Source of the DNA: Cyclobacteriaceae bacterium
GTDB taxonomy: Bacteria > Bacteroidota > Bacteroidia > Cytophagales > Cyclobacteriaceae
DNA: 64,000 nucleotides
Direction of reading: 5' to 3'
NCBI GenBank assembly: GCA_012033595.1
Contig: JAAUQL010000007.1
Coordinates: forward strand, 7,501-71,500
Every line of letters begins with the position of its first letter. The first letter of the stretch is position 1. A program made the position numbers and the translations under genes. Under the pieces are notes generated by a model that did no database searches, was not told the origin of the DNA, and was given only the letters and a program-made list of their open reading frames with translations. Below, one piece after another: positions 1 through 64,000 of the stretch.

Positions 1-140
1 TTTCCCGGATTATTCGCTTTTTAGCGCAAAAATATCTCATTATTAATTCTTTGTATATTTATGAACAGACTTCAATTAGGTTAAAATAGCTATATATTAC
101 ATTTGATAATTATCAATAAGGGACACTCTACACTCCGTGT

Positions 141-172
141 TTTTATGGTTTGAAATTCTAACTATATATTTG
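141..172 (+). promoter_or_regulatory. candidate Bacteroidota-type promoter of the lipoprotein gene
   Basis: A -7 element TATATTTG (165-172) matches the TAnnTTTG form used by the Bacteroidota housekeeping sigma factor. A T4 run (141-144) lies 20 nt upstream in place of the -33 TTTG. The expected transcript start is near 178, about 40 nt before the ATG at 219. The -33 is only a partial match. Confidence 0.45.
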
Positions 173-218
173 TCTCGCTACTTAATTTTTCAAAATTTTT
201 ATTAAAACCATTTTTATT

Positions 219-743
219 ATGATTACACATAAAATATTGACTTTACTTTCCATCGCCATTTTAGTCTTTTCATGTTCGAAGGACGATGAAAAGCCATCTA
301 TCGATGAAACATTACTTCCCGGAACCTGGGAAATACTTGATCTTGATTACACAGGTACAACCACTACAACTGCAATGGGAATTTCGGTTGGATCTACCTT
401 TGTTGGAACAATAGTAGAAAATACTGTGGAAATCAACATTACGAGCGATCCGAATGAATTTACATCATCCGGCAGCTATACTATGGATGTAAAGTCAACT
501 TCTATGGGACAAACTGTAACTACACAAATTATCGTTCCATATATGATACAGGATGGGAACTGGACGATTGAAGGAGATAAATTCAAGGTATCTGATTCGG
601 GTTCGGCTGTGGAGGAAGCTACAATACTGCAATTAGACGCCACAACATTTATATTGCAGATTGATTCAAAAACCTCTGCTATGGTAAATGGTTTTTCCAC
701 CGTGACAGATTTGCATGTCAAATATACACTTGGAAGGATCTAA
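219..743 (+). CDS. small lipocalin-like lipoprotein, function unknown
   Basis: A 174-residue protein with a short lysine-containing signal peptide, a hydrophobic stretch and a lipobox ending at Cys19 (VFSC). It should be exported, cleaved by signal peptidase II and lipidated. The residues after the cysteine (SKDDEKP) are acidic and resemble the lipoprotein export signals that send Bacteroidota lipoproteins to the cell surface. The mature part begins with a LLPGTWEILDL stretch typical of the small lipocalin-like or DUF-type beta-barrel lipoproteins of this phylum and is rich in Thr/Ser beta strands. No catalytic motif is visible. The gene stands alone between its own promoter and a hairpin terminator. 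Confidence 0.75.
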   Translation: MITHKILTLLSIAILVFSCSKDDEKPSIDETLLPGTWEILDLDYTGTTTTTAMGISVGSTFVGTIVENTVEINITSDPNEFTSSGSYTMDVKSTSMGQTVTTQIIVPYMIQDGNWTIEGDKFKVSDSGSAVEEATILQLDATTFILQIDSKTSAMVNGFSTVTDLHVKYTLGRI

Positions 744-757
744 AATATTTTAATGCA

Positions 758-803
758 AAAATCATTTCACAAAGAATGGGCTAGTTCTGCGTGAAATGAT
801 TTT
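758..803 (+). terminator. hairpin terminator after the lipoprotein gene
   Basis: A perfect 13-bp inverted repeat (758-770 with 791-803) encloses a 20-nt loop, 15 nt after the lipoprotein stop codon. The 3' arm ends in TTTT, a short U-tract. Confidence 0.6.
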
Positions 804-931
804 CTCCCAGATGATATTTTGCTTTGCAACATGAATACCCCCATTTTTTCATTTGCTGCATTTTCATCCGTGGTTGCACCCTCCGGAATAATTTGATTCC
901 TGCGATACCAGATATCCCATTCTGAGCGCAT
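767..931 (-). CDS. possible 54-residue ORF or gene remnant, unknown
   Basis: The minus strand is open for 54 codons from ATG (931-929) to TGA (769-767). The residue mix looks protein-like (it starts MRSEWDIWYRRNQ) and the frame stays open a few codons upstream of the ATG. No family is recognised. It reads into the lipoprotein terminator hairpin, so it may be the tail of a lost gene rather than a working one. The rest of 804-1073 shows nothing else. Confidence 0.2.
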   Translation of the reverse strand: MRSEWDIWYRRNQIIPEGATTDENAANEKMGVFMLQSKISSGRKSFHAELAHSL

Positions 932-1073
932 ATACTCAATCGTTATAAAAAATCATCCATATTACAAGGCCATTTGCTTTTCAAGCTTACGGGAGGATTA
1001 GGAAATTTATGGAGCTAATGAAAATCAATGATTTGCAAATTGCTCAATTTTGAGGCATTTAAAAAAATCAACA

Positions 1074-1250
1074 ATGAACATAAAAATTGAACATTCAGCA
1101 ATTTGGATAAAAGGTTTAGCGAAAACAAAAGACTTCTCTGTCAGGTACTTTGATATGGTTTGTGGTGAGCAATATCATAACCCAACAAAGCAGTTTACAA
1201 CTTACTTCCTTTCATTTAGAAATAGTAATGTAAGAATCAATGTCGTTTAG
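1074..1250 (+). pseudogene. truncated VOC-family (glyoxalase/bleomycin resistance-like) remnant
   Basis: Starting at ATG 1074, the first ~58 codons read like the N-terminus of a VOC-fold enzyme of about 125 residues: a beta strand with the metal-ligand position (IEHSAIWIKGL), then a YFDMVCGEQYHNPTKQF stretch and TTYFLSF. The frame stops at 1250, after only the first beta-alpha-beta module, and no other frame continues it before the next gene. Several positions usually hydrophobic or aromatic are altered (DFSVRYF where DFYVRYF is usual). I read it as a decayed gene fragment without enzymatic function. Confidence 0.6.
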
Positions 1251-1295
1251 TTAAAAATAAACGTTTTAAAAAAATGTGCCAATTGATTGCTTCTA

Positions 1296-2522
1296 TCAAC
1301 TTTTAAGCAATATCCGGAAGGTGGTGCCTTCATTGATTTCGGTGTTGCGCACATAGATTTTTCCGTCGTGATTTTTTTCAATTATTCTTTTTACCAGAGT
1401 AAGTCCAAGTCCCCAGCCTCTGGCTTTGGTCGTATATCCCGGCAAAAAGACATCTTTGATCTTTGATTTTTGTATGCCTTTGCCGGTATCAGAGATATCG
1501 ATGATGATCTTATCATCTATAGCCCGCTTGATATTAATATCTATTTGCCCACACCGCCCATAGAGTCGACAGCATTCTTGCAGATGTTTTCGATGACCCA
1601 ATCAAATAATGGCTTGTTGATCCGTGCCCTGATGTCTGATGGCATAGCCGATATATTGATTTCTACTTTTTTGGAAATACGCTTTTTGAGGTAGCTAACA
1701 GTAGCCTCTACGCAGGAGGGAATATTTTCATAGTTCAATACCGGCACACTGCCGATATTGGAAAACCTTGCGGTGATCATTTCAAGGCGCTGGATATCTT
1801 TCTCCAATTCTTCTATGATCTCTTTATTTTGCAGTGATTCGTCTTCCTTGAAATACTCTACCCATGCCATCAGTGAAGATATGGGTGTGCCAAGCTGATG
1901 GGCGGTTTCCTTGGCTAGGCCGACCCAAACCCTGTTTTGCTCTGCAGATTTGGAATAATTGAATGCGATGTAGGCAATAATGCCAAATAAGGCAATAACG
2001 GAAAGCTGCACGTGAGGGTAGTATTCGAGCCGGTTGAGCAGCAATGAGTTTCTATAATACACATAATGATAGTCGAACACTTCTCCTTTTTCGTTTCGCA
2101 GGGGTATTTCGATCGGATCGTACTCTAGTTTCATCTCTTCTAAAAGCGATTTTAAATACTCCTCTTTTTGCCTCACTAAGCAATGGATCGATATCGATAT
2201 TTTTGGTGCCCAATACCTGTCCTACACCATTGGTCTGGATTACCGGTATTGAATTGTTGGGGTACATAATTTCCTGCACTATAAAAGCCAATTCGTCTGG
2301 GCTGTTTTGGTTGTTGACGGTAGATTCCAAGGACTTGGCATACAGTTGGATTATTCCTAATTCCCGCTCTTTGAGTTGCTCTACGATGATCCTGGTAAAA
2401 TATACTGATGCCAGCGCTATGGCAAATGCAAGCGACACGACGATCAGATTGATGGTAGACTTTCGCTTTACCAGGTCTAAGCTCTTACTAGAAAGCTTCT
2501 GGCTATCTTTTCCTTTTTTCAC
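1296..2522 (-). CDS. sensor histidine kinase (two single-base frameshifts)
   Basis: A membrane sensor kinase spread over three frames. Frame A (from 2522) has an N-terminal membrane helix and the start of a sensor region. Frame B holds a second membrane helix and the dimerisation/phosphoacceptor box GLAKETAHQLGTPISSLMAW with the conserved His. Frame C holds the ATP-binding G-boxes DTGKGI and GWGLGLTLVKRI. A shifts to B at the T5 run 2165-2169 (one extra base). B shifts to C at the T3 run 1544-1546 (one missing base). The two cancel, so the span is exactly 409 codons (408 residues), normal for this family. All catalytic boxes are intact between the breaks, which argues for sequence errors or very recent mutation. 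No receiver domain and no adjacent partner regulator are present. Confidence 0.8.
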
Positions 2523-2590
2523 TGATACCTATTATATAGTATAGAATAAAATTGCTGGACACAATAGCCAAATTTAATCCAGCGAAATAA

Positions 2591-2614
2591 AAAAGCCGCT
2601 GTACAGCGGCTTTT
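2591..2614 (-). terminator. palindromic terminator between htrA and the kinase gene
   Basis: A perfect 24-bp palindrome (AAAAGCCGCT-GTAC-AGCGGCTTTT) lies 23 nt downstream of the htrA stop codon, with T-rich sequence after it on the minus strand. It should end the htrA transcript and separate it from the downstream kinase gene. Confidence 0.75.
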
Positions 2615-2637
2615 AATTTATTGACGATCATGTGGCA

Positions 2638-4107
2638 TTACCAACCCATGCCATAGTAGGCCTCTTTGCCGTCGGGATATTTTCCTTTGATGAGGATACC
2701 GTCACCTGCACTATTTCTCAGCAGTGCCCGCATCTCATTCACATCCTTCACGGGTCTGTTGTTTATAGAGGTAATTAAAAATCCATTCTTGATTCCGGCA
2801 TCGCTCCATTTGCCGTTGTCAATGCTTTCGATGATGACACCACTGTTGGCACTATATTTTTTTAGCTCATCTTCTGTAGCATTCCGAAGCGACGCTCCTT
2901 CAATCTCGTATGCATCATCTTTTTTAACGATCTGTACATTATTTTCCAAATTTTTGAGCTTCGTCGAAACCGTTTTGGTTTTCCCTTCTCTTTTAAAGGT
3001 GACTTCTATTTTGTCTCCGGGTCGGTTTCTGGCTACTAAATCCTGAAGTTCGGCCACATTTTCTACCCTTGTGTTATTGATTTCTAAAATGATGTCTCCC
3101 TTTTTCAAACCTGCTTCTTCCGCAGCACTTTTTTCATAAACCGAATTTACATAGACTCCTTTTAAATCCGGGATATTTTCTTCTTTCAACCGGGGATCGT
3201 TGACATTCATGATTTCAATACCCAAAACGGCACGTTGTACCACGCCGTATTCTACCAGGTCTTCCACCACTTTGTGCACCAATGAAACCGGCACCGCAAA
3301 AGAATAACCTGCATACGATCCTGTAGGAGTGGCAATGGCTGTATTGATACCGATGAGCTCGCCTTTGAGATTGACCAGTGCGCCTCCGCTATTTCCGGGA
3401 TTTACGGCAGCATCTGTTTGTATAAATGATTCTATCCCATATCGCTCCCTCAATATCCCAATATTTCTTCCTTTGGCACTCACTATGCCGGCAGTGACCG
3501 TGGAAGTTAAATCAAACGGGTTGCCGACTGCCAATACCCATTCACCCACTTTGACAACATCACTATTGCCATATTGGACAAACGGGAGGTTTTCTTCCTC
3601 AATTTTGATTACAGCTATATCTGTGTTGGGATCCGTACCTATTAAAGTAGCTGAATAAGATCGGTTGTCATATAATGTCACTTCAAGCTCACTGGAATTG
3701 GCCACCACATGGTTGTTGGTGACGATGTAACCATCTGCAGAAATGATGACGCCCGAGCCCGCACTTTGCTGTGGGCCTTGCTGCCCATGAAAATCGCGGG
3801 GATTGCCAAAGAACTCGCGCAGTAAATCTTCGGGTGATCCCGAGCCCTGACTCGTCCTCGCAGTAGAGGTTGATTTGATATGGACTACACGAGGGGTGAC
3901 TAATTCTGCAGCATACACAAAATTTAGTCCTTCGGGTACAATGAAAGATGAATCTTTAAGATAATTTGAGAACCGAAAGCTATTGTCAATCGGTGATTGA
4001 AAGGTAGCAGGAGGCTCCTTCTCGAACAATTTATAACCGCCAAGGGCAACCATACCGCCAAACAACGAAGCGAATAGTAGCCCTATAAACATCTGTTTTC
4101 TATTCAT
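2638..4107 (-). CDS. htrA: HtrA/DegP-family periplasmic serine protease
   Basis: A 489-residue Do-family trypsin-like protease for envelope protein quality control. Residues 7-24 form an N-terminal signal or anchor helix. The catalytic triad is His133 (VTNNHVVA), Asp163 (NTDIAVIKI) and Ser240 (NPGNSGGAL). Two PDZ domains follow: the first, around residues 290-380, contains GVYVNSVYEKSAAEEAGLKKGD, and the second has the shortened form usual in Bacteroidota. The insert before the triad (residues 85-115, Gly/Gln-rich) corresponds to the LA loop. The hsp20 gene lies 138 bp upstream on the same strand, so the two stress genes may be co-expressed. Length and motifs match the family; the choice between DegP and DegQ cannot be made here. 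Confidence 0.93.
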   Translation of the reverse strand: MNRKQMFIGLLFASLFGGMVALGGYKLFEKEPPATFQSPIDNSFRFSNYLKDSSFIVPEGLNFVYAAELVTPRVVHIKSTSTARTSQGSGSPEDLLREFFGNPRDFHGQQGPQQSAGSGVIISADGYIVTNNHVVANSSELEVTLYDNRSYSATLIGTDPNTDIAVIKIEEENLPFVQYGNSDVVKVGEWVLAVGNPFDLTSTVTAGIVSAKGRNIGILRERYGIESFIQTDAAVNPGNSGGALVNLKGELIGINTAIATPTGSYAGYSFAVPVSLVHKVVEDLVEYGVVQRAVLGIEIMNVNDPRLKEENIPDLKGVYVNSVYEKSAAEEAGLKKGDIILEINNTRVENVAELQDLVARNRPGDKIEVTFKREGKTKTVSTKLKNLENNVQIVKKDDAYEIEGASLRNATEDELKKYSANSGVIIESIDNGKWSDAGIKNGFLITSINNRPVKDVNEMRALLRNSAGDGILIKGKYPDGKEAYYGMGW

Positions 4108-4245
4108 TTTTCTAATTTTGAATTAATAAGAACAATTACTTTAGCTTTTTTTATTTACGTTATGCTATTAACGCGCTGGTTTTGGAAATGATTTGCAATT
4201 AACAATTTTTAACAAAGCAGCCCCTACTACCTGCTAACCAAATTT

Positions 4246-4680
4246 TTAATGCACGGTAATACTTTTTTGTGCTGGCTTTATCAACGGAATGTTGACCTCC
4301 AGAATACCCTGCTCCATTTTAGCCATGATTGCATTTTTATCTACATTATCAGGTAAAGCTATGCTTCTTGCCATGTCATTTTCTGGAATTTGCTTCTGAT
4401 GATAGACAAATGATGCTTTATTTGAAGATAATTCCTTTTTGCCGGTGATATGCAGCACCCCTTTATCTACAGTGAGTGTAATTTGATCTTTTGAAAACCC
4501 CGCCAATTGAACAAATATCTGCATATGCTTTTCATCCTCTTTAATATTAACTGCAGGCAGGCTGTAGTGTTTATCCTCCTTTACTTTAGCTTGGCTTTTG
4601 ATCAATTCATCCAGGGTCGAAATAAAACCGAAAGGCGCATTTTGTGCTTCAGGGCTCATCAATATTCGTTTCATAATCAT
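4246..4680 (-). CDS. small heat shock protein (Hsp20/alpha-crystallin)
   Basis: A 144-residue ATP-independent holdase chaperone. A short variable N-terminus precedes the alpha-crystallin domain (about residues 40-135). That domain has the conserved region starting KEDEKHMQIFVQLAGF, the GVLHITGKKE strand and the A-x-x-x-x-GVL-like motif seen here as AKMEQGILEVNIPL. A short C-terminal tail carries an I/V-x-I/V-like end. The start at 4680 encodes MIMKRIL; the second Met (4674) is equally possible. It probably cooperates with the HtrA protease encoded next on the same strand. Confidence 0.9.
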   Translation of the reverse strand: MIMKRILMSPEAQNAPFGFISTLDELIKSQAKVKEDKHYSLPAVNIKEDEKHMQIFVQLAGFSKDQITLTVDKGVLHITGKKELSSNKASFVYHQKQIPENDMARSIALPDNVDKNAIMAKMEQGILEVNIPLIKPAQKSITVH

Positions 4681-4708
4681 TGTATTTTACGTTTTTAATT
4701 TACAGCTA

Positions 4709-4882
4709 TCAAAACCATACCATCTCCTGGTGATATTGATAGGCAGCTACTTTTGCGCCATAATGGCCGCTTGCTGTATAATGGATCATGGAATAAGTGC
4801 CATTTTGACTTGCAACCATGCCGGTTATATTCATTATTGGAAGAAGGGACTTCGCCAGTTCTGAAAACATTAAAGAGGACAT
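4709..4882 (-). CDS. doubtful 57-residue ORF between hsp20 and rplM
   Basis: An open frame from ATG 4882 on the minus strand encodes 57 residues with a balanced composition and a Tyr/His/Gln-rich C-terminus. No family is recognised. Its start codon touches the -33 box of the rplM promoter on the opposite strand, and no clear ribosome-binding site is seen. It could be a real small gene, a remnant, or chance. Confidence 0.2.
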   Translation of the reverse strand: MSSLMFSELAKSLLPIMNITGMVASQNGTYSMIHYTASGHYGAKVAAYQYHQEMVWF

Positions 4883-4913
4883 TTTGAAAACAAAATAAAA
4901 GAGGCTATTTTTG
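4883..4913 (+). promoter_or_regulatory. promoter of the rplM ribosomal operon
   Basis: This is a full match to the Bacteroidota promoter form: TTTG (4883-4886), a 19-nt spacer, and TATTTTTG (4906-4913, TAnnTTTG). Transcription should start near 4919, giving a leader of about 47 nt before the GTG start of rplM. Confidence 0.75.
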
Positions 4914-4966
4914 TGTCCCATTTTGAAAATGGGGAAAATAATTTAAATATTTTAATCAAAAATTTA

Positions 4967-5410
4967 GTGGAATCGATTAGTTACAAGACGCAATTGGCAA
5001 ACAAAGCGACTGTTCAACGGGGTTGGATAGTGGTGGATGCCGATTCGCAAATTTTAGGACGTCTTGCAAGCCAGGTTGCTCGAATTATCAGAGGTAAGCA
5101 CAAGGCCAGCTACACCCCCCACGTAGACTGTGGTGACAGAGTGATTGTCATCAACGCAGACAAGATCAGATTAACTGGTAAAAAATGGAGTGATAAGCAG
5201 TATGTTCGTCATACAGGTTATCCAGGCGGGCAAAGAATTGCTACACCAAAGCAATTGAAAGCCAAATCGGCCTCATTGATTGTAGAAAGTGCAGTCAGAG
5301 GCATGCTCCCCAAGAATAGATTGGGAAGAAAGTTGTTTAAAAATTTATACGTGTACAATGACGGATCTCATCCGCATGAAGCGCAAAATCCAAAGGTTGT
5401 AAAGTTTTAA
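4967..5410 (+). CDS. rplM: 50S ribosomal protein L13
   Basis: A component of the large ribosomal subunit that binds 23S rRNA early in assembly. The GTG at 4967 gives 147 residues beginning VESISYKTQ, the usual N-terminus and length in this phylum. The open frame runs further upstream to 4913, but that would place the start inside the -7 element, so I reject it. L13 landmarks are WIVVDADSQILGRLAS, the YTPHVDCGD stretch and the C-terminal GSHPHEAQNP. It is the first gene of a cluster with rpsI 4 nt downstream. Confidence 0.95.
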   Translation: MESISYKTQLANKATVQRGWIVVDADSQILGRLASQVARIIRGKHKASYTPHVDCGDRVIVINADKIRLTGKKWSDKQYVRHTGYPGGQRIATPKQLKAKSASLIVESAVRGMLPKNRLGRKLFKNLYVYNDGSHPHEAQNPKVVKF

Positions 5411-5414
5411 GTAA

Positions 5415-5801
5415 ATGGAGATTATTAGTAAAATAGGTAGAAGAAAGACTGCTGTAGCCAGGCTATATCTTAGCCCGGGCAATGGTAGCGTTTCCATTAA
5501 CGGAAGAACTTTAGAGGATTATTTTCCATCAGAGATTCACAAGATCATTATCAAGCAACCCTTCGTGCTTTTGGGCGCGGACGGCAAGTATGATATCTCG
5601 GTGAATGTAAATGGTGGTGGATTTACGGGTCAGGCAGAAGCGATCAGATTGGCGGTTTCCAGGGCATTGTGCGAATTGAACGGTGAAAACAGACCTCCTT
5701 TGAAGAAAGAAGGATTCCTTACCAGAGACCCAAGAATGGTCGAAAGGAAGAAATACGGCAAGCGTAAAGCGAGAAGGAGATTCCAATTCAGTAAACGTTA
5801 A
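5415..5801 (+). CDS. rpsI: 30S ribosomal protein S9
   Basis: A 128-residue small-subunit protein. The N-terminal [16 protein letters not shown] and the basic C-terminal tail ending RRRFQFSKR are diagnostic; that tail reaches the P-site tRNA anticodon arm. It is separated from rplM by 4 nt and from rpsB by 11 nt, so it is cotranscribed and probably translationally coupled. The length is normal. Confidence 0.96.
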
Positions 5802-5812
5802 AATTGAGAACA

Positions 5813-6583
5813 ATGAGTAAAATAACATATAATGACTTACTTGATGCCGGCGTTCACTTCGGACACCTTACCAGAAAGTGGGACCCAAAAATGGCGCCCT
5901 ACATATTCATGGAAAGAAATGGCATCCACATCATAGACCTGAACAAGACAATTGTCTGTTTGGAAGAGGCTGCGGAATATATCCAGAGCATCGTTCGCTC
6001 AGGCAGAAAGGTGATGTTTGTTGCAACTAAAAAGCAAGCAAAAAACATTGTGGCCGAGCAGGCACAGCGTCTTAAAATGCCTTACGTGACCGAAAGATGG
6101 TTGGGCGGTATGCTTACCAATTTCTCTACCATTAGAAAGTCATTGAAAAAAATGTCTTCGATAGAGAAATTGATGAAGGACGAGGCTTACCTCAACCTTG
6201 CCAAAAGAGAGCGTCTAATGATTAGCCGTGAGCGGGCCAAGCTCGAAAAAGTACTTGGTGGTATTGGCGATCTTACCAGATTGCCGGCTGCACTCTTTGT
6301 AGTGGATATCAAAAGAGAGCACATCGCGATTAAAGAAGCTCAAAAGCTCAATATTCCCGTAGTGGCCATGGTTGATACCAACTCAAATCCCGATCTGGTT
6401 GACATTGCCATTCCGGCCAATGATGATGCATGGAAATCGATTCATCTGATCACCGAGTATATTACCAAGGCGGTAGAGCAGGGATTGATGGAAAGGAAAA
6501 AAGATAAAGATGAGGCGAAGCAAGCTGAAGATGAGCAAGCCAAGCGCGAAGTAGATGCTGTAGAAGCTAAAGACAAAGCGTAA
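5813..6583 (+). CDS. rpsB: 30S ribosomal protein S2
   Basis: A small-subunit protein of 256 residues from ATG 5813 (MSKITYNDLLDAGVHFGHL). A frame extension to 5804 would add only MRT and is less likely. Family landmarks are HFGHLTRKWDPKM, KAKN-type motifs around FVATKKQAKN, ERWLGGMLTNF, and the PVVAMVDTNSNPDLVD signature. The C-terminal 30 residues are a charged Lys/Glu/Ala tail common in Bacteroidota S2. tsf follows after 100 nt that can fold into two competing hairpins. Confidence 0.96.
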   Translation: MSKITYNDLLDAGVHFGHLTRKWDPKMAPYIFMERNGIHIIDLNKTIVCLEEAAEYIQSIVRSGRKVMFVATKKQAKNIVAEQAQRLKMPYVTERWLGGMLTNFSTIRKSLKKMSSIEKLMKDEAYLNLAKRERLMISRERAKLEKVLGGIGDLTRLPAALFVVDIKREHIAIKEAQKLNIPVVAMVDTNSNPDLVDIAIPANDDAWKSIHLITEYITKAVEQGLMERKKDKDEAKQAEDEQAKREVDAVEAKDKA

Positions 6584-6650
6584 TCATCTGATATATTATG
6601 TAACTCAAAAATTGAACATCGGATGATTATGCTGGTGTTCAATTTTTTTT
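6581..6650 (+). promoter_or_regulatory. interleaved hairpins (attenuator or pseudoknot) between rpsB and tsf
   Basis: There are two inverted repeats in order A-B-A'-B'. A 6581-6591 pairs with A' 6619-6629 (11 bp, one G-U). B 6607-6618 pairs with B' 6636-6647 (12 bp perfect). B' runs into a T8 tract, so B:B' alone looks like an intrinsic terminator. A contains the rpsB stop codon. The two stems can coexist only as an H-type pseudoknot; otherwise they compete. Partial termination here would lower tsf relative to rpsB. Confidence 0.55.
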
Positions 6651-6683
6651 CAAACGTTTTAACATTAAAATACAAACAAAGAC

Positions 6684-7517
6684 ATGGCAATTACAGCACA
6701 AGAAGTAAACAAACTTCGACAAATGACCGGTGCCGGCATGATGGATTGCAAAAAAGCCCTTGTAGAGTCAGACGGTGATTTTGATCTAGCAATTGAGATA
6801 CTAAGAAAAAAGGGGCAGAAAGTGTCTGCCAACAGGGCCGACCGCCAGACCAATGAAGGATCTGTATTTATCCAAACCAGGGAAGACAGCACTTTGGCAG
6901 TGATTGTCGCTTTGGGTTGCGAAACCGACTTTGTCGCCAAAAACCAGGATTTTCTTGATTTGGGAAATGAAATTTTGGCGATTGCGTATCAAGAGCAGCC
7001 TGCTGATGTTGAAGCGCTTAAAGCGCTGAAGATCGGTAGCCTGAGTATAGCGGAAAAAATCACCGAGTTGATCGGAAAAATCGGAGAAAAGATAGACATC
7101 GTAGCCTACGAAGTGGCCAAAGGAGAAAAAGTAATTCCTTATATCCATGCAGGCAGCAAACTCGGCGTTTTGGTTGTACTGAAAGGTGCAGAAGGCACAG
7201 ACGTAACCGAAGCAGGCAGAAGTGTGGCCATGCAGATAGCCGCCATGCGACCTGTAGCAGTCGACAAAGACGATGTGGATCCCGCGGTAGTGCAGCAAGA
7301 ATTGAAGATAGGACGCGAACAGGCAATTGCTGAGGGCAAACCAGAGCAAATGCTCGATAAAATCGCTGAAGGCAAATTGAACCGGTTTTACAAAGACAAT
7401 ACCCTGCTCAATCAGGCTTTTGTAAAAGACAATGCGGTGACTGTGGCCAAATATCTGGATTCTGTCAACAAAGGCTTGACCGTGGAATCCTTCAAGAGGG
7501 TATCTGTAAGTCAATAA
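6684..7517 (+). CDS. tsf: translation elongation factor Ts
   Basis: A 277-residue guanine-nucleotide exchange factor that recycles EF-Tu. The N-terminal UBA-like domain has the signature LRQMTGAGMMDCKKAL, and the TDFVAKNQDF contact motif follows at about residue 80. The two core subdomains include YIHAGSKLGVLVVL and the C-terminal LLNQAFVKD. The length is typical for Bacteroidota. It closes the rplM cluster and is followed 21 nt later by a terminator. Confidence 0.96.
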   Translation: MAITAQEVNKLRQMTGAGMMDCKKALVESDGDFDLAIEILRKKGQKVSANRADRQTNEGSVFIQTREDSTLAVIVALGCETDFVAKNQDFLDLGNEILAIAYQEQPADVEALKALKIGSLSIAEKITELIGKIGEKIDIVAYEVAKGEKVIPYIHAGSKLGVLVVLKGAEGTDVTEAGRSVAMQIAAMRPVAVDKDDVDPAVVQQELKIGREQAIAEGKPEQMLDKIAEGKLNRFYKDNTLLNQAFVKDNAVTVAKYLDSVNKGLTVESFKRVSVSQ

Positions 7518-7538
7518 TCGTATCAACATAAAATAATC

Positions 7539-7569
7539 AAGCCTCAATTCGAAAGAATTGGGGCTTTTT
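7539..7569 (+). terminator. intrinsic terminator after tsf
   Basis: The stem AAGCCTCAATTC/GAATTGGGGCTT (7539-7550 with 7555-7566, one G-U) carries a GAAA tetraloop and a T-tract. It ends the ribosomal cluster. The 3' end overlaps the stop codon region of the convergent small gene. Confidence 0.85.
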
Positions 7570-7784
7570 CATTTCCAATCAAACTGGAAAATAAAGATAT
7601 AAAGTGCAATGGAACCCAAGCCATATGCAACCAGCACCATATCTATATCGACGGGGAAAAGATGAGAAAAATAGGCGGATTTGACCAGGTAAAGCGCCAT
7701 ACAGGCTATTGCCGACCACAACCAGATGCGAATCGGCCAGGATTTATTAAGAAAAAGGAAGCTTTTTAAAGTTGTTTTCACCAA
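7569..7784 (-). CDS. small two-helix membrane protein, unknown
   Basis: A 71-residue protein with a basic N-terminus followed by two hydrophobic segments (about residues 20-38 and 46-66) and ending FQFDWK. No family is recognised and no catalytic residues stand out. It is probably an inner-membrane protein. It converges with tsf and shares its terminator region. Confidence 0.5.
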   Translation of the reverse strand: MVKTTLKSFLFLNKSWPIRIWLWSAIACMALYLVKSAYFSHLFPVDIDMVLVAYGLGSIALYIFIFQFDWK

Positions 7785-7846
7785 TATTTTTGCTGGTCAA
7801 ATGCAATGATAAGGAGATAAAGCAAATAAATCGAAAGGCCTCTACT

Positions 7847-8272
7847 TTAGTTTTGGCACAAATAACACATATTCACAATCTTATTTTTGAGATCGCAATA
7901 ATCCACTGACCTGATAATGTAGTCATCCACATCGGAATAAGAAACGAGCGTTGAAAGTAGTGGATGATCGAGCCCGGACAAACCGATGATTTTTGGGTAA
8001 GAATCGTTGAGCTCACTTGCCAGCTTAAGGGATTTCGACAACTCAAAACCATTGACTACGGGCAGGTTAAGGTCAATCAAAATAAGATCATATTCGTTGC
8101 TTTCTACTCTTTTGATAGCATCGCTGGAAGAAGAACAGATATCAAGCCTGTCGCCGAGGTGATCAAGGCTCTTAGCTATGATAAATTGCGAAACCATATC
8201 ATCATCTACCAACAGTATGTTTAGCGGTTTCACTTTTTCCAAAAAGGCAAAAATTGATTTTTCTTTGATCAT
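7847..8272 (-). CDS. stand-alone response regulator receiver domain
   Basis: A 141-residue single-domain CheY-like protein. The acidic pocket is Asp23-Asp25 (LVDDD), the phosphoacceptor is Asp67 (LILIDLNLP) and the switch Ser is Ser99 (IIGLSG). The normally invariant Lys after beta-5 is replaced by Arg121 (DYIIRSVD). With no output domain it presumably works by protein contact or as a phosphate relay. It is not next to a kinase gene. Confidence 0.88.
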   Translation of the reverse strand: MIKEKSIFAFLEKVKPLNILLVDDDMVSQFIIAKSLDHLGDRLDICSSSSDAIKRVESNEYDLILIDLNLPVVNGFELSKSLKLASELNDSYPKIIGLSGLDHPLLSTLVSYSDVDDYIIRSVDYCDLKNKIVNMCYLCQN

Positions 8273-8320
8273 TGTCGTCGCTTTCCCAGCTTATTTTTCA
8301 ATTATAATGCCATGTAAATT

Positions 8321-8328
8321 CAAAGATA
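8321..8328 (-). promoter_or_regulatory. candidate -7 promoter element for the receiver-domain gene
   Basis: TATCTTTG on the minus strand (CAAAGATA on plus) fits TAnnTTTG. It lies about 50 nt upstream of the start codon at 8272. No TTTG is seen at the expected -33 position. The rest of 8329-8537 shows nothing recognisable. Confidence 0.4.
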
Positions 8329-8537
8329 AAAAAGCCGCTATCCACGGTTTTTTGAAACGTTTCCATGTGTTTATATCAGGGCGGTAGTCTCAAATAGGGA
8401 AATTATAGTGCTGCTTTCCCATTTTGGGATATCTGAATTGGAGCCATTAACACCATGACCCCAATATTTGCTTTGTTTAGTAGCCAGCATCCTTTAAATT
8501 ACCACTGTTTACCTTTACACTAAGTCTCCTGATTAAA

Positions 8538-9797
8538 ATGAATTTCAAATCTAATTTGTTCATAATATCAGCATTTTTTATTTCCACCCTGGCCTATACA
8601 CAGCAAATTGAAACGGCCACCATCACCCTGGAAGCGGGAGCCTATGATCGGGAAAATACCCTGGTAAGTGTTTCTCTCCATGGAGTCGGGCTGGATTTGG
8701 CCAACAGTGAGTTGAAGCTTATCGATGCTCGTTCGGGACGGGCAATAGACATCCAGTTGCACATGGAAAACGACCCTAAACTCTACTGGAAAATAAATGA
8801 ACAGCTCGATGCCGGTACAAGCAGAAAATATACACTATTGAAAGTGCCAGGTAATGGTATTTTGCCTGAAAAGGCCATAGACGTGCGGGCTGAAGATGGT
8901 ACACTCACCGTGAAAGCTGCCGGTAAAAACGTGCTCCGCTACTATTTTGTGGCTCCGCCACTTCCTCCAGGCGTATCAGAAATTTATACTCGGGCAGGAT
9001 TTATTCATCCACTGTGGTCGCCAGCCGGTGAAGTGCTCACACGTATTCATCCCCCGGATCACTACCACCATGTGGGTATTTGGAATCCATGGACGCATAC
9101 CGCATTTAAAGGGAAAGAGGTTGACTTTTGGAACCTTGCATCTGGCCAGGGTACAGTGAAACCGGTAACCATCACCTCCACCATATCCAGCAATCTGTTC
9201 GGCGGTTTTAGCGTGGTGCACGACCATATCGACCTGAATGGCCTGTCGCCTCAGGGATTTGAGGTCGCTCTCAAAGAGCTTTGGAAGGTGAGGGTATGGA
9301 GCGTAAATGAACATGCCTGGATTGTTGACTTTATTTCTACCCTGAACTGTGCAACAGACAGCGCCCTTACGATAAAGGAATATCGCTATGAGGGCTTTGG
9401 ATTTAGGGCCACCGAAAAGTGGGACGATGAAACAGCGACCCTATTGACCTCAGAAGGAAAGAACAAAACCGATGGCAACGGCACACGGGCGCGCTGGTGC
9501 GATATAAACGGGGTATCTTCCGGCGGATCCGCAGGTGTGTTATTCATCACGCATCCTACCAACTACAACTATCCCGAGCCGATCAGGATATGGCCAACCG
9601 GAACCAACGAAGGCAAAGAAAATGTATTTTTCAACTTCAATCCCACAATGGATCGTGACTGGACATTGCTGCCCGGCAAAGATTATCAACTGCGTTACCG
9701 CATGTACGTTTACGATGGCAAAATTAACGCGGCTACGGCCGATAAAATCTGGCAGGATTTTGCCTTTCCGCCACATGTGAGCATAGAAGTGAAATAA
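8538..9797 (+). CDS. secreted DUF6807/PmoA-family protein
   Basis: A 419-residue protein with an N-terminal signal peptide (hydrophobic residues 7-20, cleavage near AYTQQ). The rest matches the DUF6807 family, often labelled PmoA in Bacteroidota by an old name unrelated to demonstrated methane oxidation. Typical stretches are IYTRAGFIHPLWSPAGEVLT, the His-rich DHYHHVGIWNPWTH, and FISTLNCATDSALTIKE. The clustered histidines may bind a metal or ligand. It lies 28 bp before a Gfo/Idh/MocA oxidoreductase gene, a pairing common in saccharide-using gene sets, so a role in sugar processing outside the cytoplasm is an inference. The true substrate is unknown. Confidence 0.8.
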   Translation: MNFKSNLFIISAFFISTLAYTQQIETATITLEAGAYDRENTLVSVSLHGVGLDLANSELKLIDARSGRAIDIQLHMENDPKLYWKINEQLDAGTSRKYTLLKVPGNGILPEKAIDVRAEDGTLTVKAAGKNVLRYYFVAPPLPPGVSEIYTRAGFIHPLWSPAGEVLTRIHPPDHYHHVGIWNPWTHTAFKGKEVDFWNLASGQGTVKPVTITSTISSNLFGGFSVVHDHIDLNGLSPQGFEVALKELWKVRVWSVNEHAWIVDFISTLNCATDSALTIKEYRYEGFGFRATEKWDDETATLLTSEGKNKTDGNGTRARWCDINGVSSGGSAGVLFITHPTNYNYPEPIRIWPTGTNEGKENVFFNFNPTMDRDWTLLPGKDYQLRYRMYVYDGKINAATADKIWQDFAFPPHVSIEVK

Positions 9798-9825
9798 AAT
9801 CGATAGCATATAAACCCAACATAAA

Positions 9826-11205
9826 ATGAAAACGCGAAGGAAATTTATAAAATCATCCCTTTTGGGGGCGTCGGCAGCTTTTGTCGTTCCCACGATCATT
9901 CCCTCATCGGTTTTAGGCAAAAATGCGCCAAGCAACAAAATCAATGTCGGGCAAATAGGTTGCGGCCGAATAGCCCGGGATCACGATTTGCCTGGCACCA
10001 TGCAACACAATGCTTGCGTCGTTACAGCGGTATCTGACCTGGATAGCAACAGGATGAAGGACGGAAAAATACTCGTGGAAGAATTTTATAATAAAAAAAC
10101 CGGAAGCTCCAATGCGGTCGAAATAAAAATGTACGCCGACTACAAAGAAATGCTGCTGCAAAAAGACATTGATGCAGTGATCATCAGCACGCCCGATCAC
10201 TGGCACGCACAGCCAGCAATGGAGGCTGCTCTGGCCGGCAAGGACATTTACCTTCAAAAACCCACCTCCCTCACCATTGCCGAAGGCAGGGCACTCAGCG
10301 ATCTGGTACACAAGCAGGGAGTCATTTTGCAGGTTGGCACGCAACAGCGGTCATCGCCCCAATTTCGCATAGCAGCAGAATTGGTACGGAACGGAAGGAT
10401 AGGTAAAATCCACACAGTAAAAATTGGTCTGCCGGGTGATCCATCAGGACCTGAAGCTGCTGAAATGCCCGTACCAAAAAGCCTAAATTACGAGATGTGG
10501 CTGGGATCTACGCCAGAAGTGCCCTATACCGAAATAGGGGTTCATCCACAAAAAGGCTACGACAGACCAGGATGGCTGAGGTTGGAACAGTATGGTGCCG
10601 GTATGATCACGGGCTGGGGGCAGCACCACTACGACTCCGCAGCCTGGGGAATGGATACAGAATATACAGGGCCAATCGCGGTAGAGGCTGTAGCCCAATT
10701 TCCAAAAAGCGGCCTATGGAATGTGCATGGGGATTTTATGGTGAAGCAGGAATATGCCAACGGCATCACGGTGTATACCAGTGGAGGCTATCCCAATGGC
10801 ATCCGCTACGAAGGAACAGAAGGTTGGATCTTTGTGTCGAGGGGTGATTATGTAGCTTCGGCAAGTGATCCGGTCGATCAGGCAAATAGTGCCAAAGCAC
10901 TGGATGCCAGCGATCCTGCCATTCTGAAATCTGTGATTAAACCAGAAGAAATCCATTTATATAATAGTGATGAGCATCATGGCAACTGGCTAGACTGCAT
11001 TACAACCAGAAAACAACCCATATCGCCTGTGGAGATAGGCCATCGCGCTTGTACCGTATGTCTCATCAGTCATATCGCCATGAAGGTGCCCGGCGTTTTG
11101 CAATGGAGCCCGGAAAAGGAGCGTTTCATTGATAGTGACCTGGCCAACTCCATGTTGTCGAGACCGCAGCGCTATCCGTATGGGACTAACTACGTAAGGG
11201 CATAG
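9826..11205 (+). CDS. Tat-exported Gfo/Idh/MocA-family oxidoreductase
   Basis: A 459-residue NAD(P)-dependent sugar or inositol dehydrogenase-like protein. The N-terminus carries a twin-arginine signal (TRRKFIKSS, then a hydrophobic stretch), so it is exported folded, probably with cofactor bound. The Rossmann motif VGQIGCGRIARDHD follows at about residues 40-54. The EKP-like motif is YLQKPTS, which keeps the catalytic-region Lys. HHYDSAAWGMD lies in the C-terminal domain. It probably shares a transcript with the upstream DUF6807 gene. The substrate cannot be named. Confidence 0.88.
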   Translation: MKTRRKFIKSSLLGASAAFVVPTIIPSSVLGKNAPSNKINVGQIGCGRIARDHDLPGTMQHNACVVTAVSDLDSNRMKDGKILVEEFYNKKTGSSNAVEIKMYADYKEMLLQKDIDAVIISTPDHWHAQPAMEAALAGKDIYLQKPTSLTIAEGRALSDLVHKQGVILQVGTQQRSSPQFRIAAELVRNGRIGKIHTVKIGLPGDPSGPEAAEMPVPKSLNYEMWLGSTPEVPYTEIGVHPQKGYDRPGWLRLEQYGAGMITGWGQHHYDSAAWGMDTEYTGPIAVEAVAQFPKSGLWNVHGDFMVKQEYANGITVYTSGGYPNGIRYEGTEGWIFVSRGDYVASASDPVDQANSAKALDASDPAILKSVIKPEEIHLYNSDEHHGNWLDCITTRKQPISPVEIGHRACTVCLISHIAMKVPGVLQWSPEKERFIDSDLANSMLSRPQRYPYGTNYVRA

Positions 11206-11314
11206 CGTTCGATAATTGCTCGCGTAAATCATATACCCACGATTGACAATTTGCCTTGGTTCTGTTTTGAATATTACCTTATAGAAGGTATTATCGCAAA
11301 AATTTTTTATCCCT

Positions 11315-11689
11315 ATGAGGAAAATATCTATAAGCTGCGGCATGGTCACTTTTGAAGCCGAACTTCTTGATACGATGACCACCCGTTTGATGCTCGCGGC
11401 CATGCCACTCGGGGGAGAAGCCAATTTTTGGGGAGATGAAATTTACTTCCCGGTTGGTTTTACTGCCGAAGTTGAGGAAAATGCCAAGGAAGAAGTGGAG
11501 CTGGGAACCATCGGTTATTGGCCACCCAGCAAGGCATTTTGTATGTTTTTTGGCCCTACGCCTGCCAGTACCAGTACAAAACCTCGTGGCTATAGTGCCG
11601 TGAATATTTGTGGCCAAATATTGGGCGATTTCTCAAAATGGCGTACCATTTCGCCTGGCGACAAAATAAAAGTGAACATATTGGAATAA
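11315..11689 (+). CDS. cyclophilin-like fold protein (TM1367 family)
   Basis: A 124-residue protein resembling the DUF369/TM1367 family, which has a cyclophilin-like beta barrel but is not known to be a proline isomerase. Landmarks are GGEANFWGDEIYFPV, the GTIGYWPPSKAFCMFFGPTP stretch and a C-terminal VNICGQILGD segment. It is cytosolic with no signal peptide. The gene stands alone, convergent with the fructosamine-kinase gene. Its function is unknown. Confidence 0.75.
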   Translation: MRKISISCGMVTFEAELLDTMTTRLMLAAMPLGGEANFWGDEIYFPVGFTAEVEENAKEEVELGTIGYWPPSKAFCMFFGPTPASTSTKPRGYSAVNICGQILGDFSKWRTISPGDKIKVNILE

Positions 11690-11728
11690 GACAATTTGTT
11701 TTAACTCATCGGGGCTTTAGCCTGCATA

Positions 11729-12616
11729 TCAATCCACATATTTTTGCAAAACCGGTTCCACACCACTCAGATATGAGGTGCCAAACAGATTGACATGTAC
11801 CATGTGCGGATAAATGTTGTATATGGGAACGCGCTGATCAAAACCTGTCTCAAGCGGGTATGCTTGCTGATATGATTCATAAAATTCGATTGCAAACCCA
11901 CCAAACATCCGTGTGAAAGCCAGTTCAATTTCGCGGTGTCCATAGTACACTGCCGGGTCGATGAGGCACACCTGTCCATTGCCACCGGTCATTACGTTGC
12001 CGCTCCATAGGTCGCCATGCAGCAGTGCAGGCTGCTCAAGGGGCAGCAAGTCAGCAAGATGATCGTACAAACTCCGATACCGGTCGATAAATCTATGACT
12101 CACCAGCCCGTTTTCTATGGCAAGCCTGAGTTGGGGTTCAAGCCTGTTATTGATAAAGAAAGAAACCCAGTTGGTGTCAGGGGTGTTGGATTGCGGCAGT
12201 TTTCCGATATAGTTGTCATGATTGAGGCCAAATTGCGGCTGAGCATGCTGACGGTGCAGGCTGGCCAGTGCCGAGCCAAAATCCTCCCAATAATTATTTT
12301 TCTTTTTCCCAGCTTCTATATACTCAAGCACCAGATAGTGTTTTCCGTCCATAAGACCATAGGCCAGCACCTCGGGGATGTTCATACATTTGGCCTGCTT
12401 TAGCAAGGTTAGACCTGCAGCCTCTTTTTCAAACATATCGCCCGCAATACCACTTTGCCATTTGATGAAATAGTCTCCTTCATTGGTCTTTACCTGTAAG
12501 GCATTGTTGATACACCCCCCTGATCTGAACACAGCATCGCGCACCGCAACAGGCCTGCCCAGGGTTTCAAATAGCACCTTTTCAAAAAACACATGGCCTC
12601 CTGGCTGTTTCATCAC
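11729..12616 (-). CDS. fructosamine kinase family protein
   Basis: A 295-residue aminoglycoside-phosphotransferase-fold kinase. Family members phosphorylate ketosamines (fructosamine or ribulosamine) on glycated proteins so that the sugar falls off. The N-lobe has GGCINNALQV and the ATP-binding FIKWQ. The catalytic loop is LLHGDLWSGNVM, and the metal-binding Asp is in LIDPAVYYGHREIELAFTRMFGGF. The length is normal. Its start overlaps the stop of the upstream phosphatase gene by 4 bp (ATGA), as in many genomes where the two are paired for deglycation. Confidence 0.9.
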   Translation of the reverse strand: MMKQPGGHVFFEKVLFETLGRPVAVRDAVFRSGGCINNALQVKTNEGDYFIKWQSGIAGDMFEKEAAGLTLLKQAKCMNIPEVLAYGLMDGKHYLVLEYIEAGKKKNNYWEDFGSALASLHRQHAQPQFGLNHDNYIGKLPQSNTPDTNWVSFFINNRLEPQLRLAIENGLVSHRFIDRYRSLYDHLADLLPLEQPALLHGDLWSGNVMTGGNGQVCLIDPAVYYGHREIELAFTRMFGGFAIEFYESYQQAYPLETGFDQRVPIYNIYPHMVHVNLFGTSYLSGVEPVLQKYVD

Positions 12617-13101
12617 TTCAGGTCGTGTTGTTTTACAATTTCATCTAATAGCTTGCGACAACTGCGATCAAGCATCTGATACACCTTATCAAAACCATCA
12701 TCACCTCCATAATAGGGGTCGGGAACATCGAGACCTTTACCCACCTCATCAAAATCGCGCATCAGCAATAGCTTCGCCTTAGCAGTGCCACCGGTGGCTC
12801 GCAGATTTTGGAGATGGTTGAAATTGCTCTTGTCCATGGCTATGATATAATCATACGTTTCAAAGTCTTCACTAATCGCTTTTCGTCCGAGGCTGTCGAG
12901 CACAATTCCATGGTTCCGGGCCACAGTTACCGATCGTGGATCGGGTGGTTCGCCAAGGTGCCAGCCCGAGGTTCCAGCAGATTTTACAATGATTTTTTCC
13001 TGCAAACCACGTTGCGTTACAATGTGCTTAAATACACCTTCTGCGAGCGGGGAGCGGCAAATGTTGCCTAAGCAAACAAATAATACTTTGACCATAGTCA
13101 T
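12613..13101 (-). CDS. low-molecular-weight protein tyrosine phosphatase
   Basis: A 162-residue phosphatase with the P-loop CLGNICRS (nucleophile Cys10, Arg16) near the N-terminus and the general acid Asp128 in VPDPYYGG. Members remove phosphate from tyrosine or from small sugar phosphates. It is first in a two-gene operon with the fructosamine kinase, so it may act on phosphorylated glycation products. Met3 is an alternative start. The AT-rich 150 bp upstream contains no clear -33/-7 pair. Confidence 0.93.
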   Translation of the reverse strand: MTMVKVLFVCLGNICRSPLAEGVFKHIVTQRGLQEKIIVKSAGTSGWHLGEPPDPRSVTVARNHGIVLDSLGRKAISEDFETYDYIIAMDKSNFNHLQNLRATGGTAKAKLLLMRDFDEVGKGLDVPDPYYGGDDGFDKVYQMLDRSCRKLLDEIVKQHDLK

Positions 13102-13254
13102 TAATAAATATGAATATTCCTATAAATAAATTAATTATTTGAATATATTACACTTTTATATTAAAAAAGTTATATACGGTGGTTACTAAAATATATGTAA
13201 TGGTATAAAAAATTACATAACACAAATTTATTCATACACCTGTTTAACATTTAG

Positions 13255-13286
13255 GTAAAGGCTCCAATCGGAGCCTTTACTTTTTT
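13255..13286 (+). terminator. orphan intrinsic terminator on the plus strand
   Basis: A perfect 11-bp stem GTAAAGGCTCC/GGAGCCTTTAC (13255-13265 with 13270-13280) has an AATC loop and T6 after it on the plus strand. Both neighbouring genes are on the minus strand and no plus-strand gene precedes it for 1.5 kb. It may serve the minus strand from the AddB side, though that side has no U-tract, or end an unseen small RNA in the AT-rich 13102-13254. Confidence 0.6.
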
Positions 13287-13369
13287 ACAGAGCCGAAGCC
13301 TATATCGGTCAGGCGCTGGCGAGTTGTTGATGCATATATCATCACTTTTTATGCTTCCCACCATGCCCT

Positions 13370-16234
13370 TCACCGGTTACAGATGCCCGCATATGGGCAA
13401 TAGCTACATTTCCTGAGGTCTTCGGTTTGAGAAAATGGAACCGAAGGATCAAGGATTTCCTGAAGCAGGTCTTTCAGCTCACCTCTGAACTCTTCCAGAT
13501 GTACACGTACATCATCCACTTCGTGGGTCATCCTTCCTTCCTTTTTTACAATCAAAGGGGAAAAGCCTTCTTTGAACAATTCCCTAACGGCAAAAAGCGC
13601 AGCTTGTACCGGCAGATCGGGTCGGCCCATCGGCGACTCCAAATATAACAAAGCGTAAAAAAAAGTTTGAAATATTGCCTTGTTCCTGGATTTATTCTCC
13701 CGGTCAAACAGGCCGCTGATGTCTGCGAAGCTATTGTTGTCTTGTCCGGTTTTGTAGTCTGTGATTCGCACTATGCCATCTTTGCTTTCTATACGGTCTA
13801 TTACGCCTTTCATGCCAGCCTTAGCACTTTTGCCTTCTATTTGTATTTCAATATCGAGCACATAGCCTTTGCGTTGATCGGCCTCCAGACCCAAAATCTC
13901 AAACGGCGCACGCCTGGCATCATATTCCAGTACTTTCAGTATCATTTTCCCAATGATCTCCCTGGCCAGGATATTCTGCCCCTCGAAGACATAGGAGGCC
14001 ACATCAGATCCGAACTGTGTGGCGAAGGCGCTGGTAATTTCGTCATCTATCCTTTTTTTCAACTTAGCGAAATCGCCGGGGTTGACCGTACGATACCCTT
14101 CGCGATCGAAGGGCAGATACAGCTGCTCCAATACCTTGTGCAAAATATTGCCAAATACCATGGCATCTACCTCTTCAGCTACTTCTTCGGGCTCCGACAG
14201 CTCCAACACATATTTAAAATAAAACCGTAAGCGACAGTCGAGGTAAGCGCTCAATGCAGTGGGGGTAAATCTTTTCAGAAATCCTTTCACGGAAGTGAAA
14301 CGGTACAGACTTTCCATAATGCGGTCGTTTTTGTATACCGTGATGTGGTGCGGATCTTCTATGCTTACCTCCGTGGCTATGGTACCAAAACTGATTGGTA
14401 TGCTCGTCTCGTGTTGCAACTGGCGTACAAAGCGGCTCACCTCTCCAGACTTGCCGGTCTCTTCGGTAGCATTGTAAATGAGATAGATATTGTGGGCGCG
14501 CTGCACCAGGCGGTAAAACAAATAAGCATACATCGAATCTTGATGATCGGCTACCGGCAGGCCAAAGACCTTGCGAATACTGTATGGAATAAAAGAGCTA
14601 TTCTTGGCCGCAGGAGGCACCATACGCTCGTTCATGGACAGCATAATGACGGTATCAAAATCGATATTGCGGGTTTCGAGCATGCCCATCACCTGCAAGC
14701 CCAGCAAGGGCTCACCCTCAAAAGGCATACGTTCATTTTGCGCCATCTGCCTGAATAGCTTCTGAAAAGCCGAGGTGGCGATATGTAACTGATGCAATGC
14801 CACAAATTCATTGAGCCGGTTGAGGAGCAGATAAAATCTGTAGTAAAATTCCTTTTCGAACTCATCTTCATTTTCGGCAGCTAGAAATCGCACCAACTCC
14901 AGTAAATACGCCGGAAGCCCGGGACTGGGATCAGTAAAAATCCGTCCAAGCAAGGCATGCTCCATTTGCAACTTATGCTTAGGCACCCAAATGGTGTTTT
15001 GCTGAAGGATGTCTCCGGCGATTTTTTCAATTTCCCCGTCGCTCCGCTGACCCAGCAAAGGGTGCCTGAGGATGGTAAGTACAGCCCGGAAATGATATGC
15101 GCTTTTGTTTTCTGACCGTAAATGCAGCTCGATGATCGCATCTACAAAACTATATACCAGGGACGAAGTCAGCGGATAACCCATGGTGATATTGAGTCTT
15201 TGAACCTGGCCGGGCAAGGCATGGAGCAGGGGGAGAAGCAGCGTGTTGTTGGGCAAAATCACTGCGGTTTCTTCATTGAGCTTAATATTTTTTGAAGTGA
15301 GCAGGCTGGTCACTTGCTGTGCCTGACCCACTTCAGATGCCACACTCAGCACTTCTATTTTTTTATCCGCTTTCGCGAAAGCGTTGCCATAGCTGGCCTT
15401 AAAGCTCTCCTTCAAAATCGGATTGCCGTATTTCATTTCGCGCAGATAGTTACCGGCCTCTTGTTTGCGATCATTGAGGTAGTAATCATCGGCATCCCAG
15501 TGCACTTCTGCGACACCCTCACCTACAAACCAGGAAACAATCCTTTCTTCGCTTGCAGACAGGGCATTGAACCCTGCAAAAACCACCCTGGAACCATCTA
15601 TTGTTTTTGATTCTCTCAATTCGGCGAGGCTGGATTTTTCGAGCATTTCAGCTACCTGCCGGTATATCATGCCATTGTACCCGATGCCCTTTTGCTGCAG
15701 CGTGGTTTTGAAGTCGATATATGTCTGATGCAAATTGTCCCAAACACCCAGGAAGCCCTTTTGATGCGATGATAGTTTGTCGCCAAAAGATGCCCAAAAT
15801 TCGGTGATCAGCTTAAGCTGGTCTTCCTTCAAAAAATCCAGACTATTTTCCATTTGCTTCACATGCATCAGATTTTTGAACAGCAAAGCGGCATCGACCA
15901 TAAAGCTGTCCAGTTCATCGAAATCCTGCAAAAGGATATTGCCCCAAAAATAAAAGCGGTCAAAACCTTCATCGGAATGGTTATGCCTGACAAAGACCTG
16001 GTATAGCTCAAAGATCAATTCCAGTTTATCTGCCGTTTGGAGCGGCGACAAGTTTTTGATAAAATCTTCAATACTGATGATCTGGGGAGACCAAAGCGGA
16101 CGGTCGATTTTGGCGGACAAATATTTTCTGAAAAATAAACCTGCCCTGCGGTTTGGAAAGACGATGGTCAATTGGTCGGTGGCATGTCCGTATTTTTTGA
16201 GGACCAACTCCACTATTTCTTCTAAAAATTTCAT
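13370..16234 (-). CDS. AddB-like exonuclease subunit with PD-(D/E)XK nuclease and Fe-S cluster
   Basis: A 954-residue partner of the AddA-type helicase encoded immediately upstream, for double-strand break end processing. The N-terminal part is helicase-like but degenerate (IVFPNRRAGLFFRKYLS in place of a Walker A). The C-terminal nuclease has GVIDRIESKDGIVRITDYKTG, with the catalytic Asp and Lys. An iron-sulfur staple is visible: a Cys in SAYLDCRLRFYFKYVLEL before the nuclease, and Cys943-x2-Cys946-x5-Cys952 at the extreme C-terminus, the same spacing as AddB. The start directly abuts the stop of the helicase gene (16234/16235). Confidence 0.88.
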   Translation of the reverse strand: MKFLEEIVELVLKKYGHATDQLTIVFPNRRAGLFFRKYLSAKIDRPLWSPQIISIEDFIKNLSPLQTADKLELIFELYQVFVRHNHSDEGFDRFYFWGNILLQDFDELDSFMVDAALLFKNLMHVKQMENSLDFLKEDQLKLITEFWASFGDKLSSHQKGFLGVWDNLHQTYIDFKTTLQQKGIGYNGMIYRQVAEMLEKSSLAELRESKTIDGSRVVFAGFNALSASEERIVSWFVGEGVAEVHWDADDYYLNDRKQEAGNYLREMKYGNPILKESFKASYGNAFAKADKKIEVLSVASEVGQAQQVTSLLTSKNIKLNEETAVILPNNTLLLPLLHALPGQVQRLNITMGYPLTSSLVYSFVDAIIELHLRSENKSAYHFRAVLTILRHPLLGQRSDGEIEKIAGDILQQNTIWVPKHKLQMEHALLGRIFTDPSPGLPAYLLELVRFLAAENEDEFEKEFYYRFYLLLNRLNEFVALHQLHIATSAFQKLFRQMAQNERMPFEGEPLLGLQVMGMLETRNIDFDTVIMLSMNERMVPPAAKNSSFIPYSIRKVFGLPVADHQDSMYAYLFYRLVQRAHNIYLIYNATEETGKSGEVSRFVRQLQHETSIPISFGTIATEVSIEDPHHITVYKNDRIMESLYRFTSVKGFLKRFTPTALSAYLDCRLRFYFKYVLELSEPEEVAEEVDAMVFGNILHKVLEQLYLPFDREGYRTVNPGDFAKLKKRIDDEITSAFATQFGSDVASYVFEGQNILAREIIGKMILKVLEYDARRAPFEILGLEADQRKGYVLDIEIQIEGKSAKAGMKGVIDRIESKDGIVRITDYKTGQDNNSFADISGLFDRENKSRNKAIFQTFFYALLYLESPMGRPDLPVQAALFAVRELFKEGFSPLIVKKEGRMTHEVDDVRVHLEEFRGELKDLLQEILDPSVPFSQTEDLRKCSYCPYAGICNR

Positions 16235-19200
16235 TTAGGCCAGCTTGGTTACGGTATTGGTTGCCAAATACAAAATATAGGCTTCGGTATGGAGGTAGCC
16301 CATTTGCACCAGCAGGTCTTTGTATTGTAGCACCTGCACTTTGTCAGCAGGCTTTTCAGAGCCTGTTTTAAAATCGATCACAATGGCATGCTGCCCATCT
16401 ATGAGCACACGATCTGGCCGATGGTGTTTACCGGATCGGGTCACGATAGGTGCTTCGGTTTTCACCTGCCAGGTGGTATTGAACCATTCGCGAACTTGTT
16501 GGTTGGAAAACACCCAATGCAACTGCTCCGTGAGGGTCTGCCTGTCTTCCGAAGACAGTCGCCCCTCGATATGGTATTTGGTGATGAGCTGGCCGGCTTC
16601 CCCTTCGCTGTGGATGCTGGCCAGAATTTCGTGAAGCAATAGACCATAATTGATTTTAGCTTTTATTTCTGCGCCACCTTCACCAAAAAACATCTGCCCT
16701 CTTTTGCGCACAGCAATTTTTTGCTGCCAGTTGGCAGAGTGATATCGCAAAGCTGCGTGACCGGAGGCTTCCTCCTTTTGTGTGGGCTTCATCATAGGCA
16801 GCGCTCCGATCCGGTATTGGATATGATCCTCGTCTACTTCGGTGGCTATATCCATGGTGCTGACCACCTGGCCAGACTGCCATTTTCCATCGCAAATGCC
16901 ACCAGGTCTCCGGCGGTGCCTGGTTCCCTGGCCGGAGGGGGGCAATTGACCATCAGATAATTTTCGGCTCGGGTCAGGGCCACATAGAGCAGGTTGAGGT
17001 TGTCGATGTATGCCCTGATTTTCTCCTCGAAATATTCGAGGGCAAAGTAACTCTCTGCCAGTTTTTTATTGTACTTCATGGGCAGCCAGCCCATTTGGTC
17101 AAAGGGGCTTATGGTAGTTTTGCACCACAAAATATTGTCTTTGGCCGCATCATGGTCTAGTTTCCAATCGCAAAACGGAAGCAACACTGCTTTAAATTCC
17201 AATCCCTTAGATTTATGAATGGTCATCACGCGTATTGCATTGATGCTGTCGGGCATTTGTATCGATTTGCGGCAGCCTTTATCAGTCCACCATTCCAAAA
17301 ATCGGCTACATCCTTGCTTTCGTTGGCAAAATATTCAAGCACTACATCCTGAAAAGCCTGTAAATAGGCAGTGTGAGTTGGTTCACCCAGCCCAAATATC
17401 TGAACGATCCGTTCCACCATTTCATAGACCGGCCGACGAACCAGCAGGGGAAGTTCTGCAAGAAAATCCGCAGGCAACACCGACCCATCGAGCATAAAGT
17501 TGAGGTCGGCATGGGTAGCGCCATCGCCTGTCTGCATGGTGTGATAATAATAGGCTATTTCGCCAAAAGCAATCTTGTTTTCGGGGTTTACGGCATACCT
17601 GAGGGTGTTGATGATGAGGCGTATCGCCGGGGCATTGCCAAGAAAAAGCGATTCGTTTGATATGGCATCGTAGCAAAAGCCCGCCCTGGCCTTACTGGAT
17701 TTTTTGTACTTAAGCAGTTGTTCTATCACTTGCTTACCTTCATCACCTTTGCGCACCAATACGGCGATGTCTTGTGCCTCGAACCCTGCCTCTTGCAATG
17801 TTTCTATCTGGCCGGGTAGGGCTTCCAGGGCCGACATTTTCCAGGTCAGTTCACCTCCCGGGTCTTCTTTGGCAAATACATTTATTTCTATCGCCCCACG
17901 GAGCGGTTCAAGATGTTTGGGGGCTATTTGTTGAGCTACATCTTCGTATAGCTGTTGTACATCCATTGCCCTGGAGTTAAGCATACGTTTATCCTCTTCG
18001 GGCAGGGTGAGGCCCGCAATGCTGGTACCGAAGTCGCGACCAAGCAGTCCGGGAATGTATGCAAACAGGTCGTTATTAAATTGCACGATTTTACCATCAC
18101 TACGCCAATTGGTGTTTAAGTGCTTCTCGTTGGGAAGCCATGATTGCAGGTCGGCCTTTACCTGGTGTAGTATTAGTTTCCAGTCGCCACCACGCCAACG
18201 GTATATCGATTGTTTTCCATCGCCTACCAACAGGCTTTTATATCCCTGTGCCAGACTGTTTTCTATCAGAGGTTTAAAATTTTGCCACTGGAAATGTGAG
18301 GTATCCTGAAACTCGTCGATGAGATAGTGCTGATACCTGCTCCCGGTTTTTTCATAAATAAAAGGTGCGTCATTCTCATCGATAATTCCACGCAAAAACA
18401 CCGGTACATCAGAAATCAGCATGACGTCATGCGCTTTGCGGTAGGCTTTCAGTTTTCTAATGATTTCAGTGAAAATGCCATAGACATAGAAATTGCGCAA
18501 CACTTCCACGGCAGTGGCATATTCCTGAATGTTTTTTTCATAATATGTGACAATTTCTTGAGTATATGCCAGCATACCTGCTGCCAGGCATTGCCTGATG
18601 GCGTCCTTTTTTGTAGAGCTTTTAGTAAACCACTTGTCATGATTGCCTATGGCTTCATTTACCCTTGCTTTAGGTTCATAATCATTTCTGATCACGATAC
18701 GGTCGAAATATCCCGCAGGACCTTTTGTACCGAATGCAAAGTCCTCGACCTCCAATCCTTGCACTCGCATGAGACCGGAGGCCTTTTGGGCCAGCGATTT
18801 GATATGCGATTCGAAGCCGGTTTTGATTTGGGTAACTGTAGCCAGAAATTTTTTGAAATCCTGACGGCCAATTTTTTGCAGGTCTTTTTCCACCTCACGA
18901 AATGACTCCTTAAAGACTTCATTGCTCAGCGACTCGATTTGCGGCCTTATGTTCCAGGACTTGTTGTTATCGACCCGTGTAAAAGAAAATTCCACCAGCC
19001 ACCCTGCCAGTTCGGCATCATTGCCGAGCTCGTCCATGATCTGGTCAATCAGTTCTTTTTTAATCATGTCCTGGTCTAGCTCCACCTTGTAGTTACCCAA
19101 TAGCCCCAGTTCTTTGGCGAAAGATTTCACCACTTTTTGGAAGAAAGCATCGATGGTGCTCACCGAAAACTGGGCGTATTGATGGAGGATTTTACTGACC

Positions 19201-19490
19201 ACCACTTTGGCATTTGCCACGATGGTACTTTGTGGCAAGCCTGTGTTGCTGATCAACTGATCCATCAATGAGGCGTTTGATTGATCGGCCAGTTGCATCA
19301 AAAAAGCCAGGATACGCTCCTTCATCTCTTTTGTGGCTTTGTTGGTGAAAGTCACCGCGAGGATTTTATTAAAAAGATTGGGATTGGCAAGGGCCATGGA
19401 AATGAATTCAACAGCGAGCTGATGAGTTTTGCCCGAACCGGCTGATGAGCGGTATATGGCAAAGGTATTTGTCTGATTGTGTTGTATCAA
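16235..19490 (-). CDS. AddA-like UvrD-family helicase-nuclease (two frameshifts)
   Basis: A superfamily 1 helicase/nuclease that unwinds and trims broken DNA ends with the AddB-like partner. Frame A (from 19490) has the Walker A SSAGSGKTHQ, the Walker B region LIDEFQDTSHFQWQNF, VGDGKQSIYRWRGGD and NTNWRS. It breaks at the A5 run 17297-17301 (one base missing). Frame B has VMTIHKSKGLEF and LLYVALTRAENYLMV and breaks at T4 16883-16886 (one base missing). Frame C has the nuclease motif RPDRVLIDGQHAIVIDFKTG. Restoring two bases gives exactly 1086 codons, a normal length. All motifs are intact, so the breaks are probably sequence errors. Confidence 0.85.
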
Positions 19491-19792
19491 AAATGTATAT
19501 GGTAAATGAAATGTCTCTAAGCTTCAAAGTAACACTTCATTTTGGTGATAAATAAAGTATGAAGGTAAAAAATTGAAAGTGCACAACTCAAAAGCGGTGG
19601 TGATCCATAACGATAGACGACCAGATGATTTTTAGCATACGATCATGTGCCTTTGGCAACTCAAAAAAAATAGAGGTGGTCACCAGGCATACCGCCCGTC
19701 AGGTTTCTAATTTTAATTTCTTATATCATGATCAAAGCATGGCAATTACGCTATTTTTGTACTAATGCATTTCATCAGCTAAAACCAGTTTC
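19491..19792 (+). other. divergent intergenic region with a candidate promoter
   Basis: 302 bp lie between the addA-like gene (minus) and the transglutaminase operon (plus). A -7-like TATTTTTG lies at 19752-19759, about 33 nt before the ATG at 19793, but there is no TTTG at -33. Nothing else is recognised. Confidence 0.35.
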
Positions 19793-22700
19793 ATGTCCAT
19801 AACCGTTGCCATCAGGCACCTTACCAGTTACAAGTACGAACGTAATATCGACGTATCGCCACAGGTGATCAGGCTGCGCCCTGCCCCACACTCCCGCACG
19901 CCCATCAAAGGCTATACATTGCACATCAAACCCGAAAATCACTTTATCAACTGGCAGCAAGACCCCTTTGGCAACTACCTGGCTCGTATTGTCTTTCCGG
20001 AGAAGATCGACCACTTTGTGGTAGATGTAGAGGTGATCGCCGATATGGTGGTCATCAACCCTTTCGATTTTTTTATTGAAGAATATGCCTCCGCACCCGG
20101 CTTTGAATATGAAGCCAGTCTGAAGCAGCAATTGGTGCCCTATCTCGAAATCAAGGAACGCGATACGCTTTTGCTCCAATTGGTGAGCAAGGCCAAATCG
20201 TTGCTCACTGAGGAGATGAACATGGTCGATTACCTTGTTGCGCTCAATCAGTTGGTGTACAAGCAGCTCAGTTACAACATCAGGATGGAGCCCGGAGTTC
20301 AGTCATGCGAAGAGACCTTGCGTATCCGATCGGGCTCTTGCCGCGATTTTACCTGGCTACTGGTGCAGTTGTTCAGGCATCTGGGTCTGGCTTCTCGTTT
20401 TACGTCCGGCTACCTGGTGCAACTCAAGTCGGACGTTAAGTCCCTGGACGGGCCCTCTGGCCCGGATAAGGATTTTACCGATCTGCACGCCTGGGCCGAA
20501 GTGTACATACCCGGTGCCGGATGGATCGGTCTCGATGCCACGTCAGGGCTGTTTGCTGGCGAAGGCCACATCCCTCTGGCGTGTACGCCAAACCCTGAAA
20601 GTGCCGCCCCCATTACCGGAGCCGCCGAATCGGTAAAGACCCAATTTGAATTTGAGAACACAGTGACCCGCATTGTTGAAAAGCCCAGGGTCACCAAGCC
20701 CTACTCCGACCAGCAATGGCACCACATAGTGGCGGTGGGCGACCAGGTAGATCGCGAGTTTGCACAAAACGATGTGCGCCTTACCATGGGGGGGGAGCCA
20801 ACATTTGTGGCCATAGACAACCAGGACGCCCCAGAATGGAACACTGCCGCAGACGGTGAGCACAAGCGGAAATTGGCCAATCAATTGTTTCACAAACTCA
20901 AAGATTCATTCGGAAAAGGCGCACTTATGCAATATGGCCAGGGCAAATGGTACCCGGGCGAACCCCTGCCCCGATGGAAACTTGGCTGCTATTGGCGAAA
21001 GGACGGCTTGCCCATGTGGCACAATGACAAGTTGATGGCCGACTTGTCTCACGACTACAAATTAAAAATAGAAGATGCTAAAAAATTTATCGATGAACTG
21101 GCAGATGAGCTCTGCCTCGACGGGACTCTGGTACATGCTGCCTATGAAGATCCCTTTTATTTTGCCTGGGAAGAAAGCAACATCCCCATTGATATAGATC
21201 CGCTGAAACTAGACCTTCAATCGCCCCTCGAAAGACAGCGTCTTGCCCAACTGCTGCAACAAGGCATGGCTCAGCCGGTAGGGTATTGTATTCCTATCCA
21301 GTGGGATTTTGCTATGGAAAACTGGCAAAGCTGTAGTTGGCGTTTCCGTCGTAAGAATCTCTTTCTGATACCTGGCAACTCACCTCTGGGGCTGAGGCTG
21401 CCTTTGAAATCTATCCAAGCTTATGATGCGGAAAAGGCGGAACCACGACCCGAAAAAAGCCTGTTTGATGAAAGCAGTCCTCTGCCAACAGAAACAAATG
21501 ACCTGAATACACCAAAAGCATCGATCAATACCAGCAGCAAAATTTTCATTACCAGTTTTTCGGTAGAAATACGGGAAGGCAAGCTTTTTGTATTCGTGCC
21601 TCCTCTTACCCACTTCGAGCACTATTTGCTTTTGGTAAAAGCCATTGAACAGGTAGCTGAAAAGCTGGACATTCCGGTGCTTATCGAGGGCTATGACCCA
21701 CCGGCAGACAGCAGGATTCAAAAATTTCAAATCACACCAGACCCCGGTGTCATTGAAGTAAACATCCACCCTGCTACCAGTTGGCAGGAAATGCTTACCA
21801 ACTACGATATTTTATATCAAAAAGCGGCAGAAGTACGGCTGACCACCGAAAAATTTAATCTGGACGGCAAACATACCGGCACCGGCGGAGGCAATCACGT
21901 TACCCTGGGCGGAGCCAATCCGGCCGATAGCCCGCTATTGCGAAGGCCGGATGTACTCAAAAGTTTTATTACTTATTGGCAGCACCATCCTTCACTTTCT
22001 TATTTATTCTCCACCCAGTTTATAGGTCCTACCAGCCAGGCTCCCCGGGTGGACGAAGGGCGGGATGAGATACTGTACGAGTTGGAACTGGCCTTTCAGC
22101 AGATCCCCGACCTCAAAGAAAGCGAAGTCCCCTTTTGGCTGGTAGATCGTATCTTCCGACATCTGCTTGTGGATATCACCGGCAATACCCATCGGGCAGA
22201 ATTTTGTATAGACAAGCTCTATTCGCCCGATTCGTCGAGTGGCCGTCTGGGTATTTTGGAATTTAGAGGCTTTGACATGCCGCCGCATTATCGTATGAGT
22301 ATGGTGCAGTTTGTCCTTATCCGAGCGCTCATGGCCTGGTTTTGGACCAAGCCATATAGCCATCCGCTGGTACGCTGGGGCACTGCCCTGCACGACCGAT
22401 TCCTGCTTCCGCACTATTCATACAAAGACCTGGGTGAGGTGGTAAACGACCTCAGAAGGGCTGGCTATCATTTTCACCTCGATTGGTTCGATCCATTCTT
22501 TGCTTTCCGATTTCCGTTTTTGGGTGAGTTGCAAGTTGAAGACATTCATATAGAATTAAAAATGGCCATAGAACCCTGGCATGTACTGGGGGAAGAAATG
22601 TCGAGCACAGGAACGGCACGTTTTGTAGATTCTTCGCTGGAGCGCATACAGGTAAAGGTGAGCGGGCTCACGGAGTCACGCTATCTGCTTGTCTGCAACG

Positions 22701-23140
22701 GTTGTAAAATTCCTTTGAAAAACACGGGAATTCAGGGTGAATATGTAGCAGGCATCCGCTACAGGGCATGGCAGCCACCGTCGGCCTTGCACCCGACCAT
22801 AAGCAAAGACACCCCACTGGTCATTGATCTGTACGACACCTGGACGGGCAAATCTGTCGCTGCCTGCCAATACCATGTGGCCCATCCCGGTGGCCGCAAC
22901 TATGAGACCTTTCCTGTAAATAGTTTCGAGGCCGAATCGCGTCGTATATCCAGGTTCTTCGACTTTGGACATTCCATCAACCTGGTTGAGCCAACCGTCG
23001 CCCCACAGCAGTCTGTAGGCAGGTTTGTGACCAAAGTCAATATTTTAAGTCAGTACGACCTCACCGGCGAAGACATCAATCCCGACTATCCATACACCAT
23101 GGATTTGCGTAGATATAAAGTCAAAAAGAAAATCCAATGA
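19793..23140 (+). CDS. transglutaminase-DUF2126 fusion protein
   Basis: A 1115-residue cytosolic protein. The N-terminal ~290 residues form a bacterial transglutaminase module: a beta-sandwich-like N-region beginning VAIRHLTSYKYERN, the catalytic Cys in GSCRDFTWLLVQLFRH, and the His/Asp in DLHAWAEVYIPGAGWIGLD. The remaining ~800 residues are DUF2126, with QYGQGKWYPGEPLPRW, GGGNHVTLGG and GILEFRGFDMPPHYRM; part of it resembles glutamine-synthetase or amidoligase folds. It is first in a three-gene operon and overlaps the next gene by 4 bp (ATGA). Comparative work on ATP-grasp amidoligases has proposed that such clusters make or attach peptides. No substrate is known. Confidence 0.88.
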   Translation: MSITVAIRHLTSYKYERNIDVSPQVIRLRPAPHSRTPIKGYTLHIKPENHFINWQQDPFGNYLARIVFPEKIDHFVVDVEVIADMVVINPFDFFIEEYASAPGFEYEASLKQQLVPYLEIKERDTLLLQLVSKAKSLLTEEMNMVDYLVALNQLVYKQLSYNIRMEPGVQSCEETLRIRSGSCRDFTWLLVQLFRHLGLASRFTSGYLVQLKSDVKSLDGPSGPDKDFTDLHAWAEVYIPGAGWIGLDATSGLFAGEGHIPLACTPNPESAAPITGAAESVKTQFEFENTVTRIVEKPRVTKPYSDQQWHHIVAVGDQVDREFAQNDVRLTMGGEPTFVAIDNQDAPEWNTAADGEHKRKLANQLFHKLKDSFGKGALMQYGQGKWYPGEPLPRWKLGCYWRKDGLPMWHNDKLMADLSHDYKLKIEDAKKFIDELADELCLDGTLVHAAYEDPFYFAWEESNIPIDIDPLKLDLQSPLERQRLAQLLQQGMAQPVGYCIPIQWDFAMENWQSCSWRFRRKNLFLIPGNSPLGLRLPLKSIQAYDAEKAEPRPEKSLFDESSPLPTETNDLNTPKASINTSSKIFITSFSVEIREGKLFVFVPPLTHFEHYLLLVKAIEQVAEKLDIPVLIEGYDPPADSRIQKFQITPDPGVIEVNIHPATSWQEMLTNYDILYQKAAEVRLTTEKFNLDGKHTGTGGGNHVTLGGANPADSPLLRRPDVLKSFITYWQHHPSLSYLFSTQFIGPTSQAPRVDEGRDEILYELELAFQQIPDLKESEVPFWLVDRIFRHLLVDITGNTHRAEFCIDKLYSPDSSSGRLGILEFRGFDMPPHYRMSMVQFVLIRALMAWFWTKPYSHPLVRWGTALHDRFLLPHYSYKDLGEVVNDLRRAGYHFHLDWFDPFFAFRFPFLGELQVEDIHIELKMAIEPWHVLGEEMSSTGTARFVDSSLERIQVKVSGLTESRYLLVCNGCKIPLKNTGIQGEYVAGIRYRAWQPPSALHPTISKDTPLVIDLYDTWTGKSVAACQYHVAHPGGRNYETFPVNSFEAESRRISRFFDFGHSINLVEPTVAPQQSVGRFVTKVNILSQYDLTGEDINPDYPYTMDLRRYKVKKKIQ

Positions 23141-25690
23141 ACGAGAATGCATTGATATCGCAGGATATGATAGCGTCGTACCTGGCCGAAAGGACCAAGA
23201 ACAATACCCCATTTTTTGACGAGCTTGCAGCTTCCGATGGTACCATCTTCCCCCACTGGCAAAAATTGGTGTCGAGCTACAACCACATGGGCAACGAAAA
23301 GCTGGACATGCGCGAGCGGGAGCTGGCCAATCAGCTTCGCGAAAACGGTGTGACATACAATGTTTATGGTGACCCTGATGGCATGAACCGCCCCTGGATG
23401 CTCGATCCGGTGCCGATGGTATTTAGCGAAGAAAATTGGAGAACAATAGAAAAAGGTTTGTTGCAACGTACCAGTTTGCTCAACTTACTACTCAGTGATA
23501 TCTACGACAAGCGCGAACTGATCAGATCGGGTCATATTCCCTTTGAGCTGATATACAATCACAATGGCTTCCTCAGGCAAATGGATAAGGTAAAAATCCC
23601 GGGGGAGCAGCAATTAATCCACTATTCTGCCGATTTGGCCAGAGGGCCTAATGGCAAGATGTGGGTGCTACACGATCGTACCGATGCCCCCTCTGGTGCC
23701 GGCTACACCTTCGAAAACAGGGTAGCCATGACCCGCATATTTCCTGAGCTGATCCGTGAAAACAAAATCAGACGGATCACCAGGTACTATCAGACACTCA
23801 AAAATACCCTCGTGGATCTGGCCTGGCAAACAAGGAAGATCCGCGCATCGTCTTTCTGACCCCCGGCACAGGAAATGAAACATATTTTGAACATGCTTAT
23901 TTGTCGTCGTTTATGGGATTTACCCTGGTAACGGGCGGCGACCTGACCGTGAGCGATGGCTACGTGTGGCTAAAGACCATAAAAGGACTCGAAAAGGTAG
24001 ATGTGATCGTACGCCGGGTCGATGATATCTTCTGCGATCCGCTGGAATTCCAGATGGATTCTCACCTCGGCGTGGTGGGGCTGATGGAGGCGGTTAGGCA
24101 AAAGAAAGTGCTAATCATCAATCCGCTGGGCTGTAGGGTGTTGGAAAACCCGGGCTTGATGGCCTTTTTGCCCAGGCTGTGTCAGCACGTGCTTGGCGAA
24201 GACCTCATTTTGCCTTCGGTGGCCACCTGGTGGTGCGGGCAAAACAAAGAAAAGGAATATGTACTGGACAACCTGGGCGCTCTGATTATAAGAAAGATAT
24301 ACCGCAATAGCTCCAACAAATCCATTTATGGCAAAGACCTCTCCGCACCACAGCTCGATGAACTCAAAGATGAAATCAACACCCGCCCATACTTGTATGT
24401 AGGCCAGGAGATGGTCAATTTTTCCACTACACCATCGTACATCAATGGTAAGCTCGAAGCGCGAAATGCCGTGTTCAGGAGTTACGTGGTGGCAGATACC
24501 AAAAACGGCTCGTATTATGTGATGCCCGGGGGACTGTCGCGCAGCTCATCCAAGGCGGGCGTTTTCATCGTGTCCAACCAGTCTGGGGGCATAAGCAAAG
24601 ACACATGGGTGCTGGGCCAATCTACCCGTAAAGCCGGCGAAAGCGCTACCTCCATTTCCAAACAAATAGATAGCGTATTGCCCAGCCGTACCGGCGAAAA
24701 CCTATATTGGCTTGGCCGATATGCAGAGCGCGCTACCTTTACCGTAAGGTTGCTGCGCATAGTGCTGAAAAATACAATGAAACAGAAGACGACCAGCATC
24801 CTGACCGGGACAAAGTGCTCAGCACTTTTCTGGAAGCCCTAACGGCCATCACCTTGACCTTCCCCGGTTTCACCGATAAAAAAACACTTAAAAACCCACG
24901 AAAGGAACTTATTGCTATCATTACAGACAATCAGAAGGTGGGCTCCTTCAGTCAGTCCCTACAGGCATTTTTGCGCAATGGATATGCTGTTCGTGACCGC
25001 CTGGGGCTGGACATCTGGCGGATAATGGATAGTGTTTCTGAAGAATGGAATGCCCTGCGCAGCCAGGATCACCTCAATAAAATCGGCCATTCGCTGGATA
25101 ATCTCATCATTAAGCTGATGGCCTTTCATGGACTGAGCGTGGACACCATGATGCGCGAACCATCCTGGAATTTGCTGAGTATTGGCCGATTTCTGGAATC
25201 TTCACTCAAGACCTGCGCCATCCTCAATAATATACTTTCTAAAAAGCACGATGCCGACACCGAGCGCGCCATGTTGGAGTATGTACTCATTATCAATGAA
25301 AGCCTGATCACCTACCGGTATAAGTATCGCTCCACTTTAGATATGGCCAGTGTGCTCACCTTGCTTATGCTCAACGAAGCCAACCCACGTTCGGTGGCAT
25401 TTCAAATCTCGCAAGTAGACCGCCAGGTAGCCATGCTTCCTCAGACAAACACGCAATACCTGGATCCCATCAGAAAAAAACTGCTGGAGGCCACCACCCT
25501 GGTGCGCCTGAGCGATCCCAACATATTGGCTGCCAGCAGCGAAGGCACCAACCAACGCAAAGATCTGGTGCTATTCCTCGATAAGATAAGCCTGCTGCTT
25601 GGCGAGGTCAGCAGCATGCTCATCAACCAATATTTCAACCATACCGAAAGCCAATACGGCTTTGTCACCACCAAAATCCCTGAGATATGA
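23137..25690 (+). CDS. circularly permuted ATP-grasp plus alpha-E domain protein (two frameshifts)
   Basis: An ATP-dependent amide-ligase-type enzyme. Frame A (from 23137) carries the N-terminal DUF404-type part ending near LVDLAWQ. It breaks at A3 23828-23830, where one base is missing. Frame B carries the main permuted ATP-grasp core (EDPRIVFLTPGTG, FMGFTLVTGGDLTV, VMPGGLSRSS) and the start of the alpha-E domain (GENLYWLGRYAERA). It breaks at A5 24768-24772, again one base short. Frame C is the helical alpha-E (DUF403) domain to 25690. Adding two bases gives exactly 852 codons, the usual size of the fused form. It overlaps both neighbours by 4 bp. Its reaction is presumed to be amino-acid or peptide ligation; that is inference. 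Confidence 0.85.
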
Positions 25691-26568
25691 GATATGAGGT
25701 TACACATAAAACAAAATATATCTATCAGTCGCCAGCTTCGCTTTGCCACAATGTGGTGTACCAGTGGCCGGCAGGCTTTCCCTTTCAGCACGTAGACCAA
25801 TACTTGTATTCTATTTTGCCTGAGCCAAATTTTCTCGCAAAGCGAAAGGACTTTTTTGATAATAAATATGTGTATTTCTCGGTGCAGAAGACACACAAGG
25901 AGCTGGTGGTGCAGAGTACCAGCCAAATCACACTGAGCAAACCCGCCTGGATGCAAACGGATCCTTCCAAAACCCTACCCTGGGAGCAGGTAGTCCAATG
26001 GCTTCGCCAGCCCGAATGCCCCAGTGATATAAAGCAGTTTTATCTGGAATCGGCCTATGTCACTTACGTGAAAGGTTTGCGCAACTACGCATTGCAATCA
26101 TTCACGCCGGGTCGGCCTGTCATGGAGGCCATGCTCGATCTGAACCAACGAATCAATAGCGATTTCAAATTCACTCCCGGTTTTACAGAAATCAGCACGC
26201 CTCTAGAGGAGGTATTCAAATATAAAAAGGGTGTTTGCCAGGACTATGCACACTTTGAGCTGGCATGTGTGCGGTCTATTGGCCTGGCTGGCAGGTATAT
26301 GAGCGGCTATATTGAAACTTTTCCCCCGCCGGGCAAGCCCAAACTCGTGGGTGCGGATGCTTCGCACGCCTGGATGGCCCTCTACATTCCCGAATCCGGC
26401 TGGGTAGAATTTGATGCCACCAACAATCTATTGGTGAGCGACCAACATATTCGTGTGGCTACAGGACGTGATTTTGCCGATGTGGTGCCGCTCAAGGGCA
26501 TTGTGTATTCTGGTGGAGGTCAAAAGATGGTGGTGACGGTGGATGTAAAGCAACTGATTGATGATTGA
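25687..26568 (+). CDS. transglutaminase-family protein
   Basis: A 293-residue protein with a bacterial transglutaminase N-terminal region (RYEVTHKTKYIYQSPAS) and a papain-like core: Cys in GVCQDYAHFELACVR, His in DASHAWMALYIPESG, and Asp in GWVEFDATNN. It could cleave or rearrange amide bonds made by the ATP-grasp enzyme. It is the last gene of the operon, starting 4 bp inside the ATP-grasp gene, and no terminator hairpin is evident. Confidence 0.92.
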   Translation: MRYEVTHKTKYIYQSPASLCHNVVYQWPAGFPFQHVDQYLYSILPEPNFLAKRKDFFDNKYVYFSVQKTHKELVVQSTSQITLSKPAWMQTDPSKTLPWEQVVQWLRQPECPSDIKQFYLESAYVTYVKGLRNYALQSFTPGRPVMEAMLDLNQRINSDFKFTPGFTEISTPLEEVFKYKKGVCQDYAHFELACVRSIGLAGRYMSGYIETFPPPGKPKLVGADASHAWMALYIPESGWVEFDATNNLLVSDQHIRVATGRDFADVVPLKGIVYSGGGQKMVVTVDVKQLIDD

Positions 26569-26636
26569 TGTCTGGGAAGCTTCACATGCTCTTCTGGCTC
26601 CTAGCTTCAGGCGACAGGCTAAAAGCCAGGATTGAC

Positions 26637-26684
26637 AGCTTGCATCTTGCAGCTTCTTGCACGCTTGCCGCTTGCCGCTTGCAG
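26637..26684. repeat. degenerate CTTGC-type tandem repeat
   Basis: About six imperfect 7-10-bp units ending CTTGC (AGCTTGC, ATCTTGC, CGCTTGC and similar) occupy the 140-bp gap between convergent genes. Such low-complexity spacers are common between Bacteroidota genes. No palindrome or spacer pattern suggests CRISPR. Confidence 0.6.
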
Positions 26685-26710
26685 ACGCGACTCACCCATA
26701 GCAATGTTGA

Positions 26711-27460
26711 TTAGAGATTGAGCCAGTTTTTAAAAGAAGCGACCTTGTCGCGGCTCACGATCATGTCTTTTTCGGCGGGTGGGTTGAGGATCACCTTCAG
26801 ACGGTTATTGGCATAGCTTCTCACTTCTTCCACCACAGCTATGTGTATGATGTACTTTCTGTTGATACGAAAAAATGAGTCTGGATCCAGGTATCTGCTT
26901 TCCAATTCTTCCAGCGTATAATCAACAATAAAATTCCTTCCGGTAGTTCGTGAAACGAAATACACCATTTTGCCATCGGCATAGAAATAGGCCACTTCGT
27001 CGAGGGTTTTATAGTGCATCTTGTAGCCGTACTTCACCAAAAATCGCTTTTTGAAGACCGGCTTTTGATCTGTCCAACATGGCTTTGCCTCTATACCCCG
27101 CACTGGTGACATGCTTGCCTTGGCTACAGCCCCGGCGATGTCTTCATAAACGAGCGGCTCGAGCAGATAGTCCACCCCTCTCGCTTTTATGGCCTTAAAA
27201 GCGTCTTGCTCAGTAGCGGACGTAAAAACTACGGGGATACCAATATTTAACTTATTAAAAATTTCGAAGGTCGATCCATCTGCCATTTGTGTTTCAAAAA
27301 AGGCCATGTCGATGTGGTCTTGCGATTTTTGCAGATAATCAATTGTGCTTTCAACACTTTCCGGATTGGCAACGATATGAATCTGTTGGTCATATCGCAT
27401 CAGTAGCTCGCGCAGCTTTTGTACTTTTTCGCCTTTATTATTTGCAATGAGAATATTCAC
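26711..27460 (-). CDS. LytTR-family regulator with a degenerate receiver domain
   Basis: A 249-residue protein. Residues 1-115 have the receiver fold, but its active site is gone. The acidic pair is replaced by Asn7-Asn8 (LIANNKG), the phosphoacceptor Asp by Glu56 (FFETQMADG), and the invariant Lys by Glu101 (YLLEPL). Residues ~140-249 are a LytTR DNA-binding domain with ADGKMVYFV and FFRINRKYIIHI. The Glu at the phosphoacceptor site suggests constitutive or phosphorylation-independent activity. No kinase gene is adjacent. Confidence 0.9.
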   Translation of the reverse strand: MNILIANNKGEKVQKLRELLMRYDQQIHIVANPESVESTIDYLQKSQDHIDMAFFETQMADGSTFEIFNKLNIGIPVVFTSATEQDAFKAIKARGVDYLLEPLVYEDIAGAVAKASMSPVRGIEAKPCWTDQKPVFKKRFLVKYGYKMHYKTLDEVAYFYADGKMVYFVSRTTGRNFIVDYTLEELESRYLDPDSFFRINRKYIIHIAVVEEVRSYANNRLKVILNPPAEKDMIVSRDKVASFKNWLNL

Positions 27461-27526
27461 AAATATCCAATTTAGGTCACACTGTACCCGCCCAACATTT
27501 TGTTTTTCCTTTTTGTTTTAAAGCAC

Positions 27527-27561
27527 AAAAAAAAATAGCCCGGCATAATGATACCGGGCTA
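27527..27561 (-). terminator. intrinsic terminator of the FAS1 lipoprotein gene
   Basis: An 8-bp stem TAGCCCGG/CCGGGCTA (27536-27543 with 27554-27561) is followed on the minus strand by nine T residues. It lies 29 nt after the stop of the FAS1 gene. Confidence 0.85.
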
Positions 27562-27589
27562 TACCTACCAAACAAAACAACCCAACTTA

Positions 27590-29401
27590 CTAAAGTGTCG
27601 GTATGAGCACTTTATCTATCACATGGATCACTCCATTTTTTCCATTTACATTTACTGTGATCACTTTGGCATCAGCACTAGCCTGATCTTTGTCAGTGAG
27701 GGTCACCACACCGTCATTTATGTTCACTTTCAATTTTTCACCATTTACTGTAGCAGGCTCTGCACCATTGATCAAATCAGTTGAGTAAATCCTTGAGCCG
27801 ATAACATGGTACGTTAAAACCTTAGATATCTGCTCATTGCTAAGTGTTGCGGTTACTGCCGAAATCTCATCGAACGCTGCATCGGTGGGGGCGAATATGG
27901 TAAAATTCCCATCTGCATCTGATATCGCATCCAACACCGCTTGCTGAGCCGGATTGGTCAATAAAGCCACAAGCGTTTTGAATTCGGCATTTTCAGTTGC
28001 TTGAGAAAGGGCCACCGCTATTTCGACTACGGTATTCGATGGCGGTATCAAAGTTTTATCGATGGTGTGGATAACGCCGTTTGATTTTTCTATGTCAACC
28101 CCGGTAATCATGGTCGTGCCATTGATATAGTTCATTTCACCCAGGCTAAAGTATAATTTCATTGCATCGCTCAAGGTGGTAGCCTCGCTGGTCAGTGCGC
28201 TCGAAAGTACCTTCGATCCCAGCACATGATAAAGCAATATGGGGGCAAGAGCTTCTTTGGTCAAACCGTCTAGTGAGGTGATTCCTGCAGCTTCGAAGGC
28301 GGCATTATTGGGCGCGAATACGGTAAATGGACCAGCTCCCAACAAAGTACTTACGAGGTCTGCCTTCACCAATGCGGCAGTCAGGATAGAGTAGTCTTTT
28401 CTGAATAAGGGCACCTCTACTATGGTACCAAGGGCACTTTTATACAGCGAGGGTAAGAGCACTTTGTCGATCACATGCACTACGCCATTAGATACCATAA
28501 TGTCGGCAATCTCTACTTTGGCATCGTCCACCATCACACCACTGCTCAGATTCACGGTCACAGATTCGCCATTCAACGTCTCATAAGTGGTAGCGGTCAG
28601 GTCGGTACTTTTGGCCACCGAGCCTACGATATGATATTTTACGATATCGAGGAGCACACTTTCGGGAATCTGGTCAATGCTGGTCAGACCAAGAGCCGAA
28701 AGCACCGCGGCGAAAGCATCGTTGGTTGGAGCGAACACCGTTAGGGTGGCGTCGTCATTAGCGGCAGCGGTCAAAATATCGCTTAGACCGTCAAGAGACA
28801 ATATGGCAACCAGCGTGGACAATGATGGCGTGGCTATGGCTGCCTCGGCAGCAGAAGGCACCATGCCGCTCAGATCAAGGTTTTCGGGTATCAAAACTTT
28901 ATCGATGAGGTGGATTACACCATTGGAAGCTTCGATGTCGGCAGTTTTAACATTGGCATCATTTACGGTAACTCCTCCAGTCAAACCTATGGTTACCGCA
29001 CCGCCATTCACTGTTGTTGCAGCACCGGCATTGAGGTCAGCAGCCATTAATTTTCCACTAATCACATGGTAGGTAAGCACTTTGGTCAATTCGGCAGGAG
29101 TTGCCAATAAATAGGCCAGCACCGCAGGATCGACAGCAGCAAAGGCGTCATTAGTTGGGGCAAAAACTGTAAAAGGACCATCGCCAGATAGTGTGGCTCG
29201 CAAATTGGCTGCATCAATGGCTGCTTTTAGTGTAGATACAGTGCTGGTTTTATCTACTATTTCCATAATGTTGTCCTCTGGCTCAGGCACCGGATCATCA
29301 TCATCTTTGCAAGAGGAGGCAAATAATAAAAGCGCAATTATGGATACGGACATCATCCATTGCGTGTACTTGTTGAATTGTTTTTTCATCTGTTTCATCA
29401 C
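27590..29401 (-). CDS. lipoprotein with four fasciclin (FAS1) domains
   Basis: A 603-residue lipoprotein. The signal peptide ends at Cys31 (LLFASSC), followed by an acidic KDDDD run like Bacteroidota surface-export signals. There are four tandem FAS1 domains of about 135 residues, each with the VFAPTNDAF-type H1 motif (domain 3 VFAPNNAAF, domain 4 IFAPTDAAF) and a NGVIHVIDKVLIP-type H2 motif. FAS1 repeats mediate adhesion and matrix contacts, so surface adhesion is likely but inferred. It is monocistronic with a strong terminator. Confidence 0.92.
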   Translation of the reverse strand: MMKQMKKQFNKYTQWMMSVSIIALLLFASSCKDDDDPVPEPEDNIMEIVDKTSTVSTLKAAIDAANLRATLSGDGPFTVFAPTNDAFAAVDPAVLAYLLATPAELTKVLTYHVISGKLMAADLNAGAATTVNGGAVTIGLTGGVTVNDANVKTADIEASNGVIHLIDKVLIPENLDLSGMVPSAAEAAIATPSLSTLVAILSLDGLSDILTAAANDDATLTVFAPTNDAFAAVLSALGLTSIDQIPESVLLDIVKYHIVGSVAKSTDLTATTYETLNGESVTVNLSSGVMVDDAKVEIADIMVSNGVVHVIDKVLLPSLYKSALGTIVEVPLFRKDYSILTAALVKADLVSTLLGAGPFTVFAPNNAAFEAAGITSLDGLTKEALAPILLYHVLGSKVLSSALTSEATTLSDAMKLYFSLGEMNYINGTTMITGVDIEKSNGVIHTIDKTLIPPSNTVVEIAVALSQATENAEFKTLVALLTNPAQQAVLDAISDADGNFTIFAPTDAAFDEISAVTATLSNEQISKVLTYHVIGSRIYSTDLINGAEPATVNGEKLKVNINDGVVTLTDKDQASADAKVITVNVNGKNGVIHVIDKVLIPTL

Positions 29402-29636
29402 TTTATTGTTTTAATTGATTAGGTAATGAGAACAAGGATGGGGTCTTTCAGGAGCGAAGTATTAGATTGTACGGTCATAATTTTGGTATGAAATGTACTA
29501 TTACGGGCATGAATTACATTTTATTGTTTAATAATTTTAGCATATCGTTAAACAAACCTAATTAGATTTTATGGACTTGAATAATACTAAGTATAAATGT
29601 AAATTGCGCTCTTTATAATTATTCTAAATAAGCTAC

Positions 29637-29861
29637 ATGAATAGGAGAAGTGTTGCAGAGTTAAAACGGGGAGAATCTGGGACGATATCAGGATTTACGG
29701 ATGGGGTGATTTCATTAAAGCTTATGGAAATGGGCTGCCTGCCCGGCAGTACCATCAAGATGAATTTTGCGGCTCCGCTCGGCGACCCTATTTCCTACGA
29801 TATTGCCGGCTACAACCTTTCACTGCGACTTTCTGAAGCTTCCTGCATACTGATAAGCTAG
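29637..29861 (+). CDS. feoA: ferrous iron transport protein A
   Basis: A 74-residue SH3-like protein that supports FeoB. It begins RSVAELKRGESGTISGF and contains LKLMEMGCLPGSTI and YDIAGYNLSLRLSEA, all typical of FeoA. It is 4 nt upstream of feoB, so the two are coupled. No Fur box could be identified with confidence in 29402-29636. Confidence 0.92.
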   Translation: MNRRSVAELKRGESGTISGFTDGVISLKLMEMGCLPGSTIKMNFAAPLGDPISYDIAGYNLSLRLSEASCILIS

Positions 29862-29865
29862 GCAC

Positions 29866-31973
29866 ATGAGCGGGGATTACATCAAAAAAATAGCGCTTAT
29901 CGGCAATCCCAACTCGGGAAAGTCCTCGCTCTTCAACCATCTTACGGGGCTCAACCAAAAAGTAGGAAATTTTCCAGGCGTGACGGTAGAAAAAAAGACC
30001 GGGATATGCCAACTGGAAAGCAGGCAAAAGCTGATGATCATCGATTTGCCTGGCACCTATAGCATATATCCTCGCTCCCTCGATGAACGAGTGGTTTTCG
30101 AAACCCTCATCGACCCACATAACGATGAATTTCCGGATCTGGCCATTATGATCATCGATGCGTCCAATATCAAGCGCAACCTATTGCTCTTCACGCAGAT
30201 CACCGACCTGGGCATACCGGTAATATTGGTGTTGAATATGCTCGATGTAGCTACCAACCGCGGTCAGCGGGTGAGCCCTACCAAAATTGCCCGGTTCTTT
30301 TCTGTACCTACCATATCGCTCAATGCGCGTACCGGCCAGGGCATCGAACTATTGAAAAAAGCCATTGCCGAACATAAAATGACCAAAGCTGCTTCTGTAT
30401 ATCAGACGCAGACCCATGAGCGCGAACTCGAGCAGGAAATCATGGAACGCTTTGGACTGGACAGAGCCTACATGGCCCACCTCATGCTTATTCAGCATGT
30501 CAATTTTCCCGGCCTGGACCTCAAAGAAATTGATATAATAAAAGAACTGATACGAAAGCATAAATTTAACCCGGAGCTTTCGCAATCGAAGGAAATCATC
30601 GCCAGATACAAGGTAATAGAAAAAGTAATAGAAGACGCTGTGGTGTATAATCTGCAAAAAACCGCAACCTCACCGAGCGGCTCGATAGGTTCTTCGCACA
30701 TAAATTCTTAGGCTATTTTATTTTTCTTTTCATACTATTTGTCATCTTTCAGGCCATTTTTGCCTGGGCTGCTGCGCCCATGGACTTTATCGATTTTACT
30801 TTTTCCGAACTTAGCGTCAGCCTGAAGAAGATATTGCCGGATGGGGTATTCACCAACCTGCTTACCGAGGGCATCATTCCCGGTATTGGTGGCGTGGTAA
30901 TATTCATTCCTCAAATAGCCATCTTGTTTGCGTTCATTTCCATATTAGAAGAAACTGGCTATATGTCGCGGGTGGTGTTTCTTATGGACAAGATCATGCG
31001 GAGGTTCGGGCTCAATGGCAAAAGCGTGGTGCCGCTTATCTCCGGAGTAGCGTGCGCCATACCGGCCATTATGGCTACCCGTACCATCGACAATTGGAAA
31101 GAGCGTCTCACAACCATATTTGTAACCCCTCTGATGAGTTGTTCGGCCCGATTGCCTGTATATACCATTCTCATCGCCCTGGTGGTGCCCGACGATGAAG
31201 TACTGGGCTTTCTCAACCTTCAGGGGCTGGCCCTCATGGGCATGTATATTCTTGGTTTTCTGGCTGCCATCATTTCGGCAGCCGTCATCAAAATATTCGT
31301 TAAAATTCAGGACAAAGGTTATTTCATTATGGAGCTGCCCTTGTACAAATTCCCCAGATGGAAAAACGTGGGCCATACCATATTTGAAAAATCAAAAACC
31401 TTTACCCTGGAGGCGGGCAAAATCATTTTGGCCATTTCGATCATATTGTGGGTGGCGGCTTCGTATGGTCCCGGCGATAAGGTGAAAAACGCAGCAGACT
31501 ATGTAGCCCGGTCTGTGGAAGGAAGAGCAGTTAGTGCCAGGGAATTTGATGTAATGGTAGATGCCTATAAGCTGGAAAACTCATATGCGGGCAGGTTTGG
31601 CAAAGCCCTGGAGCCGGCCATAAAGCCGCTTGGCTATGATTGGAAAATCGGCATTGCCCTGGTGACATCCTTCGCTGCACGCGAGGTGTTTATCGGCACT
31701 ATGGCCACCATATACAGCATTGGGTCAGTTGAAGAATCGACCATAAAAAGCAGGATGAAAGCTGAGATAAATGCGGAAACAGGAGGCAAAATGTACACCC
31801 CCGCCGTAGCCCTGTCGCTATTGGTGTTTTATGCCTTTGCCATGCAGTGCATGAGCACCCTGGCCGTGGTAAAGAAAGAAACCAACAGTTGGAAATGGCC
31901 CCTTTTGCAATTGCTATACATGACCGGACTTGCCTATGTCTGTTCTTTTATTGTTTATAATGTTTTTAAATGA
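29866..31973 (+). CDS. feoB: ferrous iron transporter FeoB (one frameshift)
   Basis: An inner-membrane Fe(II) transporter with an N-terminal G domain: G1 GNPNSGKSS, G2 around NFPGVTVEKK, G3 DLPGTYS and G4 NMLD. A helical GDP-dissociation-inhibitor region and the Gate-type membrane domain follow (SGVACAIPAIMATR, with MSCSARLPVY). The frame breaks in the A6 run 30656-30661, where one A is missing; translation then jumps to the frame reading NRNLTERLDRFFAHKFLGYF. Repair gives exactly 703 codons (702 residues), a normal size. Both halves are well conserved, so a sequence error is likely. Confidence 0.9.
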
Positions 31974-32034
31974 GACGCAGAACCAGAAAAGTTGGTTGGA
32001 ACCATTCTATCTCTCAATTGGTCTTTAAATTCAT

Positions 32035-32916
32035 TTACAAAAACAGGGATTTCAGGAATGAAAGGGAATTGCGATAGAAAAAGACTGGAGGGAAATGGCC
32101 GAGGGAGCGGAAATAGTACAAAATTGCCGGGAATTTATATGAGGCCCTCGAAAGGTGGTTTGCCAGATATAGATATCTGTGTGCTATGAAAATAGAAATC
32201 CGGCCTTTGAGGAAATTATTAATATCGGGATTTTTGAGCCCGTAGTGTATGCTTTTTTCTATTCTAACGATCAGATGTTGTTTTTTGAAATTAATAACAC
32301 TCCTATCTACATGGTGAAGCATACTAGCAGAAATTATATTGGAGTATCTGAGGGTATATAAACTTGCCAATTCCAGCCAAAGCAAATAATCTTCGGAGCC
32401 GATAATGTCCGGGTCTTCGTTGAATTTGTGCTTTTGAATAATATCTTTCCTTACGAATACTCCAATACAGCTTAGGTGATTGCCTGTAATAAACGTATCA
32501 TTAATATTTCCCTTTCTCTTATTTTCCTTACGAAGAACTTTGCCGTATTCATCTTTAATCTCATAAGCCAAATGCAGCCATTCCGGATTGCTATAGGTTT
32601 CTATTACAATCTGAGCTTCTGCAAGAAAGTGGGTGTATAAGATATCATCACTATCGAGAAAAGTCACATAATCTCCATGAGCCTGCTCAATCCCATAATT
32701 CCTGGCAATAGCGCGTTCCTCGTTTTCTTTTTTGAAATAGCGGACACGAGTATCGTGAAAAGAGCTGACCACTTCGAGTGTATTGTCTGTACTGCCGTCA
32801 TCCACAACAATCAATTCCAAATTTGAATAGGATTGATTTAGGACTGAAAGAATAGAATGGGTAATCTTCGCTGCCCGATTGTAGGTGGGGATGATTATGG
32901 AGAAAGTGTGTGGCAT
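32035..32916 (-). CDS. family 2 glycosyltransferase
   Basis: A 293-residue GT-A fold enzyme beginning FSIIIPTYNRA. The nucleotide-binding region is VVDDGSTDNT and the metal-binding DxD-type motif is FLDSDDIL; an acidic GSEDYLLWLELA motif near residue 170 probably holds the catalytic base. It transfers a sugar from a nucleotide donor during surface polysaccharide assembly. It is the last minus-strand gene of the locus, converging with feoB. The C-terminus is basic and aromatic, suggesting membrane contact. Donor and acceptor are unknown. Confidence 0.9.
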   Translation of the reverse strand: MPHTFSIIIPTYNRAAKITHSILSVLNQSYSNLELIVVDDGSTDNTLEVVSSFHDTRVRYFKKENEERAIARNYGIEQAHGDYVTFLDSDDILYTHFLAEAQIVIETYSNPEWLHLAYEIKDEYGKVLRKENKRKGNINDTFITGNHLSCIGVFVRKDIIQKHKFNEDPDIIGSEDYLLWLELASLYTLRYSNIISASMLHHVDRSVINFKKQHLIVRIEKSIHYGLKNPDINNFLKGRISIFIAHRYLYLANHLSRASYKFPAILYYFRSLGHFPPVFFYRNSLSFLKSLFL

Positions 32917-32966
32917 TTGCAGCGCGAAGGAAAGGGATAGATATATAAGCCAGAGAACCGATCTGG

Positions 32967-33098
32967 CTGCCGTCCGACCTAAATGATCAAGGTCAGTCGA
33001 TAGTCAGACCGTCAAAAGCAGCGAGCTGATCTGAGTTTGGACTATAATAGGTTTGTTAAACCAAGCAAGAAGACAGACTGACTGCCGTCTGACCTAAA
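32967..33098. repeat. 17-bp direct repeat flanking a 98-bp spacer
   Basis: CTGCCGTCCGACCTAAA (32967-32983) recurs at 33082-33098 with one change (C to T). The second copy lies just after the GT4 stop codon, the first about 50 bp before the next gene. The spacer contains more GTCAG/GACC-like sequence but no ORF. It could be a small duplication or an insertion footprint. Confidence 0.6.
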
Positions 33099-34214
33099 CT
33101 ATTCCTCATAGAGTTTTTGCAGCTTAGTAATCATCTTATCAAGTTCAAAACCTGAGAGATCATTTCTTCCATTTTCAACGATTTTTAGTTTGAGCTTTTC
33201 ATCCTCCATAAGTCTTTTCATTGACATATATATAGCTTCACTATCTTTGAAAGGCACCACCAGGGCATTTTTCTCATGTTCAATAAACTCAGGTGCTACA
33301 CCAGACATCGTAAAAACGGATGGAATACCCGCAGCCAGGGATTCAACATATGTCTGACCAAATGCTTCGATTGTGGGATTGATTGGGGTGTGGACATAAA
33401 TATCAAAAAGTTGGTAGAGGGCAAAAAGATCGTTTTCGAAGGGAATGATCCGGTAGGAATCAGTTAGCAACCCGGTCAATAACTTTTCTATTTCGGGTTT
33501 GTAAGGGCCATTGGCGTTGGCAAGTATGAGCAATGCATCAGGATAGTCATTGAGTAGCTTTTTAAAAGCAGGGATGATGTATTGGATGCCCTTTAAATGA
33601 AGCCACCTGGAAATAACACCAATCACCGGTTGTTTATTTGATGGATTGAAGTTGTTTTTCAGCTTGGAGATGCGGTTCGGAATGATATTTTCAAATTCGT
33701 TTAACTTAAATCCATGATGGATGATATTGATTTTATTTTCTTTGGCTCCTTCTTGCAATAATAAGTTTTTAACATTCTCACTAATTGCCACAATATCTGT
33801 TGCCAACCAAGCCAGCAACCTGTCGTACTTATGCCCTTTTTGATTGTAAGACCAATTGTATGAACCAGAATGCCTTGTAAATATTCTTTTTTTGACATTC
33901 AAAATCATACCCGCGCTTAACCCTATTATACATGCGTCAAACATATGGCAATGTATGGCATCTGGTCTGCTGTTGATCATTTTATTCAGAACTTGAAAAA
34001 AGGCATTGGACAAGTCTTTTTTTGTTCCACTAAATTGAATTCGATCTACATTAACATTTTTACTTCTTAGAAAATGCTCTAACTCAGACTCTACATCATT
34101 TAATAATATAAAGCTTAACTGAATACTTTTATTTATAAAGCTTTCGGCAATCCATTCAAAGGCTAGCGCTTTGTTGATGTTGGAAATGATATAGGTGACT
34201 TTGACTTTACTCAC
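33099..34214 (-). CDS. family 4 glycosyltransferase
   Basis: A 371-residue GT-B fold retaining enzyme. The N-domain has an AIHCHMFDACIIGL stretch and the C-domain starts QPVIGVISRWLHLKGI. The donor-binding E-x7-E region is EAFGQTYVESLAAGIPSV, here with Glu at both positions. It probably extends a cytoplasmic lipid-linked glycan. It lies 3 bp after the upstream GT2 gene stop, so it is in the same operon. Composition is AT-rich compared with the genome flanks. Confidence 0.9.
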   Translation of the reverse strand: MSKVKVTYIISNINKALAFEWIAESFINKSIQLSFILLNDVESELEHFLRSKNVNVDRIQFSGTKKDLSNAFFQVLNKMINSRPDAIHCHMFDACIIGLSAGMILNVKKRIFTRHSGSYNWSYNQKGHKYDRLLAWLATDIVAISENVKNLLLQEGAKENKINIIHHGFKLNEFENIIPNRISKLKNNFNPSNKQPVIGVISRWLHLKGIQYIIPAFKKLLNDYPDALLILANANGPYKPEIEKLLTGLLTDSYRIIPFENDLFALYQLFDIYVHTPINPTIEAFGQTYVESLAAGIPSVFTMSGVAPEFIEHEKNALVVPFKDSEAIYMSMKRLMEDEKLKLKIVENGRNDLSGFELDKMITKLQKLYEE

Positions 34215-34217
34215 TAA

Positions 34218-35180
34218 TCATTGAATATATTTCTGTGCTTCCCTCGAAAAATATCCCCGATATATGGAAGAAGCTAAAAGAGCATTGATTAAAGGAAAAT
34301 ATAGAATATCCGGAAGTCTAGTACACAAACTTTTAAAAGGAGGTGTTGTCATTACCCATTCCAACAAATGAATAACTCTTATCAATCCTTTTTTTGCAAT
34401 ACCAGCATTTAACGTATAATCTGTGAACCCAAAGTGTACTGCCACTTTGCGAGTGATGCCCCCCCGATATTTTCTCTTAAGCCATAATTTTAACTCCATC
34501 CTGTCGGACTCATCGTGATATGTCATTTGAGTCGGATCAATATATATTTTGTGCCCTGCTGAATTTATTCGCTGCGAAAGCTCTTGATCTTCAAATCCAG
34601 CATATGGGAAGTTTTCATTATATCCACCAAGATCATGAAATGTCTTACGTGGTACGGAAAGGTTTTGGCTGGTGATCCCAAATGTCTGAAAGATCTCGTT
34701 ATCACGCCATTCCTTGTTATCCTTGTTCCAACCTTTCAATGAATTAAAACCATGAGATTTTAAAAACCGCCCAAAAGGTATCTTACTTAGTTGCGATTCC
34801 AATGAAGGCGGATAAATCCAATTGAGATTAAGAAAGGCATTTCTGTTTTTTTTATGAAATTTGATAACAGCATCAATGTGCTCTGCCATTAACACCATGT
34901 CATCATCAAGAAACAGTAAAAGATCTGAGCTTGCCAATGACGCTCCGAAATTTCTTGCAGAGGCCACTCCGCTCCTGGGGTTTTGGCAAATTATGAGATT
35001 GTGATTGTTTGGGAAGTTGTCTAAAGGCTTTTCTGAATCATTAACAATGATAATTTCAACATAAAAGTTGCCTGTGGTTTTTATTAACTGGCATAGGTGA
35101 TCATTGAGAAGTGGCCCTCTGTCTTTAGTAGGAATAATGACAGAAAGAGTAGGGGCATTTAAGTTATCCTTTGATGGCAT
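34218..35180 (-). CDS. family 2 glycosyltransferase
   Basis: A 320-residue GT-A enzyme: LSVIIPTKDRGPLLNDHL at the N-terminus, a DDDM metal-binding motif in LLLFLDDDMVLM, and a GFEDQELSQRI motif near residue 200. The acidic FEDQEL site is typical of inverting GT2 enzymes. The C-terminal ~60 residues have hydrophobic stretches that may dock to the membrane. Its start overlaps the upstream GT2 gene by 17 bp. Confidence 0.9.
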   Translation of the reverse strand: MPSKDNLNAPTLSVIIPTKDRGPLLNDHLCQLIKTTGNFYVEIIIVNDSEKPLDNFPNNHNLIICQNPRSGVASARNFGASLASSDLLLFLDDDMVLMAEHIDAVIKFHKKNRNAFLNLNWIYPPSLESQLSKIPFGRFLKSHGFNSLKGWNKDNKEWRDNEIFQTFGITSQNLSVPRKTFHDLGGYNENFPYAGFEDQELSQRINSAGHKIYIDPTQMTYHDESDRMELKLWLKRKYRGGITRKVAVHFGFTDYTLNAGIAKKGLIRVIHLLEWVMTTPPFKSLCTRLPDILYFPLINALLASSIYRGYFSREAQKYIQ

Positions 35181-36147
35181 GGAAGTAATTGACAGGATTA
35201 ATCCTGTTCCTAAAAGAAATTTTCTTATACAGTTTCTGGCACGGTTTGTCTAAGGCTTTTTTAGAAACCATTGAAAGAAAATGGGCACATTTATTCCTGT
35301 TTTTCTGGTAATAAAACTCATGTGCTCTATGCAAAAGATAATAGTTTAAAACATTTTTTCCCTGCTTATGACCCATTTCTATCGGAAATGAATAGTCATC
35401 ATTGAAAGTACAATGGCTTTGAATAAGATTGGCTACACTTGTAAATTTCAGTTGAAGAGCCATTGCATAAAAAATGGCATCGTGATCATGTTGAAATTTT
35501 TCTGACTGCGAAACGGACTTTGAGGTATCGTGTAACCTGAAGTTGACGATTATTCGGTCTGAAGACACGATACCGTCTACGCCAAAATGAAATAAATAGC
35601 GAATCCACCACTCCCGATCCATTAGGTAGTGCATCCCTGTATTCAACTCTCCTATAGTATCCCAGGCATGCTTTCTAAACCATGTTTCAGGCTGGTCAAA
35701 TCGTGCCCAGCCGATTGTCTTATCAAGATTATCTGGGTAAACATTTGTACCTGCTGATGTTTGAATGACATGTCCGTTTTTAACATGGTTCGCCTTGGCA
35801 CACAAAGCATTAACATCAGGGTTGCTAAATATATCGGCAATATACCTTAGCGCCCCGTCTTCCATATAATCATCTGAATTGAGCCAATTAATAATCTCAC
35901 CAGATGTCCTTTTAACGCCCTTGTTTATAGCATGACTTTGACCATTGTCGGGCTCGCTTACCCAATAGGCAAGGTGTTTTTCATACCTTTTAATAATATC
36001 ATTAGAACCATCGGTACTGCCACCATCGACTATGATGTATTCGAGATTGGGATAATTTTGGGAAAGGACAGAGTCGATGGTTTGCTCGAGGTATTGGGCT
36101 TGGTTGAAGGAGGGGGTGATGATGGAGATTATTGGTGTCTTACTCAA
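35164..36147 (-). CDS. family 2 glycosyltransferase
   Basis: A 327-residue GT-A enzyme with SIITPSFNQAQYLEQTIDSV, VDGGSTDGS, the DxD-type WLNSDD and an MDREWWIRYLF acceptor-site region. This layout (WLNSDDYMEDGAL then ARFDQPETWFRK) is common in capsule and O-antigen loci. It is in the same strand and operon as the two downstream transferases. The acceptor is unknown. Confidence 0.9.
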   Translation of the reverse strand: MSKTPIISIITPSFNQAQYLEQTIDSVLSQNYPNLEYIIVDGGSTDGSNDIIKRYEKHLAYWVSEPDNGQSHAINKGVKRTSGEIINWLNSDDYMEDGALRYIADIFSNPDVNALCAKANHVKNGHVIQTSAGTNVYPDNLDKTIGWARFDQPETWFRKHAWDTIGELNTGMHYLMDREWWIRYLFHFGVDGIVSSDRIIVNFRLHDTSKSVSQSEKFQHDHDAIFYAMALQLKFTSVANLIQSHCTFNDDYSFPIEMGHKQGKNVLNYYLLHRAHEFYYQKNRNKCAHFLSMVSKKALDKPCQKLYKKISFRNRINPVNYFHAIKG

Positions 36148-36262
36148 TGCTGCCTAATCATATTGTTATACTATATTATTACATATTTATCAAACTTTGG
36201 TAAAGCAATTGGTCTGTCCAAAAATTTACACACTTTCAAAATAAACTAATGTTTTAACTTAA

Positions 36263-37279
36263 TTAGTATATTAACTGATCCAATAAGTATGATAAATCTT
36301 TGATATCTAAGTAATACTCTCTTTTGTCTATTTCATTTACTTGAAGATAGTAATAATCATGTCCTAAAGCTGAGGATAAAGCAAAGTAACAATTGTTTTT
36401 CATATCATTATTTAACCTAATCTCGATAACATTTAGCTTCGTTTTGCTAAATATCATGTTAGTCAAGCCAGCTCCATGTAAAACAATTAAGTTTTTACAA
36501 TTTTGCATTATCATGAATTGCTCACTAAAAGTATAATCTTCAAAATAGATTGTTTTAAATCCGTAATTCTCAAGTATCCATGATACCTCACTCTCATTTT
36601 CTAATTTTCTTGATTTAGCTTTCGCTCTACTTACAAAGATGTTCTGCCAGTGATATTGAACGAGGTTTTTAGATGAATAATGGTCATGAATTTTATGTTT
36701 AAGCTTATTAATGTTCAATTTATTGAAATTCCCCATCGGAGCAATTAGATCAGAAGAGATTACTCTACGAAACTTATATTTATAACCCTTTTCAATATAT
36801 ATTATTTTTTTCTTCCCGAAGCATTCAAGTGATTCAATATGATAACCAAGATAGAAATTAGGTAAAATGATACTATAATCCTTGTATATGCTTTCCAGTT
36901 CAACGAGTCTTGTTAGTGTGTCCGCAATCCAATGATAATAACCATAATGCCAGTCATCAAAACACAAAATAACGGGTTCATGGATAGCAATCGTTTTCTT
37001 AGTAAGTTGCCTAAAAAATATAAATCTTGCACTTTTTATCCTGTTTAAACCAAAAAACGTCTTCCACTTGTTAAATACCCTTCCATAAAAATCAACATAT
37101 ACATTATCAAATCTATAAATATTTGTTGGTGGAAAAGATCGTTCATATTCATGAGCAAATAGTTTATGATCTTCGGATTTCAGGTTTCTTGGTTTCCTCC
37201 TTTTAACTTTAATTGATGGGTATAATTCTTTAACCTTCAAGCCTTCGTTCGTCATAGGTTTTAAAATCACAAATATCAA
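36263..37279 (-). CDS. DUF563/GT61-family glycosyltransferase
   Basis: A 338-residue protein with GT61 hallmarks: CFDDWHYGYYHWIADTLTRL near residue 110, NIFVSRAKAKSRKLENE, and LIVLHGAGLTNMIFSKTKLN with the conserved HGAG loop. GT61 enzymes include xylosyl and N-acetylglucosaminyl transferases; the donor here cannot be named. The frame begins inside the upstream gene (50-bp overlap). A second ATG at 37255 (MTNEGLK) would cut the overlap to 26 bp and is equally good. The coding sequence is strongly AT-rich; one 60-base line (36301-36360) has 14 G/C. Confidence 0.85.
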   Translation of the reverse strand: MIFVILKPMTNEGLKVKELYPSIKVKRRKPRNLKSEDHKLFAHEYERSFPPTNIYRFDNVYVDFYGRVFNKWKTFFGLNRIKSARFIFFRQLTKKTIAIHEPVILCFDDWHYGYYHWIADTLTRLVELESIYKDYSIILPNFYLGYHIESLECFGKKKIIYIEKGYKYKFRRVISSDLIAPMGNFNKLNINKLKHKIHDHYSSKNLVQYHWQNIFVSRAKAKSRKLENESEVSWILENYGFKTIYFEDYTFSEQFMIMQNCKNLIVLHGAGLTNMIFSKTKLNVIEIRLNNDMKNNCYFALSSALGHDYYYLQVNEIDKREYYLDIKDLSYLLDQLIY

Positions 37280-38060
37280 ATGATTGATCTTTCGATCTAA
37301 TTAGTATTTGTGGAATGTTATTACAGTACGAAGCCCACAGGGAGAATGTACTTGGTGGACCTATAATATAGTCGCACATAGTCAATAAAAGTAAATCCAC
37401 CATTGCGGACTGTTGACTGATATGTATTTTTGATCTCTTAAATTCCTGAAATTTTGCCAGACAATCTTCATTAGAAACTACTAGAAAACAAATACTTCTA
37501 TTACCAAATAATTCGTTCGTGGCTTCCATAAAAGAGACATAATCTTCAAACCCAAAATAATACCTACCTCCTTCGAAATGTTCATAATCACCCCGCCTGA
37601 CATGGACGCCAATGATAGTATCAGATGTTTTTTGTAAACCCTGCATTATTTTTTTGGCATGTTTATCGTCTGACTCATTTGGGAGAAATAACTCCTTTAT
37701 AGTTTGCTTGTGTTTTAAATGAAGAATTTCAGAATTGAAACCCCAGCCATCAAGGAACACAAATGGTTTTGCACGAACATTTCTTATAAAAGCATCTTCC
37801 AACATCTCTATTTTGGATTCCACTTTTTCAAGCTTATAAATTTTATGAAAAGTGCTCTCAAGAATATTTAATTTGAGTAAAGCACGATATATAAAGTTTG
37901 ATGCTTTATACGAGATTGAGTTACCTAAAAATAGTTTTTTAGCCTTTTTTCTTTGGTTCAAAAACATGCATATATTCATGTATAGCAGGATAAAAAAGTG
38001 ATATATTATTCTGAATACAGAATGAATATATTTTACTAAAGTGAAATAAACGATTAGCAA
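37230..38060 (-). CDS. GT11-like fucosyltransferase-family protein
   Basis: A 276-residue protein whose C-terminal ~140 residues match the alpha-1,2-fucosyltransferase fold: GVHVRRGDYEHFEGGRYYFG, in which the arginine motif binds GDP-fucose, and DYIIGPPSTFSLWASY in place of the usual SNSTFSWW motif. The usual N-terminal GGLGNQ motif is not seen; instead there is a hydrophobic and basic stretch (residues 1-45), so the true start may be Met28 or Met32. It may be a divergent transferase or one with altered specificity. Confidence 0.75.
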   Translation of the reverse strand: MLIVYFTLVKYIHSVFRIIYHFFILLYMNICMFLNQRKKAKKLFLGNSISYKASNFIYRALLKLNILESTFHKIYKLEKVESKIEMLEDAFIRNVRAKPFVFLDGWGFNSEILHLKHKQTIKELFLPNESDDKHAKKIMQGLQKTSDTIIGVHVRRGDYEHFEGGRYYFGFEDYVSFMEATNELFGNRSICFLVVSNEDCLAKFQEFKRSKIHISQQSAMVDLLLLTMCDYIIGPPSTFSLWASYCNNIPQILIRSKDQSFDICDFKTYDERRLEG

Positions 38061-38091
38061 GCTGCCCTTGCTTTGTAGGGACTATTATCAT

Positions 38092-38913
38092 TTAAACCCA
38101 GGTGAAATTAACATTCATGATCCCTTTTGGATATTCATTCTTCCTATTGTATCCTAACCAGTTTTTTGGTGCGAATATCTGTTTGGCTGTCTCATTTAGG
38201 TAAGCTGCCCACCATGCGAATGTGCTATTTGATATAATTGCAATCTTTGCAAACTTTAACAGTAGAAAATCGTCAATAAGCGACTGCCGCGAAAAAACTA
38301 CCCGAGCTGACCCCAGCTCTAGTTTACTTACAAAGTCACTGGCATACTCAAAATCATCCGAAATGATATAGATGGAATAGTTTTCAAGTGATTTAATTAT
38401 TTCAAGACAAGTTTGATAATAATGAAGAGGAAGAAGATTTTGGGGTTGAATCTTGTAGTCTCCTCCCCGTATATGAATTGTTAAAATCTGTTGAGTTTGA
38501 CTTATTGGATATTTGAGTTCAAAACTCCTTATATATTTCTTTTTTACACTCAGATTTTGTTTAATGATATTTTTAGCATGCTCAAAAAAATCTGGTGATT
38601 GATAATAACCATGCATGATTTTTCCGGCCTTTATCATTTGACGTTGTTCCACATATGTTTTATCATTTAATATGTATATTGGTGGATTCATCCTGGATTC
38701 CCAAGATATAAAGAGGGATTTAATTAGGTTAGAGGTATAACAAAAATTTGGCAGGTCAAAATATTTATGTATAATTAATTTATGCTTTTTATTCTCGTTT
38801 AATAGCACATATCCATGTTTTAGTGAATTGGACTGACTTAAGGCGAATGCAAACTGAAATAATTGGTTGCCCAGCCCTCCAATTATTAAAACGTATAAAC
38901 AGTTGCTATTCAT
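38092..38913 (-). CDS. alpha-1,2-fucosyltransferase (GT11)
   Basis: A 273-residue GT11 enzyme with all three motifs: IIGGLGNQLFQFAFAL at the N-terminus, LTIHIRGGDYK at about residue 140 (GDP-fucose binding), and ISNSTFAWWAAYLN at about residue 225. It should add L-fucose (or a related 6-deoxyhexose) through an alpha-1,2 linkage to the growing glycan. The length is normal. It lies 1 bp after the methyltransferase stop, so it is in the same operon. No GDP-fucose synthesis genes are in the window. Confidence 0.92.
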   Translation of the reverse strand: MNSNCLYVLIIGGLGNQLFQFAFALSQSNSLKHGYVLLNENKKHKLIIHKYFDLPNFCYTSNLIKSLFISWESRMNPPIYILNDKTYVEQRQMIKAGKIMHGYYQSPDFFEHAKNIIKQNLSVKKKYIRSFELKYPISQTQQILTIHIRGGDYKIQPQNLLPLHYYQTCLEIIKSLENYSIYIISDDFEYASDFVSKLELGSARVVFSRQSLIDDFLLLKFAKIAIISNSTFAWWAAYLNETAKQIFAPKNWLGYNRKNEYPKGIMNVNFTWV

Positions 38914-38914
38914 T

Positions 38915-39668
38915 CTAGAATTGCTTTTTTATTCTAAAACTTTGTCTGATCAAGTAAAATCTGTCTCTGATTTGTTTGATACTAGCATATAAATGCCAAT
39001 AATAGGCTTGACAAATATTTGCCAAATATTTGGATAAAGTGTTCCTTTCCTGTCTAATATAAAAAGCATCACCCCAGAATGCATTTGTAAGTTTAAGTTC
39101 TACACGACAAAATCCTTTTCTTGCCAAAAATAGATCTATACTATGAAGTTTGGGACATTTTTTATAAATGCTAATTAGATTCACCTCCAAATAAATATAG
39201 TTGACATTGTTTAAAATCTGCCCCATTCCTTTCAAGGCATTCAGTTCTGCGCCCTGAATATCCAAGTTAACAAAGTCAAATGAATAGTTGGTTTCCATTT
39301 CTTCTATGAGCTTATCAATTCGTTTTGTTTTTAAAACAATTTTTTTTCAAGTATGATATCTGGGTAATACTTTTTATGGGCTCCTAATTCATAAATTGAA
39401 GAAGCTTGTGTATTCGAATTGATCTTAAATTCTACATTAGCATTATTGATGTCGCTGGCTACAGCATTCGCTACTTGATGGTTTGGGTAGCCTTTTAATT
39501 TATCATTAACATTTTTGCTAAATCTGGGTTTGCCTCTACCCAGAGCACATTTTTTACGCCAAGGGCGTTATATAATTCAAGTTCTTCCCCTTTGTGAGCT
39601 CCTATGTGTAGTACATTTTCAACTACTATCTTATATTTATCCTTTAGATATTTCAGTGATATTAGCAT
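38915..39668 (-). CDS. FkbM-family methyltransferase (two frameshifts)
   Basis: A SAM-dependent O-methyltransferase of the FkbM type, probably acting on a sugar. Frame A from ATG 39668 reads VLHIGAHKGEELELY (SAM motif I) and NVLWVEANPDLAK. It breaks at T5 39512-39516, one base missing. Frame B reads NVNDKLKGYPNHQVANAV to IILEKK and breaks at T8 39340-39347, one base missing. Frame C reads VLKTKRIDKL, the motif FDFVNLDIQGAEL and the end. Repair gives exactly 252 codons, the standard length. Methyl caps often terminate chains exported by Wzm/Wzt systems, and the Wzt gene is 37 bp upstream. Confidence 0.82.
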
Positions 39669-39705
39669 TTTTCCTTTTCCTCAATAATCCCAGACAAATA
39701 GTACA

Positions 39706-40950
39706 CTAAAAATTATTCCAGCTAGCATTCAATAACGAGATACTATGACTATGGGGGGGGATTTCTGTTGAGTTATAAAATTTGCCTGAGATAACATGAA
39801 GTTTTATTGCATTCTCAAGCGAGTCGAGATACTTGCCATCATGGATAAGTGAATAGGACAAATAGTAGGTTGAGGCAGTCAATGGCAATTTATTTATAAA
39901 ACATTTTATACTGCCACTTTCCTCCAGGTTATTGAATGGTTCATTGGTCATTCTATTATGGATTAGAAAAATTGGCAATCCAAGATTAGTCTTTAAACTA
40001 AGGCTACAAATCGTTCGGTCGCGGTTTTCTTTAACGTTTTTTATGTATCCTAACTCTATACTGAAACTTTGACCCGAATGAACCTGGTCAATAACCTGTT
40101 CGAGCTCATTTTTCAAAACTATCTTATTAATCAGCATTTCACCATTTCCATTTCTATCAGTCCTTTGACCAATATTATTACCAAACTTTTCGAAGGAAGT
40201 TAAATATTTTTGAATAGTTCCTCCTATGGTTCCCTTATCAATTATTTCACCTATGTTTAAAAAAATCCCGTAGTTACACAACCTCTCCACCGCCCCCATA
40301 TTATGACTCACAAACAGAACCGTCCTACCCTGTCCTGTCACATCCTCCATTTTGCCAAGGCACTTTTTCTGGAACTCGGCATCACCCACAGCCAAGACTT
40401 CATCAATAATCAAAATCTCCGGTTCGAGATGCGCGGCAACAGAAAAAGCCAGCCTAACCTTCATCCCACTGCTGTAATGCTTCACGGGTGTATCGATAAA
40501 TTCTTCCACACCACTAAATGCCACGATTTCATCAAACTTTAATTTGATCTCACGTCGCTTCATACCGAGAATGGTGCCATTGAGATAGATGTTTTCCCTG
40601 CCGGTCAGTTCCGGGTGGAAACCTGTCCCAACTTCCAGCAATGATGAAACGCGGCCATTGATTTCAAATCGCCCGGTGGTGGGCTTGGTGATGCGGCTCA
40701 GGACTTTAAGCAAAGTGCTTTTCCCGGCACCATTGCGTCCTATGATGCCGACAGCCTCGCCTTTTTTTACTTCGAAAGAAATGTCTTTAAGTGCCCAGAA
40801 CTCGGAATCGGTTGGTGGTTGCTGGTTGCTGTTGCCAGGTTTAAAGGATCGAAGGAGATTGCCAAAAGTTTCCCGAAGCTCCCCGGATTTCATTTTTCCT
40901 ATCCGGTACTTTTTTCCTATCCCTTCTACTTTAATTGCTACTTCAGACAT
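39706..40950 (-). CDS. wzt: Wzt-type polysaccharide ABC exporter ATPase
   Basis: A 414-residue protein. The nucleotide-binding domain (~1-240) has the Walker A GRNGAGKST (71-79), signature YSSGM (159-163), Walker B ILIIDE (179-184) and His216 in the H-loop. The C-terminal ~170 residues form the extra beta-sandwich domain that in Wzt proteins reads the terminal modification of the glycan. The nucleotide composition changes sharply near 40,260-40,300, close to the domain junction: the ATPase part resembles the genome, while the specificity part is AT-rich like the transferase genes. It pairs with the permease at 41356-42192. Confidence 0.92.
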   Translation of the reverse strand: MSEVAIKVEGIGKKYRIGKMKSGELRETFGNLLRSFKPGNSNQQPPTDSEFWALKDISFEVKKGEAVGIIGRNGAGKSTLLKVLSRITKPTTGRFEINGRVSSLLEVGTGFHPELTGRENIYLNGTILGMKRREIKLKFDEIVAFSGVEEFIDTPVKHYSSGMKVRLAFSVAAHLEPEILIIDEVLAVGDAEFQKKCLGKMEDVTGQGRTVLFVSHNMGAVERLCNYGIFLNIGEIIDKGTIGGTIQKYLTSFEKFGNNIGQRTDRNGNGEMLINKIVLKNELEQVIDQVHSGQSFSIELGYIKNVKENRDRTICSLSLKTNLGLPIFLIHNRMTNEPFNNLEESGSIKCFINKLPLTASTYYLSYSLIHDGKYLDSLENAIKLHVISGKFYNSTEIPPHSHSISLLNASWNNF

Positions 40951-41355
40951 TCCTTTTTTAATTTAGTCACTATGACTACAAATCCAACTTTTCTCATAAT
41001 CACCGTATATTTTGTTGGAGCAGGATTTCAAACAATCCACAAGTCAGGCTTCGTACCAACCATTGAGGAATTTTGCTATCGTCCAGAAAACCAACCAGTA
41101 ACCGTCATTGCGAGTGAGGCTTTTTTGCCGAGCGTGGCAATCTGTCTGCTGTGCTTGGCCAAGTTTCTAAGGGCCAGAGGAGCCTTATTTCGACGGCTGT
41201 TTGCAGCATCATAGCAAATTGATATAGATTGCTTCGTACCTCGCAATGACGGTATTTTAATTTTTTGGTCTTCAATGCCGCGTAATCGTTGTTTGTGTAT
41301 ATTGAAAAATAATAATTCTAGCAATAACCTCCATTTTATGGTATGACGTAATTCA
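40951..41355 (-). other. 405-bp gap between the exporter permease and ATPase genes
   Basis: This is unusually long for two genes of one exporter operon. It contains the terminal-inverted-repeat element at 41101-41253. The remaining parts show no credible gene. Confidence 0.5.
41101..41253. repeat. 153-bp element with 14-bp terminal inverted repeats
   Basis: ACCGTCATTGCGAG (41101-41114) is perfectly inverted at the other end as CTCGCAATGACGGT (41240-41253). Inner parts also pair (GGCAATCT near the left, AGATTGC near the right). GTCATTGCGAG palindromic repeats of this kind are widely dispersed in many bacterial genomes. It encodes no transposase; it is either a non-autonomous miniature element or a REP-like structure, sitting between wzm and wzt. 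Confidence 0.7.
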
Positions 41356-42192
41356 TTAAACTATATCCGCCATCACATCCTCCACCTTTTTGAAATAAAA
41401 AAGGCTGCTGATAAACAGGAGGATAATCACGGCCATGGAAATATAGAAATACACATCAGGGGGATTGCCACCGAATACACTCCAACGAAATCCCTGAATC
41501 ACCCCAGCCATGGGATTCAAGTTGTAAATAAGTTGATATTTCTCCGGCACCAGCCTGGCCGGATAAGCCACAGGAGTAGCATACATGCCAAATTGCACCA
41601 AAAATGGGATCACATGCTGAAAATCCCGATAGCGGATAGTGAGGGCACCGAGCCAGATACCCACCGACAGTGCAGCCACAATATTGAGCAGCATGAATAA
41701 TGGCGCGAAAAGGATGTTGATTGATGGTGTAAATCCATAAACAATCATCAGTATGACCAACATCAAGAGCGACACACCAAAATCGACGAAGCCAACAACG
41801 GCCTTACTGAGAGGAACCACGAGTCTGGGGAAATAGATTTTCTTGATCATCTCCTGAGCACCTATAATGCTGTTGCCCGACTGATTTAATACAAAACCAA
41901 AATAAGCCCACATGGCAATACCGCTTACAGCAAAAAGTGGGTATGGGATATTACCGGTATCGACCTTTACGGCCATACCAAAAACCAGCACAAAAATCAA
42001 TAAAGTAGCCAGGGGCTGCAATAGTGCCCATAAAAAACCCAGGAAAGTCTGTGCGTAACGTACACGCAAATCTCTGTAAGCCAGGACATAAAAAAGATCC
42101 CTGTAGTTGAACAGTTCACGGAAATCGATCCTGAAAGCACTTCGCTTGGCATCAACCACAATTTTCGACAACTCCAATTTTTCTGATTTCAA
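41356..42192 (-). CDS. wzm: ABC-2 polysaccharide exporter permease (Wzm type)
   Basis: A 278-residue membrane protein with an N-terminal amphipathic part (IDFRELFNYRDLFYVLAYRDLRVRY) and about six transmembrane helices. The QTFLGFLWALLQPLATLLIFVLVFG segment is typical of this family (longest motif to cite: LGFLWALLQPLATLLI). A C-terminal NLNPMAGVIQGFRW follows. With Wzt it exports an undecaprenyl-linked glycan across the inner membrane. The start codon is TTG at 42192, 1 nt after the stop of the truncated ATPase remnant. Confidence 0.92.
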   Translation of the reverse strand: MKSEKLELSKIVVDAKRSAFRIDFRELFNYRDLFYVLAYRDLRVRYAQTFLGFLWALLQPLATLLIFVLVFGMAVKVDTGNIPYPLFAVSGIAMWAYFGFVLNQSGNSIIGAQEMIKKIYFPRLVVPLSKAVVGFVDFGVSLLMLVILMIVYGFTPSINILFAPLFMLLNIVAALSVGIWLGALTIRYRDFQHVIPFLVQFGMYATPVAYPARLVPEKYQLIYNLNPMAGVIQGFRWSVFGGNPPDVYFYISMAVIILLFISSLFYFKKVEDVMADIV

Positions 42193-42193
42193 A

Positions 42194-42499
42194 TTATTTT
42201 TCTTCTTTAGATACAGAGAGCAATTTTTTTATCACGGTATATTTTCCGGCGCCGTTCTTACCGATAATTCCTAACACCTCACCCTGCTTCACTTCAAAGT
42301 TGATGTCTTTTAGCGCCCATACGTATTCGCCACCCGCACTATCGAGTTGATTATGCTCCCCAACCTTTGAAAGTGGGTCTTCCTTACCTCTTATTCTTGC
42401 CCAAGTTCGTTGTAGATCATCTTTCAATGAGCCTATGCCCACAAGTCCAAGTCGGTATTGCTTAGAAATATTTTCTACTTTTAAAACTATATCACTCAT
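42194..42499 (-). pseudogene. truncated second Wzt-like ATPase (N-terminal 101 residues)
   Basis: The frame starts like an intact exporter ATPase ([18 protein letters not shown], then [20 protein letters not shown]). It stops right after the Walker A, which is itself altered: GKNGAGKYT instead of GKNGAGKST. Signature motif, Walker B and H-loop are all missing, so it cannot hydrolyse ATP. The last dozen residues are Lys/Glu-rich and read like junk. It differs from the N-terminus of the intact Wzt gene, so it is not a simple duplication of it. Confidence 0.8.
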
Positions 42500-42633
42500 A
42501 ACTTTCTAATCACTCATATCACCCATTACTACATCAATCTTATTTTACAGTCGATTAACATTCCCGTTTTACAATCACTGAGTGAGGTTCTTGCTCCAGG
42601 TGAATTCCAGCCTGTGCTTCCAATTGTTCTTTT

Positions 42634-43095
42634 TCAATGGTGAATTTGCTTTAACACCTGTATATCAAGTAAATCCTTCGGCCTGGCCGATCGTTGTTTG
42701 TTGCTGATTAAATCATCCAGCCCTATGACTCGGTAAGAACAAGTATCATCGATTGTAACAACTTCTGAACTTCGGTAGGCCTCATTAAATGATTTGTCCA
42801 GGTTAAAGGCGGTTATGAGCTCCAGTTCCATTTCCGGGCTTATCTTTACAGAAATGTTTTGTCGGGCTTTATAGACTTCTTCCGGAAATTGTTCAAATTC
42901 AAATCCTATGTCAAGTAATGCTGCCTTCAAATTCATCAGGTTTTCCTCTGAAATATCAATCCAAAAGTCAACATCTGCCGAGTGCCGTTTATATCCGTGA
43001 AAGTTAACGGCAGTTCCACCAACCATAAGCATTTTTACATCACGATCACCACATGCACGTATAAATGCCAACACATTTTGGTCAAATTCGGTCAT
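42634..43095 (-). CDS. DUF6036-like nucleotidyltransferase
   Basis: A 153-residue protein with the minimal nucleotidyltransferase motif GG-x(n)-DxD: MLMVGGTAVNFHGYKRHSAD followed by VDFWI, and a later ELELITAFNL region with an acidic residue. The C-terminal IGLDDLISNKQRSARPKDLLD motif is typical of AbiEii-like or DUF6036 enzymes, which include toxin-type nucleotidyltransferases. It overlaps the small upstream gene by 14 bp, an arrangement like toxin-antitoxin pairs. Function is inferred from the fold only. Confidence 0.78.
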   Translation of the reverse strand: MTEFDQNVLAFIRACGDRDVKMLMVGGTAVNFHGYKRHSADVDFWIDISEENLMNLKAALLDIGFEFEQFPEEVYKARQNISVKISPEMELELITAFNLDKSFNEAYRSSEVVTIDDTCSYRVIGLDDLISNKQRSARPKDLLDIQVLKQIHH

Positions 43096-43276
43096 TTTTC
43101 CTTATCAGGTAAAAGTTATCCGGGTGTAAAGGCTGTGTGCTTTTAGTAGTAAAAATCTTGTTTTTAAAAGTAGATAAAAACCAACAAACACGTTGGTGTG
43201 GAGTGAGTCGTAGAAACTCATCCCTTCTACGCAAATTGTTTTCTTGCTTGGTACCGAAAATAATCCTGTTATCCAT
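43082..43276 (-). CDS. small partner of the nucleotidyltransferase
   Basis: A 64-residue basic protein (starts MDNRIIFGTKQENNLRRRDE) with an LTPHQRVCWFLSTFKNK helix. Similar short proteins sit directly upstream of DUF6036-type nucleotidyltransferases, so it is probably the cognate partner (antitoxin-like or adaptor); that is inference. It ends 14 bp inside the nucleotidyltransferase gene. Confidence 0.6.
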   Translation of the reverse strand: MDNRIIFGTKQENNLRRRDEFLRLTPHQRVCWFLSTFKNKIFTTKSTQPLHPDNFYLIRKNDRI

Positions 43277-43326
43277 TTGCTATATCCTCACTTTACCGGA
43301 ATGATCTTGCCATTGGCTTTCTTCTA

Positions 43327-43458
43327 CTAAAGCAAGATCAAATCGCGATATTCCCAAAGTTCATTCAACCGCAGGTCAAACCATCCCTTTTTGGGCGAAA
43401 TCACTTCGGTCCAAACTTTATTATTTTCAGTTTCCAAGTTGTTCAATGTTTGAGCCAT
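43327..43458 (-). pseudogene. N-terminal remnant of a second ABC-2 exporter permease
   Basis: This frame of 43 codons (ATG 43458-43456 to TAG 43329-43327) reads KVWTEVISPKKGWFDLRLNE and then LWEYRDLILL before the stop. That is the characteristic cytoplasmic N-terminus of Bacteroidota polysaccharide ABC permeases, which normally continue into the membrane part for another 230 residues. None of the membrane domain is present. It is a broken gene, the companion of the truncated ATPase remnant 0.8 kb downstream. Confidence 0.7.
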
Positions 43459-43477
43459 GCTCGGTTTTCCCCACCAC

Positions 43478-44113
43478 CTACAAGCTTCTATATTTCACAT
43501 CATATTCACCTTCTGGTTCCTGAAGGGTTTTGGGAAAAATATCTTTTAATGGAATGACCAACCCCGGGATGGCAACACTCGCTATGTCATCAATAAAAGA
43601 ATAGGGACGTGTTGACTGGTAGTTTCCATCGTTGTTCAGCACGAACTGGGTTATGCTCCCTTCCTGAGGGAAAACCACCCAATATTCCCTGACGCCCGCC
43701 GCTTCGTATTGGTCGTATTTTTCATGCAGGTCTTTGTCGGCAGATGATGGTGAGATGATCTCTACCACCAGGTCTGGGGCTCCATGGCAACCTCTGGAAT
43801 CCAGCTTGATTTCGTCACATACCACCGTGATATCGGGCTGCACTACCGTATCCACCTTTTCATCTGCCTGTGACTTCAATGCTAGACGCACATCGAAAGG
43901 CGCGTGAAACACCCGACAGGGATTGTGTTTCAAGAACTGACCGATTTGGATCATTAATGAAGATGAAACCTCCTGGTGCAATAAGGTAGGTGCAGGTGAC
44001 ATTCTGAAAATCTTCCCCCTGATCAATTCGACACGCTCTGAGAACTTCCAGGAAAGATAGTCGGCATAGCTGTATAGCTTGTTTAGGTCTAATTGGCTGA
44101 TGTCGGTTATCAT
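43478..44113 (-). CDS. Uma2-family PD-(D/E)XK endonuclease-like protein
   Basis: A 211-residue DUF820/Uma2 protein. The restriction-endonuclease-like core shows the acidic VQPDITVV motif and APDLVVEIISPSS, with YDQYEAAGVREYWVV after it. These proteins are abundant as stand-alone genes and their biological role is not established. It lies upstream of the permease remnant and diverges from the coiled-coil gene. Confidence 0.88.
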   Translation of the reverse strand: MITDISQLDLNKLYSYADYLSWKFSERVELIRGKIFRMSPAPTLLHQEVSSSLMIQIGQFLKHNPCRVFHAPFDVRLALKSQADEKVDTVVQPDITVVCDEIKLDSRGCHGAPDLVVEIISPSSADKDLHEKYDQYEAAGVREYWVVFPQEGSITQFVLNNDGNYQSTRPYSFIDDIASVAIPGLVIPLKDIFPKTLQEPEGEYDVKYRSL

Positions 44114-44324
44114 TGGTTGATGATGGTTTGTGGTCTGAGCACTTTGCCTATTCGTTAAATCACGCCGTTAAGACACAGCTTCGCCATGTCAGTCACATCA
44201 AACAGCCTACAAAATTAGTAAAAAGTCAATGATTGTGTAGCGGATATGAACTGCTTGTAATATTTGGCATGAGAACAATATGAAACCTTGATATCAATTG
44301 CGTGGGAATGTCTACTTCAAATAA

Positions 44325-44332
44325 TATCTTTG
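44325..44332 (+). promoter_or_regulatory. candidate -7 promoter element for the plus-strand half of the glycan locus
   Basis: TATCTTTG followed by CAAC, 28 nt before the ATG at 44361, matches TAnnTTTG and the common Bacteroidota TATCTTTGCA form. No -33 TTTG is seen at 19-21 nt. It would drive the coiled-coil gene and perhaps the transferases after it. Confidence 0.4.
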
Positions 44333-44360
44333 CAACTTAATATTAGAATAGAAAAAAGCT

Positions 44361-45422
44361 ATGGCCAAAGTCGTAAACCCCAAAAACACTAAAACTGAAA
44401 TCCTGGAAGCGTATGACGAGCTTTTGAAGGAGGTGCAGGAAAAAAAGAGCGAAGAACCTAAAAAAATCCAGCAGGAGAAAAAGGAACAGGAAACCATCAG
44501 GAAGGCCTCGAACAATACCACAGAGCAAATCGTGAACAATATCACCGGGCTGAAAATAGGTATCTCCAAAGAACTTGACAAGCTGAACGAACTCCTGGTG
44601 AGCGAGTTCGAAAAGCTGACCGATATCCAAAAGGCCATTGAACTGGAGAAGAAAAACCTGGAAGACCTCTATCAGATCACGGCTAATGCCGACTCGCTAA
44701 CCGCCATGTTGCTGGCGCAGAAAGCCAAAAAAGACGAGTTTGAAATGTGGATGGCCACTGCCAAAAAAGAATTCGACTCCAAAATTGCCGCTGACAGAGA
44801 AACCCATCAATCGGAGATGTCGGAAAAGAAGGCGCAATGGCAAAAGGAAAAAGAGCAGCAAGAAGCCATCAACAAGGATGAGGCTGCAAGGCTTAAGTTA
44901 CAAAGAACACGTGAGCAGGAACTGTATGACTATACCCTCGAGTTGAAGCGTAAAAAGGATGCAGATGCCTACTCCGAAAAAACTGAGAGACAAGAGCGGG
45001 AGCTAAAAGAAAAAAAAGAAGCCTTTAATAAAGAAATAGCCCTCAGGGAACAGAAGGTTGCCGAAGCAGAATCGGAGTTGAAAGAATTGCGCAGCAAGGC
45101 GAACAATTTTCCAAAGGAACTGGAAATTGCTGTGACAGAGGCCAGGGCCACACTCGAAGAAAAACTTGCCACACAGTTTAACTTTCAAAAAGAACTTGAG
45201 GCTGGCCGTACCAAGGGCGAGCTTGCACTCAAAGATCAAACTATTGTGTCGCTGCGAGAAAAGATTAAAGAACAAGAGACGTACATCAAAGAGCTGAGCA
45301 AAAAGGCCAACGATGCGGAGGGCAATGTGAAAGACATTGCCGTGAAAGCCATCGAAAGTGCTTCCAAAGTGCAGGTTTTTGAGAAACAGGTAGAAAAATC
45401 ATCATCAAAAGACAGGGAGTAG
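44361..45422 (+). CDS. coiled-coil protein, unknown, first gene of the plus-strand glycan operon
   Basis: A 353-residue protein, almost entirely charged heptad-type helix (Lys/Glu/Gln-rich), with no signal peptide and no membrane segment. It starts MAKVVNPKNTKTEILEAYDE and its central part (about residues 120-330) is a long predicted coiled coil. No enzyme motif is visible. It abuts the glycosyltransferase gene with no spacer (TAG then ATG). It could scaffold the biosynthesis or export complex, or determine chain length, but there is no direct evidence. Confidence 0.7.
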   Translation: MAKVVNPKNTKTEILEAYDELLKEVQEKKSEEPKKIQQEKKEQETIRKASNNTTEQIVNNITGLKIGISKELDKLNELLVSEFEKLTDIQKAIELEKKNLEDLYQITANADSLTAMLLAQKAKKDEFEMWMATAKKEFDSKIAADRETHQSEMSEKKAQWQKEKEQQEAINKDEAARLKLQRTREQELYDYTLELKRKKDADAYSEKTERQERELKEKKEAFNKEIALREQKVAEAESELKELRSKANNFPKELEIAVTEARATLEEKLATQFNFQKELEAGRTKGELALKDQTIVSLREKIKEQETYIKELSKKANDAEGNVKDIAVKAIESASKVQVFEKQVEKSSSKDRE

Positions 45423-46943
45423 ATGCAGCAGCAAGATCCTTTGGAGACCCCTGTACTTTTCCTCATATTCAACCGGCCAGACCTCACCCGGCAGGTATTT
45501 GGCCAGATCAGGAAGGTAAAACCCAGACAGCTTTTTGTCGCAGCGGATGGGCCTCGACTAAACCATCCTGATGATATTGAAAAATGTGCTTTAACGCGTC
45601 AGCTGGTCATGGACATGATCGACTGGGATTGTGAAGTAAAAACCCTGTTTCGGGATGAAAATCTGGGCTGTGGACTGGCGGTAAGCCAAGCCATTACCTG
45701 GTTTTTTGAGCATGTCGAGATGGGGATTATTCTGGAGGATGATTGTTATCCTGATTTGAGCTTTTTTTGGTTTTGTGCTGAGTTGCTGGAGTATTATAAG
45801 GATGATGAAAGGGTGATGATGGTTTCTGGGACAAGGCTGATCAATGATACAAATGATTTGTATTCATATTTTTTTTCAACAATAGGAACGATATGGGGAT
45901 GGGCGACCTGGAAAAGATCTTGGTATTTATACGACTATCATCTTGAAAAATTAGAAGTACTAATTTCATCTCGTGCTATCTACAATGTGGCAACCGAAGA
46001 TCATGAAATTAATGCCCGCATTAGAAATTTAAAGAAAATTAAACAAGGCCATTTTGATACATGGGATTATCAATGGACATTGGCTAGATTAATCAATAAT
46101 GGTCTATCGATAATTCCATCTAAAAACTTAATTTCAAATAAAGGTTGTAATAGTTCAGGTACCCATACTCAAAGCGAAAAAAATTCATTTGCAAATCTAC
46201 AAATACAGGATTGTGTCTTCCCTATAAATCATCCATTGGTCATTTCACCAAATAAAAATTATGATAAAATAGTAAGTAAGTATATTTACCCTAAGCAAAC
46301 TAATAAAAGCTACTACCAAAAGATCAGAACTAAAATTTCTAATTATAATACAAAGAATAGGCAATTATCCAATTTGAAAAATAAGACCAATCTAAATTTA
46401 CACTTGGGTTGTGGAAATAGGATTATTAATGGATGGGTTAATATTGATCTTCAAAACTCAGATTTGGACCTGGATTTATCTAAAGGCGTTTTACCTTTTA
46501 CGAATGAATCTGTGGCCTATGTTGTTTCACAACATTTCTTTGAACATCTGCATTTAGACTCTGAATTATTACAGCTTTTAAATGACATTTTGAGGGTTCT
46601 TAAATCGAAAGGTGAATTATGGTTTTCTGTTCCTTCCATTGAAAAAATAGCTCATGGATATATGACAGATCAAGGTAAAAGTTTATTAATAGGGAGGCAA
46701 GCCAGATTCCCAGAATATAGTCTTAATGGCAAACCAATTTCTCATATTGTAAATGAAATTTTCTATCAAAACGGAGAACACAAAAACCTTTTTGATTTTG
46801 ATATTATAAATTGGATGTTAACAAAAACTGGATACATCAACGTGACAGAAGTCAATGAGAAAGAATTCATGAGCAAGTTTAATTCCTTCCCTAAAAGAAA
46901 TGATGATGATGTATCTATATATTGCAAGGCAACAAAGCCATAA
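45423..46943 (+). CDS. GT-A glycosyltransferase fused to a SAM methyltransferase-like domain
   Basis: A 506-residue protein. The N-terminal ~290 residues are a GT-A enzyme: TPVLFLIFNRPDLTRQVF, LFVAADGPR, and the acidic IILEDDCYPD metal site. The C-terminal ~180 residues are a class I methyltransferase-like domain: NLHLGCGNRIINGWVNIDL (motif I), VVSQHFFEHL and a DILRVLKSKGELWFSVP segment. It may add and then methylate a sugar. Codon and base composition change inside the first domain near 45,840, from ~45% to ~25% G/C in hand-counted lines, which suggests a chimeric gene. Confidence 0.85.
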   Translation: MQQQDPLETPVLFLIFNRPDLTRQVFGQIRKVKPRQLFVAADGPRLNHPDDIEKCALTRQLVMDMIDWDCEVKTLFRDENLGCGLAVSQAITWFFEHVEMGIILEDDCYPDLSFFWFCAELLEYYKDDERVMMVSGTRLINDTNDLYSYFFSTIGTIWGWATWKRSWYLYDYHLEKLEVLISSRAIYNVATEDHEINARIRNLKKIKQGHFDTWDYQWTLARLINNGLSIIPSKNLISNKGCNSSGTHTQSEKNSFANLQIQDCVFPINHPLVISPNKNYDKIVSKYIYPKQTNKSYYQKIRTKISNYNTKNRQLSNLKNKTNLNLHLGCGNRIINGWVNIDLQNSDLDLDLSKGVLPFTNESVAYVVSQHFFEHLHLDSELLQLLNDILRVLKSKGELWFSVPSIEKIAHGYMTDQGKSLLIGRQARFPEYSLNGKPISHIVNEIFYQNGEHKNLFDFDIINWMLTKTGYINVTEVNEKEFMSKFNSFPKRNDDDVSIYCKATKP

Positions 46944-46957
46944 AACAGATACTTAAT

Positions 46958-47650
46958 ATGTTTTTCAGAAAAGATTTTCAATTGTTTAGCAATTTATCAG
47001 TTCAGGAAAAGATCTATGATAACTTATCATACCAAATCATTAAGGACTACCTCCCTTCAATTGACTATCCATATACTTCCTCTTGTTTAAACTATTATAA
47101 AATTCATATACTTATCAATGATCTAGTTTTAAACAGAAGAAGTAATTATATAGAATTAGGTTCTGGTTTGTCAACTTTAGCATTAGGATTATGTATTAAG
47201 AAGCAAGCATTGAATTGTAAGATTAAATCTTTTGAACATGACGAGCATTTTCTCAATATACAATTGGAAAATATTGAAAACATGAAGCTTACTAATATTA
47301 TCGAATTATGTCATGCTCCAATAAAATTTCAACACATTTCTGGTTTGAGCTGCGATTGGTACGATGACGAAGTGATTTTCAAAAAAATCGGAAATGAAAA
47401 ATTCGACTTGATGCTTGTTGACGGTCCACCTGCTTATAAACAAAAAATATCATATAACAGATTTCCAGCCTTACCGAAACTGCTTTCAAAACTAAAAGAA
47501 AATTGTTCGATATATATTGATGACACTAATAGAAAAGGTGAGTCAAATTCACTAAAACGATGGGAGAAATCTTATAAAATTAAATTCCGTCATCTCAGCC
47601 CAACATTCAGACATCATGCTAAAGGTGATTTTAAAAATCCATTTATTTAG
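46958..47650 (+). CDS. class I SAM-dependent methyltransferase-like protein
   Basis: Starting at ATG 46958 (MFFRKDFQLF) gives 230 residues. A frame extension to 46922 overlaps the previous gene and is less likely. A SAM-binding motif is seen in SNYIELGSGLSTLALGL, an acidic strand end in IKSFEHDEHF, and LMLVDGPPAYK after beta-4. It probably modifies the glycan or its carrier. Very AT-rich coding sequence. Confidence 0.65.
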   Translation: MFFRKDFQLFSNLSVQEKIYDNLSYQIIKDYLPSIDYPYTSSCLNYYKIHILINDLVLNRRSNYIELGSGLSTLALGLCIKKQALNCKIKSFEHDEHFLNIQLENIENMKLTNIIELCHAPIKFQHISGLSCDWYDDEVIFKKIGNEKFDLMLVDGPPAYKQKISYNRFPALPKLLSKLKENCSIYIDDTNRKGESNSLKRWEKSYKIKFRHLSPTFRHHAKGDFKNPFI

Positions 47651-47669
47651 CTCTCTAACAATCCAACAG

Positions 47670-48815
47670 TTGATAGTTAAAGTTCTTTTCATAACACATT
47701 ATTCAGAATTGTATGGGGCAAATAAGTCTCTGCTAGACTTATTAGTTGGTCTTAAACAATTTCCTTTAGAACCAATTGTCTTACTACCACATGAGGGTGA
47801 AATGTGTCATAAATTGGATGAAATTGGAGTAAAAAGGATTGTATATTCATTCAAAAATCCCTTTGTATATAGATGGAGATCTAAAAACAAGCTTTTCAAA
47901 TTTTTTCATGATGGTAGGTTCTTAATCCTGGGAATTTATAATCAAATCATAAATTGTATAATTATCAAGAAGATCAAATGTCATAAATACATAAGCGATA
48001 TTAGTTTAATCTACTCTAACGCCTCTGTAATGACAATCGGAGAAGACTTAAGCAAAAAGCTAAAAGTGCCTCATATTCATCAAATAAGAGAGTTGGCAAC
48101 AAAACTCTCATTATTACCAAGCTTGGGTTTAAAATGGTATGAAAGGAAAATCAAGAATTCAGAATTAATTATTTTTAATAGTTGCTTTACACAAAAACAA
48201 TTTACCAGCAACTATATTTTATCAAACACCTTAGTTATCTACAATGAAATTCGCAAACCGGAAATAGTTCAACCAATCATCCTTGAAAAGAATCATTTCA
48301 AAATTGGGATTTTTGGTTATTTAAGTAGTCAAAAGAACCAAATAGAGGCACTTACAGCAACATCTTTGATTGATAAAAGTAAGGATATTAAGCTATACTT
48401 AGTTGGTGGAGGTTCTTCAGAAAAACTTATAGACTACGTGGATTCTCTAAGCATAAATAATAGAGTTCAATTCGTTGGTTATACAAACAATATTGGAGCT
48501 TATTATGATGAAATGGATATTGTAATAGTTTGTTCAAAAAATGAGGCTCTAGGAAGGGTTACCGTGGAAGCCATGCTTTCCAGCAAATGTGTAATTGGAA
48601 AAAATTCAGGAGCAACTGCTGAGATTATTGATCATAACGTTAATGGCTTATTATACAATACAGTTTACGAATTAGCACATAACATTGAATTTTTGTATGA
48701 AAATCCAACTAAAAGACATGAAATGGCGGAAAACGGTTATAAAAATGCGGTTACTAAATTTGCTAGCGGGTCATCAATAAAAAGCATTTACAATGAAATA
48801 ATAAAACTCATTTGA
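47670..48815 (+). CDS. family 4 glycosyltransferase
   Basis: A GT-B fold transferase. The TTG at 47670 gives a normal N-terminus (IVKVLFITHYSELYGANKS); an in-frame ATG at 47616 would add 18 poorly conserved residues and overlap the previous gene by 35 bp. The C-domain begins FKIGIFGYLSSQKNQIEAL and has the donor-site region CSKNEALGRVTVEAMLSSK, with the two glutamates. About 381 residues. The gene overlaps the next by 4 bp (TTGA). Confidence 0.88.
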   Translation: MIVKVLFITHYSELYGANKSLLDLLVGLKQFPLEPIVLLPHEGEMCHKLDEIGVKRIVYSFKNPFVYRWRSKNKLFKFFHDGRFLILGIYNQIINCIIIKKIKCHKYISDISLIYSNASVMTIGEDLSKKLKVPHIHQIRELATKLSLLPSLGLKWYERKIKNSELIIFNSCFTQKQFTSNYILSNTLVIYNEIRKPEIVQPIILEKNHFKIGIFGYLSSQKNQIEALTATSLIDKSKDIKLYLVGGGSSEKLIDYVDSLSINNRVQFVGYTNNIGAYYDEMDIVIVCSKNEALGRVTVEAMLSSKCVIGKNSGATAEIIDHNVNGLLYNTVYELAHNIEFLYENPTKRHEMAENGYKNAVTKFASGSSIKSIYNEIIKLI

Positions 48816-51800
48816 TTAGATTTCATCTATTACTTATAGGTTTATTCACACTTATAAACTCAAGCGGTTTTCCTCAGGCTTCCTATATTTTATCTAATAA
48901 GAAGGTATGTCTAAAGGAGCAATTGTCCTTTTCTAATACATCAATTAACAAGGATAGCTACCTGTGGGATTTTTCATTTGATGAGTTTGAAAATCCCGGT
49001 ATCTCCCAGTTTTCTCACCAGATAACCGGAGCAAATCGTTCCGATGGAATTGACATAATCCATGAAAAAGGAGAATGGATTGGATTTGTCACTGACAGAA
49101 ATACCGGACTACTAAAAAGACTTGAATTTGGAAATAGCTTATCAAATGTGCCTAAAGAATATAATCTGGGTGTAATCGGTGTGAAAGGTAATGGTATTAG
49201 GCTCTTAAAGGAGGCTGGCAGTTGGTACGCCCTCATGCCAAGCTATGGGAACGGAAGCCTATACCGACTAACATTCGGCGAAAACATAAAATCTACCCCT
49301 ACTATAGAAAGTCTTGGAAATATTTCTGCCTGGAATACCATCAGAGGATCTGATCTGGTTATTCATCAAGATTCGATTTATTCCGTGATTTCAGCTTACA
49401 GTAATGATAAAGTGACAATTATTAATTTTGGAAAAAGTATTACCAATTCACCAATTTGGTACAGGGATATTCAGCATGCTGGCATGATTGATGGCCCTGT
49501 TGGCCTAAGCCTCCACTCAGAAGGAAATACACTATACAGCTTGATTAGCTCCAATCTTAACCATAAAATAGTTATTTCATACTTTAGTGAGGATTTGGCT
49601 AGTGAAGTGCTTTATGAAATCGGCGGCATCACATCGCCTACCGACGTGGAGATAGTAAAGAACGGATATCAATTCTATGGAATAGTCCTCTCAGCTGCTG
49701 CCAAAATGTATAAACTAAGCTTTGGCAAAAAATAATTACACCTACTCTTCCATCAGCAGTGCAAATAAATTTAGAAGGTGATGCATTACAAACTAATACT
49801 TGGTGTTTCAGACAAGTAAGGACAACACCAGATTGGCAAATTTTCGTTTTACAGATGACAGGAAATCTCAAACAAATAAGTTTTAAAGATCAAAATTTTC
49901 CAAGCACCTCCTTCGAGCCCCAAAATGTATCCTACACCGCCCCTGGCACCTACCCCATCGAACTCACCGCCTTCTCGGCAAATGGCAACTTCGATACATT
50001 CCTGGACACTGTCGTCATCCGCGATGCCTCCGCCCCCACCACCTCCTTCAACACTTCAAACGCCTGTATCACAACCGAAAACACCTTCACAGCCTCATCA
50101 CCAGACGAAGGCCAGATTACCGCCTGGAACTGGGATTTTGGCGATGGAAACACCGCTTCTGGGCAAGATATAGCTCATCAGTTTCTAAGCACCGGTACTT
50201 ACGACGTGCAGCTTTCTATCGATGCGGCCAATGGCTGCTCAAATACTACCCAGAAAAGTATTTCCATCCATCAGCCTCCAGTGGCCGGGTTTAGCTATGA
50301 TGCAGGCATAGTCTGCTCCAATAGCCCAATGGATTTCTTAAATAGCACTTTTTTTGCCGGCCCCGATTCTTTACTGAGTTTCCAGTGGAATATCAATGAT
50401 GAAGCCTTGCTTGCTGACCCTGACATTTCGTACACCTTTGCCTCGGGCGGCGATAAAAACATCGCCTTGTCTGCCTCCATACCCGGGTGTAGCTCGAATA
50501 TTTCAAAAACCGTCAATATTACCCCCGGGCCATTGACCGCGTTTGATTTTAGCGGTGTGTGCGCCTACGATGAATTTGACTTTTCCAACCTTACCTCTGG
50601 CAATGACATCACAGCCTATCAATGGGATTTTGGCGATGGATACTTCTCTACCCTTGCCTCACCAAGTCATCAGTTTGCCACAGGAGGCAGCTATGCGGTA
50701 GGATTGACGGCTTTCAATGCATTGGGATGCCAGACCAAACTCCAAAAAGTGGTGCAGGTCGGTCATATTCCTCAATTGAATTTCACCCACGACCTGGCTT
50801 GTGCCGACAATTCGGTCACTTTCTTCGATCAGTCTCTGGTAGCGGAGGCCAATATTACCGAACAGTTGTGGAGGTTGCAACAGCCTGATTTGGGTTACGA
50901 CAGGTCTGCCCAGGGTTCTGCTCCTAATTTATACCTCGATGGGGTAGGCCAATACATGATGACGCTCATTGGCCAAAGCAACTATGGATGCGCCGACACC
51001 CTGGTAAGAAATATTGTGGTAAATCCATCTCCAATAGCTGGCATCAGCATCGAGGAGACTTGCTTTGGTGACTCCACCTTTTTTGCCCCTGCGGTAGATT
51101 TGCCTTCTGGCACTGAGCTGGCAGCTATAGATTGGCTGATCGACGGCCAGGCTTTTTCTTCATCGACTCTCAAGTATAAATTTGCTCAACCGGGATCGTA
51201 CGAGGCTCAATTATTTGTTCGTGCCAGCAACCTGTGTCCGTCAAGCGCACGTGAAACCATTGTCATCAATCCGCTTCCTGCAGTTGATTTCGATTTATCA
51301 TCGCAATGTGAAGATCAATTGGTGACGATCACTTCCAGGATCAATTCCCCGCAAGATCTTCCGGCGAGCTATCTCTGGTCAATCGACGACAAGCCGGTTT
51401 CTACCCTGCCTGCCTTTCAATACGATTTTAATAAATCTGGCGCATACCAGGTTGCGCTCTCGGTCACGACCGCTAACAGTTGTGTCAGCACCAATAGCCT
51501 TAGCATCCCGATTTACCCTTCACCAGTCTCCAAATTCGATGTTTATCCATCGATTGGTGCCAGTCCGCTGAAGGTGCAGTTTACCGACCGCTCGCAAGGA
51601 GCCAAAAACTGGAGATATGATTTTAGCCGGTTTAGTGATGATTTCAGCACTGACCGCAATTCTGAATATACCTACCAAAACATTGGTGAAGAGTTGGCAA
51701 CCTTGATAGTGACAAATGAATATGGATGCGCTGATACTTCGTCGCGGATGATAAGTGTGGTGGTGCCGACCTACGATATAGCCATTAGCAATGCCAGGGC

Positions 51801-52346
51801 AAATGAAAAAGACGGTAAGCTGAAATTTGCCATGGAGATAGAAAACAAAGGAACGATAATTATCAATAATCCGGTGATCAATATAGCTATTGGTGGCCAA
51901 GCCAAAATATCGCAAAAAATAGAAACTACGCTTATGCCCGGAGAGGTACTGGAATTTGTAACTGATGTCGAAGTACTCCGTATCGGCAACCAATCCATAG
52001 CGTTTGTATGCTTTTCTATTGCGGATCAGATAGGAGTCTATCCCGACCTGCATACCTACGACAACCAGGCGTGCGTCAACATCGACAATGTCTTTACGGT
52101 GCTCGATCCTTTTCCCAATCCATCTCGTACTTTTGTGGATATCCCGGTGATCGTGCCGGCGCCGGCATTTGCGACATCAAGATGGTCAGTGAACATGGCA
52201 ATGTGGTTTTTACCCATCAATTCCACGACATGACGTCAGGCCTCAATACTATTCATCTTAATTTAACCCCGTATTCCAAAGGCTTTTACCTGCTTACTGT
52301 AGCCAGGGAAGGAGTGGAGTTGAGCAGGAAGATTGTGATACAGTAA
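48812..52346 (+). CDS. large secreted propeller/PKD protein with T9SS sorting domain (two frameshifts)
   Basis: A cell-surface protein. TTG 48812 starts a signal peptide (RFHLLLIGLFTLINSS). A region of about six ~50-residue repeats follows with the pattern L-x-FG (RLEFGNSLSNVP, RLTFGENIKSTP, IINFGKSITNSP), probably a beta-propeller. The frame breaks at A6 49727-49732 (one base missing). About seven PKD-type domains follow, the clearest with WNWDFGDGNTASG and YQWDFGDGYFS. A second break lies in 52155-52166. The last frame ends in a type A T9SS sorting domain (PYSKGFYLLTVAREGVELSR). Repair gives exactly 1179 codons. Composition jumps from AT-rich to normal near 49,900. Confidence 0.82.
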
Positions 52347-52643
52347 AATCGGCTTCCTAGCCTTCTTCCGCTGGCTGCCTGCGCTCATGGGACTGAAACC
52401 AAATTAGTTCCCGAAATTGTGAACGGAGCCTTTCAACCTGTTCATTATTCATCTCCAGGCCGTCCCACGCATAGCTCCTGAAGGACAGCTGCCACACGAC
52501 GAGGCATCAATGTAGATAGTTGGTGAATGCGACCGGCCTCTCCTAGATGGTATGCGATCTGAGATAAAAGAATCCAAAACGATGTTCGCTATAATAATCT
52601 TTATAATTACTATCTTTCGACAAAATTATATTTTGTAATTAGA
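52347..52643. other. intergenic stretch with a possible 31-codon minus-strand fragment
   Basis: About 300 bp separate the T9SS protein from the Lrp-type gene. On the minus strand ATG 52452 to TAG 52357 encodes 31 residues with a plausible helical composition (MNNEQVERLRSQFREL), and the frame stays open upstream of the ATG. It could be the end of a lost gene. No promoter fits the consensus. Confidence 0.25.
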
Positions 52644-53114
52644 ATGAGCTACGCACAAAAAATAGATGAAATAGACAAGAAAATCCTGGAGATATTGCAG
52701 TCGCGGGCCAAGATAACCAATGCAAGGCTATCGGAAGAAATTGGATTGTCGCCCGCCCCCACTTTGGAGCGGGTAAAGAAGCTGGAGCAACTGGGTATTA
52801 TCACCAGCTATCACGCCAAGCTGAGCACCGAAAAAATAGGCCTTGGAGTCACCACCTTTGTGTTGGCCACGCTCAACGGCCACAACAAAGCCAACATCGA
52901 AGGTTTTATTGAAGAAATCAATAAAATACCGGAAGTGATCGAATGCCACCACATCACCGGAGCGGGTGATTTTATTTTGAAAGTGGTCTCCAAAGATATT
53001 GCCGCCTATCAAAAACTGATGCTCGAGAAAGTGAGTGACATCAAGCAAGTGGACAATATGCAATCTATGGTGGTTTTGTCCACCTTTAAAGACAGCAAAG
53101 TGATCCCCCTATAA
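52644..53114 (+). CDS. Lrp/AsnC-family transcriptional regulator
   Basis: A 156-residue regulator. The N-terminal winged HTH has DKKILEILQSRAKITNARLS and LSPAPTLERVKKLEQLGII, and the C-terminal RAM ligand-binding domain has IPEVIECHHITGAGDFILKV. It probably senses an amino acid. It lies 12 bp before a phosphoribosyltransferase gene, likely on the same transcript. Confidence 0.94.
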   Translation: MSYAQKIDEIDKKILEILQSRAKITNARLSEEIGLSPAPTLERVKKLEQLGIITSYHAKLSTEKIGLGVTTFVLATLNGHNKANIEGFIEEINKIPEVIECHHITGAGDFILKVVSKDIAAYQKLMLEKVSDIKQVDNMQSMVVLSTFKDSKVIPL

Positions 53115-53126
53115 GCCATTGAGCAC

Positions 53127-53630
53127 ATGACCTCCACCGAAAACATGATTTTGAATAAGCAGCAGATCCAGCAGAAGATCAGCAGGATCGCTTATGAGAT
53201 TTATGAAAATAACTACCGGGAAAAGAAGCTGTATGTGGCCGGTATTCCGAGTGGATACAAGCTGGCCAAACTATTGGTGAAAGAACTGAAAAAAATCAGC
53301 CCTTTCGACATTACTTTACTAAAAGTGGAATTTCTGCACAAAAAACCTTCAGAAGAGTCCATTTCGGTAGATTGCGATCCAAAAGAACTACAGGGAAGTG
53401 TGCTCATATTGGTGGATGACGTACTCCATACCGGAAAAACCTTCCTTCATAGTCTGCGACCTTTTATGGATGTGGATATCAAAAAGATAGAAACAGCAGT
53501 CTTGGTGGATCGCAGCCATAAGCTTTTTCCGATTTCGTCTGATTATGTCGGCTATGAGCTTTCCACTACGTTGAACGATCACATCGAAGTGGTGCTCAAC
53601 CCCGGGAAATATGGTGTGTATCTGTATTGA
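53127..53630 (+). CDS. phosphoribosyltransferase (PyrR-like)
   Basis: A 167-residue type I phosphoribosyltransferase. The PRPP-binding signature is VLILVDDVLHTGKTFLHSL at about residues 90-108, with a VAGIPSGYKLA stretch before it. It resembles the PyrR/uracil-type or general PRT domain in length and layout. Substrate specificity and any RNA-binding role are not evident. A second Met (residue 7) is an alternative start. Cotranscription with the upstream Lrp-type regulator is likely. Confidence 0.85.
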   Translation: MTSTENMILNKQQIQQKISRIAYEIYENNYREKKLYVAGIPSGYKLAKLLVKELKKISPFDITLLKVEFLHKKPSEESISVDCDPKELQGSVLILVDDVLHTGKTFLHSLRPFMDVDIKKIETAVLVDRSHKLFPISSDYVGYELSTTLNDHIEVVLNPGKYGVYLY

Positions 53631-53774
53631 TTGAAGCATCAGCGATAATGTGACCTGGCACCAGGTGCCCTTTCACCATGGTGCATTTTGTGATATATGA
53701 ATCTGGGCAGTCAAATCGGGGCAACGCCACGGTGTTTACTTGTCAACAGACCAATGGCTATGGCAATTTAGCCC

Positions 53775-54314
53775 TTACCGGGAAGTAAACTTCCATTTTG
53801 AAATCAACTCCCATAGTACTATCCCGATAGCCACCGAAATATTGAGGGAATGCTTGGTGCCGAATTGCGGTATTTCAATCACCACATCCGATGCTGCGAC
53901 CACCTGGTCATCTACACCTTTTACTTCATTACCAAATACCAGGGCAATTTTCTCATTTTCATTCAAGTGAAATTGCTCTAGCGATGTGCTGGCATCGGCT
54001 TGTTCTACACTGGCGATCAGGTATCCATCACTCTTCAAAGCATTTAGGGCCTCTGTGGTATTTTCAAAATATTGCCAGGCCACGGTATCGGTGGCGCCCA
54101 GGGCAGAGCGGTGTATTTCGCGATGCGGCGGTTGTGCGGTAATGCCACACAAAACAATTTTTTCACATAAAAACGCATCGGCAGTTCTAAAGGCCGAGCC
54201 CACATTGTGCATGCTTCGAATGTTGTCAAGAACGATCACAACCGGGTGTTTGGTTGCTTCTTTTATACCTTCAGGGCTAAGCCTTTCCAACTCATCATTG
54301 CGCAATTTTCTCAT
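53775..54314 (-). CDS. SpoU/TrmH-family RNA 2'-O-methyltransferase
   Basis: A 179-residue SPOUT methyltransferase with the three motifs: NIRSMHNVGSAFRTAD, LVFGNEVKGVDD and IPQFGTKHSLNISVAIGIVLWE (motif 3, with the trefoil-knot SAM site; cite IPQFGTKHSLNISVA). It methylates a ribose in tRNA or rRNA. The target base cannot be told. It diverges from mutS. Confidence 0.92.
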   Translation of the reverse strand: MRKLRNDELERLSPEGIKEATKHPVVIVLDNIRSMHNVGSAFRTADAFLCEKIVLCGITAQPPHREIHRSALGATDTVAWQYFENTTEALNALKSDGYLIASVEQADASTSLEQFHLNENEKIALVFGNEVKGVDDQVVAASDVVIEIPQFGTKHSLNISVAIGIVLWELISKWKFTSR

Positions 54315-54346
54315 GATAAATGCAAAAAAAATTATGTCTGAATATA

Positions 54347-54378
54347 TTTTCAGGGCAAAAATAGAATAAATATCTTCG
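54347..54378 (+). promoter_or_regulatory. candidate promoter of mutS
   Basis: A TTTT (54347-54350) and TATCTTCG (54371-54378) are spaced 20 nt apart, a weak fit to the TTTG-N19-21-TAnnTTTG form, 34 nt before the ATG at 54412. Confidence 0.35.
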
Positions 54379-54411
54379 CAACTGATCTCAATGCAAAGTT
54401 AAGCGGAAGCA

Positions 54412-57024
54412 ATGTCCAAAACCTCCTCATCCATCAAGGAAACCCCCTTGATGAAGCAATACAATGCCATCAAAACCAAACATCCCGGTGCGCTATTGCT
54501 GTTTAGGGTTGGTGATTTTTATGAAACCTTTGGCGAAGATGCCATCAAAGCCAGCAAAATCCTCGACATCGTGCTAACCAAAAGAGCCAATGGTTCGGCC
54601 TCTCACATCGAACTGGCAGGATTTCCACACCATTCGCTTGACAATTATCTGCCCAAATTGGTTCGTGCGGGTCACCGGGTGGCCATCTGCGACCAGCTCG
54701 AAGACCCAAAAACGGTGAAAGGCATAGTGAAACGTGGTGTCACCGAGCTGGTGACACCCGGACTTTCTTACAATGACAACGTGCTGGAAAAAAAGGCCAA
54801 TAATTACCTGGCTTCCATCTACATACACGGCGATGATTCAGGAGTGGCTTTTCTCGATGTATCCACCGGAGAGTTTTATGTTTCCGCAGGCAGCCTCGAA
54901 TATATCGACAACCTGATGCAGAACTTCAACCCTTCGGAGGTGATCTACTCCAAAGCCTGTCGAAAAACATTTGAAGCATTTTTTAAAGACAAGTACAATA
55001 CCTTCACGCCCGATGATTGGGTGTTTGCATTTGATTATGCATACGAAAAGCTCACAAGTCATTTCAAAACCTCCACCCTCAAAGGTTTTGGGATCGAAAA
55101 TCTGCATGCCGGCATTGTAGCGGCGGGCGCGGTGCTTTACTATCTCGAAGAAACCGAGCACAAAGAAATAAGCCATATCTCCTCCATAGCGCGAATAGAA
55201 GAAGAAAAATATGTGTGGCTCGACAAATTTACTATTCGCAACCTGGAATTGATCTTTCCTCAACAAGAAGGTGGCGTGCCGCTTATCGACATTCTCGACC
55301 AAAGTATCACTGCCATGGGGGGCAGGCTGATGAAGAAATGGCTCATTATGCCACTAAAGGAAAAAAGCCCAATTGCAGACCGGCTTCAAATGGTTGAGGC
55401 CTTGTATGAAAACGAAACTTTGCGCGATGAACTGGAAACTCACCTGCGTCAAATCGCCGACCTGGAAAGACTCATTAGCAAAGTGGCCGTTAGCCGGATC
55501 AACCCGCGCGAAATGGTGCTGCTCAAGCGCTCCCTGCTGCAGATCATGCCCATCAAAAGCCTGCTAAAAACCACCAAAGTACCCCAACTCAACAAAATTG
55601 CAGACCAGATTAACCCATGTGAATTCCTGCTGGAAAAAATCGAGACCGAACTGAGGGAGGAAGTACCCATAGTCAGTAATCTGGGGAATCTCATCAAAGA
55701 CGGCGTCGATCTCGAACTCGACGAGTTGCGCAAGATCTCCTTTTCGGGCAAAGACTATCTGGTGCAAATACAGCAACGCGAAATTCAGAACACCGGCATA
55801 TCTTCACTTAAAATTGCCTACAACAAGGTCTTTGGCTACTATCTGGAGGTGACCAACAGCCACAAAGACAAAGTGCCCGCCACCTGGATCAGAAAACAAA
55901 CCCTGGTGAATGCCGAACGCTATATCACCGAAGAACTGAAACAATACGAAGAAAAAATACTGGGTGCCGAAGACAAAATACATGCTATCGAACAGCGCCT
56001 CTACAATGAGTTGGTCATTGCGGCGGCCGATTTTGTTGGACTGATCCAGCAAAATGCCAGGACTATAGCTACGATCGATTGTTTGCTTTCCTTTGCCAAA
56101 CTGGCCTACAATCATCACTATATAAAGCCCAAAATAACCGACGATAAAATACTCGATATCAAGGCAGGAAGACATCCGGTGATAGAGCAACAATTGCCAC
56201 CAGGCGAAGAGTACGTTCCTAATGATGTGTACCTCGACAACGAGTCGCAACAGATCATGATAATAACCGGACCAAACATGGCCGGTAAATCTGCCCTGCT
56301 CCGGCAGACAGCGCTTATAGCGCTGATGGCACAAATCGGCTCTTTTGTGCCGGCATCACTAGCTACCATTGGCATAGTCGATAAGATTTTTACACGAGTT
56401 GGGGCGTCGGACAACCTCTCCAAAGGCGAATCTACCTTTATGGTGGAAATGACCGAAACGGCCAGCATTCTCAACAACCTCAGCGACCGCAGTCTGATAC
56501 TTATGGACGAAATAGGCCGCGGCACCAGTACCTATGATGGAATTTCCATTGCCTGGTCTATCGTGGAGTTTCTGCACAATAACCCCAGACACAAGGCCAA
56601 GACACTCTTTGCCACCCACTATCATGAGCTCAACCAACTGTGCAATGATTTTCCGAGGATCAAAAATTTCAACGTATCGGTAAAGGAAACGGGAGACAAG
56701 ATTATCTTTCTGCGCAAACTCAAAGCAGGAGGAAGCGAACATAGTTTTGGTATACATGTAGCGCAAATGGCCGGAATGCCCAATCCCATCGTAATTCGTG
56801 CCAACGAAATCATGAAACACCTCGAAAAAGAAAAAATAAGCGCTAAGGCAGACAAGGCTATCGAGGATATACCTAAACGAAATTATCAACTGAGCATGTT
56901 CGAAGCTGACCCAAAAATGGAAGAAGTACGCGCCTTGCTCAGCAAAATCGATGTGAATACCATTTCTCCAATCGAAGCATTGCTCAAAATAAATGAGATG
57001 AAGAGTGTGCTTAAGGGTAAGTAA
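54412..57024 (+). CDS. mutS: DNA mismatch repair protein MutS
   Basis: An 870-residue mismatch-recognition ATPase. The mismatch-reading F-x-E motif lies in [11 protein letters not shown] (about residues 36-46). Core and clamp regions follow, including [16 protein letters not shown]. The Walker A is [13 protein letters not shown], with Ala where many MutS have Gly; the Walker B is [16 protein letters not shown], and a C-terminal [11 protein letters not shown] completes the ATPase. The length is standard for MutS1. It acts with MutL in post-replicative repair. Confidence 0.97.
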
Positions 57025-57465
57025 GCCCCTCCATCTCTTCCATGCTTATTCTTTTGTCGAAAACTCTATGGCATTTAGGGTCTGCGGAACACCTCCCATT
57101 ATCATGTTTCCGGGATAAGTTTGCACATGAACCAGTAATGAGAAATAAGTATTATTAAACACGCTGTGAATAAAAGAGCATATCGCAAACTCTAATTGTG
57201 CTGAAAATCCACGATTCTTTCATTTCAATGTTGAAAAGAAGTAAACAAAGAAAAATCAAGACAAAAAAATGCTTCCGCGCACTTCCCAACCATTTTACGT
57301 TCTTAAGCTTATTCTATTTACGGTATGGCATCACATCCCCGCTGCCACATTGACCCTCCACTTAAAATATGCATTGATTTTCGCACTCCGCGACAAAATC
57401 TCCCCTTGCCCTGTGTTATAGCAATGGCGCCGATGCTATACCAGCGCCTCCAATTTATACAACAG
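57025..57465. other. 440-bp intergenic region without a recognised gene
   Basis: Between mutS and the convergent acetyltransferase gene I see no credible ORF, repeat or RNA gene. Short inverted segments exist but none has a terminator-like U-tract. Confidence 0.5.
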
Positions 57466-57944
57466 CTAGAGGTGTTTTATCCAGAAAAACATAGAATGCG
57501 GTGCCTCGGTAAATCCCTGGTGTTTGTAAAGGTCACGGGCATTGAGGTTGTCTTTGCGGACTTCCAGCGTTATCTTGCCACATTTTTTTCCTGAGCTGCA
57601 CCTTCGAGCGCCTGCAAGAGTTGGCGAGCCACGCCAACGCCTCTGTAGCCTTCCTCTACATAGATATCGTGTATATTGAGCAGGGGCTTCGCCATAAAAG
57701 TAGAATAGGCAAAAAAGCAGGTGCACACCCCCACAAATTGATCGTTGAGTTTGGCAAAAAGGATCAAGGCGAGTGGGTGGTTTTTCAGGTCGTTGATCAC
57801 ATCGCCCTTTTGCTCGTTTGTCCAGGGCTCGGCTTGTCCCATCGGGTCTTTCATATACCCGGCGGTCAGCCTCAAAAAATGAGAAGCCTGATCAGGATCG
57901 CTGAGGTTTCCTTTGATAATCTGGATATTTTTATTTGTATTCAT
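57466..57944 (-). CDS. GNAT-family N-acetyltransferase (one frameshift)
   Basis: A CoA-dependent acetyltransferase. Frame A from 57944 has the N-terminal arm and the acetyl-CoA-binding motif VEEGYRGVGVARQLLQALEG. It breaks at the T7 run 57583-57589 (one base missing). Frame B has the rest, with CGKITLEVRKDNLNARDLYK and HQGFTEA. Repair gives exactly 160 codons, a normal GNAT length. The substrate (a small amine or protein N-terminus) is unknown. Confidence 0.85.
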
Positions 57945-58019
57945 TTTTTCATATAAAAAATTAATAATTCTAAAATAAATGAGTGTGCAGGACAGGTGTA
58001 GGTGCCGGCTATGTTTTAG

Positions 58020-59564
58020 TTAAATATTTTTCAATTTGTATTTTTTGATATTGATATTGTAGTTGGCTATACGCATTTCCATTTGCCGCTCGGTAATGCC
58101 GAGATTGTCCGCAGCCTGGCCAATATCTCCTTTGGTCAATTTGAGGTTGTCTTGTATCAATTCCTTCTCCACCTTGGCCAATACCGTTTGCAGCGGGCCT
58201 CTTTCTGGCGGGCCACTAGATTCGGGGGTTTGTAAAGTGGGGGGCAGATGAAATCCATAGATCACACCGGAGTTGCTCAGGATGCATGCTCTTTCGAGAC
58301 AGTTCTCTAACTCGCGCACATTGCCCGGCCAGTGGTAGCTCATGATCATATCGATGGCCGAAGTACTGATACGGCGTACATTTAGCCCATGCTGGTCGTT
58401 GAACTTGACAATAAAATGATCGATAAGTTGTGGAATGTCGCTTTTGCGCTCGCGTAGCGGTGGAATATGAATAGGGAACACATTGAACAAATAGTATAGT
58501 GGGTTCAAAAGCTTGCCCTCTTCCAGCAGCCTGTCGGGATTTTTGCTCGTGGCGGCGATCAGCCTGATGTCAACGTCTATTTTGTCCTGGCTGCCCACGC
58601 GTTGCAATTGTTTGTCTTCGATCAACTGTAATATTTTGCTTTGGATATTTAAAGGCACATCGGCCAGGTCGGTGAGAAATACGCTACCATAGTGGCTGCG
58701 CTCAAATATGCCAATAGTTACCTGATCGTGCCCTTCGCTATCTTGTGCTACGCTGCCAAATAATTCTGTTTCTATCATGGCTTCAGTCAGACCCGAGCAG
58801 TTGATCTCTTCAAACGCCTGGCTGGCTCGCTGGCTGTTGAAGTGAATGGACTTGGCCACCAGTTCTTTGCCCACACCGCTTTCGCCGGTTATGAGCACAT
58901 TGGCTGTAGTAGGAGCTACCTTGGAAATGAGATTGTACACCACCTGCATGGCTTGACCGTTGCCGATCATGGTGGCAGGACTAAATTTCATTTTCAGCTC
59001 CGACTGCAAGCGTTTGTTTTCCTCCTGTAGCCTTTGTACTTCTTCCAACTCTTCCTGGCGCGCCTTTAAGGCCTGGGCAATCATGCTGCCGATAATGGTG
59101 ATCAGCCTGATATCTTCTTCGAAAGAAAAATTATTATTGAAAACCCGGTCAACACTGAGTGTTCCGATCACTTCTTTTTCGTGCTTGATGGGCACGCAGA
59201 GATAAGAAACATCTTCCTTATTTATGCTATTGCGCGATTTGGTTTTATCCATAAACTGTGGCTCATCGGAGATTCGGGGAATGTACACCGACATGCCAGA
59301 CTTTACCACTTTGCCGATGATGCCCTCCCCAACTTTGTACTTACCCCGGGCTTTTTCTTCTTTTGACATACCGTAGGCCTCTTCAATGCTAATCTCCAGC
59401 GAATCTTTATTGAGTAGTGTAATGGTACCGCGCTCCAGGCCGATGTATTTGGCCATCATCTCAAGGATTTGGTACAACACATCTTTGATGTTTTTGCTCT
59501 TATTGAGGGCTATGCTGATATCAAACAGTAAAGTAAGTTCCTTTAATTCGTTTTTTGAATCCAT
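58020..59564 (-). CDS. degenerate NtrC/NifA-type AAA+ regulator with GAF domain
   Basis: A 514-residue protein: GAF sensor domain (~20-170), coiled linker, AAA+ domain (~195-430) and Fis-type HTH at the end (ADNLGITERQMEMRI). The Walker A GESGVGKE (227-234) is intact. The GAFTGA loop needed to contact sigma-54 is absent; after ELFG comes SVAQDSEGHDQ. The Walker B acid pair is changed (SVFLTDLAD instead of TLFLDE), and the arginine fingers are lost (LLNPLYYLFNVFPI instead of FREDLYYRLNV). It may bind DNA and ATP, but it is unlikely to remodel sigma-54 polymerase by the usual route. Confidence 0.9.
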   Translation of the reverse strand: MDSKNELKELTLLFDISIALNKSKNIKDVLYQILEMMAKYIGLERGTITLLNKDSLEISIEEAYGMSKEEKARGKYKVGEGIIGKVVKSGMSVYIPRISDEPQFMDKTKSRNSINKEDVSYLCVPIKHEKEVIGTLSVDRVFNNNFSFEEDIRLITIIGSMIAQALKARQEELEEVQRLQEENKRLQSELKMKFSPATMIGNGQAMQVVYNLISKVAPTTANVLITGESGVGKELVAKSIHFNSQRASQAFEEINCSGLTEAMIETELFGSVAQDSEGHDQVTIGIFERSHYGSVFLTDLADVPLNIQSKILQLIEDKQLQRVGSQDKIDVDIRLIAATSKNPDRLLEEGKLLNPLYYLFNVFPIHIPPLRERKSDIPQLIDHFIVKFNDQHGLNVRRISTSAIDMIMSYHWPGNVRELENCLERACILSNSGVIYGFHLPPTLQTPESSGPPERGPLQTVLAKVEKELIQDNLKLTKGDIGQAADNLGITERQMEMRIANYNINIKKYKLKNI

Positions 59565-60033
59565 GTGCTGCCTGTTAAATCTTCAATTTTGTACTGCATT
59601 ATTGCCATTACACTGCATCAGAAAGAAAACGTGATTAATCCATCTACAATAAAATATGTTTTTATTTCGAAATATTCAACAAAAGCAAATTTTACTATTG
59701 CTGTTTATGCAAATCTAACCAAACTGGTGCAAAAATTAAAATCAGAAAAGATAATAAATCGGGAGCCGTAGAGCAACATGTTGAAGGCTGCTCGAATCGG
59801 GCTGAGGGGCTTAGGGCTTTGGAATTTTTTTATTTGGTTGGGCGCTATAAACACATTTTAATTTCTGTAAACATTAAGTCCCCTTGGGATTATCCATCCT
59901 CAGCGTATATAGCATTCTCCCTCAACGTTTCCTGCGAATAACCCTGAGGGGGTAAAGTTAGCATCCTTTTCGTGTTCAGCTATAGCTCATTGTACAGAAC
60001 TTATGGCCATAGGCGTATGCTGCAACCGAAACA
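59565..60033. other. 469-bp AT-rich intergenic region, no gene seen
   Basis: The gap between uvrB (3' end) and the regulator (5' end), both on the minus strand, contains only short ORFs and an imperfect CCCC...GGGG inverted segment near 59881-59956. I saw no convincing promoter or RNA. Confidence 0.45.
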
Positions 60034-62052
60034 CTAATCCTTGTATTTTTTTTCCAGAGCAAACAATTCGTCGCGGAGGCGTGCAGCCTCCATAAAGTCC
60101 AGATCTCTTGCGGCAGATTCCATTTTTTTTCGTGTCTGGTCGATCATATGCTTTATCTGTTCTTTGCTGAGGTACTGTACGAGAGGGTCGGCAGCGAGCA
60201 CCGGCATGTCCTGCTCACTGTAGTATTTTTTATGGGTTTTTTTAGAATCGGCCACTTTTGTCTGTTCCATTATGGCATCCCTCGATTTCAGCACCGTTTT
60301 CGGTACTATACCATGTTCGGTATTGTATTCCATTTGTATACTTCTTCTCCGGTTGGTTTCATCAATGGCTTTTTGCATCGATTCCGTGGTGGTATCGGCA
60401 TACATGATCACCTTGCCGTTCACATTGCGCGCAGCACGTCCGATGGTCTGTACCAGCGAACGTTGATTGCGCAGGAAACCTTCTTTGTCGGCATCGAGGA
60501 TGGCCACCAACGACACTTCGGGCAGGTCGAGTCCTTCTCTGAGCAAGTTTACCCCTACCAACACATCAAATATACCCAGACGGAGCTCGCGCAGAATTTC
60601 TACCCTGTCCAGCGCTTTTACTTCCGAATGGATATAACCGCATTTGACGCCGGCACGCTCCATGTATTTGGTAAGCTCTTCGGCCATGCGCTTGGTAAGT
60701 GTGGTCACCAAAACGCGCTCGCCTACTTTTACTCGTTCGTCAATTTCTTCCAGCAGGTCGTCGATCTGGTTCAAACTGGGTCTCACCTCGATTACAGGAT
60801 CCAGCAGACCTGTGGGTCTGATGATCTGCTCTACCACCACCCCTTCGGACTTAATCAACTCGTAGTCGCTTGGTGTGGCGCTTACGAATATGATCTGATC
60901 GACCATTCCCTCAAACTCGTTGAACGTGAGGGGACGGTTGTCGAGTGCACTGGGCAGCCTGAAGCCAAAATCCACCAGGTTCATCTTTCGCGAACGGTCG
61001 CCACCCCACATCGCCCTGATCTGCGGTATGGTCACGTGGCTTTCGTCGATGATCATAATGTAATCATCGGGGAAATAATCGAGCAGACAAAAAGGCCGGT
61101 GGCCGGGCTGACGCCGGTCGAAATACCGGGAATAGTTTTCTACCCCCGAACAATACCCCAGCTCGCGGATCATTTCCAGGTCGAACTCGGTGCGCTCTTT
61201 GATGCGTTTGGCTTCCAAAAAGCGGCGCTCCTCCTCGAAGTAACTGATCTGCTGAACCAGGTCGTCCTGAATTTCGTTGATGGCCACATTGATCACCTCT
61301 TTGCCCGTCACAAACAGGTTGGCCGGATAAATAGTAATGAGCCTTTCTTCTGAAATTTTTTTACCGCTAGAAGGGTTGATCACTTGCAGCGATTCGATCT
61401 CATCGCCCCAAAAAACTATACGGAACGCAAAGTCGGCATAGGCCGGATAAATATCCACGGTATCACCCTTAACCCTGAAATTGCCCCTTTTGAATTCGAC
61501 CTCTGTGCGAGCGTAGAGAATGTCGACAAAGTTGAACAAGAGCTTATTTCGCGAAATCACATCGCCCTGCTGAAGATGAAGCACATTTTTGCCAAATTCT
61601 TCCGGATTGCCAATACCGTATATGCACGAAACCGACGCCACCACAATGACGTCTCGGCGGCCGGAGAGCAGCGAAGAAGTGGCGCTAAGTCTTAGTTTCT
61701 CTATTTCTTCATTGATCGAAAGGTCTTTTTCTATATAAATATTGGAACTGGGGATGTAAGCTTCAGGCTGATAATAATCATAGTAGGAAATAAAATATTC
61801 CACTGCATTGTTGGGAAAGAAATGCTTAAACTCACCATAGAGCTGTGCTGCCAGTGTTTTGTTATGACTTAAGATCAGGGCCGGACGGTTGAGTTGCTGA
61901 ATAACGTTGGCCATGGTAAAGGTTTTGCCCGAGCCGGTCACTCCGAGCAGTGTCTGGGCAGGTTCCCCGTTTTTGATGCCCTCCACCAACTTGTTGATCG
62001 CCTGGGGCTGGTCACCTGTAGGCTCGTATTCACTGGTGATTTCAAAATTCAT
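60034..62052 (-). CDS. uvrB: excinuclease ABC subunit B
   Basis: A 672-residue DNA damage-verification helicase of nucleotide excision repair. Walker A GVTGSGKT (37-44), the beta-hairpin region, IMIIDESHVTIPQI for the Walker B, and the C-terminal UVR domain (QIKHMIDQTRKKMESAARDL) that contacts UvrC are all present. The start is supported by an AAAGGAG sequence 5 nt before the ATG. No uvrA or uvrC is in the window. Confidence 0.97.
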   Translation of the reverse strand: MNFEITSEYEPTGDQPQAINKLVEGIKNGEPAQTLLGVTGSGKTFTMANVIQQLNRPALILSHNKTLAAQLYGEFKHFFPNNAVEYFISYYDYYQPEAYIPSSNIYIEKDLSINEEIEKLRLSATSSLLSGRRDVIVVASVSCIYGIGNPEEFGKNVLHLQQGDVISRNKLLFNFVDILYARTEVEFKRGNFRVKGDTVDIYPAYADFAFRIVFWGDEIESLQVINPSSGKKISEERLITIYPANLFVTGKEVINVAINEIQDDLVQQISYFEEERRFLEAKRIKERTEFDLEMIRELGYCSGVENYSRYFDRRQPGHRPFCLLDYFPDDYIMIIDESHVTIPQIRAMWGGDRSRKMNLVDFGFRLPSALDNRPLTFNEFEGMVDQIIFVSATPSDYELIKSEGVVVEQIIRPTGLLDPVIEVRPSLNQIDDLLEEIDERVKVGERVLVTTLTKRMAEELTKYMERAGVKCGYIHSEVKALDRVEILRELRLGIFDVLVGVNLLREGLDLPEVSLVAILDADKEGFLRNQRSLVQTIGRAARNVNGKVIMYADTTTESMQKAIDETNRRRSIQMEYNTEHGIVPKTVLKSRDAIMEQTKVADSKKTHKKYYSEQDMPVLAADPLVQYLSKEQIKHMIDQTRKKMESAARDLDFMEAARLRDELFALEKKYKD

Positions 62053-62057
62053 AATGG

Positions 62058-62064
62058 CTCCTTT
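62058..62064 (-). promoter_or_regulatory. Shine-Dalgarno site of uvrB
   Basis: AAAGGAG on the minus strand lies 5 nt before the uvrB ATG (62052). Strong SD sites are uncommon in this phylum, so it fixes the start. A TATTTTTG (62076-62069) just upstream could be a -7 element. Confidence 0.6.
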
Positions 62065-62195
62065 AGAGCAAAAATAACCCTTTTGCTTAGTTTAAACTGA
62101 GAACTTTATCTATATTTTCACCCTGAAACGTTTAAGATTATTTTATATTTTTTTTTATCGCTTTTTTTAAACATTAACTACCTTACCTCTAACCC

Positions 62196-62561
62196 ATGTC
62201 GGAAAATATCGTGCTTGTACAGGCTCTGGCCGAACTTGCCTATTCCATTGCGCTTGCTGATGGAGAACTTGAAGAAAAAGAAAAGAAAGCATTTAACCAG
62301 ATCATTGAGTCGGAGCTGGGCAAAAGTGCCTGGACGGCAAAAAATCGATTCGCAATCCTGGAAGAGCGCATTACGCCCAACGTAGAGCAATCATACAAAT
62401 TCGCCATGTTTGCCATCAAAATGAACAAAAAAGATTTCTCGCCTGCTATGAAACAAAAGTACATCAATGTGATAGAGCGTATCGCAGCGTCTATCGAAGG
62501 CCTGAGGAACACGGAAAAGACACTGATTGACAGATTTAAAAAAGAAGTGGAAATGATCTAA
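62196..62561 (+). CDS. TerB-like helical protein
   Basis: A 121-residue all-helical protein resembling the tellurite-resistance/TerB fold: an N-terminal helix with ALADGELEEKEKKAFNQII, where the acidic pair may bind a metal, and a second half ending RNTEKTLIDRFKKEVEMI. It is cytosolic. The gene stands alone and diverges from uvrB. Its function is not established. Confidence 0.6.
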   Translation: MSENIVLVQALAELAYSIALADGELEEKEKKAFNQIIESELGKSAWTAKNRFAILEERITPNVEQSYKFAMFAIKMNKKDFSPAMKQKYINVIERIAASIEGLRNTEKTLIDRFKKEVEMI

Positions 62562-62869
62562 CATTGTCCATTTGACGGTAAGTCCTGAAAAGAATAGAAA
62601 AATGACACGCGCTGCGTCGGGCGGTGCAGGCACTACAACGTGGCGATTTCGCAGCATTGTAGCTCTTGATCATTACCGCCCCGGGGAGCTCTTATGGTCA
62701 AATGCGGGGCATACACAGTAAGGCGCTCATATGTGCTTTGCTTGCACAGCACTTCAGTTAGATTAGATATTTCACAGCAGCAATCAGATTGATCGCAATT
62801 GCTACGTGCATCGGCATGGCGGCGCCAATTATCAGATTTTTGGCTTTACCGTTTGTCAACCCGTAGCCT
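62562..62869. other. 308-bp intergenic region, nothing recognised
   Basis: The gap between the TerB-like gene and the end of the partial gene is convergent. No ORF or hairpin with a U-tract was convincing. Confidence 0.4.
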
Positions 62870-64000
62870 TTAAAAACCCTCGTCGTCATCGGCAGGTTTT
62901 TCGGTGTCTTTGGCCGGTTCTTGCACAGGGTTCAGCAGGTCTTCCTCAGTTTGAGCTTCTATGGGCTTACCGCGCTTTTTCTTTTTTACGGTTTCCGTGT
63001 TGTCTTCTACTTCGCCTGGCATCAGTTCTTCTTCTGTATTGTCCACGGGAATTTGCAATATATCAAGCGTCTCGGAGACAGGGCTTACCGGCACATGAAT
63101 TTCATATGGCTCCCTGATGCCAAGATATTCCAATCGGAAACGATCCACAAACTTAAGCACATCGGGCAGGTCGGCATCTACAAAAACATATTCGCCAAAG
63201 CCGGCCTTGCTGATGTTACTTTTGGAAGCTATGATGTCTACAAAGTTGCTATTGGAAGAATAGATCATCAGTTTGTTGTCTTCATATCCTAAAAAATACC
63301 AGCAATCTGATGACACTTGTATAAATACATTCATCACGTTGCCCCGCTCTGTCGATCGCTTTATCTCTATGAAACCATCTATCTGCGCATTGATATCGGC
63401 CTTGAGTATATTTGACAGCCCGACTTTACCTACACTGTACCAGGCATTGGAGGTTGGAGACCATTTCATGTCCACCTTCGAAAATACCATACTGCCAGCC
63501 ATTTTGGGCGTAAAGGCGCCAATGGGTACATACGCTTCTTTGTTTCGCCGGTCGTATTCTACTGTGGCGCGTTCGCCAATGATTTCGGCTACTTTGTATA
63601 AAAACGCGTCAGGGTCGTTTTCGGCTTCCGGTGCCCCAAAGTTTTCAATCACTTCAAAAAGGTCGGCAGCCATGACCATCAGGGCCTGTTCGGGCAATTT
63701 ATAATCGAACTTAAGCAAGGTATTGATTTGATATTGACCGCTATTCACATTGCCACTGCCAAAGCCTGAAGCGGTAAGCGCCGCGTTTTCATTTGATTCT
63801 ACAAACTTGACCGGGCCTTCAAATTCTATTTCTCCCGAATGATCGTTGTAGCCAAATACTTTTCCACTAAACTGGTGTCCGTTGGTTTTGGCCGTATCTT
63901 CGATCATAAACATGTCCTTTTCGGGATCATAATGCAATATGCCATCAGGCTTGAAAAAGTCGTCATCGGTGTCAAGTTTCTTTTCCTGAGCAAATGTGGC
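62870..64000 (-). CDS. C-terminal part of a large protein of unknown function (cut by the window)
   Basis: The frame runs from the window edge (64000) to 62870 without a stop, giving 376 residues; the N-terminus lies outside. The visible part has repeated beta strands (GKVFGYNDHSGEIEFEGPVK) and a low-complexity tail rich in Glu/Pro/Lys that ends DDEGF. No family or enzyme motif is recognised. Composition is normal for the genome. It may belong to a long envelope protein, but that is a guess. Confidence 0.6.
   Translation of the reverse strand, partial: ATFAQEKKLDTDDDFFKPDGILHYDPEKDMFMIEDTAKTNGHQFSGKVFGYNDHSGEIEFEGPVKFVESNENAALTASGFGSGNVNSGQYQINTLLKFDYKLPEQALMVMAADLFEVIENFGAPEAENDPDAFLYKVAEIIGERATVEYDRRNKEAYVPIGAFTPKMAGSMVFSKVDMKWSPTSNAWYSVGKVGLSNILKADINAQIDGFIEIKRSTERGNVMNVFIQVSSDCWYFLGYEDNKLMIYSSNSNFVDIIASKSNISKAGFGEYVFVDADLPDVLKFVDRFRLEYLGIREPYEIHVPVSPVSETLDILQIPVDNTEEELMPGEVEDNTETVKKKKRGKPIEAQTEEDLLNPVQEPAKDTEKPADDDEGF

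Follow-up and report, generated by a model that had tools for sequence, protein, structure and literature searches.

A GAF-sensing regulator of NifA-like descent that has lost its sigma-54 motor motifs in one Cytophagales genus

The regulator gene and its surroundings

The window, i.e., the whole stretch of 64,000 nucleotides that has been analyzed, carries on its reverse strand a gene for a regulator composed of a GAF sensor, an AAA+ module with lid, and a Fis-type helix-turn-helix (Table 1). The Pfam families GAF, Sigma54_activat (residues 199-366, 157.8 bits), AAA_lid_14, and HTH_8 have all been matched above their cut-offs. The original prediction had judged the GAF and DNA-binding domains to be intact, in agreement with these matches and with the constraint observed on both among orthologues. 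The long helix joining GAF and AAA+ in the AlphaFold model may form the coiled coil of a dimer.

Table 1. Positions of the regulator, its parts and the adjoining elements in the window
Feature	Position	Strand	Basis or remark
Predicted motor-dead, NifA-derived regulator, GAF / AAA+ / lid / Fis-type HTH, 514 aa	58020..59564	-	ORF, Pfam and NCBIfam
GAF sensor, residues 26-166	59067..59489	-	Pfam PF01590
Long GAF-to-AAA+ helix, residues 148-193	58986..59123	-	AlphaFold model, 8-row alignment
Walker A GESGVGKE, residues 227-234; identical in 5/5 orthologues	58863..58886	-	Orthologue alignment
Loop 1 (GAFTGA region), residues 270-284; motif gone; mean identity 36%; invariant 2/15	58713..58757	-	Orthologue alignment
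Walker B acidic pair, residues 298-299; T-D for D-E (T/S/A-D across 5 orthologues)	58668..58673	-	Orthologue alignment
Arginine-finger stretch, residues 353-359; both arginines gone in 5/5	58488..58508	-	Orthologue alignment
AAA+ lid, residues 371-453; sensor II arginine R417 (NVREL) in 5/5	58206..58454	-	Pfam, orthologue alignment
Fis-type helix-turn-helix, residues 462-501	58062..58181	-	Pfam PF02954, 29.6 bits against a cut-off of 22
GNAT acetyltransferase gene downstream of the regulator	57466..57944	-	Frame interrupted in the present assembly; uninterrupted beside the regulator in 3 relatives
Conserved 20-base upstream element TTTTGTTGAATATTTCGAAA, candidate operator	59665..59684	-	5/5 orthologous upstream regions
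-7-like box TAGATTTG	59710..59717	-	Start-to-start 33-34 bases before the element in 3/5

Full-length orthologues have been found in five of the seven genomes of the genus, the window genome included, with the other four proteins 76-86% identical to that of the window. The gene order in three of these genomes (G002, G003, and G004) is an outer-membrane gene (a weak Omp85 match below cut-off), the regulator, the GNAT acetyltransferase gene 25-35 bases further on, and a cyclophilin-like gene, while the contig of the fourth (G001) stops just past the regulator. In the window, 75 bases separate the regulator and the GNAT gene, both of which lie behind uvrB. The break in the GNAT frame falls at an A-run; together with a broken nifA elsewhere in the same genome, it suggests that this MAG either contains assembly errors or has recently undergone decay. 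A sixth genome (G005, 85% complete) holds an empty site (L118, G005:C279, 4545-4719), in which 175 bases separate the outer-membrane gene from the GNAT gene and both the regulator and its upstream element are absent; the regulator has not been found elsewhere in this genome. Since the locus occurs there without the gene, the regulator is dispensable. It has either been gained within the genus or been cleanly lost in G005, and the pairwise identities are compatible with both.

Regarding the leader of the gene, the element TTTTATTGAATATTTCGAAA has been recovered in all five genomes, its end lying 93-116 bases ahead of the start codon, with 10 summed mismatches across the five upstream regions vs. 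24 for the best of 60 shuffled sets. The element is AT-rich, its two-fold symmetry is not clear, and its best match on the G005 contig has 5 mismatches and lies away from the empty site. About 25 bases upstream of the element, a TAnnTTTG box, which we take to be the -7 element of Bacteroidota promoters, occurs in three of the five genomes; of the other two, G001 lacks such a box altogether, and G004 has a single one, on the far side of the element. Judged from these leaders, self-regulation through the element is probably the simplest reading. In all five genomes, the 470 bases upstream of the gene are free of matches to a NifA-type UAS (TGT-N10-ACA) and to a sigma-54 pattern, the two simple patterns used being a weak test.

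Motor motifs and selective constraint

Reading of the regulator frame has confirmed that Walker A is present but that the GAFTGA loop, the D-E pair of Walker B, and the arginine fingers are altered, as the original prediction had stated. Canonical relatives carry ELFG-HEKGAFTGA where the regulator has ELFG-SVAQDSEGHDQV, a loop of equal length in which the last glycine (G278) is the sole remnant of the motif. In Walker B, FLDEI is replaced by FLTDL (D to T298, E to D299), and in the arginine-finger stretch FREDLYYRL by LLNPLYYLF, so that the arginine positions 353 and 359 have both been substituted. According to the excerpted text of PMC7175178, GAFTGA makes contact with the promoter DNA as well as with sigma-54, and the arginine finger extends to the gamma-phosphate of the neighboring subunit. 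The PspF variant E108D has been described, in the part of PMC4132715 consulted, as close to wild type on duplex DNA, yet with reduced ATPase activity. Because the Walker B exchange of E for D is mild when taken alone, it is the loop, D298, and the two arginines that carry the argument for loss of the motor. The switch asparagine is missing in one of the five orthologues. All of them retain Walker A together with the sensor II arginine.

The fold itself appears ordinary: a fold search has returned common AAA+ folds of sigma-54 activators, VpsR included. AlphaFold places a beta hairpin at loop 1 of the regulator. Refolding of the loop is not claimed, as the hairpin is also predicted for a canonical control, with lower confidence and from an alignment that included the five changed sequences.

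Mean identity among the five orthologues amounts to 89% in the GAF part (residues 1-168) and 88% in the lid, and falls to 63% in the Walker B region and 36% in the loop, while ten canonical NifA proteins (families f101 and f103) are 78% identical in GAF, 93% in the lid, 89% in the Walker B region, and 84% in the loop, and five Bacteroidota NifA proteins 33, 64, 66, and 70%, respectively. Compared with canonical NifA, conservation of the aligned sequences is reversed, with constraint shifted from the motor to the sensor, which argues for a working protein without need of the motor. Among the orthologues, pN/pS has been determined as 0.08 for GAF, 0.09 for the lid, 0.17 for the HTH region, and 0.59 for loop 1; across GAF, linker, the pre-loop part of AAA+, lid, and HTH it stays at 0.08-0.17, with synonymous sites saturated (pS 0.71-0.90).

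That the gene is functionless and decaying is very improbable: the motor motifs are eroding and the G005 locus lacks the gene, but the frame is open in five of five genomes with saturated synonymous change, pN/pS is low in GAF, linker, the pre-loop part of AAA+, lid, and HTH, and the upstream element has been conserved.

Spread and descent

All five orthologues lack GAFTGA, show T/S/A-D at the place of D-E, and have neither arginine of FRxDLYYR, while the GAFTGA-type loop (a definition that tolerates A replaced by S, F by Y, and the second G by D), D-E, and both arginines are all present in each of the 102 NifA-like relatives that have been read. These relatives consist of 93 proteins (L102-L112, L119-L200), L020-L024, and L057-L060. 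The 93, all 93 of them positive in the strict motif count, represent every match from two genome samples, the own genome and G130/G226 excluded, and five of the 102, from other phyla, come from outside the genome samples; L025, a partial match of 30% identity with canonical motifs, has been kept outside the 102. At E<=1e-80, matches beyond the genus number 0 in 295 family genomes, 1 in 390 order genomes, 4 in 395 class genomes, and 94 in 395 phylum genomes; two of the 94 are already among the four class matches, as the samples overlap, and each covers part of its group. No motif loss has been found among these matches in the family, order, class, and phylum samples, of which the larger ones were scored for the best 3 to 5 candidates per genome. 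The losses, as read from the sequences, are no local mutation: the close homologues do not keep GAFTGA and D-E, the losses being common to all five orthologues. The original prediction had further envisaged a subclass in Bacteroidota at large. Such a spread has not been seen: the sample matches beyond the genus are all canonical when read, and losses have been observed within this genus only. In several f101/f103 genomes of the same phylum, a further NifA-like gene with canonical motifs lies alongside the first in the genome, its product sharing about 40-42% identity with the regulator (L186-L196, L198).

The regulator had been taken for an NtrC-type protein, an origin that model scores and trees reject in favor of NifA as the parent family. 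NCBIfam has assigned 373 bits to the NifA model (TIGR01817), 242 to NtrC, and 189 to TyrR. The NifA equivalog cut-off of 528.85 bits is missed by all five orthologues (373-390 bits), and the canonical P0009 (528.6) and P0010 (488.9) miss it too, which makes the cut-off a weak test. The order GAF / AAA+ / Fis HTH matches NifA over the whole length, full-length relatives are 39-48% identical, and the best solved chain by sequence is the NifA of Azotobacter (A. vinelandii, 9qq6), covering residues 10-508. An AAA+ tree unites the five orthologues (100/100) at the end of a long stem; they fall inside a NifA-like group of 14 rows (99/98), in which a spirochaete NifA is their weakly supported neighbor (86/72). 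Eight of 33 candidate rows (L023, L001-L004, L007, L008, and L047) had been missed by the motif filter and were omitted from this tree; the motifs of L023 and L001-L009 have been read in the strict motif count, L006 being identical to L053, the own-genome nifA. A full-length tree has put the regulator clade beside Bacteroidota NifA (94/93), on a very short branch (0.002) where the midpoint root lies. In a GAF-only tree, which has many long branches, the clade falls elsewhere among NifA-like proteins. On these alignments, descent from a NifA-like activator is firm, while the exact sister of the clade is not.

The genome of the window (G000) has rpoN and nine other strong Sigma54_activat matches, all nine of which carry D-E and a loop of the GAFT/GSFT type. 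Eight of them have both arginines; the ninth is nifA, whose frame is broken inside the arginine-finger stretch in this assembly. This NifA is canonical, 42% identical to the regulator, and encoded divergently beside nifH in a nif cluster on another contig than the regulator (L061, G000:C180, 1514-12682). Family cut-offs are exceeded there by nifH, D, K, E, and B and narrowly missed by a nifN-like gene, and a small gene taken for nifI has given no family match at E<=1e-30. Within 20 kb around nif, the UAS and sigma-54 patterns, a weak test, match once each, neither at nifH. Over its family cut-off, nifH has been detected in this one of the seven genus genomes and has not been found in the other six (two of them 74% and 85% complete). 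Because nifH occurs in one of seven genomes, control of nif is not the main job of the regulator, and partnership with NifA as its main role has been ruled out on the same count, two of the six genomes without detected nifH being 74% and 85% complete.

A probable regulator without its motor

Compared with NifA, of which members from Bacteroidota, from other families of that phylum, from spirochaetes, and from others have been read, the regulator shares the domain order and the best model and differs in GAFTGA, D-E, the arginine fingers, and the absence of nifH in six of seven genomes. TyrR, DhaR, HupR, VpsR, and YplP have likewise lost the sigma-54 contact; their sensor domains differ from that of the regulator, and for TyrR the model scores (189 vs. 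373 bits for NifA) point to separate origins. TyrR, DhaR, and HupR have been reported as sigma-70-dependent and VpsR and YplP as probably sigma-54-independent (PMC3162934, excerpt). In the NtrC of Caulobacter and Rhodobacter capsulatus, GAFTGA has been lost within a lineage, with evidence of action at sigma-70 promoters (PMC10274813, excerpt). In those proteins loop residues have been deleted, and Caulobacter NtrC depends on its Walker A and B residues, which are conserved; in the regulator the loop keeps its length, and it is Walker B and the two arginine fingers that have been lost. Aquifex Nlh1 and Nlh2 (4g3k and 4g3v among the sequence-matched structures) are GAF-bearing NifA-like proteins as well, but they are described as sigma-54 activators. 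Nlh1 is thought to act outside nitrogen fixation, with gating by the GAF ligand via the joining helix (PMC9866876, in the part available). Regarding the idea of a subclass described by nobody, GAFTGA-less relatives at sigma-70-type promoters have already been described in the excerpted parts of PMC3162934 and PMC10274813. A NifA-derived GAFTGA-less regulator, or an example from Bacteroidota, has not appeared in titles or abstract openings among the matches listed from the open-licence PMC literature.

Among the features by which a sigma-54 activator would be recognized in sequence, Walker A is present, and GAFTGA, Walker B D-E, and the arginine fingers are absent; an AAA+ domain without GAFTGA joined to a DNA-binding domain would place the protein with the TyrR/VpsR kind. 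Loss of the sigma-54 remodeling function, as suggested earlier, is the natural reading given the fixed loss of the loop, D298, and both arginines. From the sequence evidence, we consider it fairly probable that the protein is a GAF-sensing DNA-binding regulator, derived from a NifA-like activator by dismantling of the motor and the sigma-54 contact, which acts without sigma-54.

Three other functions have been weighed against this reading. An anti-activator, in which the motor-dead subunit enters rings of intact sigma-54 activators or takes their DNA sites and thereby inhibits them, appears unlikely. The lid and fold are kept, so that oligomer contacts may survive, and the own genome offers nine canonical-loop Sigma54_activat proteins, one of them the nif-linked NifA; but nifH, and likewise a second copy at E<=1e-75, has been found in one of the seven genus genomes, which speaks against NifA as the partner in the others, the subunit interface bears the very arginine fingers that have been lost, and the best-kept part is the GAF sensor. 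Somewhat less likely still is a nucleotide-independent scaffold, whose AAA+ fold would be a mere dimerization platform and whose Walker A a relic. The loss of Walker B and the arginine fingers fits this picture, as does the report that VpsR has no need for ATP (PMC10274813, excerpt), yet GESGVGKE is identical in five of five orthologues despite drift of the adjacent motifs. We regard as distinctly improbable that the protein is still a sigma-54 activator using an unusual, lineage-specific loop contact: Walker A, the sensor II arginine, and the loop length are retained, and GAFTGA-less point mutants of Caulobacter NtrC have been reported, in the excerpt of PMC12421884, to raise sigma-54-dependent genes, but 13 of the 15 loop positions vary from species to species, where a contact surface should be constrained, and neither the Walker B aspartate nor either arginine finger remains.

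For the preferred regulator acting without sigma-54, the kept Walker A and sensor II arginine suggest that nucleotide would still be bound, with hydrolysis no longer productive. A small GAF ligand may alter the oligomeric or DNA-binding state via the long joining helix, and housekeeping-type promoters would be regulated without sigma-54. The protein probably binds its own leader, where the position of the element downstream of the -7-like box in three of five genomes would suit repression, and the GNAT gene behind it is perhaps affected too. More tentatively, and at slightly less than even confidence, the whole may be condensed as follows: in one Cytophagales genus, a NifA lineage would have departed from nitrogen fixation when a single ancestor lost its arginine fingers, the catalytic Walker B pair, and the contact with sigma-54, giving rise to a ligand-sensing, nucleotide-locked regulator of housekeeping promoters with a conserved operator in its own leader. 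If true, a motor-driven activator has become a plain ligand-gated transcription factor. For the question of how an ordinary regulator arises from an ATP-driven sigma-54 activator, the genus would amount to a natural experiment: the losses are fixed in one clade, intact relatives exist in the phylum and, in one case, in the own genome, and G005 as the sixth genome provides the locus without the gene. As GAFTGA-less regulators are already known as a kind, the surprise is moderate. Annotation from domains would probably label the protein NifA-type or sigma-54-dependent, which is very probably wrong.

Peptide patterns of the regulator have given no match in viral contigs, and a PHROGs search has returned one family of unknown function. 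A search of the seven genomes for the upstream element at <=3 mismatches has yielded 73 matches vs. 21 with the reversed pattern; 30 of the 73 have been examined, and comprise the five orthologues' own leaders, 19 sites within reading frames, and six intergenic sites. Two intergenic matches belong to the own genome (L079 and L086, position 1501), each with 2 mismatches. The first precedes an NAD-dependent epimerase-like gene by 114 bases, the second a DUF4956 gene by 39 bases. These two genes are possible targets, to be taken as leads rather than as a regulon.
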